Shown: piece after piece, positions 1-64,000 of the stretch
How the letters are laid out: each line of letters begins with the position of its first letter
How positions within the stretch are numbered: position 1 is the stretch's first letter
DNA from: Bacillus sp. FJAT-18017
GTDB taxonomy: Bacteria; Bacillota; Bacilli; Bacillales; Cytobacillaceae
DNA: 64,000 bases
Direction of reading: 5' to 3'
Assembly (NCBI RefSeq): GCF_001278805.1
Contig: NZ_CP012602.1
Span: 2,820,001 to 2,884,000, forward strand
The notes under the pieces: generated by a model
The model's input: only the letters and a program-made list of their open reading frames with translations
Told to the model about the DNA's origin: nothing
Database searches by the model: none
Program-made: the position numbers and the translations under genes

Positions 1-291
1 CATCCCAAACGTCAAGACTTCATAACTATTTTTAAGAATATAGCCGTAATTTTGTTTATAATCGATGACAATATCATCTTCCAAATGGCTAATAACCAAA
101 GGGTCTATCAAGACAGAAATATCATCTATTTTAAATACTTCCTCATTATTTACCTGCTCAGCCTGAGCAAGTTCATACACATATGTGGCTCCTCAGCCAG
201 TCGTTCGGGTTTCGTTGAGTTTAATGCTTGGTTCGGTACCAAGGACTTTTTTAAGCTCATTCTTTGCATCAATTGTTATATGAATATTCAT
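1..291 (-). CDS. HesB/IscA-like selenoprotein (C-terminus cut by window edge)
   Basis: Read from ATG at 291 (Shine-Dalgarno GAGGTG), the frame is open to the window edge (97 codons) apart from one TGA, codon 33 at 193-195. It begins MNIHITIDAKNELKKV and continues through TTG-U-GATYVYELAQ, the layout of HesB/IscA-like iron-sulfur assembly proteins, whose small redox site lies after the first beta strands. Bacterial HesB-like selenoproteins are an established family. A perfect hairpin (TGCTCA, loop GGC, TGAGCA) at 155-169 supports UGA recoding. Likely role: iron-sulfur cluster or redox chemistry in the cytoplasm; the substrate is unknown. Only the last few residues can be missing. A nonsense-mutated pseudogene is the alternative, but the reading frame on both sides is otherwise undamaged. 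Confidence 0.85.
155..169 (-). promoter_or_regulatory. Putative bSECIS hairpin of the HesB-like gene
   Basis: Perfect 6-bp stem TGCTCA/TGAGCA with a GGC loop. The loop starts about 30 nt after the in-frame TGA at 193-195. Bacterial SECIS elements lie inside the coding sequence just downstream of the UGA and present a G-rich apical loop to SelB. The distance is at the long end of the usual range. Confidence 0.6.
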
Positions 292-381
292 TTCTTCACC
301 TCATTTATAAATTACCCTTCCTTGATTATAATCAACCGTGTTATCTTTACAAAGATTATGATTACAAGATCAAGTAATTTT

Positions 382-422
382 AAAAGCAGTGGATTTGAGA
401 ACTCATCAAATCCACTGCTTTT
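382..422 (-). terminator. Hairpin terminator, member of a dispersed AGCAGTGGATT family
   Basis: Inverted repeat AGCAGTGGATTTG / CAAATCCACTGCT with T-rich flanks, lying after the class V aminotransferase gene. A near copy occurs at 4123-4167, with the same stem and the same following CTGTTC on the plus strand. Confidence 0.7.
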
Positions 423-502
423 CCTGTTCTATTGACGATAAATTCAACATTCGTATCGGTGTATAGCTTCCACTAAAAGCAATCTTCTCTTAAAATATGT
501 TT

Positions 503-1657
503 CTATTTTAAAGAGGATAAGAAAACATTTTGGGCAGCTTTCACTCCGGCACCTTGCTCAAACTGATAGGAGAAATCCTGCAATCCTGCTTCAATTAGGG
601 AAACTGCTTGAAGGATATCGCTAGGGAAGCAATAGCCCATATGTCCAAATCTGAAAATTTCACCTTGAAGATGACCCAAGCCACCGGCAAAATCGATGTG
701 ATATTTCTTTTTCAAATGTCCTAAAAATGCTGCCAAGTCCACTCCCTCTGGGGTGCGGATCGCTGTAATGGTTGGTGATGCGAACTCATCACTGGTTAAT
801 AGTGGGATAGACAGAGCATTCATAGCTTCTCGAACCATGTTTTTCATGACTTCATGCCGCTCAACCGTTTTCGAGAATCCCCCTTCCTCCTCGATTAAAT
901 CGCACACGGCGGAGAGACCCATTATTAGCGAAATTGATGGAGTATTAGGCGTCATTCCTTTTGCTGCCCACTCACGATAGCTTATAAAATTTAAAAAATA
1001 CGCATGAGTATGATTGGCCTCTATTACTTTCCACGCCCTGTCACTTACTGCTAAAAGAGCAAGGCCAGGAGGCAGCATCATCGCTTTTTGTGACCCTGTC
1101 ACCAAAATATCGATACCCCATTCATCCATTTCGGCTGGGGCACCGCCTATACAGCTTACTCCATCAACTATAAATAAGGCATCCGAATGATTGTGTACAG
1201 CTTCTGCCAATTGTTTAATAGGGTTTAAGATTCCTGTAGACGTTTCATTATACGTTGCAAAAACTGCCTTAATATTAGATAGGGGTTTCAAGAACTCAAT
1301 CAGGTCTTCCTTTGTGCAAGCTTCGCCCCAATTTTGAGCTAGTTTATGTACTTTCAGACCATTTTTCTCGCATATTGAAACGAAATAATCCCCAAATGCT
1401 CCTACTGTGACAACAACAACTTCATCTCCGGGAGAAACCGTATTTACCACTGCCGCCTCTAATGCTGCTGTGCCGCCTGATGGAAGAAGCAAAATCTCCT
1501 GCTGGGTCCCAAAGACAGTTTTTACGCGTTGCGTCGTTTCTCGATATAGCTGTACAAATTCCTCGGTACGATGACTAATCATATCCTGGGCCATTGCCAA
1601 TTCCACTTTTTTAGGAATTGGAGTAGGTCCAGGATGTCTAAGAATATTTCGGTACAT
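503..1657 (-). CDS. Class V aminotransferase (alanine-glyoxylate / serine-pyruvate type)
   Basis: 384-residue PLP enzyme, about the normal length for the AGXT-like branch of class V aminotransferases. Visible family features: N-terminal HPGPTPIPKKV; the glycine-rich cofactor segment LLPSGGTAALEAAV; the aspartate in FIVDGVSCIGG that contacts the pyridine ring; and the Schiff-base lysine in TGSQKAMMLPPG. It should transfer an amino group between alanine, serine or ureidoglycine and glyoxylate or pyruvate; the exact pair cannot be told from sequence. The start at 1657 is chosen because GGAGGGG lies 6-7 nt upstream; the longer reading from 1684 has no ribosome site. No purine-catabolism genes flank it, so the name pucG is not justified. 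Confidence 0.88.
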   Translation of the reverse strand: MYRNILRHPGPTPIPKKVELAMAQDMISHRTEEFVQLYRETTQRVKTVFGTQQEILLLPSGGTAALEAAVVNTVSPGDEVVVVTVGAFGDYFVSICEKNGLKVHKLAQNWGEACTKEDLIEFLKPLSNIKAVFATYNETSTGILNPIKQLAEAVHNHSDALFIVDGVSCIGGAPAEMDEWGIDILVTGSQKAMMLPPGLALLAVSDRAWKVIEANHTHAYFLNFISYREWAAKGMTPNTPSISLIMGLSAVCDLIEEEGGFSKTVERHEVMKNMVREAMNALSIPLLTSDEFASPTITAIRTPEGVDLAAFLGHLKKKYHIDFAGGLGHLQGEIFRFGHMGYCFPSDILQAVSLIEAGLQDFSYQFEQGAGVKAAQNVFLSSLK

Positions 1658-1840
1658 GAATTCCCCTCCATTTTCTTTTCTCAAAATTAGTTTAGCATAA
1701 TAATTACCAAAAGGAATTCCTAAAAGAAAACAAAGATATTTTACTACTCCCGTGTTGCTTTTCTACATTAAAAATAATAGAAACGCTAATCATTTTATTT
1801 CTCCATTTATTTACTAAGTTTATTTTTCGCACAATATGAA

Positions 1841-1875
1841 AAAAGAGCAATGGGATAGGATTCTAACCATTGCTC
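1841..1875 (-). terminator. Rho-independent terminator
   Basis: Stem GAGCAATGG/CCATTGCTC followed on the minus strand by a run of six T. It sits 8 bases after the stop of the VOC gene. Confidence 0.85.
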
Positions 1876-1882
1876 AATGCAT

Positions 1883-2266
1883 TTAATTATTGCAAATCAT
1901 TAATACATTTCCGTCCAAATCCTCAAAGTTAAAATAAGCAAAATCGCCAATACGCTCAATTTCTTTTACAACTTTAATTCCTTTGTTTTTAATAAATTCG
2001 TATGCTTCATCAATATAATTGACGAAGAAATTAAATAAAACATGATCCGAAGGTTTTAGTTTAAAGCTCGGATCGAAAGTGTGGTCATCCAAAGTAAGTC
2101 CAGTTTCTGATGTAACAGGGATATTGTAAACAGGAGAAGCAACTTTACCTTTACTAAAGGGTATACCAAGTAGTTCGCTATACCATTCTACTGATTTTTC
2201 TAGATTGCTGACATGGATAAATACATTATTCACCTTACAAGCGATTGGAGAAGCAATTGAATTCAT
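1883..2266 (-). CDS. VOC-superfamily (glyoxalase/bleomycin-resistance fold) protein
   Basis: Single-domain protein of 127 residues with the paired beta-alpha-beta-beta-beta pattern of VOC proteins: VFIHVSNLEKSVEWYSELLG at the N-terminus and FAYFNFEDLDGNVLMI at the C-terminus. The terminal DLDGN segment carries the usual last metal-binding or substrate-side position, although the first metal ligand is not obvious. These proteins are lyases, dioxygenases or resistance binders; no substrate can be assigned. The ATG at 2266 is preferred to that at 2272 because AAGGGTGG is 7 nt rather than 1 nt away. Monocistronic, with its own terminator. Confidence 0.8.
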   Translation of the reverse strand: MNSIASPIACKVNNVFIHVSNLEKSVEWYSELLGIPFSKGKVASPVYNIPVTSETGLTLDDHTFDPSFKLKPSDHVLFNFFVNYIDEAYEFIKNKGIKVVKEIERIGDFAYFNFEDLDGNVLMICNN

Positions 2267-2441
2267 AAACATACCACCCTTTGATTCAGCTTTATTTACT
2301 AATTCTATTAATCTTAAGAAACACCTTCAAAAACCTAATAACTTCGTATTTAGAATTTATTGTACTTTTGAAGCTCACCATTTTTTCGGTAATGAATTCA
2401 ACAAAAACAACGCATTTGCCTGGGGAAAAGAATATTCATTC

Positions 2442-3188
2442 CTATCGCAGTATTTGCATCCGTTTATTGAATAATGTCGGATAGGAAAGAAAACCAAGCA
2501 TTATGCTGGTCACCGCAGCAGTACAAAGCAGAAGGAACAGAATTAACAACTGGAATTGTACTGCTTGAACCGGGTCAGCCCCGGCAATAATTTGACCGCT
2601 CATCATTCCCGGAAGCTGAACGAGCCCGATTGTTTTCTGGCTTTCAATCGTAGGTATCAAACTCGCCTTAATGGACGTAATTAAAGGGATATGAATAGCT
2701 TGCTTCGGTGTACCACCGACGGTTAAAATCAACTCTGTTTCATCATGTCTTGCCTCTATTTCTGCGGTAAAACGATTTAAGAACAGAATCGCGAGAACCA
2801 TTGAGTTCCCTATAACCATCCCGCTTATCGGAATAATATATTGTGGTTCTGCAGGAGTAATGTTAAATCCGAGCAGAATACCTTGCGTGAGCAGCTCGAT
2901 AAAAACAAAAGTTAGGATAAGCTTCCAGGTGATCCCCTGAATGGTGGCCCCATTTTTTCTGGCATTTTGAGTTGCCGCACCAATCATGAGTGCAACCATT
3001 AGTATGGTGTAGATAATATGTTCCGACTCAAATACGAAAGTCAGGATATATCCGACAATAAGCAGTTGAATAATTGAGCGGATCGTAGCGATCATTATAT
3101 CTTTTTCAAGTTCAAGCTTTAATGTCTTTGATAATAAAAGTGGAATGAGAACGAAGACGAGGCTAAAGGATAATGCCAGGTAGCTCAT
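2442..3188 (-). CDS. fetB: FetB-type ABC transporter permease (UPF0014 family)
   Basis: 248 residues with about seven membrane helices. It carries UPF0014 hallmarks: RSIIQLLIVGYIL, GAATQNARKNG, SGMVIGNSMV and QLPGMMSGQIIAGADP. The family pairs with a cytoplasmic ATPase and, in Escherichia coli FetAB, exports iron and protects from oxidative stress; B. subtilis has the related YjkAB. Its ATG overlaps the stop of the upstream ATPase gene by four bases, with AAAGGGGG just before it, so the two are translationally coupled. The substrate is inferred from the family only. Confidence 0.88.
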   Translation of the reverse strand: MSYLALSFSLVFVLIPLLLSKTLKLELEKDIMIATIRSIIQLLIVGYILTFVFESEHIIYTILMVALMIGAATQNARKNGATIQGITWKLILTFVFIELLTQGILLGFNITPAEPQYIIPISGMVIGNSMVLAILFLNRFTAEIEARHDETELILTVGGTPKQAIHIPLITSIKASLIPTIESQKTIGLVQLPGMMSGQIIAGADPVQAVQFQLLILFLLLCTAAVTSIMLGFLSYPTLFNKRMQILR

Positions 3189-3916
3189 TTGATGTCCCCC
3201 TTTACAAACTGTTTTACCAGTTCATTTTGTGGCTCAAGAAGGAGCTTACTTTCACCAAATTCCAAGAGTTCCCCGTCCATAATCACCCATGTCTCATCCC
3301 CGATATGTATAGCCTGCTCCAGATTATGAGTAATCCACATAATCGTAACGTGAAATTCTTTATTGATTCGAACGATCAGTTCCTCGATATCTTGCTTTGA
3401 AACCCGATCAAGTGAAGATGTAATTTCATCGAGCAATAAAATCTTTGGCCGGTTGACGAGGGTTCTCGCAATGGAAACCTTTTGCCTTTGGCCGCCGGAA
3501 AGGTCTTTTACGTCTCTCTTCAATAAGTCTTTTTCCAAACCGACGGATGTGAGAAGTTCTGCTGCTTCCTCCTCTGAAAGTGTTTCCTTTTTTAACGTAC
3601 GTGGCAGTGCCAGGTTTTTATAGATGCTGCCACTAAGCATAGTTGCATTTTGCAGCGCGAGGCCGACATTTCTTCTGAGTTCGGTTGGCTCGTACTCTTC
3701 AATATTTTTTCCTGATATCCGTATGTCTCCTTTAGTTGGTGAAACGAGTCCATTAATCAGGCGGAATAATGAAGTTTTACCCGCACCAGACGGGCCGACA
3801 AGTGTCGTGATTTTTCCTGTTGAAATGGAGCCTGTAATATCTTTTATGATATTTATTGATCCAACCGAATAATCGACATGCTCAAGTTCGATAGCCTTTT
3901 CTTTTAATTCATTCAT
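3185..3916 (-). CDS. fetA: FetA-type ABC transporter ATPase
   Basis: 243-residue ABC ATPase with all motifs: Walker A GPSGAGKTS, signature DLSGGQRQK, Walker B ILLLDEITSSLD and the switch histidine in WITHNLEQA. It powers the permease encoded directly downstream (four-base overlap). The start at 3916 is chosen for GAGGAATC 7-8 nt upstream; an upstream extension to 3979 lacks a ribosome site. The length and the UPF0014 partner identify the FetA/YjkB branch rather than an importer, since no binding-protein gene is present. Confidence 0.88.
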   Translation of the reverse strand: MNELKEKAIELEHVDYSVGSINIIKDITGSISTGKITTLVGPSGAGKTSLFRLINGLVSPTKGDIRISGKNIEEYEPTELRRNVGLALQNATMLSGSIYKNLALPRTLKKETLSEEEAAELLTSVGLEKDLLKRDVKDLSGGQRQKVSIARTLVNRPKILLLDEITSSLDRVSKQDIEELIVRINKEFHVTIMWITHNLEQAIHIGDETWVIMDGELLEFGESKLLLEPQNELVKQFVKGDIK

Positions 3917-4122
3917 TTGTGATTCCTCTTTCGTTTCTTCTATTCTAGTAGGACTCCCAATTATAATCATAACACGCACGTGTACAAAACCTTATTGTGC
4001 AGACTTATTAGGTTATTAATAGGATTATTTCCCCCAATAGCTCGAACGAACACTTATTTTAGCCTTGGCTATTTTGTATATAAATTTGGTTTTTATTTTC
4101 AGTATTCATCGTGGATTAGATA

Positions 4123-4167
4123 AAAAAGCAGTTGATTTCAGCTTTACCTTGAAATCCACTGCTTTTT
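4123..4167 (-). terminator. Hairpin terminator, second AGCAGTGGATT-family copy
   Basis: Stem built from AAAAAGCAGT and GAAATCAACTGCTTTTTT on the minus strand, downstream of the 171-codon membrane-protein gene. Sequence and flanks resemble the hairpin at 382-422. Confidence 0.75.
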
Positions 4168-4184
4168 CTGTTCCTGAGCGTTTA

Positions 4185-4694
4185 TTAATCAATTGGAGGA
4201 TTGGCTTTCTCTCCTATTTCCTTTGCTTGCTTCATAAAAGAATCCATGCTTGCACTTATTGAAATATTTAGTCCTAAGCCTGCTTCGCGAAGAACTTCTC
4301 GTAATTCTTCAAAATTCTTTTTACCTTCTTCAGATACATCAATAAAACTATATAATTCATCATTGGGATAACGACTTAATTTAGTATACAAAGTACTAAG
4401 GATTATTTCATCATTCTCTGAAAGGATTCCCAGTTGTTCACCAGTAGTTTTACCAAGTAAAATACCGTTCAACACATCTCCTAACTTAGTTGTAACCAAG
4501 TTCGGTTCCGGCCAATTTTTCTCACTTTGATTTGCGATCACCCCTTCCAATTCTACTAAATTATATTGAACCTCTGTTAGAAGAACTTGCTCTTTCACGA
4601 AATACAAATTTACGATTTCCCAAGCAACAATTGCGATAAGAATTATATTGAAAGCAATAGAAATTCGGAATAGTAACTTCTTTTTTTGACTCAA
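4185..4694 (-). CDS. Single-pass membrane protein of unknown function
   Basis: About 169 residues: a lysine-rich N-terminus, one membrane helix (about residues 10-31, FRISIAFNIILIAIVAWEIV), then a roughly 135-residue, mostly helical acidic domain predicted outside the membrane. I do not recognise the family. The start is probably TTG at 4694, because GGGGGAG lies 5-7 nt before it, whereas the GTG at 4700 abuts the ribosome site. It lies 40 bases downstream of the DUF2711-like gene on the same strand, so the two may be cotranscribed, and ends at a clear hairpin terminator. Confidence 0.7.
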   Translation of the reverse strand: MSQKKKLLFRISIAFNIILIAIVAWEIVNLYFVKEQVLLTEVQYNLVELEGVIANQSEKNWPEPNLVTTKLGDVLNGILLGKTTGEQLGILSENDEIILSTLYTKLSRYPNDELYSFIDVSEEGKKNFEELREVLREAGLGLNISISASMDSFMKQAKEIGEKANPPID

Positions 4695-4734
4695 TTTCAC
4701 TCCCCCTGAACGTATGGACTTGTCGAAGTATTCT

Positions 4735-5427
4735 TTAGTTGTGGATACTCCAATAAATCATGGTTTTGTCATTACAATTAAAGCCTTCTAAATCACAGTA
4801 ATTTACTATTCTGTTTACCGTCCCTTTGTCTGAGCACAAAAGAGAAAAATGGCTGTCCCAATGTGTCGTCAGCAAAATGCTGGCATCGTGGGTAAATAAA
4901 TTGACCCTCTGATTACCAATAGGAGTGTTGTCTTCGATTAAATCCCCTATATGTTGCAATTTCCGTTCAGTACCAAATTCATCTCCGCACCATATCCACT
5001 CGTGCCCTTCCTTTTTAATGGCATCTAGAATTTTATTAAGCAGTAGTTCTGAAAAAAATCCTTCAGATGGTATGATCAGTTTGTTTTCTTCACAAACATC
5101 GTGGATTATTTCTGCAGTTTCTTCATCAGCAAATTGTTTGTTTAATCCCCCTATAAATGTTCGCAGCCCGATGTCCAATTTCTTATTACTTTCAATTGAA
5201 GATAATTGAAGGAAGTTTTTCCAGGAAATTGGTTCACAATGATTGGTGATATCATTTTTCCCGAAGGAAGAGCCTTCTTTCCAATCGATTGTTTTCGGAT
5301 TTATAAAAGGGTGATAATAGATAAAGATCTCCTCAAAGACTCCATAATAAAATTCCTTAATTGGTATATCTTCACTGGCGCAAACTGCATATCTATGAGG
5401 CTCAGGCAATATTCTTGTATCCGACAT
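4735..5427 (-). CDS. DUF2711-like protein
   Basis: 230-residue soluble protein. Segments such as YAVCASEDIPI, FEEIFIYYHPFINP and HDASILLTTHWDSHFSLLC match what I recall of the DUF2711 family found mainly in Bacillus, which has no known function. No signal peptide or membrane helix is visible. A good ribosome site (GGGGGAG) precedes the ATG. About 34 bases separate it from the membrane-protein gene downstream, suggesting a two-gene unit. The family assignment is from memory of its conserved strings, not from a search. Confidence 0.65.
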   Translation of the reverse strand: MSDTRILPEPHRYAVCASEDIPIKEFYYGVFEEIFIYYHPFINPKTIDWKEGSSFGKNDITNHCEPISWKNFLQLSSIESNKKLDIGLRTFIGGLNKQFADEETAEIIHDVCEENKLIIPSEGFFSELLLNKILDAIKKEGHEWIWCGDEFGTERKLQHIGDLIEDNTPIGNQRVNLFTHDASILLTTHWDSHFSLLCSDKGTVNRIVNYCDLEGFNCNDKTMIYWSIHN

Positions 5428-5661
5428 TTTCTCCCCCTTATTCAGTAAATTCTCCGCAAGATTTTCTACAGTAACAATTCACCAAATAGAGCCGGAATCC
5501 TTCCTTGTATAAACTCCTATCAGTAAACCATCCTTGTAATATTCGATGTTCCTGAGGATTTTACTGTAAGGCTAAACGACTTTAAATATTTTAACAAAAT
5601 ACGGTAACAATAAATTCATCACTCTTTTTTAGAAATAGCCTCGGAAGGCGGTACTATATCT

Positions 5662-6861
5662 ATGAGGAAAATTAAAGCTAAATTATGGACAAATCAATAT
5701 GTCATTATAATTTTATTGTCTTTAGTCATGTTCGCTTCTTTTTATATGATTACTGCGGGTTTTCCAATTTTCGTATCAACTATAACTAATAATCCAGCGG
5801 TTGCAGGAATCATGACAACGACCTTAATGTTAGCATCGTTGGTTACCCGCTTCTTTGCCAGTGTGATTATTCAAAAAGTTAATATGAAATTGCTCCTCAT
5901 TATTTCCCTTATTTATTTTATAGGCACTATCGCACTTACTTTCGTAAACGACTCAATCGGATTTTTAATATTAATTCGGGCACTGCAAGGTATTGGTTTT
6001 AGTATGCTTACGATTTTAGTCTTCACGATATCAAGTAATATTGTTCCTAAATCCCGCTTAGGTGAGGGCATTGTGTTTTTCGCAATGTCTACTAGCGTTG
6101 GCACGACAATGGGGCCACTAATTGCAATTTCTTATCTTGCAAATTTCTCATTCAATTCGATGATGCTTTTAACTCTCGGGCTAATGACTTTTTCACTTGT
6201 GTGCAGTTTTTTCACTAAAAATAATACAGTTAAAAAAGAAGAAAGCCCACAGGAGACAGAGAAAGAACCTTTCTATAAGTACATGTTCGATAAGCGAGTC
6301 CTTCTTCCATCTATTTTGGTAGCTCTTAATTATATGGCGATTGCAGGAACGGTCAACTTTATAGGAGCGTTTGGAAAAGAGATTAATGTAGGCGGAAAGA
6401 TTTCACAGTTTTTTATTGCACAAGGGATTGCGATGGTAGTAGTACGGTTCTTCTCTGGCAAAATTTTTGACAGATGGGGACATAGGATTCTTATTATTCC
6501 GGCTGCTGTCTCCGGTGCGGCGGGTTTGATCTTATTGGGCTTTTCTACCGGTATGGTGATGGTTTGGGTTTCAGGATTATTATTTGGAATCGCTTATGGC
6601 ATCATCCATCCAACTATCCAGGCTTGGGCATTAACACTTGTTCCAGCAGAGAAAAAAGCAACGGCCAATTCCATGCTGCTAATCTTTATTGATTTCGGTT
6701 TGGCCATTGGTTCAGTTGGTCTTGGGTTCTTAGCAAAAAATGTTGGGTACGGCATGACTTTTAGTTATTCTGCAGCTTTTATGATTATCATTTTGTTATT
6801 GTATCTAGTTGGGGTCAAGAAAACGGTAGCATTAGCAGCTCATAAGGAAAAACCATCCTGA
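5662..6861 (+). CDS. MFS transporter
   Basis: 399 residues with about 12 membrane helices in two halves. Major-facilitator features include the loop 2-3 region following SLVTRFFASVIIQK, LIRALQGIGFSML in helix 4, and the second-half counterpart RFFSGKIFDRWGHRI. It belongs to the drug/metabolite antiporter type with 12 helices; the substrate cannot be read from the sequence. The gene stands alone on the plus strand. The ribosome site (GGAAGGCGG) is offset, about 11 nt before the ATG. A short G/C-rich hairpin follows at 6893-6931. Confidence 0.85.
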   Translation: MRKIKAKLWTNQYVIIILLSLVMFASFYMITAGFPIFVSTITNNPAVAGIMTTTLMLASLVTRFFASVIIQKVNMKLLLIISLIYFIGTIALTFVNDSIGFLILIRALQGIGFSMLTILVFTISSNIVPKSRLGEGIVFFAMSTSVGTTMGPLIAISYLANFSFNSMMLLTLGLMTFSLVCSFFTKNNTVKKEESPQETEKEPFYKYMFDKRVLLPSILVALNYMAIAGTVNFIGAFGKEINVGGKISQFFIAQGIAMVVVRFFSGKIFDRWGHRILIIPAAVSGAAGLILLGFSTGMVMVWVSGLLFGIAYGIIHPTIQAWALTLVPAEKKATANSMLLIFIDFGLAIGSVGLGFLAKNVGYGMTFSYSAAFMIIILLLYLVGVKKTVALAAHKEKPS

Positions 6862-7274
6862 ACGGACAGTACTTGCATACTAAAGTGCTGACTAGGGCTG
6901 CACCATAGTCAATAGTGGGTTTGGCGGCCCTATTTCATGTTGATTGCACCTGGATTTTTCCAGTAATTGTCTAAATGCTCATATCGGTATTGAAATGGCT
7001 CATATGAGGCTCATATCCTCAGTAAAGTGGCTCATATAATTCGGTTTCACGCATCGTACTCCGAAATGCGGTTAAGGCTGGTAAAAAAATTAAAGAGGTC
7101 AGCTTGAGTATCCTTTCGCTTCGGCTGGTGTAAAAATTATAGGAAATCATCATTTAGACAACGAAAAGACCGACTGTAATCCTTGTCGGTCATTTTTTAT
7201 AGTTCATTTGGAATTTAAAGTGATGGGCCGCTAGAGGTGAATCCCTCCTTAAATTAAAGCGCTTGTTTGCTTTA
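6862..7274. other. Intergenic region with GCTCATAT repeats
   Basis: 413 bases without a supported gene. It holds a weak hairpin (about 6893-6931), four spaced copies of the octamer GCTCATAT between 6977 and 7037, and a terminator at 7168-7198. A short open stretch around 7105-7165 reads EYPFASAGVKIIGNHH on the plus strand and may be a gene tail, but I cannot place it. Confidence 0.5.
7168..7198 (+). terminator. Hairpin terminator in an intergenic region
   Basis: GACCGAC/GTCGGTC stem followed by ATTTTTT on the plus strand. No intact plus-strand gene precedes it, so it may mark a lost gene. Confidence 0.7.
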
Positions 7275-7571
7275 TTACAATTCCTCACCTTTCTCTTTGT
7301 ACTGAACAATATATGGAGCAAGTAGTACACCAACAATTGATATAATGGCTCCGATACCAATGTTTACATAGCCGTTATTAAAAGGAGAAAGGAAATAAAA
7401 AACTATCCAAATTGGTAAAGTAGAAATGGCTGCAACTGTACTTCTACTAAACATGGTTATCTTATGTTTAGTGCCGCAGTTGTCACATTCAATCGGCTTA
7501 TAAAACCACGAAAGGGATTTATAGATTTTCCTCCAACTAAATGGTGATTTGCAGTTTTCACATTTTTGCAT
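7275..7571 (-). CDS. Small membrane protein with paired CxxC motifs (TIGR04104-like)
   Basis: 98 residues. Two zinc-knuckle motifs, CENC (4-7) and CDNC (29-32), are 21 residues apart with aromatic and basic residues between. They are followed by KHKITMFSRS and two membrane helices (about 47-65 and 70-88). This is the architecture of the Firmicutes family described as CXXC-20-CXXC. The function is unknown; a cytoplasmic zinc ribbon anchored to the membrane is the simplest reading. A strong ribosome site (GGAGGGGGA) precedes the ATG. Confidence 0.8.
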   Translation of the reverse strand: MQKCENCKSPFSWRKIYKSLSWFYKPIECDNCGTKHKITMFSRSTVAAISTLPIWIVFYFLSPFNNGYVNIGIGAIISIVGVLLAPYIVQYKEKGEEL

Positions 7572-7679
7572 ACTTCCCCCTCCTTAAACATCGTTTTTGT
7601 TGTATTCAAACCTATAAAAGTTAATTGTTTATATTTATATACGATTTATAATGCTAATTCGATTCAATAATGTGAACTA

Positions 7680-7829
7680 CCCACCACTTAATTTCTACGA
7701 AATTTGAAGTGGGGGCTTCCAAAGGCTTTCACCTTTTTCTTTTATTGCTAGGTCATCCACAAGACTAACGCCTCATGTCACTAGCCTTAAATTCGTGGCG
7801 TCCCTGCCACTACTGAAAATGAATACAGC
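7680..7829 (-). mobile_element. Right end / putative omega-RNA region of TnpB copy 1
   Basis: Bases after the tnpB stop contain an imperfect hairpin (7682-7714, CCACTT...GAAGTGG) and further short stems. This matches the 3' end of IS200/IS605-type elements, where the guide RNA scaffold is transcribed through the tnpB tail. The outer boundary is inferred to lie near 7680. Confidence 0.5.
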
Positions 7830-9173
7830 CTATACGGGCACTGGTACCCCAGCCATAAACCCTAAATCCGACAGTATCCTGATTCCGTACTGTTTTAGAT
7901 TTCTGGCCGCATTATAGTCTCGATCCATTTTTGTGCGGCAATGCTCGCACACATACACTCTCTCTAAGAGTTTCACTGTTTCCTTTTTTGAATTGCATTC
8001 ACTGCATAGTTTTGTGGAAGGAAAGAATTTCTCTGCGAAGATAAGATGCTTTCCTTTTTTCTTCGCTTTATACTCCAACATGGTTCGGAACATGCCAAAC
8101 CCGTTGTCATGCAATTTCTTGCCCAGGGACAGGCATTGTGCCAAATTGCTCAAATCCAGGTCTTCCACCAAAATAGCCGCATAGTCATTGGTTATCTGAT
8201 TGCTTCTTTTGTTGAGAAAATCTTTTCGCTGGTTTTTTGCCTTGGCCATGGTTTTTTGATAGTTCTTAAGCGTGTTTTGATAAGTAGTTGAGTAAAGAAT
8301 CCTGCCCTCAGAATCGACCAGGGCTCTATTCCTTTTCCTGGCCAATGACTTGTTCAACCGTCTCTGGCGCTTTTCAATGATCTTATGGTACCTTGGATAC
8401 CCGGCTTTGCGACCCTCGCTATCCATGTATAAATCAATCTGGCTATAATCTAGCGCCAGCACTTCATTAGCCCTGATGTTACTCCGCAAAGGCTCTTGTT
8501 TCATTGGAAAATCCACAGACAGCGATACCATATAGCGATCTCCTTCCCGTTTAATGGTCGCCTTCTTGATAATCGCTTCTTTAGGTAACTCACGATGCAT
8601 GGCAATCGGGATTCCATTTCGAAACTTCGGGATACATAGCAGGGATTGGTCGTTACGTTGGACGATATTAATATTTCCATTCGTTTGATTGGTGGTGTAG
8701 CTGAACTTTCCGTGCTTCTTGCTGTGGAATTTGGGGAAGCCTTTCATGTCTCGCAGAGTCGGAACATACCCAGTCGTTCGCATCTTTTTTCGGACCGCTT
8801 TTTTGTACTGCATCGGTTTTTTTGCGAATTCATCATTATATTTCTTCACCGCAGCCTGAAAACGGATTTTCGCATCATTGTAAACAAACGAATCGTTGGA
8901 TTTATCGAGATAGTCATATTTCTGAGTGATGGTGGTGTAGTTAGGCGTCGTGTATTGAATGAATCCGCCTTGAAACCCGATTTTCTCCAAATGTTCGTAG
9001 AGTCCAGCTACATACTCGTTGTATACCTTCCGTTCGCATCCGAAAGAGCGTTCTATCACTTTCCTATCATCCTCAGCCGGGAAAATTGCGTAACGATACC
9101 CATACGTAACCCAACCTTCAGGTAGCACTTTTTTTGTACCTTTTATATAGTTTCCATTCTTGTCGGTAGCCAT
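7830..9173 (-). CDS. tnpB: TnpB-type RNA-guided nuclease (orphan, large variant)
   Basis: 447 residues, longer than the usual 370-400 of IS200/IS605 TnpB. The RuvC-like acidic triad is present: Asp in EVLALDYSQIDLYMD, Glu in AILVEDLDLS, and Asp in KMDRDYNAARNL. The zinc-ribbon cysteines CSEC and CEHC lie between the last two. No tnpA lies nearby, so it cannot transpose by itself. Known TnpB proteins cut DNA guided by an RNA from the element's right end. ATG at 9173 follows GGGAGGTG by 6-7 nt; an extension to 9194 has no ribosome site. The DYSQ context of the first Asp differs from the common D-L-G-x-K form. Confidence 0.88.
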   Translation of the reverse strand: MATDKNGNYIKGTKKVLPEGWVTYGYRYAIFPAEDDRKVIERSFGCERKVYNEYVAGLYEHLEKIGFQGGFIQYTTPNYTTITQKYDYLDKSNDSFVYNDAKIRFQAAVKKYNDEFAKKPMQYKKAVRKKMRTTGYVPTLRDMKGFPKFHSKKHGKFSYTTNQTNGNINIVQRNDQSLLCIPKFRNGIPIAMHRELPKEAIIKKATIKREGDRYMVSLSVDFPMKQEPLRSNIRANEVLALDYSQIDLYMDSEGRKAGYPRYHKIIEKRQRRLNKSLARKRNRALVDSEGRILYSTTYQNTLKNYQKTMAKAKNQRKDFLNKRSNQITNDYAAILVEDLDLSNLAQCLSLGKKLHDNGFGMFRTMLEYKAKKKGKHLIFAEKFFPSTKLCSECNSKKETVKLLERVYVCEHCRTKMDRDYNAARNLKQYGIRILSDLGFMAGVPVPV

Positions 9174-9310
9174 CTTTTCACCTCCCTTGTCCATGTTTGA
9201 GCGAAACTACTATATAAGAATATTTTACCAAACGGAACGTATGTTTGTCTTGTGTTAGAATATATATTTTTAACCGTTTTCATTTCTATGCCCAAACAGA
9301 AAACACACGC

Positions 9311-9365
9311 CATTCATCACCCACCTAAAATCTTTCGGATTTTGGAGGAAGGGGACTTCTGGCTA
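9311..9365. mobile_element. Isolated IS200/IS605-like right-end hairpin
   Basis: The string CCCACCT, a stem-loop (AAAATC/GATTTT) and GAGGAAGGGGA repeat the design of the right end of the TnpB element at 49055-49100 (CCCACCT, ATCAGC/GCTGAT, GAGGAAGGGGA) in the same orientation. The tnpB expected on its right is absent; tatA is there instead. It looks like a solo end left by a lost element. Confidence 0.5.
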
Positions 9366-9485
9366 ATTTCGTTAAAGTTTTATCACCTAAACGGACCTTT
9401 ATTTCAAAATACTAGTCCCCTTTTCAAAAAAGAGGTATACTGACCTTGTATTACACGCATGAAATTCTCACTGGGAGATGAAATA

Positions 9486-9662
9486 ATGTTATCCAATATC
9501 GGTGTACCGGGAATGATTCTGATTCTTATTGTTGCCCTGATCGTGTTCGGTCCGAATAAATTGCCAGAGATTGGCCGTGCTGTAGGAAGTTCAATTCGCG
9601 AGTTTAAGCGCGCCTCGGAAGGGCTTACTGAAGAAATTAAAAAAGAAATTAAGGAAAAATAG
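9486..9662 (+). CDS. tatA: Twin-arginine translocase subunit TatA
   Basis: 58 residues with the full TatA pattern: short N-terminal membrane helix (MILILIVALIVF), the FGPNKLPEIGRAVG hinge and amphipathic helix, and a charged tail ending in KKEIKEK. TatA oligomers form the pore for folded, cofactor-bearing exports. ATG at 9486 has GGGAGATG upstream and gives the usual length for Bacillus TatA proteins; the reading from 9459 adds a non-family extension. No tatC or tatB lies nearby, so this is a solitary copy like B. subtilis tatAc. Confidence 0.93.
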   Translation: MLSNIGVPGMILILIVALIVFGPNKLPEIGRAVGSSIREFKRASEGLTEEIKKEIKEK

Positions 9663-9752
9663 ATGATCTAATTAAGCACCATGAAAAGCGCTCGTTTGTA
9701 ACCAACATAGTACGTTTCTATAGACGGCTTCATTTTCAACTTACCCAATAAT

Positions 9753-9791
9753 AAAAACGTGCACCTGTTTTAGCGGCAGGTGCACGTTTTT
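9753..9791. terminator. Bidirectional terminator
   Basis: Perfect stem AAAAACGTGCACCTG / CAGGTGCACGTTTTT with a 9-base loop between the convergent tatA and the 402-codon gene. T runs exist on both strands. Confidence 0.95.
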
Positions 9792-9803
9792 CAATTCGGC
9801 TAC

Positions 9804-11012
9804 TTATTCAATGGTTAGCCAATCAATCATCAGATAACCTTCCGTTTTATTTTTATCTTGGCCCTTCAACTCAACAACTCCCTGATATAGTTCTTTCCCG
9901 GTTTTGATATCAAAAATTTTAAGTGAAGGAGTGCTAGACGGTTTTTGTCCAATTCTATCAGGTGTTGTAAGGATATACGCCTTTCCGTTTTTTACGGCAA
10001 ATTGAAATCCTGATTCTCCATGTTCAAGTCCTGTACCAATTGAATTTACAATTTTCCCATCTTTATAGCTGTAAGTTACGAGTTGTAAACCTTTCTCACC
10101 GGACTGAGTAAAGTATAGCAAGTCACTATCGTAATACGGCAATATACGAGGTTTCATCTGAAGATCATCAGGAACGTCAACTTTAATTTCTTTGCCGATT
10201 TCTAAATCAATCATAATTAGCTCGGTGCTTACAGGTTCAGAATACGTACTTTCCTCCATTTCTATATTTTTAGAAATTTCTTTGTAAAAGAAAGCATACT
10301 GGCTTGGCTGTCTGGTATTGGTTGAATTCAGCAATTGCAAATCGGTAAATAGGTTTTCAGCTTCGTTCTCTGTTGACACTACAGTTTTGTCTTCCTCAAC
10401 TTCTCTATTAGCAAGGTTTATTGTGTAAAGATGCACTTCTGTATTGTCAGAATCATAATCCGCGTTCCTGGTCAGTATTTTTAGTTTGTTGCCAATCAGC
10501 TGGATATCTTCAATACTAATAAATGAATACTTTTCTTTATTAGGAATTTTCATATCGAAGTTTTTTTCAGTTTCCGATTCTTTTTCCAGCATGGATAATT
10601 TGAATGTAAAATCGTTGGCCATTTGACCAAAATGATATTCAATATCCCCAAATATAAGGTGATCCTCATCCTCGTAAAATGAATTCATACCATTTTTCCC
10701 TCTCATGAATGAGCGGTATTTCTTATCAAGATCTTGATTGCCATCGTTGTCGGAAAACAGTTGTTCAGTTTTATTAATAAGACCCATTTCTTTACTATAA
10801 ACGGAACCGTCTGTAGTAAGGGTTACGACGTCAATGAAGTTGCCATTTTGATAAGAACCATGAATTTTAACTTTGTCTGCCTCTTTCTCACTGCCAGTTT
10901 GTTTTTTCAAAGAAAACTGTGGGCTTCCGGATGCTGCTGACTGGATATAAAAAGCTCCAATACTAAGAACGATAAGTGATAAAAGTAAAATGGATATTAT
11001 GTACCGTTTCAT
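9804..11012 (-). CDS. Extracytoplasmic protein of the YtrA-type ABC operon, unknown function
   Basis: 402 residues: an N-terminal membrane or signal segment (residues 4-24, YIISILLLSLIVLSIGAF) and a long outside domain of repeated beta-rich strings (LYTINLANREVEE, VTYSYKDGKIVNSIG, LKIFDIKTGKELYQG) that suggests a beta-propeller-like fold. No lipobox or catalytic motif is visible. It is the last gene of the regulator-ATPase-permease operon, 15 bases after the permease, and probably serves as its accessory sensor or ligand-binding part. The family is not recognised. Confidence 0.75.
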   Translation of the reverse strand: MKRYIISILLLSLIVLSIGAFYIQSAASGSPQFSLKKQTGSEKEADKVKIHGSYQNGNFIDVVTLTTDGSVYSKEMGLINKTEQLFSDNDGNQDLDKKYRSFMRGKNGMNSFYEDEDHLIFGDIEYHFGQMANDFTFKLSMLEKESETEKNFDMKIPNKEKYSFISIEDIQLIGNKLKILTRNADYDSDNTEVHLYTINLANREVEEDKTVVSTENEAENLFTDLQLLNSTNTRQPSQYAFFYKEISKNIEMEESTYSEPVSTELIMIDLEIGKEIKVDVPDDLQMKPRILPYYDSDLLYFTQSGEKGLQLVTYSYKDGKIVNSIGTGLEHGESGFQFAVKNGKAYILTTPDRIGQKPSSTPSLKIFDIKTGKELYQGVVELKGQDKNKTEGYLMIDWLTIE

Positions 11013-11027
11013 AATGTATCTATCCCC

Positions 11028-11861
11028 CTACACAGTGATTTTTTTATTAAGTAATAATCTGCTAGTCCATATAGATGCCGTTGCTATTAATAGAATTAGC
11101 CCAAACTCGATTAGTAGGATTTCAATGGGATAGAAAAACTGGTAATTCATCCATGCCATGAGAAGGAAAGGTGAAGCAAAAAGGGTGCCTGCTGCAACGC
11201 AATACATGATTCCTATAAAAATACCCTTTACTCGGTAGCATCTTTCAAAAAGGATGGCTGTAAAGATAACCAATAAAGCCGTAAAACCTACACCGTAAAA
11301 TAGGATGAATTCTGAAAAAGTTGAAGGCAGAATAATCGACACATACACACTGGCCTGCAAGGTTTCACTAATCCCCATTAAGATTCTGAATTCACCAGGG
11401 ACAAGCCATTCAAACAAGATTTTTTGTACAGGAAAGAGTAGTATTTGTGCAGCCACTAAGCCTAGTACCATAAGAAATATCGCTGTTGCCTTCGCAAAAA
11501 ATATTGTTAATCTCGGAATAGGAAGCATTAACAACCGATATGCAAACGTATTTTTCCCGTTCCATTCCCTATACCAGATCATAAATACATAAAAGATCAG
11601 TGCAGCTGCCGATAAACCGATTGGGCCTATGAACCATAAACTATCGATTATGGATATAAAGGAAGTCTGGCCGTATTGATGTACATATTCAGTTGCGGAC
11701 AATGAGTTCGTAACCATTAATTTATTGGCTTGATTCATATACCATTTAGAGATGGAAAAGACACCAGCAAATTCTGTAACCACCAAAATTAGCAGCAGGG
11801 AAATGTATAGTTTAAAAAACCTGCTGATTTCGAAATTGACTAATTTGAAATAACGATTCAT
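11028..11861 (-). CDS. ABC-2 type permease of the YtrA-type operon
   Basis: 277 residues with about six membrane helices. The first is at residues 17-38, then an outside loop of about 50 residues carrying TSLIDS-like polar sequence, then five helices. No permease motif beyond the general ABC-2/YtrC-like layout is visible. The ATG overlaps the stop of the upstream ATPase by four bases, so the pair is translationally coupled. In related B. subtilis ytr operons such transporters respond to cell-envelope stress; the substrate here is unknown. Confidence 0.8.
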   Translation of the reverse strand: MNRYFKLVNFEISRFFKLYISLLLILVVTEFAGVFSISKWYMNQANKLMVTNSLSATEYVHQYGQTSFISIIDSLWFIGPIGLSAAALIFYVFMIWYREWNGKNTFAYRLLMLPIPRLTIFFAKATAIFLMVLGLVAAQILLFPVQKILFEWLVPGEFRILMGISETLQASVYVSIILPSTFSEFILFYGVGFTALLVIFTAILFERCYRVKGIFIGIMYCVAAGTLFASPFLLMAWMNYQFFYPIEILLIEFGLILLIATASIWTSRLLLNKKITV

Positions 11862-12547
11862 GCTCTGTACACCTCTCTCATCACATCGATTACAGACTTA
11901 CCTTCTCTCAGGCGGATATCTTCCGCCCCAAACTCCTTATGTACCTTACCATCATCAATTAAGACTGCTTTATCAATCAAATGTTCTATATCGTTAATTT
12001 CATGGGTGGTTATAATAACTCCTCTGCCTTCGATCAAATGAGAGGTAAACACTTCTGCAATCTGTTCCCGGCTGAAAATATCAATCCCGGAAAAAGGTTC
12101 ATCCATCAATACATAATCCACATCAAGAGCAAGTCCAAGAAGCAGGTTTACCTTTGCTGTGTTCCCCTTCGACAAATCTCCGATCCGCATTTCACGTTTC
12201 AGCCTGAAGAAATTGAGTAGGTCGGCAGCACGATCATTGTTCCAACTTTTGTAGAAGTCTTCCATGAATACTATTGAATCCTGTATTGTCATTTGCGGTG
12301 GCATAGTGATGGCATCAGGAATGAAGGTGATTTTCTCATAGCTATCCTTGCTGAGTTTTTCATCATCCAGCAGGATTTGGCCGCTGTTGATTGGTGTCAG
12401 ACCCATTATTGCTTTCAAAGTCGTTGTCTTGCCAACCCCATTAATTCCGATTAGGCAGGTGATTTCACCTTTATTCGCCGTAAAAGAAACCCCATCCAGT
12501 ACGGTCTTCCGCTTGTATTTTTTTACAACATTTTGTACGGAAATCAT
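11858..12547 (-). CDS. ABC transporter ATPase (YtrB-like)
   Basis: 229-residue ATPase. Walker A GINGVGKTT; the degenerate signature LSKGNTAKV, typical of YtrB/ABC-2 ATPases rather than the LSGGQ of importers; Walker B YVLMDEPFSGID; switch histidine in ITTHEIND. It powers the permease encoded next. ATG at 12547 has AGAGGGGG about 9 nt upstream; the GTG at 12568 would overlap the regulator stop and sits on the ribosome site. Controlled with the GntR gene upstream. Confidence 0.87.
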   Translation of the reverse strand: MISVQNVVKKYKRKTVLDGVSFTANKGEITCLIGINGVGKTTTLKAIMGLTPINSGQILLDDEKLSKDSYEKITFIPDAITMPPQMTIQDSIVFMEDFYKSWNNDRAADLLNFFRLKREMRIGDLSKGNTAKVNLLLGLALDVDYVLMDEPFSGIDIFSREQIAEVFTSHLIEGRGVIITTHEINDIEHLIDKAVLIDDGKVHKEFGAEDIRLREGKSVIDVMREVYRA

Positions 12548-12569
12548 ATTTCCAGTCCCCCTCTTCACG

Positions 12570-12935
12570 TTAATTTGACTGATATTTATCCTTTATCAGG
12601 TTCAATAGTTCATCCAATGGCACGTTAATGTGCTTCACAGAAGTTAAGAACGAGTCAACCGCTTCTGTCAGGAGCTCCTCCCTTACCGAATTTAATACAT
12701 TCGTATCGGTTGTAACCCTGCTTGGAAAATTTCGTTCAGTATGGATCAAATTCTGGTCCTCCATTTCCTTATAAGCCTTTTGAGCTGTATTTGGGTTTAT
12801 TTTTAGCATGGCAGCCAGTTCCCTTCTTGATGGAATATCCTGGCCGGCTTCCAGTGCCCCATTGGCTATTTGTTCTTTAAAATATCGGACAACCTGCAAA
12901 TAAACCGGGTCACGATTATTAAAGGTCACATTCAT
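12570..12935 (-). CDS. GntR-family repressor, YtrA subfamily
   Basis: 121 residues: an N-terminal winged helix (residues 8-75; VYLQVVRYFKEQIANGAL, IPSRRELAAMLKINPNTAQKAYKEM) and only a short C-terminal helical tail. This is the size of the YtrA subfamily, which lacks the large ligand domain of other GntR proteins. First gene of a four-gene operon with an ABC transporter. A perfect 9-bp inverted repeat 69 bases upstream of the ATG is the likely self-operator. Ribosome site GAGGAGATG. Confidence 0.9.
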   Translation of the reverse strand: MNVTFNNRDPVYLQVVRYFKEQIANGALEAGQDIPSRRELAAMLKINPNTAQKAYKEMEDQNLIHTERNFPSRVTTDTNVLNSVREELLTEAVDSFLTSVKHINVPLDELLNLIKDKYQSN

Positions 12936-13003
12936 ACAGACATCTCCTCATCTTCCTTCCGTTGCGAGAGGTGTGTGTACTAAGTAGTTCATACACCTTA
13001 TAT

Positions 13004-13025
13004 GTGTACTATACACATAGTACAC
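13004..13025. promoter_or_regulatory. Putative operator of the YtrA-type repressor
   Basis: Perfect inverted repeat GTGTACTAT-ACAC-ATAGTACAC upstream of the GntR gene. A second, weaker GTGTAC-type half-site lies at 12973-12999. YtrA-type repressors bind such dyads in their own promoters; binding here is inferred. Confidence 0.75.
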
Positions 13026-13307
13026 TATAGCCGTCAACCTAAACTTTTCAGGAAATGGAAAAATTATTAATAGCTAAATACCCCAGTTTCCACTCTTTCT
13101 TTTTTCATATCCCAAAGAGGTTCACTCAGTTTTATAATCGTATGAGATTATTTAGATTGATTCATGTCAGCCTTTTTGTCTTTTTTCAATCTGGAAAACT
13201 TGCCACGTCCGCTTACTCTCCTCCAAAACATTTTGGCCCGTTAGGAAGAATAATGGATTGAAAATGGGTTACTGCCGAACTAACCCTAATAGCAGAAATC
13301 GAACAAA
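13026..13307. other. Intergenic region, nothing recognised
   Basis: About 280 bases between the YtrA-type operator and the terminator of the DHFR-like gene. Frames on either strand are short and show no family resemblance or ribosome site. Confidence 0.5.
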
Positions 13308-13336
13308 GCTGCGCAGACAATTTAGGTCTGCGCAGC
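13308..13336 (-). terminator. GC-rich hairpin after the DHFR-like gene
   Basis: Perfect 11-bp stem GCTGCGCAGAC/GTCTGCGCAGC, 7-base loop, only a short T run (TTTG) on the minus strand. Confidence 0.65.
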
Positions 13337-13342
13337 TGATAG

Positions 13343-13879
13343 CTAAGCCTTTTTGACGTCATAATGTAATTCGGCAAATTGATTAAAGGTCCTTACCGAT
13401 TTTAAATGAAGATCCAGCTGATAATTACCTTCCTTGAATAGCGGAATCCCTTCTCCAAGAATAGTTGGGGCAATGGTCACAATCATTTCATCCACAAGTT
13501 TTTCCTTGAAAAATGTTTGTAGTAAATCTCCGCCGCCAACAATCCAGATATCCCTGCCTACCTTTTGTTTTAAAGAATGAATAAATGCTGGGATGTCCTC
13601 ATTCAAGAAAGTGACATGGCTTGTGTTTTCCAACTGTGACCTCGTAAATACAAAACATTCTTTATTGGGATAAGGGAAGTTACCTTTCTCCTGTTCCATG
13701 ATCCAATCAAATGTCCTTTTCCCCATTACGATGGTATCGACTGTTTCATAAAACTCCGAATAGCCATTATCACCTTCGCCTTCCACCTTAAAAAGCCATT
13801 CCAATGAATCGTCCTTTGTGGCGATATAACCATCCAGGGTTTGCGCGATAAATACCACTACTTTTCTATTTTTGCTCAT
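13343..13879 (-). CDS. Dihydrofolate reductase / RibD C-terminal-like protein
   Basis: 178 residues of the RibD_C (DHFR-like) fold: VVVFIAQTLDGYIA at the first strand, IVMGKRTFDWI, and the NADPH-binding segment DIWIVGGGDLLQTFF, ending with LVDEMIVTIAPTILGEGIPLF. This is the YyaP/YwjB-type family, usually called dihydrofolate reductase although true substrates are mostly unproven. Soluble and monocistronic with ribosome site GAGAGGAG. Not the essential folA, which has a different N-terminus. Confidence 0.85.
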   Translation of the reverse strand: MSKNRKVVVFIAQTLDGYIATKDDSLEWLFKVEGEGDNGYSEFYETVDTIVMGKRTFDWIMEQEKGNFPYPNKECFVFTRSQLENTSHVTFLNEDIPAFIHSLKQKVGRDIWIVGGGDLLQTFFKEKLVDEMIVTIAPTILGEGIPLFKEGNYQLDLHLKSVRTFNQFAELHYDVKKA

Positions 13880-14118
13880 ACGTCTCCTCTCTTTCCTAAA
13901 AATATTAATAATTCCGTCTGTAGGTACAATAAGGAAAAGTGAAAAATACTAGGCAGTGTAGATTTTTTTAAAACCAATCATTCTTTGATTGATGGGTTCA
14001 GTCTTGTATTTTAAATGTGGGGCACTCTGTTTGGGCACTGACAAGGCTTCTCTGATACCACTTCAAGCACTTTAAAATTGTAACTTGCACTCAAATTACC
14101 GCTAATCTGCTTGTTTGA

Positions 14119-14172
14119 TAATTAAAGAATTCAACTAAAAAGGCGATCCATCCTTTTTGGATCAACGCACCC
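14119..14172. repeat. Dispersed terminator-like repeat, copy A
   Basis: Core AATTCAACTAAAAAGGCG followed by the stem ATCCATCC/GGATCAACG. On the minus strand it forms a hairpin plus T run just after the 94-codon membrane gene. Related copies are listed at 15666, 17702, 18688, 19996, 20758, 34802, 35878 and 57664. Confidence 0.7.
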
Positions 14173-14177
14173 AATAA

Positions 14178-14462
14178 TTAAGCAATATTTTTAAGCCAAG
14201 TTAATATACGGAGAACTTGAAGTGGCTCAAACCAAGTAATTAAAAATAAAATAATAAAAAAAGCAACAATTGAAATAAATTGGGTACTACCTTTTTCCTT
14301 TTTGAAGATAGCAATAAAACTAAATACAGCCCCCAATAATATAAAAATAACTCCTATAAATACTAACAGTTCAGAATATCCCTCTATAATCCAGTTTAAT
14401 CCAAAAGAAAGTAAACCCAATATTATTAATACTATCGACCATATGCTGTTTAATTTCAACAT
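14178..14462 (-). CDS. Small membrane protein, unknown
   Basis: 94 residues with three predicted membrane helices (about 8-25, 28-50, 60-80) and a short charged segment KKEKGS between the second and third. No recognised family. A strong ribosome site (AGGGGGGA) precedes the ATG. It is followed directly by a copy of the dispersed terminator-like repeat and belongs to the array of single accessory genes in this region. Confidence 0.65.
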   Translation of the reverse strand: MLKLNSIWSIVLIILGLLSFGLNWIIEGYSELLVFIGVIFILLGAVFSFIAIFKKEKGSTQFISIVAFFIILFLITWFEPLQVLRILTWLKNIA

Positions 14463-14542
14463 AAATCCCCCCTAAATTGATAGTCTCTTTATTGTACTAA
14501 ATTATCTCCTTTATTTAATAAAAGAGCTAGATCAAAACACTT

Positions 14543-15037
14543 TTAATTCCCTCTATTGCGGAGTTTTTTTGATACTTTAAAAGGTTCAGTTCTTAAAACC
14601 TCTTTTCCACCTTCAGTAACAATAACTCGAATTTCCTTTGCTTCCGAAATAATTCTTAAAGGGTTCTTCATTGAAACATAGAGTTCTCCTTGCTCATTGG
14701 GCTGAAACAAGGTTTCTCCAACCATAGTTCCAAACCGCAACTCAACATTCTCTATAGGGCCAAAAACAACTCCTTGTTTATTATCTCCTCTAAGTGATAT
14801 TTCGTAGTTGGCAGCAGGGTCTAATTTTTTTGCTAATACGATTACATCAATAATTCCATCTGTAATAGCACCATCATCGAATAACGGATCCTCAAATAAA
14901 ATGGTCACTCTACCTGATTCAGCTTCAAAAGGGACATCCTCAGCCTTATAAGCCTCGACTTCTTTAACACTTTCTTTATTTGAGCAACCTGCTAATATCA
15001 TTCCAAACCCTAGCAAAAGGATATTGATTCTACGCAT
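14543..15037 (-). CDS. Putative lipoprotein, unknown
   Basis: 164 residues: a lipoprotein signal peptide (MRRINILLLGFGMILAGCSN; lipobox LAGC, lipidated Cys at 18) and a beta-rich domain of about 140 residues without known motifs. Expected on the outer face of the cytoplasmic membrane. ATG at 15037 follows a G-rich ribosome site (GGGGGGG); the reading from 15064 would bury the signal. I recognise no family. Confidence 0.75.
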   Translation of the reverse strand: MRRINILLLGFGMILAGCSNKESVKEVEAYKAEDVPFEAESGRVTILFEDPLFDDGAITDGIIDVIVLAKKLDPAANYEISLRGDNKQGVVFGPIENVELRFGTMVGETLFQPNEQGELYVSMKNPLRIISEAKEIRVIVTEGGKEVLRTEPFKVSKKLRNRGN

Positions 15038-15144
15038 TATTCCCCCCCTTTTTTGCAGTCTCAACTCTTATTATTCTTTATTATCGTTTGATACCCTCTT
15101 CAGTAAACTACCCCCGATGTTTAATAACGAGTTAGTTAGTTTGT

Positions 15145-15618
15145 TTATGTATTTCTTATTGTAACTTTACCCTCTTTATTCTCTTCATGATTCCATTCTA
15201 CTTGAATTTCAAATATCCCCTCTTTAAAGAAAAATGGAAACCTTCTACGAATTGATATTTGCATAGGTAACTTATCTACATCTTCAATATTAACCCAAAC
15301 CGCTTTTCCTTCAGGTGTTTCTTCAAGGAGATCCCCATTGAAATCCTTTGTAATGTAATTGAAAATCATATATCTATCATTTGCAACTGGGTTAACATAT
15401 TCATAAATTCCTTTAAATCTAAGGTTTCTAACTTCTAACCCAGTTTCTTCCTTTACCTCTCTAATTGCACTTTCCACTATACTTTCAGGGAATTCAACTT
15501 TGCCACCTGGAGGAATAAATCCTTTGAAATTATCATGTTGCCTATTCAGAAGCAAGACTTTATCGCCATCTTGAATCATACAAACAGTCCACATTTTATA
15601 GTTGATGATATTGCTCAT
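15145..15618 (-). CDS. Nudix hydrolase (8-oxo-dGTP diphosphatase-like)
   Basis: 157 residues. The Nudix box (about residues 39-61) is complete: GGKVEFPESIVESAIREVKE followed by ETGL, giving G-x5-E-x7-REVKEETG. The N-terminus MWTVCMIQDGDKVLLLNRQ resembles MutT-like housecleaning enzymes of Firmicutes. It should cleave a nucleoside diphosphate linked to another moiety; 8-oxo-dGTP is a guess by similarity. Monocistronic; one of four Nudix genes within 8.5 kb. Confidence 0.85.
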   Translation of the reverse strand: MSNIINYKMWTVCMIQDGDKVLLLNRQHDNFKGFIPPGGKVEFPESIVESAIREVKEETGLEVRNLRFKGIYEYVNPVANDRYMIFNYITKDFNGDLLEETPEGKAVWVNIEDVDKLPMQISIRRRFPFFFKEGIFEIQVEWNHEENKEGKVTIRNT

Positions 15619-15665
15619 ATTTTCTCCCTTTTTTTACTTTTTAAAAAAACCTACCTGCTCCTTAT

Positions 15666-15720
15666 ATTAATAAGGAGGTTAAATAAAAAGAGCGTTAATA
15701 CCTCATGAACAATCCACCCG
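15666..15720. repeat. Dispersed terminator-like repeat, degenerate copy
   Basis: TTAATAAGG...AAAAAGAGCGTTAATACCTC, then ATCCACCCG. Recognisable against the better copies at 57664 and 14119 but with a poor stem. Confidence 0.45.
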
Positions 15721-15737
15721 TTACTTGAGTACGAACC

Positions 15738-16049
15738 TCAATTTACTTTTTTCACGAAGTGAAGAATCCTATTTATTATTCCAATCAAAAGAATGAGAAC
15801 TCCATTCGCTAATGTTAAAAGTCCTAAAAATGCTCCACCATAGCCTGCACCTTCTCCTGTACCTCCTGAACTCCAATCATAGAAATGTAAAAATAAAGCA
15901 CCACTAGAAAAACCAATAATGGGAGCAAGTACCATCATAATGATCCCTGATACTATAAGATTTAATTTTCCTTTTTTAAATGCGGCAAAGAAAACAACAT
16001 TAAGCGATATTAAAATTAAGATATATATTACCAATATTAAATCTTCCAT
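15738..16049 (-). CDS. Small three-helix membrane protein, unknown
   Basis: 103 residues, three membrane helices (about 3-23, 31-54, 72-95). A glycine-rich turn GGTGEGAGYGGAF lies before the last helix, and the basic end HFVKKVN is probably cytoplasmic. ATG at 16049 has AAAGGGGG upstream; reading from 16166 adds a segment without family or ribosome site. No family recognised. Confidence 0.65.
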   Translation of the reverse strand: MEDLILVIYILILISLNVVFFAAFKKGKLNLIVSGIIMMVLAPIIGFSSGALFLHFYDWSSGGTGEGAGYGGAFLGLLTLANGVLILLIGIINRILHFVKKVN

Positions 16050-16167
16050 AATGCACCCCCTTTGTAAGTTCAATTTATTGAATAAAAAAACCCCGTTAGT
16101 TTGCTTGTCAGTACCTTTTCGTATCCAAGGAATATACCCTGCCAATCTAAAGACTTCAACTATCACA

Positions 16168-17658
16168 CTATTTAGTAGTATTCAGTATTTCAGTTCCTAT
16201 CTTCGGAGTTTTCCGAAGGTTAGTGGCCTGTTCAAAGGCATATGCTAACTTTATTAATTTCCCTTCACTATAAGCTGTTCCTGCAAAGGTTATTCCAAAA
16301 GGCCGGCCATTTTGCTTATAACCAGCCGGTAAGGCAATTGAAGGGTACCCTGCTTTCGCACTAATAGTTGAACCTATATAAGAGGGGAAAAGGATTGCAT
16401 CTAGATTGTATTTTTCCAAAGACAGGTCAATCCCTTGTTCCTGGGAAAAATATAAGTCTTCCAATTTGCTTAGTAAATAATCGGGATTCCTTAATGTATT
16501 GGGATATAGGGCTCTTTGTTCCAATTTATCCTGACCATACTTTAATGCCTTTTTCTTGTTGATTTGATTATATTGAATTAAATCTTTAATAGAATGAATA
16601 GGTAAGTTGCTTGGGAGTTGTGAAAGAAAATTATTTAAACCGTGTTTCAATTCGTATAAATTAACTCCCCAATTCCATTCTCTGTGAAAGGAAGGTATTT
16701 CAATCTCTTCTATAATGGCTCCCTGATTTTTAATAACATGTATAGCTTCTTGAAACAAGTCCTCATCGTACTCATCAGAAGTTAGAAAGTCTTTGGATGC
16801 ATTTTTAAATAGACCTACCCTCGCCCCTCTAAGGCCTTCGGGATCAAGGAATATAGAATAATTCTGCTCTATCCTTCCTTCACTTTTAAAGGTTGCAGCA
16901 TCTTCCTTATCAACACCAGCCATGACTCCAAGCAAAAGGGCTGCATCTGTAACATTCCTTGCCATTGGCCCTGCAGTATCCTGGGAATAGGTAAAAGGGA
17001 TAATACCACTTCTACTAACTAAACCTACAGTTGGTTTGATTCCTACTACTGAATTTTGTATAGCAGGACTTAGAATCGAAGCATCTGTTTCTGTTCCTAC
17101 GGATAAAACCGTAAAATTAGCAGCAACTGCCACGGCAGAACCAGAACTAGACCCGCCTACAAAAAGGTCAGGGTCTCCATATGGGTTTAATACTTGCCCT
17201 CCTCGCGAGCTATACCCGGCCCACATAGTCGTAGACATTGCATTTGCTAATTCTGTCATATTCGTCTTGCCTAAAATTACCGCACCTGCTTTACGGATCT
17301 TTTCAACGAGAAATGCATCTTTTTCCGCAATATAATTCTCCAATGCCATTGTCCCTGCACTTGTATGCATTGAATCCGACGTTTCAATATTGTCTTTTAA
17401 GAGGACAGGAATTCCATGCAAAGGGCCTCTAACTCCCATTGTGTTTCTTTCATGATCAAGTGCTTCGGCTATAAAGATAGCATCCGGATTTATTTCCAGA
17501 ACAGAATTTATTCTCGGTCCGTCTTGATCATATTTCGCTATCCTATATAAATAGTACATAACTAATTCTTTGGAAGTTACTACCCCTTTTTCCATTGCAC
17601 GTTGAATATCATATATCGTCAATTCTTCATTAAAAAACTCATTAAATTTAATAGTCAT
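16168..17658 (-). CDS. Amidase-signature family hydrolase
   Basis: 496 residues. The Ser-cisSer-Lys triad is visible: Lys in VLLKDNIETSD, the GGSSSGSAVAVAANF signature, and the nucleophile region VGTETDASILSPA. It hydrolyses an amide C-N bond, but family members range from peptide amidases to aryl amidases, and it is not the GatA subunit (no gatB/gatC neighbours). No signal peptide, so cytoplasmic. ATG at 17658 follows GGAAGGA; an upstream start at 17688 lacks support. Confidence 0.88.
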   Translation of the reverse strand: MTIKFNEFFNEELTIYDIQRAMEKGVVTSKELVMYYLYRIAKYDQDGPRINSVLEINPDAIFIAEALDHERNTMGVRGPLHGIPVLLKDNIETSDSMHTSAGTMALENYIAEKDAFLVEKIRKAGAVILGKTNMTELANAMSTTMWAGYSSRGGQVLNPYGDPDLFVGGSSSGSAVAVAANFTVLSVGTETDASILSPAIQNSVVGIKPTVGLVSRSGIIPFTYSQDTAGPMARNVTDAALLLGVMAGVDKEDAATFKSEGRIEQNYSIFLDPEGLRGARVGLFKNASKDFLTSDEYDEDLFQEAIHVIKNQGAIIEEIEIPSFHREWNWGVNLYELKHGLNNFLSQLPSNLPIHSIKDLIQYNQINKKKALKYGQDKLEQRALYPNTLRNPDYLLSKLEDLYFSQEQGIDLSLEKYNLDAILFPSYIGSTISAKAGYPSIALPAGYKQNGRPFGITFAGTAYSEGKLIKLAYAFEQATNLRKTPKIGTEILNTTK

Positions 17659-17701
17659 ATTACTGTCCTTCCTTGTTTTTTTAAACAAACATGTGCCATT
17701 G

Positions 17702-17765
17702 GCTTAACTAAGGAATTCAACAAAGGGGGCAATAATCCTCTTTACATTAAAACATGCGTTTATCC
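17702..17765. repeat. Dispersed terminator-like repeat, copy E
   Basis: TTAACTAAGGAATTCAAC followed by AAAGGGGGCAATAATCC. The left half is nearly identical to the copy at 57664; the right half is degenerate. Confidence 0.6.
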
Positions 17766-17841
17766 CATACGAAAAAAGGCGTGCGTAATGCATCACCTTT
17801 ATCTACACAAGCGAGTTCCTCTTAGTTAAACAAAGAAAATG

Positions 17842-18618
17842 TTAACTATACTCTTTTTTAACCTCATAACGATTAATTAGTTCGTATGGTCTGGCTTTAA
17901 ATGCTTCGTACGGTAAATAGTTTGGTTCCATTGCATCAAGAGTTCTGCTTCTAAATTGATTCCTTGTAATAAATTGATTTATATTTTCTTTATTTAATTT
18001 AGTAAAATAAACTTCTGATGTTTCATTTTCTGCATTCCTTACTTCACCAGATTGATACTCACCTCTAAATACTATACAAGTTACTCCACTTGTAATGTTT
18101 TGATAAATACCTGTTATCCCATGTAAATCAATTTTAACTCCAGTCTCTTCAAAAACCTCCCGGTGAATGGCTTCTTCTAAGGTCTCACCCTCTTCTACTT
18201 GGCCTCCCGGCATTTCCATAGTATCGGAACGATGAAAATTTCTAACAAGCAATACTTCACCAGCTTTATTGGTTATATATCCACTGACAGATATTATATG
18301 TTTAGGCGAATGGTAGTTAGCAGTTGAAGTTAAAAAGTCTTGATTATCCTCCATGTATAGTTCGCCTAATTCTTTTATTTTTTCTTTAGCGTTTTTATGT
18401 AGTTCACTATTTCTTATGAGACTTTCTATACTTTCATACTGTTCAATACTTTTATATTCCCATATAGCTAAAATCTCGGTTTGTTTGTCATTTACCCATC
18501 GGCCTATTAATTTGGCTCCGTATTTAATTTGATTTGGGTATAAATAGGAATGAAAGAATTCATTGAAATCGTTTAGTTTTTCAGGCTGAATTTTGTAAGT
18601 TTTTCTTCTATATATCAT
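17842..18618 (-). CDS. NIPSNAP-Nudix fusion protein
   Basis: 258 residues in two parts. Residues 1-100 (YRRKTYKIQPEKLNDFNEFF, LIGRWVNDKQTEILAIWEY) follow the NIPSNAP/dimeric alpha-beta barrel pattern. Residues 108-235 are a Nudix hydrolase with a complete box, GGQVEEGETLEEAIHREVFE then ETGV. The fusion suggests a hydrolase whose dimerisation or substrate sensing is supplied by the barrel domain. The substrate is unknown. Ribosome site GGGG about 9 nt before ATG. Confidence 0.8.
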   Translation of the reverse strand: MIYRRKTYKIQPEKLNDFNEFFHSYLYPNQIKYGAKLIGRWVNDKQTEILAIWEYKSIEQYESIESLIRNSELHKNAKEKIKELGELYMEDNQDFLTSTANYHSPKHIISVSGYITNKAGEVLLVRNFHRSDTMEMPGGQVEEGETLEEAIHREVFEETGVKIDLHGITGIYQNITSGVTCIVFRGEYQSGEVRNAENETSEVYFTKLNKENINQFITRNQFRSRTLDAMEPNYLPYEAFKARPYELINRYEVKKEYS

Positions 18619-18687
18619 TTTCAGATACCCCGTTTCTTCTTACCTTTAGGAGGGAAATTAAAATTCCTTTTCAGCTTTACTAGACTG

Positions 18688-18742
18688 TTAACTTAATAAA
18701 AGATTTCACAAAAAGGCTATTAATCCTTCCTCAATTCACGCA
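18688..18742. repeat. Dispersed terminator-like repeat, copy F
   Basis: TTAACTTAATAAAAGATTTC, then ACAAAAAGGCTATTAATCC; a degenerate member with the same order of blocks. Confidence 0.5.
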
Positions 18743-18760
18743 TCTTTAGTTCAATAAAAA

Positions 18761-19480
18761 TTACTTTTTCCCTAAAGAAAAACCATTAAAAAACCTTCCT
18801 CCGTATGGATATAACACGTCATCAACTAATTTGATAATTTCAGTTTTATCTCCATTTTTATAAAACACATCAAATGCCACAATAAATTGTTCTGTAAACT
18901 TAACATCGTATTGTTTTAAAGACCGAATTATCCACTTCGATGCCCCGATCCACCTATTATTCGTTCGTAAGACAAACTCACTTACAAGCTCCGCTAGTGC
19001 ATTCGCAATAAAAATACCTTCTGCTCTTTCATTGCAGCCAATAAAATCATCAAGAGTATCCGTAATAAAATATCGCTTAGTAGTTATTGTTTCTATTGAC
19101 CATTTTTCTGGTCCTTTTGCTAACAGTTGTTCCGCCTGGATTTTTATTGAGTCAACTACGCCATTATCTTTAATGACCAAACCTTCTGAAACCATTCGTG
19201 GTAACGAAGGCCTCGCTCGTTTATAATCACTTTCGAAAAAGTCTTGATAGGAGATCAAGTTATGAACGAACACTTCTATATGCCAGTCAAAATCAATTAT
19301 GGATTCCCGATAAGATGAAACAATTTTTTTATCAAACACTATTATGTCAAGGTCAGAGGTTTCTGTCGCTTCCCCACGCACCACACTTCCTGCCAACAAT
19401 GCTCCATCACAAGACGGAAAACATTTATTAATGAACTTATGTGCAGCTATAATTGGTTCCAACTTGTTAAAATCCCCCAA
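18761..19480 (-). CDS. Nucleotidyltransferase-fold protein
   Basis: 239 residues. The NTase signature GSVVRGEATETSDLDIIV (G-S-x(11)-D-x-D) near residue 31 gives the two metal-binding aspartates. The third carboxylate is probably in DWHIEVFV. The C-terminal half is helical. Similar free-standing proteins modify small molecules or act as antibiotic nucleotidyltransferases, but no acceptor can be named. The start is TTG, with GGAGGGGG 5-6 nt upstream. Confidence 0.78.
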   Translation of the reverse strand: MGDFNKLEPIIAAHKFINKCFPSCDGALLAGSVVRGEATETSDLDIIVFDKKIVSSYRESIIDFDWHIEVFVHNLISYQDFFESDYKRARPSLPRMVSEGLVIKDNGVVDSIKIQAEQLLAKGPEKWSIETITTKRYFITDTLDDFIGCNERAEGIFIANALAELVSEFVLRTNNRWIGASKWIIRSLKQYDVKFTEQFIVAFDVFYKNGDKTEIIKLVDDVLYPYGGRFFNGFSLGKK

Positions 19481-19575
19481 ATACTCCCCCTCCTTTTTAA
19501 ATTAAACTGCTTCCTTTTTAACACTAAAGTGAGGTACCCTTTCTTGATAAGCGCACCCGGTAGTAAAAAAAGAAC

Positions 19576-19953
19576 CTACCTTTCCAGCTCAATATATTCT
19601 CTCAATAATTTCCACTCTCCATCTTCTTTTCTCCATACAAACATACATTGAGCAGCATATGGTTCACCATTTATTTCGTTTGTTTCTCTTCCTGAAATTA
19701 TATATTCCTCTCCATTTTTACGTTCAGTAATTGTAACAACTTCAAAACTTTTTTCAGCATTATTCATTTGGTTCAATACACTATTAAGGTCATAGTCATA
19801 ATAGTACGGTTCGGGATGATCTATACTGGAATGAGCCCAGTACCCTACAAAACTCTTTGACATATAACCTCTAATTCCATCACCATTTTTGCTGATGAAT
19901 CCTTCATTCCAAGCGACAAAATAGCCATTTAATACTTCCTTTATATTGTTCAA
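19576..19953 (-). CDS. NTF2/SnoaL-like small protein
   Basis: 125 residues with the cone-shaped NTF2 pattern: N-terminal helix (IKEVLNGYFVAWNEGF) and C-terminal strands CMFVWRKEDGEWKLLREY. The family covers ketosteroid-isomerase-like enzymes and binding proteins; no catalytic Asp can be fixed. The start is TTG (MNNIKEVL) with only a weak ribosome site AAAGGTAG. A stand-alone gene in the accessory array. Confidence 0.65.
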   Translation of the reverse strand: MNNIKEVLNGYFVAWNEGFISKNGDGIRGYMSKSFVGYWAHSSIDHPEPYYYDYDLNSVLNQMNNAEKSFEVVTITERKNGEEYIISGRETNEINGEPYAAQCMFVWRKEDGEWKLLREYIELER

Positions 19954-19995
19954 TTTTCAATTCTACCTTTTATTTATTGGTATCTATATAACAGC

Positions 19996-20046
19996 ATTAA
20001 AATAAGAAATTCACCTGAAAAGGCGATAAATCCTGCTGCATCAAGC
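19996..20046. repeat. Dispersed terminator-like repeat, copy H
   Basis: TTAAAATAAGAAATTCACC, then TGAAAAGGCGATAAATCC; a degenerate member. Confidence 0.5.
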
Positions 20047-20099
20047 CATCTGTTAAACATCCAGGAATCCTAAACAACAAAGTAGGCTTTCAAGGAATG

Positions 20100-20717
20100 T
20101 CAATCAAAATAGACAGGGGCATGAGGATTATGTAAATGTTTAAACGCTAAATGAATTTGTGATTTTGTATTCCTAGCTACTGATAAAGTTGGCAGTTCAT
20201 TTTCAGCAAAAAATTCCACTGCATCCGTTTCGATACCTTCTTTTGGATGCCCGCCAATGATTTCACATTCAATAAACATTTTATAAACGTGAAATAGAGA
20301 AGGTGGGTGTGGATGGCATTTCTTATCAAATACGGCTATTAATTTTACTGCTATAACATCAAAACCAGATTCTTCTTTTACTTCCTTGACTGCAACTTCA
20401 CTTGGTGTTAATCCAATGTCACCCCAACCACCAGGTAACGACCAAACCCCATCATTGTTTTCTCTCACCATTAATATTTTATTTTCTCTAAACACAACAG
20501 CCCTGATATCTACTTTTGGCGTTGCATACCCAGTTTCATTTGCAAATAGTTCCTTTATAATTTTATTGTCCAAATTCGTATGCTCTTGCAAAATTTCAAC
20601 ACTAATATTCCTAATCAATTCAAATCTTTCCAAGTCATAAACATCTTTGGAATAAGTTAGTCCCGCTTGTGCAATGGATTGAAGCTGTTTTGCCCATTCC
20701 AACCATTTAGGTTCCAT
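20100..20717 (-). CDS. Nudix hydrolase with N-terminal helical domain (ADP-ribose type)
   Basis: 205 residues. An N-terminal helical module (residues 1-65, WLEWAKQLQSIAQAGLTYSK, DVYDLERFELIR) typical of a Nudix subgroup with its own N-terminal domain, then a Nudix core with box GGWGDIGLTPSEVAVKEVKE followed by ESGF. The PLPGGWGDIG-type context (WSLPGGWGDIG) is common in ADP-ribose or NADH pyrophosphatases. Cytoplasmic; ribosome site GGTGGTGA. Confidence 0.85.
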   Translation of the reverse strand: MEPKWLEWAKQLQSIAQAGLTYSKDVYDLERFELIRNISVEILQEHTNLDNKIIKELFANETGYATPKVDIRAVVFRENKILMVRENNDGVWSLPGGWGDIGLTPSEVAVKEVKEESGFDVIAVKLIAVFDKKCHPHPPSLFHVYKMFIECEIIGGHPKEGIETDAVEFFAENELPTLSVARNTKSQIHLAFKHLHNPHAPVYFD

Positions 20718-20757
20718 TTTTTATTCACCACCAATTGATTTTTTCTAACCTTCCCGA

Positions 20758-20800
20758 TAGTACAACTCAACAAAAAGGGTGAGCAACCCAGAAGTCTCAG
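20758..20800. repeat. Dispersed terminator-like repeat, copy I
   Basis: AACTCAACAAAAAGGGTGAG core, 40 bases after the start of the Nudix gene; the hairpin half is degenerate. Confidence 0.45.
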
Positions 20801-20826
20801 GATATCCCCTGCTCTAAAAATTTCAT

Positions 20827-21291
20827 TTAATTAGACGTTAAACCCAAATCGATTACTTCTTCGTTTCCGTTCCAATATATAATCAGTGACCATTTTAAAA
20901 TATCTTCTATAGGAACCGGATTTTTAATAACGGTTTCTCTATATCCACCGCCACTTAAAGGTTTGTTAAGCTCTCGATTGCCTATCTGACCCCCTGATGA
21001 ACCAACTTCTTTTCCTCGGTGGTCAAAGAACTTGACCGTCACATTTATAGGAAGAGTTGGCTTATCAGAACCTATATAAGTGAGAGTTCCTCTTCCGAAG
21101 TTATGTGCAGTTGGCAAATAGGAAACTATGAAATTATCCACCTTCCAGTGATTACTTTCCCCTTTTAAATGCACATATGAGTACTGAACCGTTTTTTCCG
21201 GTTCCGGAATCAATAAGAATCCAAGAGTAATAAGATTTGTTATCAACAATATGCTGATTATGATGTATGCCCTTTTTAGTATTATGGTCAA
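20827..21291 (-). CDS. Membrane-anchored protein, unknown
   Basis: About 154 residues if the TTG at 21291 is used, which follows AAAAGGAGG closely. One membrane helix (AYIIISILLITNLITLGFLL) and an outside domain with beta strands (LPINVTVKFFDHRGKEVGSS) that could be a FxLYD-like or immunoglobulin-like fold. The longer reading to 21378 begins without a ribosome site. No family recognised; start uncertain. Confidence 0.6.
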   Translation of the reverse strand: MTIILKRAYIIISILLITNLITLGFLLIPEPEKTVQYSYVHLKGESNHWKVDNFIVSYLPTAHNFGRGTLTYIGSDKPTLPINVTVKFFDHRGKEVGSSGGQIGNRELNKPLSGGGYRETVIKNPVPIEDILKWSLIIYWNGNEEVIDLGLTSN

Positions 21292-21409
21292 TGGCCTCCT
21301 TTTACCGGTGATACTACACATATGGTGACAAATCATCATTATCCTTATCGAACTTGCTTTAGCTGAATTAAAAAACATATTTTAGCCATTCTTTAGAACT
21401 TATTTTCTG

Positions 21410-22023
21410 TTAAGGTTCCATTAGGTGTAAAAGGTCTATTTTCCATATAGCATCATCTTTTTTTAATCCATAAATAATTGTTGATTGATAAAGTCCAAAA
21501 CTAACAGTTAATTCTACCTGTGCTTCATTTTCAGTTTTATTTTCTTCATTAACTTTAATTGAATTGTAGTATCGATAGTCGAGTGTGGTATTCATTGCTC
21601 TTTTTTGAAGATCTCCCGTATAATATTTCTCCCTAAATGCATCTAAGCCGGGGAGCGTACCATTGTCATATGATAGGGAATAGATTGCTTCAACATCATC
21701 AATCACTACCGAATGAAGATATATCAAAACAATCCTTTCAGGTGAGAGTTGTGATAGATGTTGTGGATTTTTATCCGTTTTAAAAAGGTCATATGTATTT
21801 AATTCTCCTTTTGTAAAACTGTGTAAATATGAAAATTCCTTATTGTTGTTGATTATTTTTTTCTGTTCATTAATGGTGTCCTCAAGAACAGCGACTTACT
21901 TTGTAAATCTTGTATTTGGTTTTCCTGCTTTTTCAATAAGGCATCATTGTTATTACAACCTGTACTGACTAATATAACTATCCCCGTAAGAAAAACTCCC
22001 ATAGAATGTTTTATATTTAACAC
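21410..22023 (-). pseudogene. Frameshifted lipoprotein gene
   Basis: From GTG at 22023, a lipoprotein signal (VFLTGIVILVSTGCNNN; lipidated Cys 23) and a coiled start (LLKKQENQIQDLQSK) run into stop codons. A shift by one base near 21896 restores a frame that continues VAVLEDTINEQKK and joins without a break to the 105-codon downstream part ending WKIDLLHLMEP. One A lost from an AAA run explains this. The protein would be about 200 residues, with an NTF2-like C-terminal half. It is either a recent pseudogene or a sequencing error. Confidence 0.7.
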
Positions 22024-22269
22024 CCCTATATAATATTTCTAGTTAAAATAACCTGGTCATTTAGCCATACATGATCCGTGCATATTTTTATACGCGAAAA
22101 CGAACCCTTTAACCTTAATAAATAGGTTGTTTTGAATTCATTTCTATATTTAGGGAGATTAATCCTCCTAAAATTTGAAAAACTACGCATTTTATACAAA
22201 TTTTTGTTAATATCTCTACCCTCTTCGACAACTTGTAACCTACCTTTAATAGATGTAACACTATTGTTC

Positions 22270-22298
22270 TTGTTCTGAAAAACTCCATTGGTATGATA
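22270..22298 (+). promoter_or_regulatory. Sigma-A-like promoter of the HTH-J-domain gene
   Basis: TTGTTC and TATGAT separated by 16 bases, about 60 bases before the ATG at 22357. Confidence 0.45.
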
Positions 22299-22356
22299 GT
22301 GCTGTCTGCTTAAGAAAGTGAAGCCTATTGATTTTTTAAAAAGAGAGTTGAAAAAC

Positions 22357-22857
22357 ATGCTGACTGTTAGAGAGGCTGCTGAACAATTAACCGCCGCTGG
22401 CATTGCTGCCAGTGAAGATGACGTCACGAGTTGGATCAAGCAGGGAAAATTGAAGGCCGAAAGTATCAATAGAAGAACGATATCCTACAAAATTCCTGTG
22501 AAGGACCTGATTGATTTTTCAATAAAAATGCAGACTGCTGAACTTCAATCCCGGCTAGCAGACTGCGAGCTGGAACATACTAACCTGAAGGATCATGTAG
22601 AGCTATTGAAAACACGTGTACATATTGAACAATCCAAAGTGCGGACGTTAAAAAGGTTGCTGGAAGAACAAATTCTCTCTTCAGCCGAAGGGAGTTCGTT
22701 CCACTATGCTGAGTTGTTGGGGCTTGAACAAGACTCCGACAGCCGCCACCTTAAAAGAGAATTCAAGAAATTATTAAAAGCCCTCCATCCCGACAGAGCC
22801 GGAGACGAAAGGCTTTTTAAAGTGTTCAAGGAACATTATGAGAAGCTTAAGGCTTAA
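22357..22857 (+). CDS. HTH-J-domain fusion protein
   Basis: 166 residues in three parts. Residues 1-55: a MerR/excisionase-like helix-turn-helix (MLTVREAAEQLTAAGIAA, VTSWIKQGKLKAESINRR). Residues 60-105: a coiled-coil linker. Residues 112-166: a J domain in which HPD is intact (LLKALHPDRAGDERLFKVF). A J domain normally stimulates DnaK ATPase, so this may couple DNA binding to the chaperone, or use the fold as a protein-interaction handle. ATG at 22357 follows AGAGAGTTG. Followed by a terminator. Confidence 0.75.
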   Translation: MLTVREAAEQLTAAGIAASEDDVTSWIKQGKLKAESINRRTISYKIPVKDLIDFSIKMQTAELQSRLADCELEHTNLKDHVELLKTRVHIEQSKVRTLKRLLEEQILSSAEGSSFHYAELLGLEQDSDSRHLKREFKKLLKALHPDRAGDERLFKVFKEHYEKLKA

Positions 22858-22871
22858 TTCATCTAAGGAGT

Positions 22872-22903
22872 GCGCCGGTTCGTTTTGGACCGGTCCGCTT
22901 TTT
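22872..22903 (+). terminator. Rho-independent terminator
   Basis: GCGCCGGT / ACCGGTCCGC stem followed by TTTTT, just after the HTH-J-domain gene. Confidence 0.8.
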
Positions 22904-23519
22904 AGATGTTTTTTTTAATGCCGTTAATAACAGATTTATAAAACGGAATCTGATGCGGAACAAACTGATCCTGGCCAACTTCTCTTTCAAAGAAAGACTT
23001 GCGGCCATCTCTCATTTCGAAGCCTGTTACCTTAATGGTATCCCGCTCACCATTCCAGAGCTCGGCGAACTGGGCAAATTCCACCTTCACCATGCCAGCC
23101 ACTTCGTCCTCTTGCAGTATAAAATCATCAAACGGCTTTTCGCTTTTATACAAAAAGGTATGGGCCAACTCCTTATCGATAAATGCTTCCTTTTCGGCGC
23201 AATATTCTATGATTCCTAGCGGGATTAAGTCTTCGAATGAAAGATCGACTCCAACCTCTTCCTTTATTTCTCTAATGCCATCCTGCACGGTTTCGGACGC
23301 AAGCAAATGCCCGGCAACCGTGATATCGTACAAGTTCGGGTAGTCTTTTTTCAAAGGGCTCCTTAACTGTAAATAGAGATAATCGATGCCTTTTTCATTG
23401 TGAATGAACCAGCAGTGAAAGGTTTCATGCCAATACCCCAGCCTATGGATTTCTTCCCGCGCTGCAATTCCTATCGGATTCCTGGTTTCATCAAAAATAG
23501 TTAATTGTTCATCTTCCAT
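22902..23519 (-). CDS. Nudix hydrolase, IDI/YfcD-like
   Basis: 205 residues. Starts with the short motif EQLTIFDETRNPIGIAAREE common to the isopentenyl-diphosphate-isomerase-like Nudix branch, then HETFHCWFI and a Nudix box AGHLLASETVQDGIREIKEE followed by VGV. True IDI enzymes carry additional Cys and Glu catalytic residues that I cannot confirm here; a hydrolase of unknown substrate is more likely. Ribosome site GGGGGAG. Confidence 0.82.
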   Translation of the reverse strand: MEDEQLTIFDETRNPIGIAAREEIHRLGYWHETFHCWFIHNEKGIDYLYLQLRSPLKKDYPNLYDITVAGHLLASETVQDGIREIKEEVGVDLSFEDLIPLGIIEYCAEKEAFIDKELAHTFLYKSEKPFDDFILQEDEVAGMVKVEFAQFAELWNGERDTIKVTGFEMRDGRKSFFEREVGQDQFVPHQIPFYKSVINGIKKNI

Positions 23520-23566
23520 CCAATCTCCCCCTACAAGTTGCTGTATATATGAGTTCCCTCAACTAA

Positions 23567-24223
23567 TTACTTAAGCTCAACTTTTGTTTCTGCATATCGG
23601 GAACGGAAAGTAACATATTCTCCTTTAACCCACTCGGCATGGTCTACTCCTAATACAGCTAAATTGTCCGCGGCTGTTCCCCTAGTCATTATGCGGATTG
23701 TATCATGATTTATTTTCTTCATCAGTCCAGGATATGTAGTTTTTCGATAAAAATTATAAAAGTGATTTGTCTCCCCAAGCGTAGCATCCCTATGTTGTAT
23801 GAGAATTGTCTCGTCTCCTGTCGGTGAAATTACAGTTTCATAGGAATATCCAAGGTTTGAATGGAACAACCAGAGGAAAGCCATGGGAGGCAGAATTAGA
23901 AATGTAATAAGTGGCATCCCAAACTTTGCAGGTTTCAGGCCATTTAACAAAACACAAATTGCAATTAGTGTAAGTATTGCAGGAATCAATACCCCTGTAG
24001 GGATAAGAATGCTGAAGTAATAATCCTGAGTGGAAAATAGAAAGAGAATTAAATCAACCAATAGCGTTCCAATAATAAATGCCTTTTCAGGGTAACTGAA
24101 CATTTTAACTTTGCTAAAAAAATTTACTTTTGTACTTCGCTGGCGATCTGTCTTTCCTATAATTACCCTAACAATCATCGCTATTATCCATAGTATCAGC
24201 AAACTCCCAATGAACGTGCCCAT
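23567..24223 (-). CDS. Four-helix membrane protein, unknown
   Basis: 218 residues. N-terminal helix (MGTFIGSLLILWIIAMIVRV), then three helices (about 45-65, 72-95, 103-122) and a C-terminal outside domain of about 95 residues (YSYETVISPTGDETILIQHR, WVKGEYVTFRSRYAETKVEL). No family recognised. A good ribosome site (AGGAGATG) precedes the ATG. It stands next to a large tandem repeat. Confidence 0.7.
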   Translation of the reverse strand: MGTFIGSLLILWIIAMIVRVIIGKTDRQRSTKVNFFSKVKMFSYPEKAFIIGTLLVDLILFLFSTQDYYFSILIPTGVLIPAILTLIAICVLLNGLKPAKFGMPLITFLILPPMAFLWLFHSNLGYSYETVISPTGDETILIQHRDATLGETNHFYNFYRKTTYPGLMKKINHDTIRIMTRGTAADNLAVLGVDHAEWVKGEYVTFRSRYAETKVELK

Positions 24224-24272
24224 TAGTACATCTCCTGCTTTGTAATTCTTAAAATCTCAAATGTTATAATCT

Positions 24273-24574
24273 ATGAATACCATCTTGCTGCTTTGGGACC
24301 CTGAGTTGTCATTCATCGGCATTATGAATGACATCTTGCTGCTTTGGGACCCCTAGTTGTCATTCATCGGCTTTATGAATGATATCTTGCTGCTTCGGCG
24401 ACCCCGAGTTGTCATTCATTGGCTTTATGAATGACATCTTGATGCTCCGCGAATCCTGAGTTGTCATTCATCCGCTTTATGAATGACATCTTGTTGCTTT
24501 GGGACCCCGAGTTGTCATTCATCGGCTTTATGAATGACATCTTGATGCTCCGTGAATCCTGAGTTGTCATTCAT
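24273..24574. repeat. 51-bp tandem repeat, six copies, each with palindromic ends
   Basis: Six head-to-tail units of about 51 bp. Every unit starts ATGAATGACA (or one-base variants) and ends TGTCATTCAT, which are exact inverted complements. The middle reads CTTGCTGCTTTGGGACC or the variant CTTGATGCTCCGCGAATCC; the linker is CGGCTTT. The variants alternate, indicating growth by duplication of larger blocks. No ORF runs through it. Confidence 0.95.
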
Positions 24575-24587
24575 TGCCACTGGTGAA

Positions 24588-24792
24588 CTAATTACATCTT
24601 AACACTATGTACATAGAATATCTATATAACGGAATTGAATTTAAAAAACTTTTATTCCTCATAGAAATACATGACTTTACTTGGGCAGTGTAGAAGCGGA
24701 AAAATTCGAACAGCCTCCAAGCCAGATTTGGATCAATGACGTTCTCGTCGTTTGGAAAAGCATGCAGCACACCGGTGTTGATGTGAATTGAC
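24588..24792 (-). pseudogene. C-terminal remnant of an esterase-like gene
   Basis: Reading on the minus strand, INTGVLHAFPNDENVIDPN then AWRLFEFFRFY resembles the end of PHB-depolymerase/feruloyl-esterase proteins, where the catalytic His lies in such a G-x-x-HAFPNDEN context and a WEFF motif follows. The upstream side is replaced by 20-bp repeats and no start exists. Assignment from pattern memory. Confidence 0.4.
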
Positions 24793-24880
24793 CGATAAAA
24801 TTTATTTTAGACCGATAAAGTTTTTATTGGACCGATAAAGTTTTTATTGGACCGATAAAACTTTTATTGGACCGATAAAT
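24790..24880. repeat. 20-bp tandem repeat (GACCGATAAA family), locus 1
   Basis: Four and a half units of GACCGATAAAGTTTTTATTG with small differences. The same unit in inverted orientation makes the array at 51604-51691. Confidence 0.9.
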
Positions 24881-24993
24881 CGCAAAAACGTTCAACATAA
24901 CGAACAACAACATATCATTATCACGACAATACTGTTAATAATGTATTAGTTTCTTTATTGCGGAATGATTCATAGCACACCTCAACAAAAAAA

Positions 24994-25016
24994 CACCTGC
25001 CAATAGATGGCACGTG
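24994..25016 (-). terminator. Terminator after the SCO1-like remnant
   Basis: Stem CACGTGCCA/TGGCAGGTG on the minus strand with a seven-T run, then TTGTTGAGG, echoing the dispersed terminator-like repeats. Confidence 0.75.
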
Positions 25017-25043
25017 CACCACTTATATGGCCTCCCTCATACT

Positions 25044-25300
25044 CTATTTTTCATTCGAAAGTTGAATGATGGCAGCCATAATATCGTCTTCGGCTATTGA
25101 TTTTTTAGGGTTACCATGTCATACAAGCCTCTAATCTGGTTTTCTCCATCGACAAGAAACATAGTAGTATTATGCGATAAATCCTCCGCTCACTTTTTGA
25201 AAGGTGATATGAAATGTATTTTGCGATAGTCTGAATTTCTTCTTTCGTGCCAGGAAGGAACTTCTTATCCTTTAGCACAGTAACCTCTCTTGCATTCCGA
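25044..25300 (-). pseudogene. SCO1/SenC-like remnant
   Basis: Fragments in different frames of the minus strand read LPGTKEEIQTIAKY, FISPFKK, SHNTTMFLVDGENQIRGLYD and IAEDDIMAAIIQLSNEK. Order and content match the C-terminal half of SCO1-type copper chaperones (thioredoxin fold; the His before TTMFLVD is the conserved copper ligand). At least two frameshifts and an in-frame TGA are needed, and the N-terminal CxxxC half is missing. Confidence 0.6.
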
Positions 25301-25319
25301 GTGAACGTGTATCTGTTAA

Positions 25320-25611
25320 CTTCCGGACCAATGGATGCAAGTGGCGGTCTAATTCTACTTTGTTCTGCAGGAATTGGCATCCTGTTTGGTTCAATGGTCA
25401 ACGCTCAAACGGTCATTGCCGGTGTGTTTAACGGTGGAATTGGCGGTCATGGGGATTATGCTAGGAGCGGTAGAACTTTACCCATCTCTTTGCGGTTTGC
25501 CAATGACTATTTTTACCGAACAGGCGATGATATTCTTTTTGACTCTATTAAGTTTGATTCTTCATTTCATTTCTGCCTGTCTTCTGTACCTCACATTAAG
25601 GATTTGACTTA
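25320..25611 (+). pseudogene. Frameshifted small membrane-protein remnant
   Basis: One frame reads GILFGSMVNAQTVIAGVFNG; after a one-base shift near 25440 it continues AVMGIMLGAVELYPSLCGLP and MIFFLTLLSLILHFISACLL to a TGA at 25609. Together they give about three membrane helices. No start codon with a ribosome site is present. Family not recognised. Confidence 0.5.
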
Positions 25612-25735
25612 AAACTTGTCCCAAAGGTGGATATTATTCTTGGGTGGTATAAAAAAGGCTCTTTGTAGATTCCCTATTCCTCTCACCTATAGCTTATGAG
25701 GACGAGTTTATCGATTTTTGTCGGATTATTTAGAT

Positions 25736-25763
25736 GTGACAAAAAAAGGAAATGGATTATACT
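25736..25763 (+). promoter_or_regulatory. Promoter of the subtilase gene
   Basis: GTGACA and TATACT separated by 16 bases, about 105 bases before the ATG, leaving a long leader. Confidence 0.55.
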
Positions 25764-25768
25764 TTAAG

Positions 25769-25845
25769 AGAGTGTGAGAGAAATTAGGTTTGCTGGTTTT
25801 TTACTAGACAAGCTAGGCTCTTGTCTGCCGCTCTCTCGCAGTACA
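25769..25845 (+). promoter_or_regulatory. Potentially structured 5' leader of the subtilase gene
   Basis: Contains the hairpin AGACAAG...CTTGTCT and flanking GAGAG / CTCTC blocks able to pair around it. No known riboswitch consensus was recognised. Confidence 0.35.
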
Positions 25846-25868
25846 AAATACTAGAAAAGGAGATTTAG

Positions 25869-28800
25869 ATGAAAAAATCAAAGCTGCTTTCGATGACTCT
25901 TGCTACGCTGCTAACGGTTTCCATTGCACTTCCCGCAGGAACCAACAACGCGGCACTTGCAGCCGGCTCATCCACTTCGACGTCCTCACAAAGTAATGCA
26001 AAAAAGAGCACTCTGTTAACCAAGAAAGCCGAAACTACCAAAAAGAAAACCATTAGCAATCAAAAGGAAAACCCGATTGCCAAGAAGTTCAAGGAAAGGA
26101 CTTCAGGAAAAAAACCTGCAAAAGCAGTGCCAGGGGAATATATTATTACATATAAAAAGGGTGTCGCGGATTCCTCCATTCAATCCCTGCACCGGAAGTT
26201 TTCCTTAAAGGCTTCGACAAAGCTGAAATCGCTAAATTCCGTTGTGGTTGAAGTCCCAAAAGGCAAGGATACTGAAGCTTTCGTCAATGAATTGAAAGCA
26301 AATCCCAATGTTGCTTCGGTTCAGCCTAACTACTTCTATCAAGCTTCAGGAGAAACTGCAAATCATTATGACCAGTTATGGGGACTTCATAATACCGGCC
26401 AGTCTATCAGGGGAATCGCTGGCAAAGAGGACATCGACCTCGATGTTCCAGAGGCATGGTCAACCTATAAGGATTTGAAAGAAGTCGTTGTTGGGGTCAT
26501 CGATACAGGTGTTGATATCAACCATCCTGACCTGAAGGATAAAATTTGGACAAATAAAGGTGAAATTGCCGGTGACGGTATTGATAACGACGGCAATGGC
26601 TATATCGACGATGTCCATGGCTGGGATTTTTTCAATAATGATAATACTGTATTCGATGCTCTCGATGGCGACGATCATGGGACACACGTTTCCGGAACCA
26701 TCGCTGCTGCATTGGAAGGCAATGATACAAGCTCCAATACCGGCGTTGTCGGTGTTGCACCAAACGTCAAAATCATGCCGCTTAAATTCCTTGGACCTTG
26801 GGGCGGAGATACTGCCGGAGCCATTGCAGCAATTGAATATGCGAAAAAAATGGGTGTAAAGCTGACGAACAATAGCTGGGGAGGAGATATGTACGATCCC
26901 CTTCTCCAACAGGCGATAGAAAACTGTGACTGCCTGTTTGTAGCTGCTGCGGGCAATGATGGTATGGACATCGATGAAATGGGAGCTTATCCTGCTGCTT
27001 ACCCGAATTCTAACATCCTCTCTGTTGCCGCAGTAGACAACCAGGGCAAGCGGGCTAATTTTTCAAATTATGGCACCTATTCTGTGGATGTGGCGGCACC
27101 AGGTGTGGACGTCCTAAGCTCGGTCCCTAAATTCCCGATTGATGAATTCAAGAAAATTCTTGGAGGAGAGTTTGGAGCCTCAGCGCAAATTACTGACCCG
27201 GAATTTGGCTTTAAAGCCATTGTTGATGGCGTTGGTTTTGAAAAGATTAGCGGAGAAAATCGCCAGCTTGCCTTTGAAAAGGCCCTCGGCTATTTGAAAA
27301 CGGGAGAAGAGCCGGCAAAAATCCTTTTGGTACAGGATGATGAGCACGACCTTGCCTCACTGGTCAAAGGCGAACCTTTATTAGAAAATTATTTCAAGGA
27401 TTATTTGTCAGATTACAAAGAATTCCTAAAGGATCGGGAATTCGATATTGTAACCATCCCGTCCAATTCATCTTTCTCAAAGAGTGCAGGAACGAAAAAG
27501 TTATCAGATTATGATACTGTCATCTGGTTTACCGGCCACGGATTTGGCCTGAATTCAAATGAAGGAACCACACTCACGATGGAAGACGTTGCCTTGCTGG
27601 AAGGCTACCTTAAAGAAGGTGGCAGCCTGATGCTGACTGGCCAGGATGTGTTAAGCGGACAGAGCAGCTCTTCGTTTGTTACGTCATTGCTAGATTTAAA
27701 AGTTATGATTGATATTGCACCTCTTATGAATACCAAGGGGGTTGAAGGAAGCATTTATGAAGGAGATTCCTTTAATGTTGACAAATGGGGCTCACTGTTC
27801 CCTCCTTCAGATTTCATCCAGGTAAACGGGCCAAATGCCAAGCTTTCTCTAGACTATGTTTCGGAATACAGCCAGGCCTATGATTATTATAACGGTACAT
27901 CGATGGCAGCACCTCATGCCACTGGTGCCGCTGCGCTATTTATGGGATTGCATTCCGACATGTCCCCTGTCTTTGCAAAGCTTTATTTGGGCAGCCAGGG
28001 AACTGAACTTCCTAGCCTTAAAGGAATCGTTGGATCCGGAAAGCTTGTAAACGCAGCCAACATCAACTTGTTCAATGACAACACGGTGCCAGGGCTGCCA
28101 TTACAAAAAAGCATTCTTTCTGGAGACCTTTCTTCTACTACGGATAAAGATGATGTTTTCGCTGTTCCATTAAGAGAAGGAGAAGCGATGACGATTACCC
28201 TTAACGGCGACAAAGGTTCCGACTTTGACCTTTATGTCTATTCAGAAGGCGCAGAGGGAGTCGCAAGCGCAGAAGGCTTAATGGCCTATGCCGAAACACC
28301 AGGGACGTCGAATGAACAAATTCTGTTCATCGCTCCTTATACAGGATTTTATTATATCGATGTGTACGCCTTCAAAGGGAATGGCAAGTACAAGCTATTC
28401 GCCGGAAACTTTGGCGGAGCATATGAAAATGAAATGCCCGTCATTGCCTATTCTGGCAACTGGGAGCTTGATGAGAATCCAGGCTATTCGGGTGAGATGG
28501 CTAGCGTTCTTAATTCAAGAGGAGAAGTAAATTTCTCATTTGTTGGCTACAGCTTTGAGTGGCAGGCTTTCAAGGCTCCAAACCAGGGTGTCGCGGACAT
28601 TTACATTGATGGTGTTAAGCAGACTCCTGTTTCGATGTACTCCCCTGCTTTCCAGGGAAAACAGTCAGTTTTTAAAAAGGAATTCCAGGAGTATGGCAAG
28701 CACTCAGTGAAGATTGCCTGGACTGGAAAAAGTGATTCGGCTGCGAGAAAAAGCGCCTCAGCAATTAACGTTGACCGCTTCATCGTCAAGGATAATCCGC

Positions 28801-29792
28801 TCAAGCCGCTGGCATCTTACAGTGCATCGAAAAAATATCCAGTCGTAAACTGGGCACCAGTCAGCTGGGCAACGGCCTACACTGTTTATCGGAAGGAATC
28901 AGGAAGTTCAGAGTATACCAAACTCACTTCCCAGCCAATTTCTGCAACTTCCTTTACTGATACATCGGCAAAGCCGGGCAAAACCTATGATTATGCTGTA
29001 TCGCTTTATACACAAGGTGAAGAAACCAAGCTCTCTTCCTCAACTCGTTATACCTTCGATGATGATGTAAAAGCAAGCATGCCAATTATCGGTGATAAAG
29101 CAAAAGGCAGCTTGAACGCAAGCACGAAGGATTATCAGGATGTTTGGAAAAAGACGCTTGAAGCAGGTAAAACATATGAAATCAGCTTAACCGGCTCTGC
29201 AGGCACCAATTTCAAACTGAATGTTTACAAACCAGGTACAACCTCCATTTTCGGGAGTACTCCTGCTGCATCTGTATCCACAACCGGGTCGGCCAAGAAA
29301 ATCTTGTTCAAGCCACAAAAGACAGGAACATATTACCTGGCTCCGATGGCTAAAACAGGTTCTGGAAGCTATACGCTTGCAGTAGCGGTTCAAACTACTT
29401 CTCATGTAGAAAATACCGCAGCTGCCTTTAAAAAGGCAGGCACCTGGTCGACTGTAAAAACAACATATGCGTATGGCGGATCTTTTTTACAATCGAAAAA
29501 AGCCGGCAGCAGCATCAGCTATACCTTTACTGGAACAGGAGTCGCCCTCTATGCGATGAAGGATAAAACAATGGGCTATGCCGATATCTATGTCGACGGA
29601 AAGAAAGTGAAGCAGGTCGATTTGTATTCCGCCAAGCGCCAATACAAACAAAAAATATGGGAAGCAACCAATCTTCAGAAAAAATCCCATACTGTCAAAA
29701 TCGTTGTAACTGGCAAAAAGAGAAGCAGTGCAACCGGTACAAATGTAGACCTGGATGCGTTGAAAATAACCACCTTCTCCCCTGTTAAATAA
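25869..29792 (+). CDS. Large secreted subtilisin-family serine protease with internal insert and C-terminal binding modules
   Basis: 1307 residues. Signal peptide (1-33), a basic linker, an I9-type pro-domain (about 89-158, GEYIITYKKGV...VASVQPNYFY), then an S8 catalytic domain: Asp212 in VIDTGVDINHPDL, His270 in DDHGTHVSG, Ser678 in NGTSMAAPHATG. Between APGVDVLSS (about 411-419) and the Ser block lies an insert of about 250 residues, with EEPAKILLVQDDEHD and YDTVIWFTGHGFG, resembling a class-I-glutamine-amidotransferase/ThuA-like fold. The C-terminal part has two PPC-like domains (about 765-855, 1078-1180), one fibronectin-III-like domain (about 980-1062) and two similar beta modules ending in HSVKIAWTGK and HTVKIVVTGK. 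Ribosome site AAAAGGAGA. An extracellular degradative enzyme. Confidence 0.93.
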   Translation: MKKSKLLSMTLATLLTVSIALPAGTNNAALAAGSSTSTSSQSNAKKSTLLTKKAETTKKKTISNQKENPIAKKFKERTSGKKPAKAVPGEYIITYKKGVADSSIQSLHRKFSLKASTKLKSLNSVVVEVPKGKDTEAFVNELKANPNVASVQPNYFYQASGETANHYDQLWGLHNTGQSIRGIAGKEDIDLDVPEAWSTYKDLKEVVVGVIDTGVDINHPDLKDKIWTNKGEIAGDGIDNDGNGYIDDVHGWDFFNNDNTVFDALDGDDHGTHVSGTIAAALEGNDTSSNTGVVGVAPNVKIMPLKFLGPWGGDTAGAIAAIEYAKKMGVKLTNNSWGGDMYDPLLQQAIENCDCLFVAAAGNDGMDIDEMGAYPAAYPNSNILSVAAVDNQGKRANFSNYGTYSVDVAAPGVDVLSSVPKFPIDEFKKILGGEFGASAQITDPEFGFKAIVDGVGFEKISGENRQLAFEKALGYLKTGEEPAKILLVQDDEHDLASLVKGEPLLENYFKDYLSDYKEFLKDREFDIVTIPSNSSFSKSAGTKKLSDYDTVIWFTGHGFGLNSNEGTTLTMEDVALLEGYLKEGGSLMLTGQDVLSGQSSSSFVTSLLDLKVMIDIAPLMNTKGVEGSIYEGDSFNVDKWGSLFPPSDFIQVNGPNAKLSLDYVSEYSQAYDYYNGTSMAAPHATGAAALFMGLHSDMSPVFAKLYLGSQGTELPSLKGIVGSGKLVNAANINLFNDNTVPGLPLQKSILSGDLSSTTDKDDVFAVPLREGEAMTITLNGDKGSDFDLYVYSEGAEGVASAEGLMAYAETPGTSNEQILFIAPYTGFYYIDVYAFKGNGKYKLFAGNFGGAYENEMPVIAYSGNWELDENPGYSGEMASVLNSRGEVNFSFVGYSFEWQAFKAPNQGVADIYIDGVKQTPVSMYSPAFQGKQSVFKKEFQEYGKHSVKIAWTGKSDSAARKSASAINVDRFIVKDNPLKPLASYSASKKYPVVNWAPVSWATAYTVYRKESGSSEYTKLTSQPISATSFTDTSAKPGKTYDYAVSLYTQGEETKLSSSTRYTFDDDVKASMPIIGDKAKGSLNASTKDYQDVWKKTLEAGKTYEISLTGSAGTNFKLNVYKPGTTSIFGSTPAASVSTTGSAKKILFKPQKTGTYYLAPMAKTGSGSYTLAVAVQTTSHVENTAAAFKKAGTWSTVKTTYAYGGSFLQSKKAGSSISYTFTGTGVALYAMKDKTMGYADIYVDGKKVKQVDLYSAKRQYKQKIWEATNLQKKSHTVKIVVTGKKRSSATGTNVDLDALKITTFSPVK

Positions 29793-29803
29793 AGTGTTAA
29801 ATG

Positions 29804-29839
29804 CAAACAAACTCGTCTCATTTGAGGCGAGTTTGTTTG
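29804..29839 (+). terminator. Terminator of the subtilase gene
   Basis: CAAACAAACTCG / CGAGTTTGTTTG stem, 12 bases after the stop. Confidence 0.85.
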
Positions 29840-29897
29840 TATTGATTTGATTTTAAAGTAAGGCTCTGATTTTGCTGAAGGTTGATTTCACTCTGTA

Positions 29898-29976
29898 TTA
29901 AAAATAAGGGGAGTTATTCCAGTTAAATTGGGAAATACCTATATTTCCCTTAAAATAAGGGTAGTTATTCCGCTTA
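29898..29976. repeat. AAAATAAGGG-GAGTTATTCC repeat pair
   Basis: Two copies (29898-29920 and 29951-29976) of AAAATAAGGGGAGTTATTCC. A third related copy is at 53044-53071. The 29840-30138 gap contains nothing else I recognise apart from related AATTCTCC strings. Confidence 0.6.
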
Positions 29977-30138
29977 TTATACCGGAATCATTGAATTTGG
30001 ACCTATTTTTAGAGGCTAAGTGGAATTTCTCCGCTTATTTCTGCTCCTTAAGGTGCCCGTGCGAACATTAACCGGAAATTCTCCCCCTATTAATTTTCTC
30101 ACACCTCAACAAAATTCAACAATGAATACTAACAGAGC

Positions 30139-31002
30139 CTAAAGTAAAAAAGTTTTTATCCTCGCTACATTTTCACCATAAAATTTTGCGTTTTTCTCAA
30201 GTCCACGGCGTTTGCACCAGCCAATACTGTTAAAGGCATCTGTGAATTGATAAAAAGGCAATACGATTTCCAGATCTATTAATGGACGGATACTGTTATA
30301 ACCTTCTTTAAAGGACTTATACAGTGTGGGATTGAAGCTTAAATAATCGCGATACAGTTTGGTGAAATCCACTTCTGTCGAACCAAACCGAACACTCTCA
30401 AAATCAATCATTCCTGATACTTTATTTCCATCAACAATAATGTTTGCTGGCCGAAAGTCCATATGTACAAAACTTGGTCCGTCCGGGGAAGGCAGCTGGT
30501 TTTTCATATTCTCGAATTTTTCTATCGCCCTGCTGTATAATTGCGGATCTAAAACACTCTTTACATCCTCGGCAAAGCTATAAAATTGCTGTTCAATAAA
30601 ATTAGACCAATTCGTAAATTCATTTTTTATGCCAGTTAACACTTTGCCGGCAGGTGGATGAACTGAATGCATCTGTGCTTGAAGGACTCCGACTTGATAC
30701 GCTACTGTTAGCGGAGCATGGGGTGTTAATGGCTGTCCTTTTAATTCCGATAATAAAAAAGCTCCTGGACACTCCTCATCACCAGTCCAATACTGTAACA
30801 TATCAGGAATCGGAACTTTCCCCTTAAGTATTTCATAGGATTCTAACTCACGCTGAAACTTTAATTTTGTATAAGGTATTTTTAAAAATACATGTTCACC
30901 ACGAGACAAATAACATTTATAGACTGTTGAGCTATGTGAATCTTCTACTTCGTTCAGTGATTGTACCTGCAGTCCAAACTGCTGAATGACACGATTTAAC
31001 AT
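30139..31002 (-). CDS. APH-family phosphotransferase (small-molecule kinase)
   Basis: 287 residues of the aminoglycoside/choline kinase fold. ATP-anchoring Lys in HVFLKIPYTKLKFQRE, catalytic loop FVHMDFRPANIIVDG (H-x-D-x-x-x-x-N form) and metal-binding Asp in SGMIDFESVRFG. Such enzymes phosphorylate a hydroxyl of an aminoglycoside, homoserine, choline or a macrolide; the substrate here is not readable. Monocistronic, ribosome site GGGGGGA. Confidence 0.85.
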   Translation of the reverse strand: MLNRVIQQFGLQVQSLNEVEDSHSSTVYKCYLSRGEHVFLKIPYTKLKFQRELESYEILKGKVPIPDMLQYWTGDEECPGAFLLSELKGQPLTPHAPLTVAYQVGVLQAQMHSVHPPAGKVLTGIKNEFTNWSNFIEQQFYSFAEDVKSVLDPQLYSRAIEKFENMKNQLPSPDGPSFVHMDFRPANIIVDGNKVSGMIDFESVRFGSTEVDFTKLYRDYLSFNPTLYKSFKEGYNSIRPLIDLEIVLPFYQFTDAFNSIGWCKRRGLEKNAKFYGENVARIKTFLL

Positions 31003-31089
31003 TAACTGTCCCCCCTTTTTTTATAATTTTAATCTAGTTATTATTTGGAAGATACAAATTTTTCATAGTAGGGTTACAGTAAATTTCAT

Positions 31090-31154
31090 TGTATTCGCAA
31101 CCTTTTTTCAAAGGACATTTTACCGTACGAGCAGCATCGATTTGTACTCGAAAC
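31090..31154. repeat. Single copy of the 52-bp repeat family
   Basis: TTCAAAGGACATTTTACC...GCAGCATCGATTTGTACTCG matches the unit of the array at 40139-40352 block for block. Confidence 0.8.
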
Positions 31155-31195
31155 CCGCCGGCAGATCCCCTCTCTAAATTAATAACTAGAAAAAA

Positions 31196-31230
31196 CCAGT
31201 GATTGCAGGTTTCCAAACTGCAATCACTGG
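31196..31230 (-). terminator. Terminator of the esterase gene
   Basis: CCAGTGATTGCAG / CTGCAATCACTGG stem followed by TTTTTT on the minus strand, 14 bases after the stop. Confidence 0.9.
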
Positions 31231-31244
31231 CCGTGTTGACCGTA

Positions 31245-33290
31245 CTAGTTTGTAGTTACTATTAGCTGCGGTGCGTAATCAGGTGTTTCGCCACCATATA
31301 GTTCTAGTACATCTGAAGTGAAGTCCGCAAGAGTGTTGGCCTTCAACCGGAATTGAGTGCGGCCGTTTTTGTTGATAAACTCCAAGGCACTAGTTGGAAG
31401 ACTGATTTCAGTGTAACCATTGTTCTCTGCAGGGACGGACATAGTTACAAAATCAAGCAGTCCATTGGTCGAAGCAGTTGCACCGTAATCAGCTTGCTCA
31501 AGACTGCTCGATGTTGACCAATTCCCGCGGATCATGCTGATTGACAGAGAGCTAACAGACCCGGCCATCGTTTTGCGGTATACTCTCAGCTTGGCTCCTG
31601 TAACTGTAGCTGTGTCACTCAAACTGCTCGTATCAAAGGATAGGATGCTTCGGTACGTGTCACGGTTGCTCATGCCTTTGTCCCCAACTTTAGTTACCGA
31701 ACTGCTGAGGCCATCCGCCATATACATTCCGGCAAAGCCGTCTTCAGCGGCAATACTTGTAAATGTTGTGCTGCTGTTTGTTATAGTAATATCATAGTTT
31801 TCGGTTTTTACTGGCTCGCTGTTGCCGGCAGTATCCACACTAAAAAACTTTAAAACTGTATCTAAATTGATGGTGATATTCTCCCGATAGACGGGCGAGT
31901 TCACAGTTGGTGTGCTTCCATCGAGCGTGTAATAAGTAGTTGCTGGCTCGTTGGCTGATAGGTCAACAGCAACGGAGTTTTCATACGATCCACCAGCTGG
32001 TGAAGCCGTTGTTACAGGTGGAATTGTATCTTTCACACCCGAAATAGTGTAAGTTTCAGTATTTATAACTTGTTCCACGTTTCCTGCGGCATCCTCACTG
32101 AAGAATTTCAATGTTGTACTGGTGCTAATTGATATAGGTGCAGTATATTTGTTCGAGCTCTTCGTCGGTGTACTTCCGTCCGTTGTATAGTAGGTTGTAG
32201 CAGATTCATTGGCCTTTAATTCTACAGTTACAGCTGACGAGTAATTACCTCCTTTTGGTGTGGCGGCAGTTACCGGGGGCGTTGAATCTCGATTTTTCGG
32301 ATTGTTTTTGAAAAACTGCCACATGATTTCACTAGCGTTCGGACCATTCGGGTCGGTATACGAACCGGCAACATCGCCGCCGGACCAGGCATGGCCCATT
32401 CCATCTACAATATATTTTTCAACGATTGATTTACTATTTTCATCTTTGTAAATATAGCGAGTAAATTTCCTGCCTCCGCTTACCTGGCCCTGAATGGTTT
32501 CGTCGGCAGTATCATCTATATTATTATTATCAATCCCATCAGAAGCGAGGTCATTCGTCTGCGCCCATTGTGAAGCAACTTGATGTCCATTGATTTCTTT
32601 TACAGTATAGTCGGATGTTCCGTGGAAGACGACTGTTGGAACCACTCTTTTGTATGTTCCCATCGCTTTATACGCTGCAGTTCCTTGCTGGACCGGATCC
32701 GGGCCCCCGTTAAGCATCACAGTCCAGGCACCGTTCTCAGTAGTTGCGGATTTGTACTCCAGTCCCGCGCCTACCCCTATGCTTGCAAACACATCCGGAT
32801 AAGTCGCCCCCATGATTACCGCCATTGCAGCTCCAGCTGAAAGCCCAGCAACATATACTTTATTGCTGTCGACGGAGAAATTCTTCTTCACCTCTGCTGT
32901 AATCCCGGCAATATGGGCAGCATCTCCTGCACCACGGGATTGATGGGCAGAATCAAACCATTTCCAGCACTTATTGGTATGTGCTGTTTTAGGCTGGTCA
33001 GGGTAAACAGCAAGGAACGTTTCCCTTTCGGCAATAGTATTCATTTTAGTGCCGGTTGCAAATTGGGTTGGGTCCTGGGTACATCCATGCAGCATGACTA
33101 CTACCGGGACTGGGGTTCCACTTTTGTATCCGCTCGGAACATACACTTTATATTCTTTGTTATTGTAAGTATAGGAGAGAGTCTGGCCTGCAGCCTCCGC
33201 CGGCTTAGCCATTGGGAAAAGAGTAGAAACAACAAGCATCACCGCCACTACTAACATCAACATTCGATTCTTTTGAAAAACAATTGTCAT
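31245..33290 (-). CDS. Secreted PHB-depolymerase-type esterase with CHB_HEX_C and DNRLRE-like domains
   Basis: 681 residues. Signal peptide (to about residue 34, PAEAAGQ). An esterase domain (35-335) of the PHB depolymerase/LpqC type carries an oxyanion HG in VMLHGCTQ, nucleophile Ser151 in GLSAGAAM, Asp227 in FHGTSDYTV and His300 in DGMGHAWSGG. Then two chitobiase C-terminal-like repeats (each with TTYYT-DGSTPT and LKFFS-D-AGN) and a C-terminal DNRLRE-like beta domain. It probably acts on polymeric or feruloylated esters outside the cell, with the tail modules binding the insoluble substrate. Ribosome site GGAGGAA. A cre box lies upstream, pointing to carbon-catabolite control. Confidence 0.9.
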   Translation of the reverse strand: MTIVFQKNRMLMLVVAVMLVVSTLFPMAKPAEAAGQTLSYTYNNKEYKVYVPSGYKSGTPVPVVVMLHGCTQDPTQFATGTKMNTIAERETFLAVYPDQPKTAHTNKCWKWFDSAHQSRGAGDAAHIAGITAEVKKNFSVDSNKVYVAGLSAGAAMAVIMGATYPDVFASIGVGAGLEYKSATTENGAWTVMLNGGPDPVQQGTAAYKAMGTYKRVVPTVVFHGTSDYTVKEINGHQVASQWAQTNDLASDGIDNNNIDDTADETIQGQVSGGRKFTRYIYKDENSKSIVEKYIVDGMGHAWSGGDVAGSYTDPNGPNASEIMWQFFKNNPKNRDSTPPVTAATPKGGNYSSAVTVELKANESATTYYTTDGSTPTKSSNKYTAPISISTSTTLKFFSEDAAGNVEQVINTETYTISGVKDTIPPVTTASPAGGSYENSVAVDLSANEPATTYYTLDGSTPTVNSPVYRENITINLDTVLKFFSVDTAGNSEPVKTENYDITITNSSTTFTSIAAEDGFAGMYMADGLSSSVTKVGDKGMSNRDTYRSILSFDTSSLSDTATVTGAKLRVYRKTMAGSVSSLSISMIRGNWSTSSSLEQADYGATASTNGLLDFVTMSVPAENNGYTEISLPTSALEFINKNGRTQFRLKANTLADFTSDVLELYGGETPDYAPQLIVTTN

Positions 33291-33361
33291 TTATGTTCCT
33301 CCACTTCAAAGTTGGATTTCACGGCCCGTTATAAAACATCTACCTCCTAACGAACGCATTT

Positions 33362-33376
33362 TTGTAAGCGTTTCCA
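33362..33376. promoter_or_regulatory. Putative cre (CcpA) site
   Basis: TTGTAAGCGTTTCCA fits the consensus WTGNAANCGNWNNCW at every position. It lies about 72 bases upstream of the esterase start, where CcpA could repress in the presence of preferred sugars. Confidence 0.65.
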
Positions 33377-33423
33377 AAATAAATTAAAACAACCGAGTTG
33401 CATTACAGTTACAAATACAAACA

Positions 33424-33463
33424 AAAAACTATGATTTCCGGTTGCCCTTACATCATAGTTTTT
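33424..33463. terminator. Bidirectional-type terminator
   Basis: AAAAACTATGAT / ATCATAGTTTTT stem with a 16-base loop, downstream of the 99-codon gene on the minus strand. Confidence 0.8.
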
Positions 33464-33519
33464 ACATATTATTAAGCTGGTTAATTATTTTCCCAATGCC
33501 GGTATCACCGTTTTGATAC

Positions 33520-33819
33520 TTATACCAAGACACCTTTTTTCTTTTTAATTTCCCTATTTATGTACTTTCTGTTTTTGTATATAAAGTTTATTAAATCTAC
33601 TTTTACCAATTCTTTTTCGCCTTCATCACAATAATTTTCGCCTTTGCCATGGATGGTCCACTTCCCGCCTGCTTCGTAATGCATGAGAGTCCAGGATCCC
33701 TTGCGGATTGAATCTTCAAAAACCAGATAATGTTTCTTTCCCGCAAAATCAAAATCCGCAACGTCTGAAAAACCATTTAGAAAGTTCTCGATATCCCTTT
33801 TGTAAACAATTGATTTCAT
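33520..33819 (-). CDS. Small soluble protein, unknown
   Basis: 99 residues, basic C-terminus (NRKYINREIKKKKGVLV). Alternating strands such as DFAGKKHYLVFEDSIRKGSW and WTLMHYEAGGKWTIHGKG suggest a small beta-rich domain. No family recognised. Good ribosome site (AAAGGATG). Monocistronic with its own terminator. Confidence 0.65.
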   Translation of the reverse strand: MKSIVYKRDIENFLNGFSDVADFDFAGKKHYLVFEDSIRKGSWTLMHYEAGGKWTIHGKGENYCDEGEKELVKVDLINFIYKNRKYINREIKKKKGVLV

Positions 33820-34097
33820 CTAATATCATCCTTTCCGGCTCTTTTTCTTATTACTATTATTACAAATTTCATTGGAATTTTTAAATTTATTGCATTAAGT
33901 CACTAATTTAAAAGGAAGCAAGTGCATCCCATATTTTTAATGATACAAATTACCTGTTGTCTTATAAGCAACAAAATACCTGGACCAATTTTATGGACGT
34001 CTTCCCTTAGAATTTCCCAACTCCAAAGAGTCGGAGTATATTAGGATCCTAATCTGATTGGCATTTATTTTATATAGAACTATTCTTCTTAAACAGC

Positions 34098-34250
34098 TTA
34101 GGCAACGTGCAACTGTTGGGCGATATCCACACTAACCACTAGATGTTTATCAGAAATCCTTTCAATCAGTTGATTTTGTTTGTCCTGCATTTTAAACTTC
34201 ATAGTAATGGTTCCTTCTAAGGTTTGAGTTAGAGTAGTATCTATACTCAT
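34098..34250 (-). pseudogene. N-terminal remnant of an IS110-type transposase
   Basis: 50 codons then stop: MKFKMQDKQNQLIERISDKH, then LVVSVDIAQQLHVA. This is the characteristic start of IS110-family DEDD transposases, with the first Asp in VDIA. The rest of the gene and both ends of the element are missing. Confidence 0.7.
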
Positions 34251-34318
34251 ATCTTACTGAGGGATCCTATTTTTATCAAAGTTCAGAAATAACGATCTAC
34301 AGGAATGCTACCTGTTTA

Positions 34319-34750
34319 TTAAATAAGCATCTTCGAAAAACCAGTACTTTTAGCTTCAAAACCCATACTAGTATAAAACTTATGAGCTGCTATTCGCTCT
34401 TGACGGTTACCACTATTTAGACTAATAGCGATTGCACCTAATTCCCTAGCCCATCTTTCCGTTTCTAGTATTAGCTTTTCACCTATACCCCTTCTTCGAT
34501 ATTTAGAATCCACTACAAAGGCTGCGATCCTCACATAACATCCATCGTACTCATAGAATAGGCTCTTACATAACCCTGCCATCCCGACCACATCGCCATT
34601 CAATTCCGCTATTAGAGTAAGGTAAGAAGGGTTCGATTCTATGTTATTAAACCTATATTCCATACTTTTTACGGTAGTTGGATAGCCCAACTGTTCCATT
34701 AAACTTGCTAACTTGGGTACATCGTTCTTTGTAGCAGTTCGAATCTTCAT
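34319..34750 (-). CDS. GNAT-family N-acetyltransferase
   Basis: 143 residues, one GNAT domain. N-terminal IRTATKNDVPKLASLMEQLG; acetyl-CoA pyrophosphate loop in DSKYRRRGIGEKLI (R-x-x-G-x-G form); terminal HKFYTSMGFEAKST. The acceptor is unknown. Ribosome site GGGGAGG. Separated from the next GNAT gene by a repeat copy at 34802. Confidence 0.87.
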   Translation of the reverse strand: MKIRTATKNDVPKLASLMEQLGYPTTVKSMEYRFNNIESNPSYLTLIAELNGDVVGMAGLCKSLFYEYDGCYVRIAAFVVDSKYRRRGIGEKLILETERWARELGAIAISLNSGNRQERIAAHKFYTSMGFEAKSTGFSKMLI

Positions 34751-34801
34751 TGAATTACCTCCCCTTGAACCCCACGTTTACTTAAAAGTGCCTAATTTGT
34801 T

Positions 34802-34853
34802 CTTGTAAAAGTTCAACAAAAAGGTGCCTTAATCCTCCCATGATCAGGCACCC
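34802..34853. repeat. Dispersed terminator-like repeat, copy J
   Basis: AAGTTCAACAAAAAGGTGCC and the complementary GGCACC form a good stem on the minus strand after the GNAT gene at 34872. Confidence 0.7.
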
Positions 34854-34871
34854 GCTAGTTGCATTATTTAA

Positions 34872-35324
34872 CTACAAATCTTTTGATAATCGAATCATAT
34901 CCTTACATTGGATACCGTTTTCGAAAATTTCTTCTGGATAATGCCTAATAAAAAAATCCATATCAACACCAATAATTCTAAACCCGCATTTCTGGTAAAG
35001 CGCTAATTGTCCTATGCTTGAATTTCCAGTACCTATTTCTATTGTTTTGTAACCTTTGGACTTGGCGACACCTTTTGCATGTAGTATTAGCGATTTTCCC
35101 AATCCTTTTCCTTGCTGGCCTTCTGCTACAGCAATGTTGACCAACTCCACCGTTTGGGGTCTGGTTGGAAGGAGTACATATACACCAATGATTTCTCCAT
35201 TGCTTTCAGCTACAAAGCATTCTCCTCTTTGTAAATATTCCTCAATAAGCCTCGGGGACGGATCTGCTAGTAGTAACAAATCCATTGGAGGCTCTTCATT
35301 AATTTTTAGATTGCGGATTACCAT
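34872..35324 (-). CDS. GNAT-family N-acetyltransferase
   Basis: 150 residues. VIRNLKINEEPPMDLLLLAD at the N-terminus; CoA-binding AEGQQGKGLGKSLILHA (Q-x-x-G-x-G); ALYQKCGFRIIGVDMDFFIR and HYPEEIFENGIQCKDMIRL at the end, the latter common in a Bacillus GNAT subfamily. ATG at 35324 follows GAGAGGTAA; the 35372 reading has no ribosome site. Acceptor unknown. Confidence 0.87.
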   Translation of the reverse strand: MVIRNLKINEEPPMDLLLLADPSPRLIEEYLQRGECFVAESNGEIIGVYVLLPTRPQTVELVNIAVAEGQQGKGLGKSLILHAKGVAKSKGYKTIEIGTGNSSIGQLALYQKCGFRIIGVDMDFFIRHYPEEIFENGIQCKDMIRLSKDL

Positions 35325-35404
35325 CTCAATTACCTCTCTATATAGCTTCATTTCTTTATTGAACAGGAACAATACCCATGTACGGATTATGGAAGAAGAG
35401 ATTT

Positions 35405-35824
35405 TTATTGAGTGATCAAATATTTTTCTTTAAAAATCGGACTAAGTTCACTCCACACATCGAATTTATTCCCATCTAAATCGTAGAAAACAAAATTCCT
35501 TCCTGAATGTCCTCTGTTCTCAATTTCACAAATTCTAATTTCCTTTTCCTTAAAGTCTCTATGTATTTCTTCTAAAGCTTTTATCCCATTAACTTCGAAG
35601 GTTAAAGAAAAACGTTCATTACCGGAAATATCAAAGAAATTGGAGCTTTGCTTTTCATTGGCTTTCACCAGAAAAAAACTCTGATTGGCAAGGTTTAAAA
35701 TAGCTTTGTCTTGATCTATATAGCTTAATTCTGCTCCTAATTTTTTCACATACCAATTAGAAGAAAGCTCAACATTCGTTACTGGTATATATGTTGTTCC
35801 GACCCTTAATAATTTTTCACCCAT
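35405..35824 (-). CDS. VOC-superfamily protein
   Basis: 139 residues with two VOC modules: VGTTYIPVTNVELSSNWYVK at the start and NFVFYDLDGNKFDVWSE at the end, the Asp/Glu in the last segment being in the usual metal-site position. Function unassigned; many relatives are metabolite lyases or drug binders. Ribosome site GAGGGGG. Confidence 0.8.
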   Translation of the reverse strand: MGEKLLRVGTTYIPVTNVELSSNWYVKKLGAELSYIDQDKAILNLANQSFFLVKANEKQSSNFFDISGNERFSLTFEVNGIKALEEIHRDFKEKEIRICEIENRGHSGRNFVFYDLDGNKFDVWSELSPIFKEKYLITQ

Positions 35825-35877
35825 CTTTAAATCCCCCTCATTTCTTTAATCATGAATTTCCAGACCCATTAGGCTTA

Positions 35878-35925
35878 GTTACCATAATAAGGGTTTCTAC
35901 AAAAATAGCGCTAATCCTTTATATT
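35878..35925. repeat. Dispersed terminator-like repeat, copy K (degenerate)
   Basis: GGTTTCTACAAAAATAGCGC followed by TAATCC, upstream of the VOC gene. Confidence 0.4.
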
Positions 35926-36022
35926 CCTCTTTTTTCTATAAAATTCACCTTAAATTAAAATGTTAGATGGAAGTTGTTGTACCGCACTTGCCCTAATTCT
36001 GTAAGCGCGGATGAAAAGAGAA

Positions 36023-36048
36023 AAGGACCCTCTGGTCTCAGGGTCCTT
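36023..36048 (-). terminator. Terminator of the copCD operon
   Basis: AAGGACCCT / AGGGTCCTT stem followed by TTTTC on the minus strand, 12 bases after the CopD stop. Confidence 0.8.
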
Positions 36049-36059
36049 CATTCTCGTAT

Positions 36060-37136
36060 TTATAAAGTTAGTGACAGCATCAGGAAAAAATACATTGAAG
36101 CAATAAAACTAATGGCGAAGAAGACACCAACAGCGGGTTTTACTTTTTTAAAGCTTAAAAATATAAGTACCAAGAATAGCAGCGTGGTTATTAATAGTAA
36201 AATCGACGATGCATTTGTAGTTAGTGCAATATTAGCCGTTGTAAGTATATCCTTGCCTAGCAGCCATTCCAACCATCTTGATGCGCCTTCAGAAACCACA
36301 GTAAATTCTACCTCATGCGGTGGCGAAAGTGTTCCCAATACACTGGTGAAGTAGAAAACAATAAATATTGTAAGACATTCTGCTTTTACCCAGGGACGAG
36401 GATTAAAGGATTGTGTGCTTATCGTTTTCCTTGCTAGTATCCCATTTATATAAGCAAAAGCCAAAATCGGAATGATGCCAATATGCTTTAATAAAAGCAT
36501 TTGTCCATAAGGCAAGACCCAGGAATTAACGTACTCATCTGGTTTCACAACGAAAAACATAAGGACTAGTCCGCTAATGAAAATGACGGCTATGCTTCCT
36601 ATCGCAAATGGAGTAAACCATTTTAAAAACTTATTCCATTTTGAATCATCCTTCGAGAACCAGGCTACATGAATTAGTATACCGCTCCAAAGGATGACCA
36701 TTAAGAAATGTGCAGAATGGGCAAAAAGTCCATACCAAAATGATAAAGATGCAACATGGCTTGAATATCCTACCGCTAGTACCATTATGAATAACAAGAG
36801 TGCTTGTATATGCCTAGTGCCATTCAGCAAAATCGTTATCCAGAGCAGGACGGCCATAAACCCAATAATCAGCCATGCCCTGCCTACCTGGAAATCAGTT
36901 ATAACTGAATAGGTTGCCGTTGTCAGGCCGACCGCATCTTCAAAATATGAAATGGTAAGTGCAGCGGGGCCGAAGGAAAAAATATAGATTCCCAAGATAG
37001 ATAAGAGTATCGTTTTTTTAGAAATGCTTGTTTGCGGCTTGTATTCTTCCGTAACATATTGCAATGCAACATATCCCGCTAGAATAGCAAAGCATAAATA
37101 TGTCCCAAACTCGCTGATTGTAATTAGAAACTCCAT
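36060..37136 (-). CDS. CopD-family copper membrane protein
   Basis: 358 residues with about eight membrane helices. The CopD domain shows LWSGILIHVAWFSKDD and MLLLKHIGIIPILAFAYING, which contain the histidines typical of the family, and SPPHEVEF near the C-terminal half. It is thought to take copper across the membrane, with CopC as the outside carrier. It starts one base after the CopC stop, so the two are coupled; in B. subtilis the two are fused as YcnJ. Ribosome site GAAGGAAG within the CopC end. Confidence 0.88.
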   Translation of the reverse strand: MEFLITISEFGTYLCFAILAGYVALQYVTEEYKPQTSISKKTILLSILGIYIFSFGPAALTISYFEDAVGLTTATYSVITDFQVGRAWLIIGFMAVLLWITILLNGTRHIQALLLFIMVLAVGYSSHVASLSFWYGLFAHSAHFLMVILWSGILIHVAWFSKDDSKWNKFLKWFTPFAIGSIAVIFISGLVLMFFVVKPDEYVNSWVLPYGQMLLLKHIGIIPILAFAYINGILARKTISTQSFNPRPWVKAECLTIFIVFYFTSVLGTLSPPHEVEFTVVSEGASRWLEWLLGKDILTTANIALTTNASSILLLITTLLFLVLIFLSFKKVKPAVGVFFAISFIASMYFFLMLSLTL

Positions 37137-37137
37137 A

Positions 37138-37707
37138 CTATTTCTTCCTTCTGAAAAGCATGAACAATCCTATTCCCAATAGCAATAAAGCGAGTACAGG
37201 TATTATAATCTTTGTGAGATTCGATCCGGTTTGTTCATTGTTTTCGGCTTCCTGATTTGCTGTATTTTCTTTAACTTCCTTTTCTTCCTTTGCAACTGAA
37301 TCTGTGTCTTCTGTATTCGCAGACTCTTCGGCTTTAGGCGGCTCTTCCTTCATGGGTTCCTCTACTTGAACAGAGAATGGAATCTCACCAGTAATGACAT
37401 GACCATCTTCACCAACAATTTTCCACTGAATGTCATAAGAACCATTTGCGAGCGGATCGGTAATAATTCCAATCATCTGTGTTCCTTGGGGTTCAATACT
37501 CTTAAATGGGACATTCTGGCCGTCCTTCAAAAGGGTCATTGTACTAAGTGACTCAATTTCCCCTCCAAAGTTTAGCACAATTTCATTTAGGCTCTCTGTT
37601 ACGACCTGTCCTGCTACGGGAGTTGAGGATTCTAATTGTGTATGTGCATTTGCTATAGTTGGAAGCATCATTACCATAATAGCCATAATTATAAATATTC
37701 TTTGCAT
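37138..37707 (-). CDS. CopC-domain copper-binding protein, membrane-anchored
   Basis: 189 residues: signal peptide ending TIANA-HTQLESS, where the new N-terminal His is the classical Cu(II) ligand. CopC beta-barrel (about 22-120) with the second His in GEDGHVITGEIPF. Then an acidic linker rich in Glu/Lys, and a C-terminal membrane helix with RRKK. Methionine-rich Cu(I) sites are not seen. Partner of the downstream CopD. ATG at 37707 is favoured by AAAGGATGG 8 nt upstream. Confidence 0.88.
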   Translation of the reverse strand: MQRIFIIMAIMVMMLPTIANAHTQLESSTPVAGQVVTESLNEIVLNFGGEIESLSTMTLLKDGQNVPFKSIEPQGTQMIGIITDPLANGSYDIQWKIVGEDGHVITGEIPFSVQVEEPMKEEPPKAEESANTEDTDSVAKEEKEVKENTANQEAENNEQTGSNLTKIIIPVLALLLLGIGLFMLFRRKK

Positions 37708-37815
37708 TCTTAATTCCATCCTTTCATAGTGTAGGCAAAGAATTAGAATAACATAGATTTTCTATAAAATCCTCATTAACATTTGAAACACACTAACATC
37801 TACCGCTAGTTAAAC

Positions 37816-38943
37816 TCAATATGACCTTACTGGTGATATTAGATGTAAATATTCAGTATTTCCAATTGGTTCTATTAATACTGGCCTCATCGTACCATTA
37901 AAGCTTAGTCTAATTTCATCTTCTTTTATTACTTTTAGAGCTTCAATTAAAAAACTCCCATCAAGAGAAATACTTATATATGGATCACCACTAATATACT
38001 TAATAGATTGTGTTTCTTCTATTTTTCCTATTTCATTTGAGTTTGAGGAAATTTTTAATTTATTGTCTTTGATTTCTAAATTCACATTGTTATTTTTCGT
38101 TACACTTGCAAAAAGACTTGCTCTATCTATCCCTTTTAAAAAATCGGTGGTATTTAAGGATATTTCTGTCTTAAATTCTTTTGGAAGCAATTCAGAGACA
38201 TTCGGAAAGTTTCCTTCAATCAGTCGTGAATAAAGAGAGAGGCTTTCTGATTTGAACAAAATATAACTGTCTGTTAAAAAGAGGTTAATTTGCTTAGTAT
38301 CCTGATTAAATAACTTGATAAGCTCACTTAAACTTGTACCAGGTACAGCAAAAGAACCTGTTATATTGGATTTTATGGGAAGACTTCTAAAGGCTAACCG
38401 GTGAGAATTTGTAGCGGCCATCGAAAGGCGGTTTTCTGTAAAAGTAAAATTTACTCCTTTTAGTACTGGGCGGGTCTCATTTTTGGAAGCTGCAAATGAT
38501 GTTTGTTTAATCATTTCTATAAGCTCCAAACAGGGAACTTCAATATGATTTCCTTCATTAACTTTAGGCAGGCTCGGATAATCCTCTGAATTGAATCCAT
38601 TTAGATGGGTAACTATTTCTTCGGACTTAATGGCGACTGAGTGATTTTCATTAACTTTTATATGCACATCATTAGGCACTTTTTTAATAATTTCACTCAA
38701 ATATTTAGCGGATACCACAACACTGCCAGGTTCATATATCTTTACTATACTTTTATCCTCAACCGTTAACGGAACAATTTTTTCAACAATGATATCAGAA
38801 TTACTTCCGATTAGAGTAAGGCCTTCCTGATTGGCCACTAACATGATACCCGATAATATAGGAAAAGGCGTCCTCGAAGATACCGCTTTGGCCACGTCCA
38901 GAATTGCTTTGTTAAACCACTCATTATTAATAACGAACTCCAT
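37816..38943 (-). CDS. DNA polymerase III beta sliding clamp, paralog
   Basis: 375 residues, full clamp length, three repeated domains: MEFVINNEWFNKAILDVAKA; FAASKNETRPVLKGVNF with AATNSHRLAFR; and FNGTMRPVLIEPIG ending YLHLISPVRSY, the clamp's usual C-terminus. No dnaA, recF or gyrB is near, so it is a second copy besides the chromosomal dnaN expected elsewhere. Similar extra clamps occur in some Bacillus genomes, with unclear roles (repair synthesis or plasmid origin). ATG at 38943 has GGGGTGAA upstream; a start at 39006 is unsupported. Confidence 0.88.
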   Translation of the reverse strand: MEFVINNEWFNKAILDVAKAVSSRTPFPILSGIMLVANQEGLTLIGSNSDIIVEKIVPLTVEDKSIVKIYEPGSVVVSAKYLSEIIKKVPNDVHIKVNENHSVAIKSEEIVTHLNGFNSEDYPSLPKVNEGNHIEVPCLELIEMIKQTSFAASKNETRPVLKGVNFTFTENRLSMAATNSHRLAFRSLPIKSNITGSFAVPGTSLSELIKLFNQDTKQINLFLTDSYILFKSESLSLYSRLIEGNFPNVSELLPKEFKTEISLNTTDFLKGIDRASLFASVTKNNNVNLEIKDNKLKISSNSNEIGKIEETQSIKYISGDPYISISLDGSFLIEALKVIKEDEIRLSFNGTMRPVLIEPIGNTEYLHLISPVRSY

Positions 38944-39072
38944 ACAAGGTTCACCCCATTTATTAATAGGGATACTAATTCGACAAAGACACACAAAAAC
39001 CTTCAATCATGTTTCTAGCATTTTAAAGAGACTGGTAAGAATTAATTATTTCTCTTTTCTTCTCTAAAAATA

Positions 39073-39100
39073 AAAACAACAGCTAGTTTGCTGTTGTTTT
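39073..39100 (-). terminator. Terminator
   Basis: AAAACAACAGC / GCTGTTGTTTT stem, after the DUF1259 gene and before the clamp gene. Confidence 0.8.
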
Positions 39101-39135
39101 AAAAGCCGGGATGTTACCTGAGCAAAATCACTGTC

Positions 39136-40014
39136 TTAACGCGAAACTTTAATTTCTTTATTTGTAAGCACCTGCAAGGCGTATCTGACATCCCTTGCAA
39201 AATGGATTGGGTCCTCAATTTTCTCGAAATGGATGTACATTAACCGAGGATCCTCAAATAGCCAGTGATTATGAAAACCGGTAACAATGATATTATGTTC
39301 TCTCAGCCTGCTTATAAAAGGGTTTAACTCTTCTTGAAGAATTACAGTCTCTCCACTGCAAAGAGCTTTGCCATCTGGTGTTAATGATTCGAATGTAAAC
39401 ATCTGTGGGATAACCAGGAACGACCTCGATCTCCTCCCTAAGACAGTTGGCTTAATATTGTTTCTTGATTTCATAACCATACAAGTACCATTTTCAAATG
39501 TAACCATCCCGCCTAGTATCCGGCCAAATTCATCACAAAGGTCCTCTGAGCAAGGAATTCCACGCATCCGGCCACCAAACAGTTGCCGAACCCCTACATT
39601 TCTATTGGTTAATACCGCTAAAGCATACCTGACTTTCCGAGCAAAAGACAATGGTTCGTCAATCGACTCAAAATGCATATACATGAGGCGAGGCTCTTCA
39701 AATAGCCAATGATTGTGCAGTGCAGTTACAATAATTCCACATTCCCTTAAACGGGACATAAACGGGTTTACTTCTTCTTGGAGAATGACGGTTTCTCCTA
39801 GACATAAAGCCCTTCCGCCTTTGTCCATATTTTCAAAAGAAAAGGCCTGTGGCACAAACATAAATGATTCAGCTCTCCGCCCCAGTACGACCGGATGGAT
39901 GTTTGTCCTAGATCTAGTAGCAGTACAAACTCCGTTAATGATGGACGGAGTTGAATCTAAAATCCTGGCAAACTCGTCACATAATTGATTTTGATAGTTA
40001 CCCCTATTTTCCAA
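39136..40014 (-). CDS. Tandem DUF1259 protein
   Basis: 292 residues made of two copies of one domain of about 135 residues. Each contains LCDEF-RIL, a V-LGRR-ESF/SF-V-PQ-F-FE segment, GETVILQEE-NPF-SRLRE, and HNHWLFE-PRLMYMHFE (first copy) or HNHWLFEDPRLMYIHFE (second). The repeated His-x-His and HFE positions look like a metal or ligand site. DUF1259 has no proven function. The start is TTG with GGGAGGG upstream. The duplication is recent enough to be obvious by eye. Confidence 0.85.
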   Translation of the reverse strand: MENRGNYQNQLCDEFARILDSTPSIINGVCTATRSRTNIHPVVLGRRAESFMFVPQAFSFENMDKGGRALCLGETVILQEEVNPFMSRLRECGIIVTALHNHWLFEEPRLMYMHFESIDEPLSFARKVRYALAVLTNRNVGVRQLFGGRMRGIPCSEDLCDEFGRILGGMVTFENGTCMVMKSRNNIKPTVLGRRSRSFLVIPQMFTFESLTPDGKALCSGETVILQEELNPFISRLREHNIIVTGFHNHWLFEDPRLMYIHFEKIEDPIHFARDVRYALQVLTNKEIKVSR

Positions 40015-40138
40015 CTAAAATTTCCCTCCCAATAATCGATTCCATTCTATAATATGAAAAAGTAATTAGTTGGACAGGGCATATTGTTCATAATAAAAAT
40101 AATTTCAAAGCGGAGTTAGGGTTGTATGGATTTTTATT

Positions 40139-40352
40139 GTACTCAAACTATTTTCAAGGACATTTTATCAATCCAGCAGCATCAACTTGTACTCGAAAAG
40201 TTATTTCAAGGACATTTAACCTGTCGGGCTACATCGAATTGTACTCGAAATCTCTCTTCAGGGACATTTACCTATCCAGGAGCTTCGAATTGTACTCGAA
40301 ATCTCACTTCAAGGACATTTCGCCATTCAGATAGCCTCGAATTGTACTAGAG
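40139..40352. repeat. 52-bp tandem repeat, about four copies
   Basis: Units start TGTACTCGAAA at 40139, 40188, 40240, 40291 and 40343 (partial) and contain TTCAAGGACATTT. Spacing is 49-52 bp. The unit is shared with the single copy at 31090-31154. Confidence 0.92.
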
Positions 40353-40388
40353 AATGTCTGCTCAAGTAAGCTTTTCTACCAAAAGAAA

Positions 40389-40420
40389 AATCCTATTCAT
40401 GAAAACTCATGAATAGGATT
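40389..40420 (-). terminator. Terminator of the lactonase gene
   Basis: AATCCTATTCATG / CATGAATAGGATT stem plus TTTTTC on the minus strand, immediately after the stop. Confidence 0.9.
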
Positions 40421-40423
40421 CTT

Positions 40424-41467
40424 TTATAAAAACTTTACGCAAACTGGATTTGGAACAGCAATGTCGTTTTGTAGGAGTATCAATTTACCTGTTTCAGAAT
40501 TTCTCTCAAACAAGACAAGATTGCTGGAATTTTGGTTCGAGGCAATTAAAAATTTTCCTGTTGGGTCAAGTACAAAATCTCTTGGCCAATCGCCTTCTGT
40601 TGATACCAATTCAACGAGCTGAACATGGCCGTTTTCCTCATTTACTTCAAATACTGCAATGCTATTATGTCCGCGATTGCCAGCATAGACAAATTTACCG
40701 TCAGAAGAGACATGAATTGCACTACCCTGGTTATTTTCTGTAAAGTCTGCAGGCAGAGTTGAAATAGATTGAATCTCTGAAAATGTCCCATTTTCATACG
40801 ATAATACGATTACTTCAGAGCTGAATTCAGTCATAACATAAGCAATAGAAGGATTTAGCGTATGAAATTCAAGATGCCTTGGACCGCTGCCCGGTTTAAG
40901 TTCCAATCGATTTTTTTCTACTAAAGTCGCGTCGTCATTAACGCGGTATGTAAAGACTAGATCGCAGCCTAATTCGACAACAGCTAAATACTTCCCATCC
41001 GGTGTCATTCCAGCATAATGGGTATGAGCCTTTTCTTGTCTTGGATCAGGTCCAGATCCTGTATGTTGAATGATTGCAACCGGCTCGCTTACAGCACCTT
41101 CCTGAATTAAGTATGAATCAACTGTCCCCTTATGGTAATTTGTACTGAAAACAAAACGCTGCTCTGCATCAATGCTAACGTGGCAAGGTGGTGATCCTGC
41201 TGAAACTTCCGAATTAATAAATTGAAGTTCCCCTGATATAACTGAGAACGCAGCTACCCCGCCCTTGTCTCCATCTTTTACTACTGAATAAAGATGTTGC
41301 CGATCCTGGCTAAGGGTTAAATAAGTTGGATTTCCTACTTCTGCAGCGACTTTTACATCTGTAATTTTTCCGGCTTCTGTATCTAGCACAAATGAATAAA
41401 TCCCCTTACTATCTCCATTTGTATACGTTCCGACATAACCTGTAAATTTACTGATTTTAACCATCTC
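40424..41467 (-). CDS. pgl: Lactonase-family beta-propeller (6-phosphogluconolactonase type)
   Basis: 347 residues of the seven-bladed YbhE/YkgB family: GYVGTYTNGDSKGIYSF at the start, NPTYLTLSQDRQHLYSV, HVSIDAEQRFVFSTNYHKG, LKPGSGPRHLEFH and WPRDFVLDPTGKFLIASNQ. The family hydrolyses 6-phosphogluconolactone in the oxidative pentose phosphate route, replacing the unrelated DevB type. The start is uncertain: ATG at 41467 matches family length but AAGGAG touches it directly; the frame continues to an ATG at 41521 that has no ribosome site. Confidence 0.85.
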   Translation of the reverse strand, partial: EMVKISKFTGYVGTYTNGDSKGIYSFVLDTEAGKITDVKVAAEVGNPTYLTLSQDRQHLYSVVKDGDKGGVAAFSVISGELQFINSEVSAGSPPCHVSIDAEQRFVFSTNYHKGTVDSYLIQEGAVSEPVAIIQHTGSGPDPRQEKAHTHYAGMTPDGKYLAVVELGCDLVFTYRVNDDATLVEKNRLELKPGSGPRHLEFHTLNPSIAYVMTEFSSEVIVLSYENGTFSEIQSISTLPADFTENNQGSAIHVSSDGKFVYAGNRGHNSIAVFEVNEENGHVQLVELVSTEGDWPRDFVLDPTGKFLIASNQNSSNLVLFERNSETGKLILLQNDIAVPNPVCVKFL

Positions 41468-41596
41468 CTTGCATTTTGTTAAATGTTGAAGCGTTAAGGC
41501 TACAATATTTTGAACATCCATAGGTCCGGATACTGTTATCTTATCCCGTTTCTTAGAAAACCATAGAGATAAATACCAGCGCCTATATTAAAAAGA

Positions 41597-41617
41597 GGGA
41601 CGGCATTTGCCGATCCC
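41597..41617 (-). terminator. Hairpin terminator
   Basis: GGGACGGCA/TGCCGATCCC stem with CTCTTTTT after it on the minus strand. It is the only terminator candidate for the gene at 41809-42291. The rest of the 341-base gap (41468-41808) shows nothing. Confidence 0.6.
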
Positions 41618-41808
41618 ACTGACACTATTATAGGTTCTTAAGAAGAAACTTGCACACTTTTGGCACTTTTACATTATTTCACTAAAAAGCTTAGTCCTAC
41701 ACTAGTCGGAATATAGTGAACCTCTCCGCCTAAATTATTTCAATTATGTTGGAGAATACGGCGCTACTTGTGTTCATCTATTCTGTACCTGACTAAATGA
41801 TTAAATAT

Positions 41809-42291
41809 TTAATTTGCAGCGATTTCATGTATTTCCTGGATTCTCCACTTTTCTTCCTTATCTTCAACCATTCCAATAGTCTTGGAATTATCTTGCTTCC
41901 ATCCCGCTGTCTTTGTCATAACAAATTGATAGACATTATTTTCGTTTTGAACCGAATTATAAATGAGAATAATTTTTCCATTTTCAGCTTTAGATTCACT
42001 AAGGCTTAGAACCACATTAGGTTTCCAATCAAATGTTCGTTCATTAAAAGTGATAGAACATGGACAATCCCCTTCACGTTTACGTGTTATGAATCCAATG
42101 CCACTGGTGCCATATGCAATATAGTTTTGTGCCTCCTGAAATGTTTTTGCTTCCTTGTACAAGTTAACTGTACTAATCGCCTCTTTTAAATCTTTATTTT
42201 TTACAAATGATTCCAACCCTTTAACAAAAATGAATATCATGGCAAAAACTAATAAAATAACAAGTGCGTAAGTTTTAAAACCTCTCTTCAA
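41809..42291 (-). CDS. Membrane-anchored protein, unknown
   Basis: 160 residues: a basic N-terminus, one membrane helix (about 7-25, YALVILLVFAMIFIFVKG), and an outside domain with a short CPC motif in EGDCPCSITF and a C-terminal beta region (WRIQEIHEI). No family recognised. TTG at 42291 has TTGGAGGT 7 nt upstream and is preferred to the TTG at 42309, which lies before the ribosome site. Confidence 0.68.
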   Translation of the reverse strand: MKRGFKTYALVILLVFAMIFIFVKGLESFVKNKDLKEAISTVNLYKEAKTFQEAQNYIAYGTSGIGFITRKREGDCPCSITFNERTFDWKPNVVLSLSESKAENGKIILIYNSVQNENNVYQFVMTKTAGWKQDNSKTIGMVEDKEEKWRIQEIHEIAAN

Positions 42292-42431
42292 TAAAATACC
42301 TCCAATCAATTCAAATTAGGTTTTCATCAATACTCAAACTAACTATACGAGAGTAATACATGAAGGTTACATAATATTCAAAATTATTATTCTTCAAACA
42401 TCGAAACCATTATGCTTATAAAGCTACTATC

Positions 42432-43145
42432 CTATAACCCGATAAGCTCAAAGAATTCAGGTTCCGGTTTCATCAGTTTGGTACCTTTCTCCGATTGAAA
42501 ATATATTTCTTTTTCTTTTTCATAAAAAATCTTTATATCAATTTCGCCAAAATCAATTGTACTTTCTTTGTCCCGCGGTGTTGCTTCTTGTTCCCAATCA
42601 AGAGCCTCGTTTATGAAGGCTGCAATCTTATTTATCTTATTTTCATCCCTAATAACGGTACAATCTTGCGAAGTGGAATCCTTATATATACAAATCCTTT
42701 CCGGAACATCATGGATCCAAGTAGAAGACTGATAAATTGGTGTTTGGTCGAAATGGACCTCTGTTTGTTCATCAAATTGATTATAAGAAGCAAAGATAGT
42801 TAATTCCCCATCAAACCCTTCTTTTGTCCAACTTGAAATAAACCCTCCCCAATCATTATTAGGGTTGTTATCCTCTAAGGCAGATTGGGTATTTTGCTTC
42901 TTCCATCCCAATTTAGGAAGCTCCTCCAAGTAAAAGTCATATATTTCTCTCCAATGATCTCCTTTTACCTCATATTGATCCCTTGTTGGTTCCAACCCGG
43001 GGAATAAAGGGATATCGTCGTGCTGTTCGGGGATAATAGACATTCCTTCATATGTATCGTCCGTCAGCTTTTGATATCCAAACCAGCCACCGGTAATAAG
43101 TAAACCGATAATCGCAACAAAAATAGCTTTTTTTGTATTATTCAT
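42432..43145 (-). CDS. Membrane-anchored protein, unknown
   Basis: 237 residues: N-terminal helix (AIFVAIIGLLITGGWFGYQ), then an outside domain with IPLFPGLEPTRDQYEV, WREIYDFYLEELPKLGWKK and an acidic second half. The WREIYDFYLEELPKLGW string recalls domains that compare two time points of a small-protein surface, but I cannot name the family. Ribosome site AGGGAG. Confidence 0.68.
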   Translation of the reverse strand: MNNTKKAIFVAIIGLLITGGWFGYQKLTDDTYEGMSIIPEQHDDIPLFPGLEPTRDQYEVKGDHWREIYDFYLEELPKLGWKKQNTQSALEDNNPNNDWGGFISSWTKEGFDGELTIFASYNQFDEQTEVHFDQTPIYQSSTWIHDVPERICIYKDSTSQDCTVIRDENKINKIAAFINEALDWEQEATPRDKESTIDFGEIDIKIFYEKEKEIYFQSEKGTKLMKPEPEFFELIGL

Positions 43146-43187
43146 TATGAACTCCCTATGTTAGAATTCCTTGCCGGGGCCGAATAG

Positions 43188-43749
43188 CTATAACTGAAAC
43201 GTATCCTTTACCATCTTCGCGACTTCCTCGGGATTCAGGTTGGTATTGTTTATCCTAAGATAATTCGGATGTTTAATTTCACCTTCGAGGGAATTCATTC
43301 TGTGTTTTTCCATTGACCTCCTCAAGTCATTTTCAGACCAAACTAAATCCCGTTTAAACGGTTTGTGCTCCAGGCGGTTCGGCGTCTTGTTCCGCTCAAG
43401 CCTTTCATCAAGGTCTGCTTCAAGTTCAACATAATAGACAGTCGCTCCTCTAGACTCAAACAGGTCTGTGAGCCGTTTGACATACTCCCAATCGGCTTGA
43501 AGGTCAAAAAACCAGACACAGGTAAAAATCATTCCGTACATATCGCTTTTCGACGCTTCTTCAAAGATTTCCTGGCGAAACAAATTGACCAGCCGTTTAC
43601 CTTCCTTTGTGCTGTAGTTGAAAAACTGACTGACGAGATCCAATGGTCATATGATTATGAAAAAGCTTTAATTGAGTTATTTTAGATAATTCCTGGCCGA
43701 CAGTCATTTTGCCAACCGCCTGGGGTCCAAACATAAGAACAAATTTCAT
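43188..43749 (-). pseudogene. Frameshifted P-loop kinase/ATPase gene
   Basis: ATG at 43749 starts MKFVLMFGPQAVGKMTVGQE, a shikimate-kinase-like P-loop (G-P-Q-A-V-G-K-M), up to HNHMTI at 43642. One extra G at about 43641 then shifts the frame, and the continuation DLVSQFFNYSTKEGKRLVNL runs cleanly to the stop. Later FFDLQADWEYVKRL and YVELEADLDERLERN are lid and Walker-B regions. The whole protein would be about 187 residues. Either a very recent mutation or a base-call error, since no other damage is seen. Confidence 0.8.
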
Positions 43750-43767
43750 ACAGTCTCTCCTGACTTA

Positions 43768-44268
43768 TTACTTTCTTGTGGACAAAATATAAACAAGATT
43801 TTGTTGTATTTTTTTAAAAAATGAAAAACTTAAACTGACCAACCCAGATGCTGCAAAAACATAAAATAAAATCCGTCCCCCCTGTGTGGAGGAGCCTGAA
43901 ATTTGAAGACCTGCTAAAACATAAATAATGCCTAAAATGAATAGATAGGTTGAAAACAAGTTGTCCCTATTTTTAAATAAATAAAAACCTGTCACAATCA
44001 ACAAATAAAGACAAGATACAATCATGATGACCGGGAAGATAGGATGGAATTTTGCTGCATAAACAAAGTAATCAAGCTGTGAAATGTCCCTTCCATCTGA
44101 AAAACCAGTTTTAAAAATTTGCGTAAAAGGGGTAGAGTGCTTCCATTCTGAAGGTGAATCTACAAGTGCGCTACCTTCATACCAGGCGGCAATCGTAGAA
44201 AACAAAAGAAAGATTAATCCGATTCCAGCTTGGACAACTAGCCTCATAGTGCTTTCAACTGATTCCAT
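43768..44268 (-). CDS. Four-helix membrane protein, unknown
   Basis: 166 residues with helices at about 11-28, 77-95, 103-121 and 130-146. The first loop (SALVDSPSEWKHSTPFTQIF) is outside. No family recognised. GAGGTGATG lies 16 nt before the ATG, which is a long spacing, so the exact start is uncertain. Confidence 0.62.
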   Translation of the reverse strand: MESVESTMRLVVQAGIGLIFLLFSTIAAWYEGSALVDSPSEWKHSTPFTQIFKTGFSDGRDISQLDYFVYAAKFHPIFPVIMIVSCLYLLIVTGFYLFKNRDNLFSTYLFILGIIYVLAGLQISGSSTQGGRILFYVFAASGLVSLSFSFFKKIQQNLVYILSTRK

Positions 44269-44330
44269 TTCTCAAGCATTTCATCACCTCAGGTACAACT
44301 TATCCATATGATTTCGACAAAAACGGTGCA

Positions 44331-44354
44331 TTCTCCTTTCAGGAATATGCACCG
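44331..44354 (-). terminator. Terminator of the AhpC-type selenoperoxiredoxin gene
   Basis: CGGTGCAT / ATGCACCG stem followed by TTTTTG on the minus strand, 16 bases after the stop. Confidence 0.88.
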
Positions 44355-44370
44355 CTGGAAAAAAGTTACT

Positions 44371-44970
44371 TTATATTTTTCCGATATTCATTGGATCTCG
44401 ATCAATTCCTGCATTTCCTGGCATCCAGTTTGCTGGGACTCCCTTACCTGTTTGCCTTGCGAATTGTAATGCATAAATGAGCCTGAGAATTTCATAAGAA
44501 TTGCGGCCAACTTCAGAAGGATTGATAAACCTTCCGACTATTTTCCCTTCCGAATCAATAATAATTGTTGCCCGATAGGCAGCTCCAGTTTTTTCATTTA
44601 GTACTTGGTACGCTTTACTAATCGAATGTGTCCTGTCACTGACAAGCGGGTAGGTCACTTTTGAAAGTGAAGGTGAAGTTTCGGCAAACACTTTATGCGA
44701 ATACACACTGTCCGTACTGATTGCCAGAACATCGGTATTAAGCGTCTTAAGCTCGGAATAAATGGCAGCGACCGCTGCCAGCTCGGTTGGTCAGACAAAT
44801 GTGAAGTCGCTTGGGTAGAAAAACAAAATCACCCAGCTTCCGCGATAGTTGTCCAAGCTTATCTGTTTTATTGTCTTTTCCAGGGTATCATAAGCATCTG
44901 CTTTGAACGTCGGTGCCTGGGTGGATAATTGTGCCTTTAAAGGCTGTTCCTGATTGTTTGAAAATTGCAT
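44371..44970 (-). CDS. Selenocysteine-containing peroxiredoxin (AhpC/Prx1 type, resolving Cys absent)
   Basis: 199 codons from ATG 44970 (ribosome site GAGGTG) to TAA, interrupted only by TGA at 44791-44793 (residue 60). The context WVILFFYPSDFTFV-U-PTEL is the AhpC active site, in which U takes the place of the peroxidatic cysteine. DVLAISTDSVYSHKVF and the Arg in TGAAYRATIII match the family. At the C-terminus the usual V-C-P-A-N-W is GVPANWMPGN, so the resolving cysteine is missing; the enzyme would be a 1-Sec peroxidase needing an outside thiol. A perfect hairpin follows the TGA. It should reduce hydrogen peroxide and organic peroxides in the cytoplasm. Confidence 0.9.
44764..44779 (-). 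promoter_or_regulatory. bSECIS hairpin of the AhpC-type gene
   Basis: Perfect stem GGCAGC/GCTGCC with loop GGTC. The loop starts 18 nt after the TGA, closely matching the spacing and the GGU-containing loop of the E. coli fdhF element. Confidence 0.82.
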
Positions 44971-45054
44971 TTCCACACCTCGCCTATACTCTATTCGGAG
45001 TATAGTATGTCAGCGGAATTGGGTTGTTGAGCCTAATTATCTGTAAATAAAAAA

Positions 45055-45082
45055 GGCGATAATCCGGTTCGGACTATTCGCC
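45055..45082 (-). terminator. Terminator of the DUF2935 gene
   Basis: GGCGAATAGTCCG / CGGATTATCGCC stem and TTTTTT on the minus strand, 7 bases after the stop. Confidence 0.88.
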
Positions 45083-45089
45083 ATTATAA

Positions 45090-45881
45090 TTATCTTTGCG
45101 AAGCGAGATGTGCCTCAAATAAGTCAATGATTTCAATAAACCTTGCAGCCTCTCTGAATGTATGGTCAGCAAGTAGTGGATGAATATTACTTTTGATCCG
45201 GCATGCCTCTATTAGATCCCGGGCTGTTTTCTTAAAATCCCTTAAAGATGCAACGGAAACCCGATTTTGATCCAGGAACTGGTCCAGAATTGGGACGGTT
45301 TCTGATTGAGGCCGCATTGAATCCAAATCAATAGCCTGAAATACCAATTGATCAAAATCATGGCTGAATTCCCTCGCCTGGTCAACCAGCTTTCTTTCCG
45401 AAGGATCCAAAAGATGTCCTATGAATTTAGCGTGGTCAGCCATTATTCTTAAAAAGAAAAGATTTTCCTTAATGATGCTGTCAGGTTCAGGGGCAAGTTT
45501 GCCTTCATTCAAATCTTTTAAGCGATTTGCAAAATAAGCGGCTTCCCTGCTGACATGGTCAACTAATAAAGGATAATTATTTGATCGAATCTCACATCTT
45601 AGTGTTAAACCTAGAACCTTTCTTTTATAGCTCCAAATTGCAACTGCTGCTTGATATACCTCGATATTAAATGCCCGAATTTGCTGTAATTCTGTATTTG
45701 CTGTAAACCGTGCCAATTTCTCCTCTATCCGTTCAAAAAGATTGATAAACTGCTCGGCTTCAGCAATCAACTGCGGCTGATCTTTATTGAAACCCAAGCT
45801 TAAAAATAATGCATGTTCTTTCATAATTCTGGACCAAAATTGAATTTCATCCAGCGATCTAGTTACTATTGGGTTAGCCAA
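45090..45881 (-). CDS. DUF2935 protein (tandem four-helix bundles)
   Basis: 263 residues in two similar helical halves. Each has FWSRIMKEHALFLSLGF or FFLRIMADHAKFIGHLLDP (E/D-H motif), then a second set LRCEIRSNNYPLLVDHVSRE and CRIKSNIHPLLADHTFRE. The repeated H and E residues would give a di-metal or ferritin-like centre, a structure known for DUF2935. Function unproven. The start is TTG after GGAGGGGG. Confidence 0.85.
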   Translation of the reverse strand: MANPIVTRSLDEIQFWSRIMKEHALFLSLGFNKDQPQLIAEAEQFINLFERIEEKLARFTANTELQQIRAFNIEVYQAAVAIWSYKRKVLGLTLRCEIRSNNYPLLVDHVSREAAYFANRLKDLNEGKLAPEPDSIIKENLFFLRIMADHAKFIGHLLDPSERKLVDQAREFSHDFDQLVFQAIDLDSMRPQSETVPILDQFLDQNRVSVASLRDFKKTARDLIEACRIKSNIHPLLADHTFREAARFIEIIDLFEAHLASQR

Positions 45882-46086
45882 AAATACCCCCTCCTTATGA
45901 CTCCTTCATTCTATGTATACGTGTGGAGGGATGGCTTATTCTTCTTAAACAAAGTGAATTCCTCGCGGCTGGTTAACTTGTGCACAATAGTTGAAAAGCA
46001 ACTTGAGCTGTCCGGCTAAAAGATTGGATTTATTTACGAAAAAGGGATATCCTTATGAATGAATATTAAGGATTGAAGGGAAATAA

Positions 46087-46833
<747 letters not shown>

Positions 46834-46841
46834 GATTTGTA

Positions 46842-46875
46842 GGGGAGCTGAGTTTTTAATCAGCTCCTCTTTTTT
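46842..46875 (+). terminator. Terminator of the methionine aminopeptidase gene
   Basis: GGGGAGCTGA / TCAGCTCCTC stem followed by TTTTTT, 9 bases after the stop. Confidence 0.9.
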
Positions 46876-47012
46876 GCCTATTCCTGTAGTAATAGTTTAT
46901 ACCGAATATTCCGATTGGAAAAAAGCAGCAAGATTCCTTCTGTTCGCAAGCTTCATGCAGCGGAGAGAGTGCGTAATCTTCCCCGCTCCGGCCACTATAA
47001 TTTCAAATCCAC

Positions 47013-47282
47013 CTACCCTGCTATCGAAAGAATTGAAAGGCAAAGGGATAGAAACGCACATGCAAAGAGAATTAACGCTTTGCCATGACTTCTCCTAATT
47101 TTGACTCCATACGAAAAAAATAATATGGCGGCTGCCAATTTTGATCCACTTTCCATGTAAGGCTGGCTTGAAAAAAATGAACTCCCCAAAATAATTGCAG
47201 CAAGGAACGACGTAATGATTAGTAACTTGAACCATAATGGTTCTTTAATAAACCCTGTCAGAAATAGTTTAACTTGTTGCAT
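47013..47282 (-). CDS. Small three-helix membrane protein
   Basis: 89 residues: helices at about 18-37, 47-63 and 67-87, with a basic KIRRSHGK turn between the last two. No known family. The excellent ribosome site (GGGGGAGGTG) 4-6 nt before the ATG is the main reason to accept it as a gene. Confidence 0.6.
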   Translation of the reverse strand: MQQVKLFLTGFIKEPLWFKLLIITSFLAAIILGSSFFSSQPYMESGSKLAAAILFFSYGVKIRRSHGKALILFACAFLSLCLSILSIAG

Positions 47283-47393
47283 TGTTCACCTCCCCCTAAC
47301 ACATTAACTTCTGCTAAAGTGCGTGAATCCTTTTTTGGCTCTCCACTCTAATACTCGTTATATATTAGCGTCTAAGGATTTATCCCACTCTTA

Positions 47394-47523
47394 ACGGGCA
47401 GTAAGACCCCCACCTCAAGATTTAGCAAAATTGAAGAAGATAGGTGGGGGCAACTGCCCGTAAAGGTCCGATTGGTTCATCTAACCATCAGTGGAGGATG
47501 AGGAAAACCCCCACTGATGGAAG
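47394..47523. mobile_element. Orphan IS200/IS605-type right end without tnpB
   Basis: Highly structured 130 bases: outer pair GGGCAGT/ACTGCCC enclosing CCCCCACCT/AGGTGGGGG, then a second hairpin CCATCAGTGG/CCACTGATGG with GAGGATGAGGAAAAC between. This is the common right end (guide-RNA scaffold) of TnpB elements in Bacillus, and no tnpB is attached. Confidence 0.7.
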
Positions 47524-47635
47524 ATTCACTTTATGTCATAAAGACGTTTAAAGAATTCAGTATTTTATTACTTTTTATTGATAGGTTGTTTAATAGATAA
47601 TCCTCTGTTAAAATTCTAAAATCAACTTCATACAA

Positions 47636-47706
47636 TCCTTATATATTTTTGGAAATATGGTCCAAAAGTCTCTACCTGGCATCCGTAAAGTGCCGGACTA
47701 TAAGGA
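47636..47706 (+). ncRNA. Guanine-class purine riboswitch
   Basis: Complete purine aptamer. P1 CCTTATA/TATAAGG; P2 TTTGGA/TCCAAA with loop AATATGG; core TCTACC; P3 with loop TCCGTAAAG; and J3/1 GACTAT, where the C at the selectivity position (74) predicts guanine or hypoxanthine rather than adenine. It precedes a terminator and the nucleoside transporter gene, so bound guanine should switch transcription off. Confidence 0.93.
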
Positions 47707-47739
47707 AAGTTAGATCGCCGCAAGGGACAAATGTAGCCT

Positions 47740-47786
47740 GGTGCATTCTCTTCTTTCTTTATAGATTAAGAGAATGCACCTTTTTT
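47740..47786 (+). terminator. Riboswitch-controlled intrinsic terminator
   Basis: Perfect stem GGTGCATTCTCTT / AAGAGAATGCACC followed by TTTTTT, between the purine aptamer and nupG. Confidence 0.92.
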
Positions 47787-47856
47787 ATTTTCAAAAAGAG
47801 GTCGGACTTCTGACAATAATAAGGTCGACAATGAAGCTATTTTAAGGAGGTTAATG

Positions 47857-49050
47857 ATGGACATTATATTTGGTTTATTCTCCCTTATGGGGTTATTGTT
47901 TTTGGCATGGCTTCTTAGTAAAAATAGAAAAGCCATCAAGTGGCGTACGATTATAGTAGGTGTCGTGTTAGAAGCTATTTTCGTTTACTTTATGCTTAAT
48001 GTTTCCTTTGGCCGATGGATTCTTACAAATGCTGCTCAAGGCGTACAGCATGTACTGAACTATAGCCAAGCAGGTATTGAATTCTTATTTGGCGGTTTTT
48101 TTACAGAAGGAACGAATGTAGGATTTGTATTTGCGATTCAGGTTTTATCGGTTATCATATTTATCTCCGCATTGGTCTCAGCTCTGTATTATTTACGAAT
48201 CATTCCAGTTATTGTACGCGGTCTCGGCTGGGTTGTTGGCAAAGTGTTTGGTACCACCCGTGTTGAATCGTTCAATACAGTTGCCAATACGATGCTAGGC
48301 GTAGTAGAATCTCCCTTGCTCATTAAACCTTATCTCGCAAAACTGACACGTTCGGAATTGTTCACTGTTATGGTTGGAGGCACTGCATCCGCAAGTGGGG
48401 CAATTCTTTTATCATATGCTTCAATGGGCATTGATATTAGATATTTACTTATTTCGGTTTTCTCCGTACCATTTGTCGCTATTGTCATGTCCAAAATTAT
48501 GGAACCAGAGACAGAAGAATCTGAAACGAGTGAAGATATCAAAATGGAAAAAGCAGGACACACCAATATTTTTGAAGCCATTTCCGAAGGGGCTGTTAGT
48601 GGAGTCAAGCTTGCGGCCAATATTGGTGGTTTGCTGATTGCGTTTATCAGTATATTGGCACTTGTAGACGGTATTCTTAGCATCATCGGAACAGATATAG
48701 CTACGATTTTTGGTTATGTATTCTTTCCCTTTGCTTTACTTGTCGGCGTTCCGTTTGAAGATGCTTTTCGTGCCGCATCCATTATTGGAACAAAGCTTGC
48801 AGCCAATGAGCTTATTGCATTCCAGGATCTGCTCAAAATTCAAGATGAACTAACACCACAAACTGTAGCAATCTTATCAGTCGCTTTATGTAATTTTGCG
48901 AACCTATCTTCTATCGGACAATTAATCGTAGGTCTTGGCTCTTTAGCGCCATCAAAGAAAAAACTTATTGCATCTATGAGTTTTAAAGCGATTGTCGCTG
49001 GAACCATGGCAAGCTTTATTACCGCTATTTTTGTAAATATGTTTATTTGA
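47857..49050 (+). CDS. nupG: Purine nucleoside transporter (CNT family)
   Basis: 397 residues with about ten helices. The concentrative-transporter motifs are present: VGGTASASGAILLSYASMG, AANIGGLLIAFISILALVDG and CNFANLSSIGQLIVGLG. A guanine riboswitch directly upstream argues for guanosine/inosine uptake, as for B. subtilis NupG (YutK). ATG at 47857 rather than 47854 gives 6-nt spacing to AAGGAGG. A proton- or sodium-coupled importer. The gene ends right beside the TnpB element at 49055. Confidence 0.92.
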   Translation: MDIIFGLFSLMGLLFLAWLLSKNRKAIKWRTIIVGVVLEAIFVYFMLNVSFGRWILTNAAQGVQHVLNYSQAGIEFLFGGFFTEGTNVGFVFAIQVLSVIIFISALVSALYYLRIIPVIVRGLGWVVGKVFGTTRVESFNTVANTMLGVVESPLLIKPYLAKLTRSELFTVMVGGTASASGAILLSYASMGIDIRYLLISVFSVPFVAIVMSKIMEPETEESETSEDIKMEKAGHTNIFEAISEGAVSGVKLAANIGGLLIAFISILALVDGILSIIGTDIATIFGYVFFPFALLVGVPFEDAFRAASIIGTKLAANELIAFQDLLKIQDELTPQTVAILSVALCNFANLSSIGQLIVGLGSLAPSKKKLIASMSFKAIVAGTMASFITAIFVNMFI

Positions 49051-49054
49051 ACTA

Positions 49055-49126
49055 CCCCCACCTATCAGCTGCCGCTGATTGAGGAAGGGGATTCCTAAGT
49101 AAAGAAACCTATCAGTTTCTAGTTGA
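49055..49126 (-). mobile_element. Right end / putative omega-RNA region of TnpB copy 2
   Basis: CCCCCACCT, stem ATCAGC/GCTGAT, GAGGAAGGGGATTCC, then GAAACC...AGTTTC. It lies directly between the tnpB stop and the nupG stop. Any guide in the current arrangement would come from the nupG 3' end. Confidence 0.6.
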
Positions 49127-50275
49127 TTAGGCTATCCCTGTCGTCCCGACAGTTAGGAGACGAACGGCTTCGTTCCGGAGATTTCTTCCTGCGTTAATAT
49201 CCCTGTCATGTTCCATGCCACATCCCGGACACACCCACTTGCGAAGGTTGAGATTCTTAACGTCTTTGTGTTTGTGGCCGCAATTCGAGCAGAGTTGGCT
49301 AGAGGCAAAGGTCTTTGAAACCGCCACAATTTTCTTTCCATACCATTTTGCCTTATACTCCAGCATGGTCCGGAATTGAGACCAGGATACTTCACTGATG
49401 GATTTGGCAAGATGGGGGTTTTTCAGAAGATTGGTTACCTGCAAATCCTCAATACCGACGACATCGTGGTTTTTGATGATTTCGGTAGAGATTTTCTGTA
49501 GGTAGTCTGTCCTCGCATTCACGATTTGTTCATGTAGCCTCGCGACTTCCCGTTTCTGTTTTTGGTAGTTCTTCGCTTCATTCAAAGGTTTCTTGTTCTT
49601 TATAGCCTGTTCCCGCCTTCGGGATAGGATGCGTTGTGCTTTCATTAATTTCTTTTCCTTGGTCCGGAAGAATTTCGGATTTTTGTATGAGGTGCCATCG
49701 GAGAGTATGGCAAAATCCTTTAATCCCAAATCGACTCCAACCACTGAACCCGTTTTTACCTTAGGCCGGACTTCCTGTTCAGCCAGGATTGAAATAAAGT
49801 ACTTACCCGAGGGGCTGCGGCGGATCGTGGCGTTTAATATTCTGCCTTCAATTTCCCTGCTTTTGGCAAATGTGACAAGCCCAAGCTTTGGCAGTTTCAG
49901 CTTATTGCCCACTATAGCGATATTCCCGTTTGTGTGCTTGGAGGTATAGGATTGGACTATGTTTTTCTTTGATTTAAACCGCGGGGCTTTTGTCTGTTTT
50001 TTAAAAAACCTTTCGAACGAATCGGAAAGATGCCTGAGGGATGTTTGCACGGCCGTACTGTCCACTTCTGTTAACCAGGGGTATTCCTTTTTCAGGGCAG
50101 GAAGCTGGGAGGAACACTTGTTGTAGGACAGACCTTTACCCTCTTCCTTATAGGAAGTAGTCCATTTTTCAAGGAAGAGATTAAAGACGAACCGGGCGCA
50201 CCCAATTGTCTTTTTTATCAGTACTTCCTGTATTTGATTCGGATAGATTCGAAATTTATACGCTTTTTTGATCAC
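49127..50275 (-). CDS. tnpB: TnpB-type RNA-guided nuclease (IS200/IS605 family)
   Basis: 382 residues, standard TnpB length. N-terminal [20 protein letters not shown]; RuvC Asp in [16 protein letters not shown]; Glu in [13 protein letters not shown]; zinc ribbon CSNC...CPGC; last Asp in [12 protein letters not shown]. All catalytic positions are intact. No tnpA accompanies it. GTG at 50275 lies 7 nt after GGGG and is preferred to the unsupported 50302 start. A TATAAT box is at about 50317-50322 on the minus strand. Confidence 0.92.
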
Positions 50276-50408
50276 ACAAACACCCCTTCTGAATCGGAAC
50301 ATTTGTTCTAATTATACCACAGAAAGGAAAACTTTGCCTAACGCCAACCGGCATTCGTCTCCCCCATATTGTTGGGCTTTGCCCTGCACACAATTGAGGT
50401 GTAGCTAA

Positions 50409-50564
50409 AGGAGTTGGAAAGGTTATCCTTTTGAGTCCCTTAATGAATTGTCAGAGAGCGAGTTTATTTGTGATGGTAAAAGATCAAAATCAGTTTACCT
50501 AACAGAGGAAGGAATAGAAAAAGCAAGAGAACTGATGAAAAAGTATAATATCAGTGAACAGTAG
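50409..50564 (+). pseudogene. C-terminal remnant of a DUF6429-like protein
   Basis: RSWKGYPFESLNELSESEFI, then SVYLTEEGIEKARELMKKY to a TAG. It resembles the end of small DUF6429-type winged-helix-like proteins. In-frame stops precede it and no start is possible. It lies where the TnpB element begins. Confidence 0.5.
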
Positions 50565-50589
50565 GGAATTTCTCAAAACGAGAAATTCC
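50565..50589 (+). terminator. Terminator after the DUF6429-like remnant
   Basis: GGAATTTCTC / GAGAAATTCC stem followed by TACTTTT. Confidence 0.75.
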
Positions 50590-50637
50590 TACTTTTAATA
50601 AGGCAGATTAGATTTAATAACATTTGAATTTAATCAA

Positions 50638-51114
50638 TCAATTCAACTCTTTTAAATACCACGCATCCATTGCGGAGTGTTCAGATCCTGGCAGTGGTTC
50701 TTGTAAAAATTTGAATCCATATTTTTCATATAATATACATGCAGTTTTTAATTCATGCATTGTTTCTAAATAGCACTTTTCATAATGGTTGGAGGCAAAT
50801 GACAAAGCTGTTTCCATTAGTTTGTTGGAAAGCCCTAATCCTTGAGCTTTGGGACTAAGGTATAGCTTTTGCAATTCGCATACATTTTCGTGTTCGTTGA
50901 ACGGTGCTATACCAATTCCACCAACAACTTCACCTTCCATTTCTACTACCCAATAATTTGCGTGTTTTAGATTATTATAATAGTTGTGAAGGTCGTTAAG
51001 TTGAGGATCATAATAAGCTGAACCGGGAATCGCTAACCCAAGTGATTTTAATGAATTTTGTATAATTTCTTTTACACTTGCATTATCTTCTTTTCTTATT
51101 TCTCTAATAATCAT
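50638..51114 (-). CDS. GNAT-family N-acetyltransferase
   Basis: 158 residues. MIIREIRKEDNASVKEIIQN at the start; central VGGIGIAPFNEHENVCELQK; CoA loop LSPKAQGLGLSNKLMETAL; end YEKYGFKFLQEPLPGSEHSA. The CELQKLYLSP string places it in the common PhnO/YhfO-like group. Acceptor unknown. ATG at 51114 follows AAGGAGA; the 51129 start has no spacing to it. Confidence 0.87.
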   Translation of the reverse strand: MIIREIRKEDNASVKEIIQNSLKSLGLAIPGSAYYDPQLNDLHNYYNNLKHANYWVVEMEGEVVGGIGIAPFNEHENVCELQKLYLSPKAQGLGLSNKLMETALSFASNHYEKCYLETMHELKTACILYEKYGFKFLQEPLPGSEHSAMDAWYLKELN

Positions 51115-51831
51115 ATAAGTCTCCTTCAATTTTTCTTAAAAAAGTTGTGACAGAAATAATCCAGCAAACGGCACAGGGAGGAATCTCTCTAAATGAGAGT
51201 TTATTACTTTTATCTAAATAACTCTAGCTTCAGGTAGCTTAAGAATAAAACCTCATTTAAATCTTTTTTTAAAATTGATTTAACAAAAGCGTTTTCTCTT
51301 CTGAATACTTATAATTGCCACGTTCAATGGGTCCTTGGTTCACCCTTACTAAAATAATGTCTATCAGGCAATATGTTTGTTCCTTTATACGAGTAGCCTA
51401 ATACCTCTAGAGGGGATGCAGTCAAAATCTTTGAATATGGGGATATCAATAATTGACTTTGCACTCAAATCTTTTATTGAGGTACTCCCAACGTGGTAAT
51501 TCACCTATTTTTTCTTGAAATTCTCTGTTCCATTTCACGGCCCACTACCAAATCACACATTTGGCATTCCGTTTGTTCTTTAAGTAGAACAATTTTCTGG
51601 TTGTATCGGTCTAATAAAAAATTTATCGGTCCAGGAAAAATTTTATCGGTCTAAACAGAAATTTATCGGTCCAAAAAAATTTTGTCGGTCAAACCACAGC
51701 CCCTGCCACATCACAAAATAAATAGCACCCTAAATTAAGATGATTTTAACATAAATATCCATATTTTTTTGCTAGAAGTTAATTTTACTCATTGTTACGA
51801 GTTTCTGCCTACCCTTTGCCACATAAAAAAC
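51115..51831. other. Gene-poor region with 20-bp repeats
   Basis: About 700 bases without a convincing gene. A short frame on the minus strand (VLLKEQTECQMCDLVVGREM, about 51500-51580) could be a gene tail with a CxxC motif. The repeat array lies at 51604-51691 and the rest is unremarkable. Confidence 0.5.
51604..51691. repeat. 20-bp tandem repeat (TTTATCGGTC family), locus 2
   Basis: Four units of TATCGGTCCA plus an A-rich half, 20 bp each, the exact inverse of the unit at 24790-24880. Confidence 0.9.
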
Positions 51832-51859
51832 AATCCAAATTCGATTGCGAAATTGGACT
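51832..51859 (-). terminator. Terminator of the PrxQ-type gene
   Basis: AGTCCAATTTCG / CGAATTTGGATT stem, one mismatch, then TTTTTTAT on the minus strand. Confidence 0.8.
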
Positions 51860-51922
51860 GCTAATTAGTGTGATTGTTTACTATGGCAGTTACCTTAAGT
51901 GGTTTTTGAATGGAATGTTTTT

Positions 51923-52390
51923 TTACTGGCACTTACCGAGTTCTTCGAATACAGCTTCATAGTCCTCTTTCTTGTCTGCATTAAATGATGTATTCGTATA
52001 GGTAATTGCTCCCTGTTTATCAACAACAAATACTGATCGCTTAGCAACCTGGCCATGGTCATTAAAAACATTGTAATCCTTTGTAGTCGCTTTAAACCAG
52101 TCGGATAACAGTGGATATGGCAGTGTTCCAAGACTTGCTTCAAACACACGATGAGAATGGATGTGGTCGACGCTAATCGCAAGCACTTCTGCATCAAGTT
52201 CTTCAAAACGTTTGTATTCCTCTTTCCAAGAGGTCAGTTCTTTCAGTCAGCCCGGTGTGAAATCCATGCCATAAAAAGCGACAACCACATTCTTCCTCCC
52301 CTGGTAGTCCGATAAAGATACCTTTTCTGCTGTTGTGGCGGAAAGGGAAAAATCAGGTGCCTGGTCCCCTACTTGCAACGAAGTTTCCAA
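51923..52390 (-). CDS. Selenocysteine-containing peroxiredoxin (PrxQ/BCP type)
   Basis: 155 codons from TTG at 52390 (GGAGGT 7 nt upstream), broken only by TGA at 52247-52249 (residue 48). VGDQAPDFSLSATT opens a thioredoxin-fold peroxidase; VVVAFYGMDFTPG-U-LKEL is the PrxQ active-site string with U in place of the peroxidatic Cys. EVLAISVDHIHSHRVF, PLLSDWFKATTKDYNVF and KRSVFVVDKQGAITY follow the family order. The only cysteine is residue 154 (GKCQ), so resolution probably uses this tail or an outside thiol. A SECIS-like hairpin follows the TGA. Without recoding, only the part after the TGA would be annotated. Confidence 0.9.
52219..52233 (-). promoter_or_regulatory. bSECIS hairpin of the PrxQ-type gene
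   Basis: Perfect stem CCTCTT/AAGAGG with loop GGA; the loop begins 20 nt after the TGA. Confidence 0.78.
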
Positions 52391-52455
52391 TTAACTACCT
52401 CCTTACATGTAATTGTTATCTATGTATTGTTACCGCTTTTTGAAAAAATAATTCA

Positions 52456-53010
52456 TCATTCATTAACAGGTCCTAAAATAACAGAATCCCTTCTTCTAAA
52501 CGCTAGCGCCAGTTCGGTAAAAAACAGAAGAATAACCCCCGGGTAAACCATATTCCAGAAAGGTGAAATAGTCTCATATAATGATGCAATAATGGGGTGC
52601 AACCACTTGAGTCCGGCGATGGACAAAGCAACCCAGCAAAGTGAAAACGGGAGACAAATATGTCCATGAAGCTGCAGGGGAACATTGGAATAATCCCAAT
52701 AGCGGCGATTGAACAATTTTTCAAGGATGATCCCGCTCACATACTCAATCATTGTCGGGATAATTAGGCTGAGCAGAATAATGACAGGCCACGCAGTCAG
52801 TTCGTCAATTAAAAGAAGTAATAGGACTGGTGCGAATCCGTACATTGGTTTAAATGGCCCTTTGAATAAATTCGGTTTGAAAAATTCTCCTCCGGTAAAA
52901 CGGCTATAGGTGTTTTCTAATATCCAGCCGAAAAAGGAATAGACGGTAAAATAAAAGACCAGCGCACTAATTGTCCCCACATCGGTTGCCTCTAATGGAA
53001 TAACACTCAT
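52456..53010 (-). CDS. CmpB-like membrane protein (PF06541 family)
   Basis: 184 residues, five helices. The family pattern is clear: YSFFGWILENTYSRFTGGEF, FKGPFKPMYGFAPVLLLL and RYWDYSNVPLQLHGHICLPF. Annotated as putative ABC-transporter type IV, although no ATPase is needed or seen nearby; true function unknown. Ribosome site AAAAGGTGG. Confidence 0.85.
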   Translation of the reverse strand: MSVIPLEATDVGTISALVFYFTVYSFFGWILENTYSRFTGGEFFKPNLFKGPFKPMYGFAPVLLLLLIDELTAWPVIILLSLIIPTMIEYVSGIILEKLFNRRYWDYSNVPLQLHGHICLPFSLCWVALSIAGLKWLHPIIASLYETISPFWNMVYPGVILLFFTELALAFRRRDSVILGPVNE

Positions 53011-53376
53011 TTTGCAGCACCACCTTTTTAAAGTTAGGATGAGTTTAAAAATAGGGAGTTATTCGCTTTAATACCCGTAACCGTTTTTTGTATTTTATAA
53101 ATAGATTGGGTGATGACAGCTGTCACGTTACAAAGTACGTCGAAATAAGTATTAAATGGGCTCGACATGTCATTTGTAATCTGCAGGAAGTTGCGCCTCC
53201 AAAAAAACTAGTTATAATTTTTTCTATTGTAAGAGGCCCTGTTGTTTTGTCTGCTTACCGGTATCTACTATTAGTGACGCAAAAATACTACAAAAACTTA
53301 TCATAAAGAGTGATTGTCGGATTTTCGAGAAAGACTTAAACTATGAATAAAGATAACTATTGGATGGTGCTGGACG
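53011..53376. other. Intergenic region with promoter and palindrome
   Basis: Contains one AAAATAGGG-type repeat (53044-53071), a 12-bp palindrome TGACAGCTGTCA at 53114-53125, and a promoter-like pair TTGCGC/TATAAT at 53191-53218 with 16-base spacing directed to the kinase gene. Confidence 0.5.
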
Positions 53377-54618
53377 GTGGAATTAGTTAAAGACCTTTTT
53401 TTCAACCTCACTCTTGTGATGTTAGTTATTTTCATGTTTAATATTTGTTCAGAACGATTTACAACAAAATCCATCAAACAAACTCTGGGATTGCTGGGCC
53501 TTTTCATTTCCCTGCTTGTTTGCCTTGCATTTGGGAATCCACAGGGTGAATTCGTTATTGATTTGCGTCAAATTCCAATTATTATTGCCGGTTTTTATTA
53601 TGGTTATGGTTTACTTTTCTCAGTACTATCCCTTGTTTTAAGAGCCCTATTTTATGGAGTCGATCTAGGTTTATTGACGGTTTTGCCCCTTTACTTAATA
53701 GCGGGAATCTTTTTGCATTACGCCTATCCATGGTTCCAAAAACTGGCGTATAAAAAGCGAATGATGGCCATTCTACTCACATCTTTGGCAATGAATCTAT
53801 TCTTTTTCTTCGGATTAATTGTCATAAGTTCTACTTATTCAGGGATGAAAATCTTAATTGAAATGTCCATAACCCAGTTATTTGGTGTTGGAATTCTGGC
53901 CTTTTTTATAGAAGAATTAAGAAGGAATGATTTCTATCGTGAGCAAATGGTTAAAGCTCAGAAAATTGAATTGGCCAGCCATATGAGCGCTGCAATTTCG
54001 CATGAGGTCCGGAACCCTTTGACCGCTGTCCAAGGGTTCCTACAGCTGGCAGCCGAGGATAAAGAAATGAAGGAAACGACCAGGGGTTACATCAAAATTG
54101 CCCTAACAGAACTCGAGATAGCAGAGAAGGTCATTAAAGATTATCTAACGTTCGCCCAGCCATCGCTTGAAAGGAACGAACAATTCGAAGTAGGGAACGA
54201 ACTCAACCAGATCTTGCAATCCCTTCAGCCTCTTGCAAACATGAATTCCGTTGAAGTTAAGACGGTTTATGGCGATGGTTTAGTGGTCTTTGGAGATAAA
54301 AGCAAGTTTCGGCAGTGCTTTCTCAATATCATGAAGAATTGTATTGAAGCGATGCCTATTGGGGGTAATTTAACTATCCATACGGAGCGTACAATTGGAG
54401 AAGTTTTTATCAGGATATCTGATACGGGAATAGGCATGTCCGAGGAACAGATAAACCGTCTTGGGGAGCCCTATTATTCTACGAAAGGCAAAAAAGGTAC
54501 CGGCCTTGGATTGATGGTCTCGTTTAGCATTCTCCGCGAAATGAAAGGAACCATTAATATTCGCAGCAAGCTGGGCAAGGGCACAGAGTTTCTTGTGAGC
54601 TTCCCTTCTGCTAAATAA
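53377..54618 (+). CDS. Membrane sensor histidine kinase, sporulation KinB type
   Basis: 413 residues. Five to six helices (about 7-190) of the 5TM-LytS type (FVIDLRQIPIIIAGFYYGYG), then HisKA with the phospho-His in AAISHEVRNPLTAVQGFLQL, then HATPase with N box (QCFLNIMKNCIEAM), G1 DTGIGM and G2 KGTGLGLMVS. No response regulator is adjacent, as for the KinB/KinD-type orphan kinases that feed the sporulation phosphorelay. The start is GTG with a weak ribosome site. Which signal it senses is unknown. Confidence 0.87.
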   Translation: MELVKDLFFNLTLVMLVIFMFNICSERFTTKSIKQTLGLLGLFISLLVCLAFGNPQGEFVIDLRQIPIIIAGFYYGYGLLFSVLSLVLRALFYGVDLGLLTVLPLYLIAGIFLHYAYPWFQKLAYKKRMMAILLTSLAMNLFFFFGLIVISSTYSGMKILIEMSITQLFGVGILAFFIEELRRNDFYREQMVKAQKIELASHMSAAISHEVRNPLTAVQGFLQLAAEDKEMKETTRGYIKIALTELEIAEKVIKDYLTFAQPSLERNEQFEVGNELNQILQSLQPLANMNSVEVKTVYGDGLVVFGDKSKFRQCFLNIMKNCIEAMPIGGNLTIHTERTIGEVFIRISDTGIGMSEEQINRLGEPYYSTKGKKGTGLGLMVSFSILREMKGTINIRSKLGKGTEFLVSFPSAK

Positions 54619-54690
54619 TTTACGAATTTCATAGACTACTACTATATCGGCTGCTTGTCTCATATGTTTATTGATATGGAGGTGAGCAGC

Positions 54691-56016
54691 TTGAGTTCGT
54701 TTTTTAGGGGCACGGTCATACTTGTATGTGCTGCTTTTCTTGGAGAGTGTGTGGAGTTTTTCGTAAATATGCAGCTGGCGCGGGAGCTGAAGGAGGAAGG
54801 CATGGGGGTGTTCATGTCACTCATGCCAATCATCTTTTTCCTGATGATACTGGCGACCCTTGAAATGCCGGTTTCGATATCAAAATATATTGCCGAGAAT
54901 AAGCGGGATACGCATTTGAGCTTACTCAGGCATGCGCTGAAACTTGGACTACAGGCTACACTTGTCATGGTGGTGCTTATTGCCATCGCCTCCGCGGTAC
55001 CGTCAGCATTCAGCAGATTCCCTAACCATATTCAATGGCTTTTGTTTGCATTCATCCCAATTGCGGCCTTTTCATCAATCGCCCGCGGTTACTTTATGGG
55101 CATACAGGAAATGGGCAAAATTGCAATCTCAAATATTTTAAGAAAAACGGCCCAATTGCTATTGCTTTTACTCGTATTTCAACTATTTGATTATGATCAG
55201 GAGACTTCCCTGCTGCTGGCGATAGGAACGTTGATTGGCAGTGAGTTCCTCGTTCTTCTTTATTTATTTAGCCTTTTTCTTATCCATATCCGCGGGTTGA
55301 GGAACTTTTCAAATCAGGAACTAACAGAAACTGAAGCCCGAAAGAAGCTTTTGTCGGTATCGGTCCCAACTGTCGGACTCCGCGTCTTTCATGCGTTGAC
55401 CAATGCAGTGCAGCCTTTTTTGATTCAGGCAGCACTAATCCGATCGGGCTTTACGGAGGTTTCCGCTACTGAACATTTCGGAGTGTTAATGGGTGTGTCA
55501 ATGAGCATCGGCTTCTTCCCTGCTTTCATCGCCCATTCACTAATGGTAACCTTGATCCCGAATGTATCAGATGCTTATGCCCGACTTGATGGAAAAAAAC
55601 TGCATGCGCTTTTGCATCAATCAATGTGGGTTACGATGCTCTACGGGACTGTCTCTATCTTTTTCATGCATATGTTCGCGGAAAAATTGACGTCGCTATT
55701 CTTTGCATCATCGGTTGCCCCGTTCTATTTAAAATTGTTGTGGCCATATTTCCTTTTCCATTTCTTCATAACTCCGCTGCAGGCATATTTGATTGGGATT
55801 GGTCTTGTAAAGGACGCTTTCCTGCATTCAGTTTGGTCACACGTTTTCGCCTTTGGAGTATTGTTTGTGCTAGGCTCAATGCCATCAATGAGTATGGATG
55901 GTGTCATCATTGGACTGAACTTCGGGGCCGTCCTGCAGGCGTTGCTGCATTATTTTACTGTTTCAAAGCGGATTGGCAGCCGGGTTTGGTTATTGCCATG
56001 GAGAGTTGAACTTTAG
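54691..56016 (+). CDS. SpoVB-like polysaccharide/lipid flippase (MOP superfamily)
   Basis: 441 residues with about 14 helices. LSSFFRGTVILVCAAFLGEC and GFFPAFIAHSLMVTLIPNVS are characteristic of the Polysacc_synt/SpoVB branch (compare AYARLDGKKLHALLHQS). It translocates lipid-linked precursors such as peptidoglycan intermediates across the membrane. The start is TTG at 54691, with GGAGGTG 6 nt upstream; the ATG readings from 54655 lack one. It may be cotranscribed with the kinase gene (72-base gap). Function in cortex or cell-wall assembly is inferred. Confidence 0.87.
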   Translation: MSSFFRGTVILVCAAFLGECVEFFVNMQLARELKEEGMGVFMSLMPIIFFLMILATLEMPVSISKYIAENKRDTHLSLLRHALKLGLQATLVMVVLIAIASAVPSAFSRFPNHIQWLLFAFIPIAAFSSIARGYFMGIQEMGKIAISNILRKTAQLLLLLLVFQLFDYDQETSLLLAIGTLIGSEFLVLLYLFSLFLIHIRGLRNFSNQELTETEARKKLLSVSVPTVGLRVFHALTNAVQPFLIQAALIRSGFTEVSATEHFGVLMGVSMSIGFFPAFIAHSLMVTLIPNVSDAYARLDGKKLHALLHQSMWVTMLYGTVSIFFMHMFAEKLTSLFFASSVAPFYLKLLWPYFLFHFFITPLQAYLIGIGLVKDAFLHSVWSHVFAFGVLFVLGSMPSMSMDGVIIGLNFGAVLQALLHYFTVSKRIGSRVWLLPWRVEL

Positions 56017-56176
56017 AAGACAAGGCTCTAGTTTTTACGGAGAGAACGGCTGACACATTTAGTTAAGGGTTTCCGTTTTGGAGAGGAAATCCGATTTGTG
56101 GTTACTTGAGTAGGAAGTGATAATCTTTAACAATTCTAATTTAAATATTAATAAGAAAGGATGACTGAGATTACAT

Positions 56177-57055
56177 ATGATTATTGATTGCCATTTCCAT
56201 GTTGATGAAACGATGTTAGAGATAGAAAAAATGATTGAAGAGATGGATAAAAACAACGTTAAGAAAACGGTATTAATGCCACCTTTTAATGAAACCATGT
56301 ATGAAAAAAAAAATACATACCTGGATTACTTACACCGCTTATTCCGCTTGTTGATCATGAATTTCCCCAAAATAGGCCTTAAAATTTATGATGGACTAGT
56401 TATAGATGGGTATTTTAAAGTAAACGGTAGCTTCAAGATTTATACCGAACCAAATAACGGTCTTGTAGCAAATGCGATAGAACGGTATCCTGATCGTTTT
56501 CTAGGCTGGGCTGCCGTTAACCCAAATGTTCCAGAATCTGTGAAGACGTTGGAGACATACCTTAACCTACCTGGTTTTATTGGAGTAAAAGCCCATCCAT
56601 TCATGCATAAGTATAGTATTAAAGAACTCGATTCCATTGGAGCCTTATGCCAAAACAGAGACATTCCAATGATTATTCATCTATCTTCAGAACGAGACTC
56701 CTACAAATACTTACCTGACAAATATCCCAATCTCAAGGTTATTTATGCTCATGCAGGACTTCCCTTTTGGAAAAGCCTGTGGCATTATGCTAAGAAAAAA
56801 CCCAATGTTTTTGTGGACACATCAAGTGATTACCTTACCCCCACTATCGTAAGAAATGCAGTTCAGACACTTGGATATCGAAAAGTTTTATATGGCTGCG
56901 ATGGACCATATGGAATGAAAAGGTTTAATGAGTACGATTACTCGGATAAAAGGAGCTGGGTTGATTCTTTAGACATTCCGCAAGAACATAAGGAGTTTAT
57001 TTTAGGAAAAACTTTTACTGAATTAATAAAGAGTACAAACTTGGACATTATATAA
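56177..57055 (+). CDS. Amidohydrolase (PF04909 type)
   Basis: 292 residues. Metal-binding H-x-H in MIIDCHFHVDETM; further metal sites in VKAHPFMHKYS, IIHLSSERDS, IYAHAGLPFWK and YGCDGPYGM. This TIM-barrel family includes decarboxylases and lactone hydrolases such as LigI/ACMSD. No substrate can be named. Ribosome site AAAGGATG, about 12 nt before the ATG. Confidence 0.85.
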   Translation: MIIDCHFHVDETMLEIEKMIEEMDKNNVKKTVLMPPFNETMYEKKNTYLDYLHRLFRLLIMNFPKIGLKIYDGLVIDGYFKVNGSFKIYTEPNNGLVANAIERYPDRFLGWAAVNPNVPESVKTLETYLNLPGFIGVKAHPFMHKYSIKELDSIGALCQNRDIPMIIHLSSERDSYKYLPDKYPNLKVIYAHAGLPFWKSLWHYAKKKPNVFVDTSSDYLTPTIVRNAVQTLGYRKVLYGCDGPYGMKRFNEYDYSDKRSWVDSLDIPQEHKEFILGKTFTELIKSTNLDII

Positions 57056-57118
57056 AACAGATAAATTCACAAGAATATGACGTTCAGGAAACATGATGCT
57101 ATCTGAGCCAGTTATAGC

Positions 57119-57559
57119 CTAAACTATTGTCATACTCATTGTAACTGTCTTTGTATTAAATCCTAATTTTTCATACATTTTAATTGCGTGATTACCTACA
57201 AATGCACTTAGTCGAACTTCAGAAATACCATCTTGTTTTAAATTGTCAATTCCTGACTTTATTAATTTTTTCGAAATACCCTGTCCTCTAAAGCCTTTTA
57301 AAACAAATAGCTCATAAATAAATCCATTTATCTTATCGGTTAATTGGTCTTTACTTTTTCCCAAGAGAATCCATCCCATTAAAACATCATTTTCTGTTGC
57401 TATTAGATAGTAACATCCTTTTATTAGGAGTGGCTTAATGAGTTGTTCAACTTTTTCTTTTGATGGTTTAATCATACCTAATGTTCCATCAAATATAGCT
57501 TGTGGGGAGAGAGTCAAAATCTCTTTGAGTTCCAAATCATTTGGTTTTCTTATATCCAT
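57119..57559 (-). CDS. GNAT-family N-acetyltransferase
   Basis: 146 residues. DIRKPNDLELKEILTLSPQ; CoA loop VLKGFRGQGISKKLI; end FVGNHAIKMYEKLGFNTKTV. Acceptor unknown. Ribosome site AAGGATGG. Confidence 0.86.
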   Translation of the reverse strand: MDIRKPNDLELKEILTLSPQAIFDGTLGMIKPSKEKVEQLIKPLLIKGCYYLIATENDVLMGWILLGKSKDQLTDKINGFIYELFVLKGFRGQGISKKLIKSGIDNLKQDGISEVRLSAFVGNHAIKMYEKLGFNTKTVTMSMTIV

Positions 57560-57663
57560 TGCTTAAATCCATCCTTCAAAAATTTCTATTGTTTAACCCT
57601 ATTTCTTATCTTTTCTGCATTCCGCTACCAAGATAGATATTTCTTTTTCACTGACTTGCTCTT

Positions 57664-57722
57664 TTAGCTAAATAAGGAATTCAACAAAAAAGGCGGTTAA
57701 TCCTTCTTGGATTAACGCGCCC
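57664..57722. repeat. Dispersed terminator-like repeat, best copy (L)
   Basis: TTAGCTAAATAAGGAATTC, then AACAAAAAAGGCGGTTAATCC, loop TTCTT and the complementary GGATTAACGCGCC. On the minus strand this is a clean terminator with six T. It follows a short gene tail (HHHFLLFPIFGLAYGF, about 57725-57800) that ends in the repeat. Confidence 0.82.
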
Positions 57723-57950
57723 TATTGCTTAATATCACTTTTTTAAATATAAAACCATATGCCAGTCCAAATATCGGGAACAATAAAAAATGGTGATGCT
57801 AATCAAACGGTAAATAAAAGTAATTAATCGTTTGATATCATTCTTCTACTTATATTATACAACTATTTATAAACAAATTATAGACTGCTCTTTTTGTATT
57901 TCCCGTACTATACTGTTATTCAAATCTAAAAATATAAGAGGTGTAACAGT
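57723..57950. other. Intergenic region with gene tail and arr promoter
   Basis: A minus-strand tail of 20-odd codons (FGLAYGFIFKKVIL) without a start, and a TATACT box at 57910-57915 pointing to the rifampin ADP-ribosyltransferase gene. Confidence 0.4.
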
Positions 57951-58367
57951 ATGAATGACAAGAAAGACGTCTTAGATAAAGGTCCTTTTTTTCATGGTAC
58001 TAAAGCCGAATTAAAAGTTGGAGATTTATTAGAACCGCAACACTTATCCAATTATCAAGATAAAAAATCTAACTATATTTACTTTACTGCAACATTAGAT
58101 GCTGCTAAATGGGGTGCCGAATTAGCAAAATCTAAATCAAAAGAACGAATTTATATTGTAGAACCATTAGGTGATTTTGAAAATGATCCGAACTTAACTG
58201 ACAAAAGATTTCCTGGTAACCCAACTCGTTCTTATAGGTCTAAATATCCTTTGAAAATAGTAGCAGAATTAAGTTCATGGGAAAGACATTCCGATGATGA
58301 AATAAATCATATGCTTACATCTTTAAAAAATTTACGTGAACAAGGAAAAGCTGTAATATACGATTAA
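57951..58367 (+). CDS. arr: NAD+-rifampin ADP-ribosyltransferase
   Basis: 138 residues, normal length for Arr. Conserved FFHGTKAELKVGDLLEP, NYIYFTATLDAAKWGAELA, YIVEPLGDFENDPNLTDK and FPGNPTRSYRS. It transfers ADP-ribose from NAD to the 23-hydroxyl of rifamycins and so inactivates them. Single gene with its own TATACT promoter; ribosome site AGAGGTG. No mobile genes adjoin, so it looks like a resident chromosomal arr. Confidence 0.93.
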   Translation: MNDKKDVLDKGPFFHGTKAELKVGDLLEPQHLSNYQDKKSNYIYFTATLDAAKWGAELAKSKSKERIYIVEPLGDFENDPNLTDKRFPGNPTRSYRSKYPLKIVAELSSWERHSDDEINHMLTSLKNLREQGKAVIYD

Positions 58368-58465
58368 TCCTTAAATTTTAAAAGGGAATGATTAAAGAGA
58401 AACAATAAAAAATTTGCTTTTGCAAATGGTTTTAAGTTTTGTCTTTCACGCCTTGTCACCCTCCC

Positions 58466-58493
58466 TTGATTTCATATGTAATATGTGTATAAT
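58466..58493 (+). promoter_or_regulatory. Promoter of the guanidine exporter operon
   Basis: TTGATT and TATAAT with 16-base spacing, about 27 bases before the aptamer. Confidence 0.75.
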
Positions 58494-58518
58494 TAAAAAT
58501 AATTGTATATTAAAAATG

Positions 58519-58606
58519 TTTTCTAGGGTTCCGCAGCTTACTGTTGGTCTGGTCCGAGAGAAAACTCACAGCTTGCTGTGTCACGGAAGGATAAAAGCCT
58601 GGGAGA
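58519..58606 (+). ncRNA. Guanidine-I (ykkC) riboswitch
   Basis: Carries the class consensus blocks TTCTAGGGTTCCG, CTGGTCCGAGAGAAAAC, ACGGAAGGATAAAAGCC and GGGAGA in order. Guanidinium binding stabilises the aptamer and prevents the terminator at 58595-58635. The two SMR genes downstream are the classical targets. Confidence 0.95.
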
Positions 58607-58635
58607 AACTGTTTTTACAGTTTTTTCTCAGGCTT
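58595..58635 (+). terminator. Riboswitch-controlled terminator
   Basis: AAGCCTGGGAGAAACTGT pairs with ACAGTTTTTTCTCAGGCTT. Its 5' arm overlaps the last aptamer segment, giving a transcriptional ON switch. Confidence 0.88.
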
Positions 58636-58676
58636 CTTTGCTTTTGGAATAATAAATAGTCGGAGGTGTCATCTAA

Positions 58677-59018
58677 ATGAATAAAAACTGGATTAAAGTA
58701 TTTATTGCAGCCTTTTTAGAAGTTTTTTGGGTAATAGGCTTGACTCATGCTTATGATTTTTGGACTTGGACTGGGACGGTTATCGCTATTATCGTCAGCA
58801 ACTATTTAATGATTACAGCGGCACAGGTACTTCCTGCTGGAACGGTCTACGCCATTTTTGTGGGATTAGGAACAGCAGGTACTGTTATTTCAGAAATACT
58901 TTTCTTTGGAGAACCATTTAATTGGGGAAAAATTGTTCTAATAGCCATACTGTTAGCCGGGGTAATTGGTTTGAAACTAGTCACTGATGAACGACAAGAG
59001 AAAGGGGTTGAATCTTGA
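58677..59018 (+). CDS. ykkC: Guanidinium exporter subunit, YkkC type (SMR family)
   Basis: 113 residues, four helices. [20 protein letters not shown] contains the essential Glu14-type residue (F-L-E-V-F). [20 protein letters not shown] and [20 protein letters not shown] are SMR features. It pairs with the next gene as a hetero-dimer that exports guanidinium in exchange for protons. Ribosome site GGAGGTG. Under a guanidine-I riboswitch. Confidence 0.93.
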
Positions 59019-59332
59019 TGGCTTGGTTTACACTAATTTTAGCAGGCTTATTGGAGACATTTGGTGTTGCAATGATTAACCAGTTGTCTGTGAAACGAAA
59101 TTGGCAAACCGTCGTTTTACTTATTTTAGGATTTGGCTTAAGTCTTGCACTACTCAGTTATTCATTGCGTTTTATTCCTATGGGAACAGGCTATGCAATT
59201 TGGACTGGAATTGGTGTTGTCGGCGGTGCCTTAGTTGGAATGTTATTTTATGGAGAATCGAAGGATTGGAAGAGAATTGTCTTCATATCTATGGTTTTAG
59301 GGTCAGCAATTGGACTAAAACTGGTTTCTTAA
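59018..59332 (+). CDS. ykkD: Guanidinium exporter subunit, YkkD type (SMR family)
   Basis: 104 residues, four helices. [20 protein letters not shown] carries the active Glu (L-L-E-T-F); MGTGYAIWTGIGVVGGALVG and FYGESKDWKRIVFISMVLGS follow. Its ATG overlaps the stop of ykkC by one base (TGATG), so translation is coupled and the subunits are made in equal amount. Confidence 0.93.
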   Translation: MAWFTLILAGLLETFGVAMINQLSVKRNWQTVVLLILGFGLSLALLSYSLRFIPMGTGYAIWTGIGVVGGALVGMLFYGESKDWKRIVFISMVLGSAIGLKLVS

Positions 59333-59351
59333 TTTATCTCTTGGACTAATA

Positions 59352-59388
59352 AGAGGCTGTCCCAAAGTATACTCTTGGGACAGCCTCT
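59352..59388 (+). terminator. Terminator of ykkCD
   Basis: AGAGGCTGTCCCAA / TTGGGACAGCCTCT stem followed by a T run. Confidence 0.93.
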
Positions 59389-59477
59389 AATTTTTTTAAA
59401 TCTACCCTGTTATATCTCTTGTTTGGAGTACAAACCAAGCATATATTCGCTTGTCTTCTCCACTAACCGCCTCCTCC

Positions 59478-59684
59478 TTATACAGTAAGGGACGGTTCCA
59501 GGATCACATAATTAGAATGCTTGACCACTGTTCTCGGTGTTTCATAATCAAATATTTGTTTAGCCTCATCAGAGACTTTAACAATCACACTATTGTCTCT
59601 TACGATTTCTACTTCCCCTTCAATTGACAGGTCTTTTCTTTGAAAGGAAATGCGGTCGCCTATCTTAGCTTTGCTTTTTGCCAT
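59478..59684 (-). CDS. ykvS: DUF2187 protein (YkvS-like)
   Basis: 68 residues, a small SH3-like beta barrel: KIGDRISFQRKDLSIEGEVE and VIVKVSDEAKQIFDYE. This is the DUF2187 family. It lies next to a ykvT-like gene as in B. subtilis. Function unknown. Ribosome site GGGGGAG. Confidence 0.85.
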   Translation of the reverse strand: MAKSKAKIGDRISFQRKDLSIEGEVEIVRDNSVIVKVSDEAKQIFDYETPRTVVKHSNYVILEPSLTV

Positions 59685-59826
59685 TTATTTTCTCCCCCTA
59701 AACAAAAGTTGAATTTTGGTCCTAATAGGGCCAATATAAAAAAGTTTTTTCTCTTTTGGTCTTTAACTGCTTATATCAAGTAGAGATACCCCTCTTATTC
59801 AGGCATAAACATGGAAAAATGTGAAA

Positions 59827-59849
59827 AAAGGCTGCCCTGGCAGCCTTTT
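59827..59849 (-). terminator. Terminator of the cell-wall hydrolase gene
   Basis: AAAAGGCTGCC / GGCAGCCTTTT stem with TTTTTT on the minus strand, 11 bases after the stop. Confidence 0.9.
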
Positions 59850-59859
59850 CTCTGATATG

Positions 59860-60477
59860 TTAAATCGCAAATTTATGGTTCCCGATTTGCTTTATTACCT
59901 GACGGGAGAAAATCCATTTATCAGTTGCAAGCCGTGGGTTATAGTAATACAAAGCACCGCCGCTCGGATCCCAACCTAGTAATGCATCCCTTGCAGCCTG
60001 GTATGCTGATGAATCTGGAATATAATAGTACTGGCCATCATTAACTGCAGTGAAGGCATTCCTTTCGAAAATTACACCTGACACGGTTTGGGGGAACTCT
60101 TTTGATTGCAATCGGTTCAGGATGACAGCTGCCACCGCAACCTGCCCTTCATAGCTTTCTCCGCGAGCCTCACCGTGGACGACACGTGCCATCAATTCAA
60201 TTTCCTTAAGTTTCTTTGTTGTTTGTGGACCTATGATGCCCAGCGGTTCAATGTTAAGATCCTGTTGAAATCTTTTTACCGCATTTTCTGTGATCGGGCC
60301 ATAATAGCCTGTAGGTTGTGTATTAAAATAACCCATCTCTCTTAATAGTGTCTGAGTATGTATAACCTGCTCTCCTGTCGAACCAAAAGATAACTGTGAT
60401 GCTTCTACTTTTTTGGATGGTGCACCGAAACATAAAGCAAAAATACCAAGGCAAATCAAACTTTTAACAAATTTCAT
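59860..60477 (-). CDS. ykvT: SleB/YkvT-type cell-wall hydrolase
   Basis: 205 residues. Signal peptide to about 23; peptidoglycan-binding domain (about 24-90, GSTGEQVIHTQTLLREMGYF, YYGPITENAVKRFQQDLNI); then Hydrolase_2 domain with the catalytic Glu in VVHGEARGESYEGQVAVAAV and the tail YYNPRLATDKWIFSRQV. The same domain as the spore cortex-lytic enzyme SleB, but without ypeB beside it, so YkvT is the better match. ATG at 60477 has GGAGGA upstream. Acts on cell wall or spore cortex. Confidence 0.88.
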   Translation of the reverse strand: MKFVKSLICLGIFALCFGAPSKKVEASQLSFGSTGEQVIHTQTLLREMGYFNTQPTGYYGPITENAVKRFQQDLNIEPLGIIGPQTTKKLKEIELMARVVHGEARGESYEGQVAVAAVILNRLQSKEFPQTVSGVIFERNAFTAVNDGQYYYIPDSSAYQAARDALLGWDPSGGALYYYNPRLATDKWIFSRQVIKQIGNHKFAI

Positions 60478-61079
60478 ATAATCCTCCATCTTAACTGTAA
60501 TTTACTTATTATTTATGTGTCCTCCTTTCCTCGGGATAGATTCCCTTTACTCACGCAATTAAACAATTAATTTAAAAAGCAGGAACAATATACCATGTTT
60601 AATCCATTGTTTTACAAAAAAGCCGCTTACCGAGGCCTTTTGTTTTAGCCTGATTGGACTTCTTGATTAATAAATAGTACCTAACGGGCCAAACTTTAAG
60701 AAGGTGGATAGAATTTTTAATGAAGGAAGAGTTAAGGGAAATGTAATTTGATATACATCGTAATATAAGTGGATAACAGCATGGCGCTTGGTGCAAAGCA
60801 ATTTTAATCTTTCTTTTTCATGCCGTGGGGATCCTGTTTGAGCACTGATGGCTCTTTTTTCTAAATTCTAATTTCGGGGGTTTGAAATAATTAGGAATGC
60901 ATACGCACCTCACCAAGCTATGTTGTATGTTGCTAAGCTTTGAAATATTTTGCAATAAACATAATCAAAATGAAAACAAACTGTATAAAACAACACTGAA
61001 CCAATGTGATAGTCTTATAAATAGTTGCTTTTAGTCTATCCCTTTAAAAAAATACAGTTACTTTTTCAGTGGAGATTTT
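60478..61079. other. Intergenic region, nothing firm
   Basis: About 600 bases. A hairpin AAAGCC...GGCCTTT at about 60618-60640 could be a terminator on either strand. Minus-strand frames here lack ribosome sites, and no gene tail was recognised. Confidence 0.45.
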
Positions 61080-61442
61080 ATGAACAAAGTTAATAATAAT
61101 TCAGTAGAAATGCCCCAGCAAACGATTAGTGAATTACAAAAAGAAATATCAGCTTTTACGGTATTGATTAAAGACTATAATATTACTTTTTCCGATTTAA
61201 CTAACTCAAGTCCGGATAAACCAGAAATACTTCAGAATGCGAAAAGATTGGCGGAGATAATTAATACTAATAATAATTTGAAAACTTCTTTTTTAGAAAA
61301 AAAGAAACTTCCTATCAAGCAACTTAGAAATTTGGATTCCTCGAGTAAGGTAATTTTAAGCAAGTATAATAAGTATGTTACAGCATTGACTTTGATCTAT
61401 TCAGGGAAGTTTACCCTATTGCATGAATACATATCAAGATGA
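61080..61442 (+). CDS. Free-standing sigma-I C-terminal-like DNA-binding protein
   Basis: 120 residues. EISAFTVLIKDYNITFSDLT and FLEKKKLPIKQLRNLDSS, then NKYVTALTLIYSGKFTLLHE, follow the order and spacing of the C-terminal (region 4-like) domain of sigma factor SigI, including the LPIK-L core and the closing KY--AL-LI--G----L-EYI. Region 2 of the sigma factor is absent, and so is an RsgI anti-sigma gene. It may be a regulator or co-factor derived from SigI. The ATG follows GTGGAGA-type sequence by about 5 nt. Confidence 0.65.
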   Translation: MNKVNNNSVEMPQQTISELQKEISAFTVLIKDYNITFSDLTNSSPDKPEILQNAKRLAEIINTNNNLKTSFLEKKKLPIKQLRNLDSSSKVILSKYNKYVTALTLIYSGKFTLLHEYISR

Positions 61443-61486
61443 AAAAATAAATACATACTACCGACAATACATATTGAACTTCAACG

Positions 61487-61834
61487 GTGGATAGGATTGC
61501 AAAAATCTATTACCTCATTCCTATCTTCAAGAATAGAAATTGGATTCCTGAAATAATAGCGTTATTTGAATGCAATTTTTTAAATATCCTGGAAGGTGTC
61601 AAAATATCAATGTCTTTGGAACACACAGAAATAATGTTGAAAACCTTGGAACAATTCCAGGAAAGTCGAATTAAACTAACATTTAGCAACGATGAAGGAT
61701 TGCCTCTGTTTGTGGTGACCCTTATTAACAGACAATTTCAAATAACCAATTTATCCACTAATACAACCAATCACTATAATGATTTAGCATCTACGCTTTT
61801 AGCTATTAAAAAAGCGCTTAAATTTTTGCAATAA
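61487..61834 (+). CDS. Small protein of unknown function
   Basis: 115 residues from GTG at 61487, no clear ribosome site. IPIFKNRNWIPEIIALFECN, then alternating strands (RIKLTFSNDEGLPLFVVTL) and a C-terminal helix (LASTLLAIKKALKFLQ). It follows the sigma-I-like gene by 44 bases on the same strand and may be cotranscribed. No family recognised. Confidence 0.5.
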   Translation: MDRIAKIYYLIPIFKNRNWIPEIIALFECNFLNILEGVKISMSLEHTEIMLKTLEQFQESRIKLTFSNDEGLPLFVVTLINRQFQITNLSTNTTNHYNDLASTLLAIKKALKFLQ

Positions 61835-61942
61835 ACAAAAAAATTTCACAAAAAACGGTTTCGAAAATAAAGAGCAAAATGGTTCTCACTATTAATTTCG
61901 CCAAGAAATTAGCAATTGTTTTGAAATGTACATTAGTGCAAA

Positions 61943-61974
61943 AAAGCTTGGGGACCGATACGGCTCCAAGCTTT
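61943..61974 (-). terminator. Terminator of the GNAT gene
   Basis: AAAGCTTGG / CCAAGCTTT stem, with TTTTTTG on the minus strand after it, about 50 bases past the GNAT stop. Confidence 0.8.
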
Positions 61975-62024
61975 GAAAATTATGAGATATCTTATTGAGA
62001 GCTAGACGTACCATTTTATTCTTT

Positions 62025-62609
62025 CTAAATTAACCTTTTCTCGTAACAAAAACATTCGTGTGTTCGTTTGTACTTCTTCTTAATCTCATCTCCATCCTCA
62101 CCAACATAATGTGCAAAGGTAAGAACAGGATACAATTTAGGAATATTACTTTTAATAACTCCCTTTAATTCCGCGCCATCTATAAATACTTGAAGATATG
62201 ACTCCTGCTTGTCAAAGTCATTAGTGTCATACCACCTGTTTACCCATTCATCATCTCTTGTCCAGGCCTCAAGATAATTTAACCCAGCTTCCTTAGATAT
62301 TTCTTCCGCTCTAAAGAGAAGTTTTTTACCGATTCCCCTCCTGCGAAAGTCAGGATGGACGGCAATATGCCAAATCATACCGCCAACTCCCTTTCCTCTC
62401 GTACAAACTTTCCCCTCTTGAATCTCGTATTCTATATCCAGCAAACCGACAATGTTATTTTCAATGACTGCCACAAGCTCAATGGCTGGGTTTTCATATT
62501 TCTCTTTTTCCTTTAAAACATTATCGTAATAAGCTGTATCTAAAAAAGAAAGTGTTCTGCAGCGAACCCATCCTACTTCATCTTCTTGCCTATATTTTCT
62601 TATCTCCAA
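62025..62609 (-). CDS. GNAT-family N-acetyltransferase
   Basis: 194 residues, longer than the other four. EIRKYRQEDEVGWVRCRTLS; CoA loop AVHPDFRRRGIGKKLLFRAE; AWTRDDEWVNRWYDTNDF, a motif shared by a Bacillus GNAT group with a C-terminal extension (FAHYVGEDGDEIKKKYKRTH). Start TTG after GGAGA. Acceptor unknown. Confidence 0.85.
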   Translation of the reverse strand: MEIRKYRQEDEVGWVRCRTLSFLDTAYYDNVLKEKEKYENPAIELVAVIENNIVGLLDIEYEIQEGKVCTRGKGVGGMIWHIAVHPDFRRRGIGKKLLFRAEEISKEAGLNYLEAWTRDDEWVNRWYDTNDFDKQESYLQVFIDGAELKGVIKSNIPKLYPVLTFAHYVGEDGDEIKKKYKRTHECFCYEKRLI

Positions 62610-62679
62610 TATTTTATAATCTCCTTTATGTTTTTGTGTATAAGCGTTAAGGGATACAGTAGCTTTTCATTTTCATGAT

Positions 62680-64000
62680 TTACGGCCGTTTCCAGGGCTC
62701 CTCTGTTGTTTGCATCCAAACACACCATGCACTAAAGCTCCCGTCAAATTGGAGATATACTTGCTTTACTTCGGGAAACTTTACAAATATAGCCTGATTA
62801 AGTGCATTTGAAATTTCCTGTGCCTGGTAGCTAGAAGGGCTACCGGAGAAAAACTCCTTAAAATCCAGGATTACGGTTCCTTCATTATCAATGGCTGCTC
62901 CATTAACACTAGTTTCATCCCCATATTGTGAAAAAATTTTCCCGTCCGCAAATAACTTTTTGATTTCTGCCTCAAGTTCCGGGAAGGGCTTTCCAAATGT
63001 TTTATAATCAAAGCCTACTTCTGCTTTGGCGACTTGTTCTTGTAAATAACTTTCATAGCTTTTTCCAAGTGTTAATTCATAGATCGCTATATGCTCCTTC
63101 TCAGGTGACAGTAAATACAGCTTATTTTTATCGGCTTTGATGTAAGATTCTATCGTTTGAGGTATCTCAATGAAATTTTCAGTTGGTATTCGAATTCCCC
63201 CTATGGTTTCCCCTTGTTTATCTAATGAATAGACATGTGTTTCTGTAATAGGAGAGAATACCCGAGGTACCTCTGTTTTAGTAAATACGATTTGCTCATC
63301 CCTAACCGATTCTATAGAACTTGGACCCTTTCCTTCATCATAGTGAATATCTAATTTTGTAGGAATTTCGCCATCATTTATTGTTAAAACGGCCTGCTTT
63401 TGGTGAGTGGTTGCAAATTGATACGGAAGAGCGTTTTCTTCCAACATCTCGCCTGTTTTTAAACTTAATACTTGTTCCTGATTTTGGCTTACCACAACAC
63501 CTATATTTTCGAAAAAGCCTAGTTCATTTGGAAAAAACAACTGATGTTTACTCAAGTCAAAGGTTTCGACTAAATTGCCTTCTTCCGTATATTGATAGAC
63601 AACAACGGGGCTAGCTGTATTTAAAATATAAATCTGATTATCTGGTGTTACAAGGATATCTGTGAGGGTTCCAGTTGTATTGCTTTCGCCTTTAAGCGGG
63701 AATGACTTTTTGCTTCCGTTGTTACCCACAACCAGCACCTGCCTCCTCGCTTCATCCAGAAGATAAAAGGTGCCGTCTTCAATATCAAAACTTGTTACAG
63801 TGACCGGCAGCGTTTCATCTGTTCCCATAAAATATAAACCTGCCTGCCCCTGCTCACTTCCATACTCAAGTGTTTGCACTTGCTTAAGGCTGGATACCGA
63901 TTCAATAAGAAATGGCTTTTCTGGTACTGCTGCTAAATCCAGATCAGACTTATTACTATAAGACAACAGGACAACAATAAGCAGTAAAGTAGTTAGACAA
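62680..64000 (-). CDS. Membrane-anchored beta-propeller-like protein (N-terminus outside window)
   Basis: The minus-strand frame is open to the window edge; the last visible N-terminal bases read LTTLLLIVVLLSYSNKSDLD, a membrane or signal helix. So the start lies beyond 64000. About 440 residues are visible: repeated beta units (FDIEDGTFYLLDEARRQVLV, DILVTPDNQIYILNT, NKLYLLSPEKEHIAIYEL) suggest a propeller, followed by a C-terminal domain (EISNALNQAIFVKFPEVKQV) ending WCVWMQTTEEPWKRP. No family recognised; presumably extracytoplasmic. Confidence 0.75.
   Translation of the reverse strand, partial: CLTTLLLIVVLLSYSNKSDLDLAAVPEKPFLIESVSSLKQVQTLEYGSEQGQAGLYFMGTDETLPVTVTSFDIEDGTFYLLDEARRQVLVVGNNGSKKSFPLKGESNTTGTLTDILVTPDNQIYILNTASPVVVYQYTEEGNLVETFDLSKHQLFFPNELGFFENIGVVVSQNQEQVLSLKTGEMLEENALPYQFATTHQKQAVLTINDGEIPTKLDIHYDEGKGPSSIESVRDEQIVFTKTEVPRVFSPITETHVYSLDKQGETIGGIRIPTENFIEIPQTIESYIKADKNKLYLLSPEKEHIAIYELTLGKSYESYLQEQVAKAEVGFDYKTFGKPFPELEAEIKKLFADGKIFSQYGDETSVNGAAIDNEGTVILDFKEFFSGSPSSYQAQEISNALNQAIFVKFPEVKQVYLQFDGSFSAWCVWMQTTEEPWKRP

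Follow-up and report, generated by a model that had tools for sequence, protein, structure and literature searches.

The locus considered here raises the question whether a TGA codon that lies exactly at the catalytic position of an otherwise intact peroxiredoxin gene is a stop or encodes selenocysteine (Sec), and how the encoded enzyme might then work. The gene occupies 44371..44970 on the minus strand of the window (i.e., the whole stretch of 64,000 nucleotides that was analysed), running from an ATG at 44970-44968 to a TAA at 44373-44371 and encoding an AhpC-type peroxiredoxin of 199 residues, hereafter Sec-AhpC. Across these 199 codons and the TAA (44970-44371) there is a single in-frame TGA (44791..44793, minus strand), which forms codon 60 and is read here as Sec within the motif DFTFV-U-PTEL. 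Alignment with Cys- and Sec-containing homologues placed this TGA at the peroxidatic Cys. Thus, an earlier note on this DNA was right in describing a 199-codon gene with one TGA at the catalytic Cys; its coordinates stand, and the strand that it left unstated is the minus strand. Several stops are present on the plus strand of the same interval. Five nucleotides upstream of the ATG, a GAGGTG hexamer was recognized by eye (44976..44981, minus strand), which we take to be ribosome-binding-like. Under translation table 11, the gene falls apart into open reading frames of 61 amino acids (44976-44791) and 111 amino acids (from 44706), i.e., the two fragments that the note had expected of standard annotation. 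The protein database entry for this genome's Sec-AhpC is a fragment of 130 amino acids (P0004).

Sec-AhpC scores 126.3 bits against PF00578 (gathering score 26) and retains the peroxiredoxin residues P53, T57, U60 and R133, corresponding to the PxxxTxx(C/U) motif, the P of which is variable within the Sec-AhpC clade, and to the active-site Arg. With U entered as C, it reached 162.6 bits against the NCBIfam equivalog model of AhpC (TIGR03137, cut-off 272) and 159.6 bits against that of PrxU (NF040737, cut-off 270); as both scores lie under their cut-offs, membership in either equivalog is ruled out. The fold, the active-site residues and the C-terminal PANW segment are shared with AhpC of the AhpC-AhpF system, a typical 2-Cys peroxiredoxin, from which the window protein differs by this score, by having Sec and not Cys as its peroxidatic residue and by the lack of a resolving Cys. 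With PrxU, it has in common the AhpC class and Sec at the peroxidatic site, and the C-terminal resolving Cys is likewise missing in all 30 PrxU loci read (from 48 genomes over the PrxU cut-off). However, all 30 carry a Cys ten residues before Sec that is absent from the window protein, which scores far under the PrxU cut-off and is placed on a separate branch of the tree.

PrxU, a Sec peroxiredoxin, was reportedly first described by Soehling in 2001 in Eubacterium acidaminophilum. That Sec-containing peroxiredoxins are established in bacteria, as the earlier note stated, is reflected in passages of PMC9312934, PMC13188914, PMC1794560 and PMC8533274, which mention them citing or following Soehling 2001. 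Sec-containing AhpC/PrxU peroxiredoxins are already known, and the Bacillaceae-type Sec-AhpC without resolving Cys is a variant thereof. In the open-licence papers searched, we found no report of a Bacillaceae Sec-AhpC and none of Sec peroxiredoxins that have given up their resolving Cys; PMC10778597, PMC12013277 and PMC10779653 contributed nothing further. A passage of PMC1794560 counts three selenoproteins in Bacillales. According to a passage of PMC5330540, Blastococcus saxobsidens also has Sec in an AhpC selenoprotein, but this actinobacterium employs UAG and a tRNA-Sec(CUA).

A search of the genome (one contig of 5,265,381 bases) for the Sec machinery had been named beforehand as the test of the Sec reading, with absence of selA, selB or selC as its refutation. 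This refutation fails, because tRNA-Sec, SelA, SelB and SelD were all found. A single tRNA-Sec match of 65.2 bits exceeded the Rfam cut-off, with the other 14 matches below it, and ARAGORN determined its anticodon to be TCA. SelA, SelB and SelD were matched with 572.9, 362.8 and 401.2 bits, respectively. Moreover, selD itself contains one in-frame TGA, as does a gene for Fdh-alpha that scored over cut-off.

Downstream of codon 60, we identified a SECIS hairpin (44763..44780, minus strand) with a stem of 6-7 bp and the loop GGUC. The 6-bp core of its stem (44779-44764, minus strand) starts 11 nt after the TGA, and the distance from UGA to loop is 17 nt. The bSECIS model, as given in a passage of PMC13188914, specifies a loop of 3-9 nt with G within the first two places, a stem of at least 4 bp, a distance of 16-37 nt from the UGA and an energy of -7.5 or lower. 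A hairpin of the correct shape and place is present in 67/67 Sec-AhpC loci (61 distinct sequences), and 64 of the 67 conform to the full model including energy, the other three narrowly exceeding its limit (-6.9 to -7.0 vs -7.5). None of the 43 Cys homologues that served as control set conforms to it. Positions 2-3 of the loop are GU in all 67 loci, the loop being GGUC in 62, AGUU in four and CGUG in one.

The hairpin also covaries. In an alignment of 61 sequences (59 distinct), pairing is kept in 99.7% of cells, double changes occur at three of the six pairs, and 0/500 shuffles reach the observed values, a result inflated by kinship among the sequences. Every slid version of the helix scores lower in covariation, and RNAalifold recovers the same helix unaided. 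In 33 sequences the key pair (columns 18-27) is formed by A-U, in 21 by G-C and in five by G-U, and mismatches do not occur. Furthermore, the two codons of the loop (GCG for Ala, GTC for Val), each found in 57/59 Sec-AhpC genes, are the least variable among 26 conserved four- to six-fold codons; these 59 are the distinct ones of 62 genes, mostly Bacillaceae-type, four of the 62 being Alicyclobacillaceae-type and Sporomusa loci. Folded singly, the window hairpin is only slightly better than shuffles (z -0.85; 34/200 shuffles as good). The sequence supports decoding of the UGA as Sec by SelB and tRNA-Sec(UCA), directed by this hairpin with its stem core 11 nt downstream.

The distribution of the gene points in the same direction. 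We searched 193 genomes of the family, for which the best matches were listed and the named relatives are mostly Bacillaceae. The 99 closest matches (E <= 1.1e-49), from 96 genomes, all carry the TGA, which is beyond chance, four of these 99 rows listing an extra TAA or TAG; among the weaker matches listed (2.6e-38 and worse), none has it. selA is present in 172/193 genomes, including all 96 carriers of Sec-AhpC, and none of the 21 selA-negative genomes carries the gene (Fisher 2.8e-7, which ignores relatedness; one of the 21 was assigned by elimination). Among the 120 of 576 database relatives that were listed, the site is missing in 101, nearly all starting after the TGA, is W in 16 and is Cys, accompanied by the resolving Cys, in three; no Cys orthologue of the Sec-AhpC clade was seen among these 120. 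The nearest named relative is Bacillus sp. EB01, with 98% identity. One database record (L041) is titled Chryseobacterium sp. ISL-80 and contains a Sec-AhpC resembling those of Mesobacillus records, so that its title may be wrong.

Against this background, it is hardly credible that the TGA is a true stop leaving a pseudogene or two separate fragments: the two open reading frames under table 11 and the mostly fragmentary relatives in databases would fit, but all 99 closest matches, from 96 genomes, share the TGA at this codon, and together with the frame conserved on both sides and the SECIS this contradicts it, in line with the earlier note's argument against a pseudogene. Similarly negligible is the chance that Sec is not involved and that readthrough inserts an ordinary amino acid (e.g., Trp) at the TGA, since homologues have the catalytic Cys at this site, a SECIS and the complete Sec machinery are present and none of the 21 selA-negative genomes has the gene; the W in 16 database relatives, which might suggest it, is best explained by gene callers using a code with TGA as Trp. 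Taken together, the machinery, the covarying hairpin and the TGA kept among relatives strongly support, at the level of sequence, that the TGA at codon 60 is a genuine Sec codon.

The window harbors a second Sec peroxiredoxin gene (51923..52390, minus strand), which encodes 155 residues from a TTG start and has one in-frame TGA at codon 48 (52247..52249, minus strand) within DFTPGULKEL. Its relatives carry the TGA in 51/51 matches from 50 of the 193 genomes (E 1e-38 or better). The conserved hairpin CCTCTTGGAAAGAGG after this TGA (52219..52233, minus strand) is a candidate SECIS. It is identical in 29/30 loci, of which two reach the bSECIS energy limit, so it would be a SECIS of another or weaker type. 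Cys is absent from the stretch read in 23/30 of these loci; in the window copy, a single Cys lies close to the C-terminus. Both Sec peroxiredoxin genes occur together in 23 of the 193 genomes; in seven of the 23, all belonging to the window's genus, they lie within 10 kb on one strand and in the same order, and these seven are among eight genomes of that genus. In near relatives, the two genes stand in tandem. The gap between the matches is 165-172 bases in G018, G021 and G022, 1.3-1.4 kb in G017 and G020, 7.0 kb in the window and 8.5 kb in G019. In the window, a TnpB-like gene and others separate the two. By eye, we noted two such TnpB-like genes of the IS200/IS605 type, at 7830-9194 and 49127-50302 (both minus strand), the latter being the one between the Sec peroxiredoxins. 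The second Sec peroxiredoxin is absent from the earlier note, as are the SECIS itself, the lost resolving Cys and the Cys-free nature of the protein.

We also inspected the surroundings of Sec-AhpC. Just upstream of the gene lies a perfect palindrome with 8-bp arms, CTATACTCcgaataGAGTATAG in minus-strand reading (44984-45005). It is nearly unchanged in the sister genome (window and sister being L027 and L107) and missing from all other upstream regions scanned, and was rejected as a shared upstream operator. The PerR box consensus showed no excess over shuffles in 68 Sec-AhpC upstream regions. In 11/31 loci, e.g., the Mesobacillus-type loci L037-L049, Sec-AhpC is followed by cydA- and cydB-like genes (by eye), some 1.3 and 2.5 kb, respectively, past its TGA. 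The window further contains, both over the Rfam cut-off, a purine riboswitch (47619-47720, plus strand) before a nucleoside-transporter-like gene (by eye) and a guanidine-I riboswitch (58512-58607, plus strand).

Elsewhere in the genome, AhpF (3791365-3792888) adjoins a canonical AhpC (3792934-3793482), and another Cys peroxiredoxin is also encoded. Sec-AhpC is an extra paralogue beside this ordinary AhpC-AhpF pair. With these peroxidases already at hand, and with linkage to the second Sec peroxiredoxin in 7/8 genomes of the genus, Sec-AhpC could be imagined to act mainly as a peroxide sensor or as a thiol oxidase in a relay and not as a scavenger. This role appears improbable, as the pair is linked in only 7/23 genomes having both genes and no conserved neighbor emerged, no family being common to more than 16/31 loci.

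Val178 occupies the position of the C-terminal resolving Cys of AhpC, so the hallmark of typical 2-Cys peroxiredoxins is missing, and the window protein contains no Cys at all. Among 138 distinct proteins, the resolving Cys is absent in 93/93 Sec proteins and present in 44/45 Cys proteins; it was counted as present when the C-terminal part contained C, then P or S, any two residues and W. A set of relatives (80 of 137 kept) was found with six query patterns, one of which, KGVPANWM, spans the site of the resolving Cys and thereby favors proteins without it. The single Cys protein without it is L103, from a Desulfobacca MAG; L099 and L103 bear another C-terminal Cys. On the tree, this Cys homologue groups with a Sec one (L103/L099), which may reflect a Sec-to-Cys change. 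A quick tree built from 91 of these 138 proteins requires two changes for Sec and one for the resolving Cys, and an independent-pairs test of the two characters comprised two pairs only and had no power. The association of Sec with a missing resolving Cys is therefore backed by just one or two evolutionary events.

Overall, it is very probable that the gene encodes an AhpC/Prx1-class peroxiredoxin with SECIS-directed Sec60 as peroxidatic residue and an outside thiol as its presumed reductant. The selenolate of Sec60 would attack H2O2 or an organic peroxide and be converted to the selenenic acid. Since the protein is Cys-free, a Se-S bridge of its own is impossible and an outside thiol would be needed. 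Bacillithiol with bacilliredoxin, or thioredoxin, may then form a mixed selenenylsulfide, and a second thiol would regenerate the selenol in the manner of Sec glutathione peroxidases. Bacillithiol is probably made by this organism, given a BshC match of 571.5 bits in the genome. The Sec glutathione peroxidases of animals resemble Sec-AhpC in combining a Cys-to-Sec change with resolving-Cys loss, but they represent another family, are animal enzymes and often use glutathione as reductant, as reported in a passage of PMC8614756.

The Cys-free state is not typical of the clade, because 49/56 distinct Sec-AhpCs of the Bacillaceae type possess an N-terminal Cys (44 of PFCA type by pattern); the seven that lack it include the window protein and its sister. 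This Cys might serve as resolving thiol. The clade as a whole could accordingly resolve the selenenic acid by a relocated N-terminal Cys in a two-thiol-like manner, and the window copy, having lost it, would be weakened or partner-dependent. The frequency of this Cys in the clade and its presence in 2/2 Alicyclobacillaceae-type Sec-AhpCs speak for such a route; its absence from the window protein, the sister and five others, and from 28/31 PrxU-like sequences, argues against it, and we regard it as rather unlikely. A bolder account of the enzyme's history, offered tentatively and with slightly less than even confidence, is that the gain of Sec at the AhpC-class peroxidatic site abolished the two-thiol mechanism, as in the glutathione peroxidases of animals. 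The C-terminal Cys would have been lost across the Sec clades, and the PFCA Cys would have appeared in the Bacillaceae/Alicyclobacillaceae clade and been dropped in the window's lineage. The result would be a Cys-free selenoperoxidase that depends on bacillithiol or another outside thiol, its gene lying near that of the second Sec peroxiredoxin, with which it is in tandem in near relatives.

Roughly one in two genomes sampled from the family (96/193) carries Sec-AhpC, which databases list mostly as fragments, and the peroxide defense of those 96 genomes is partly mis-annotated and selenium-dependent. A Cys-free copy beside Cys-bearing relatives provides a clean natural system for asking whether a peroxiredoxin that uses selenium can do without a resolving thiol, and the same system can show which thiol route, bacillithiol or thioredoxin, reduces Sec-AhpC.
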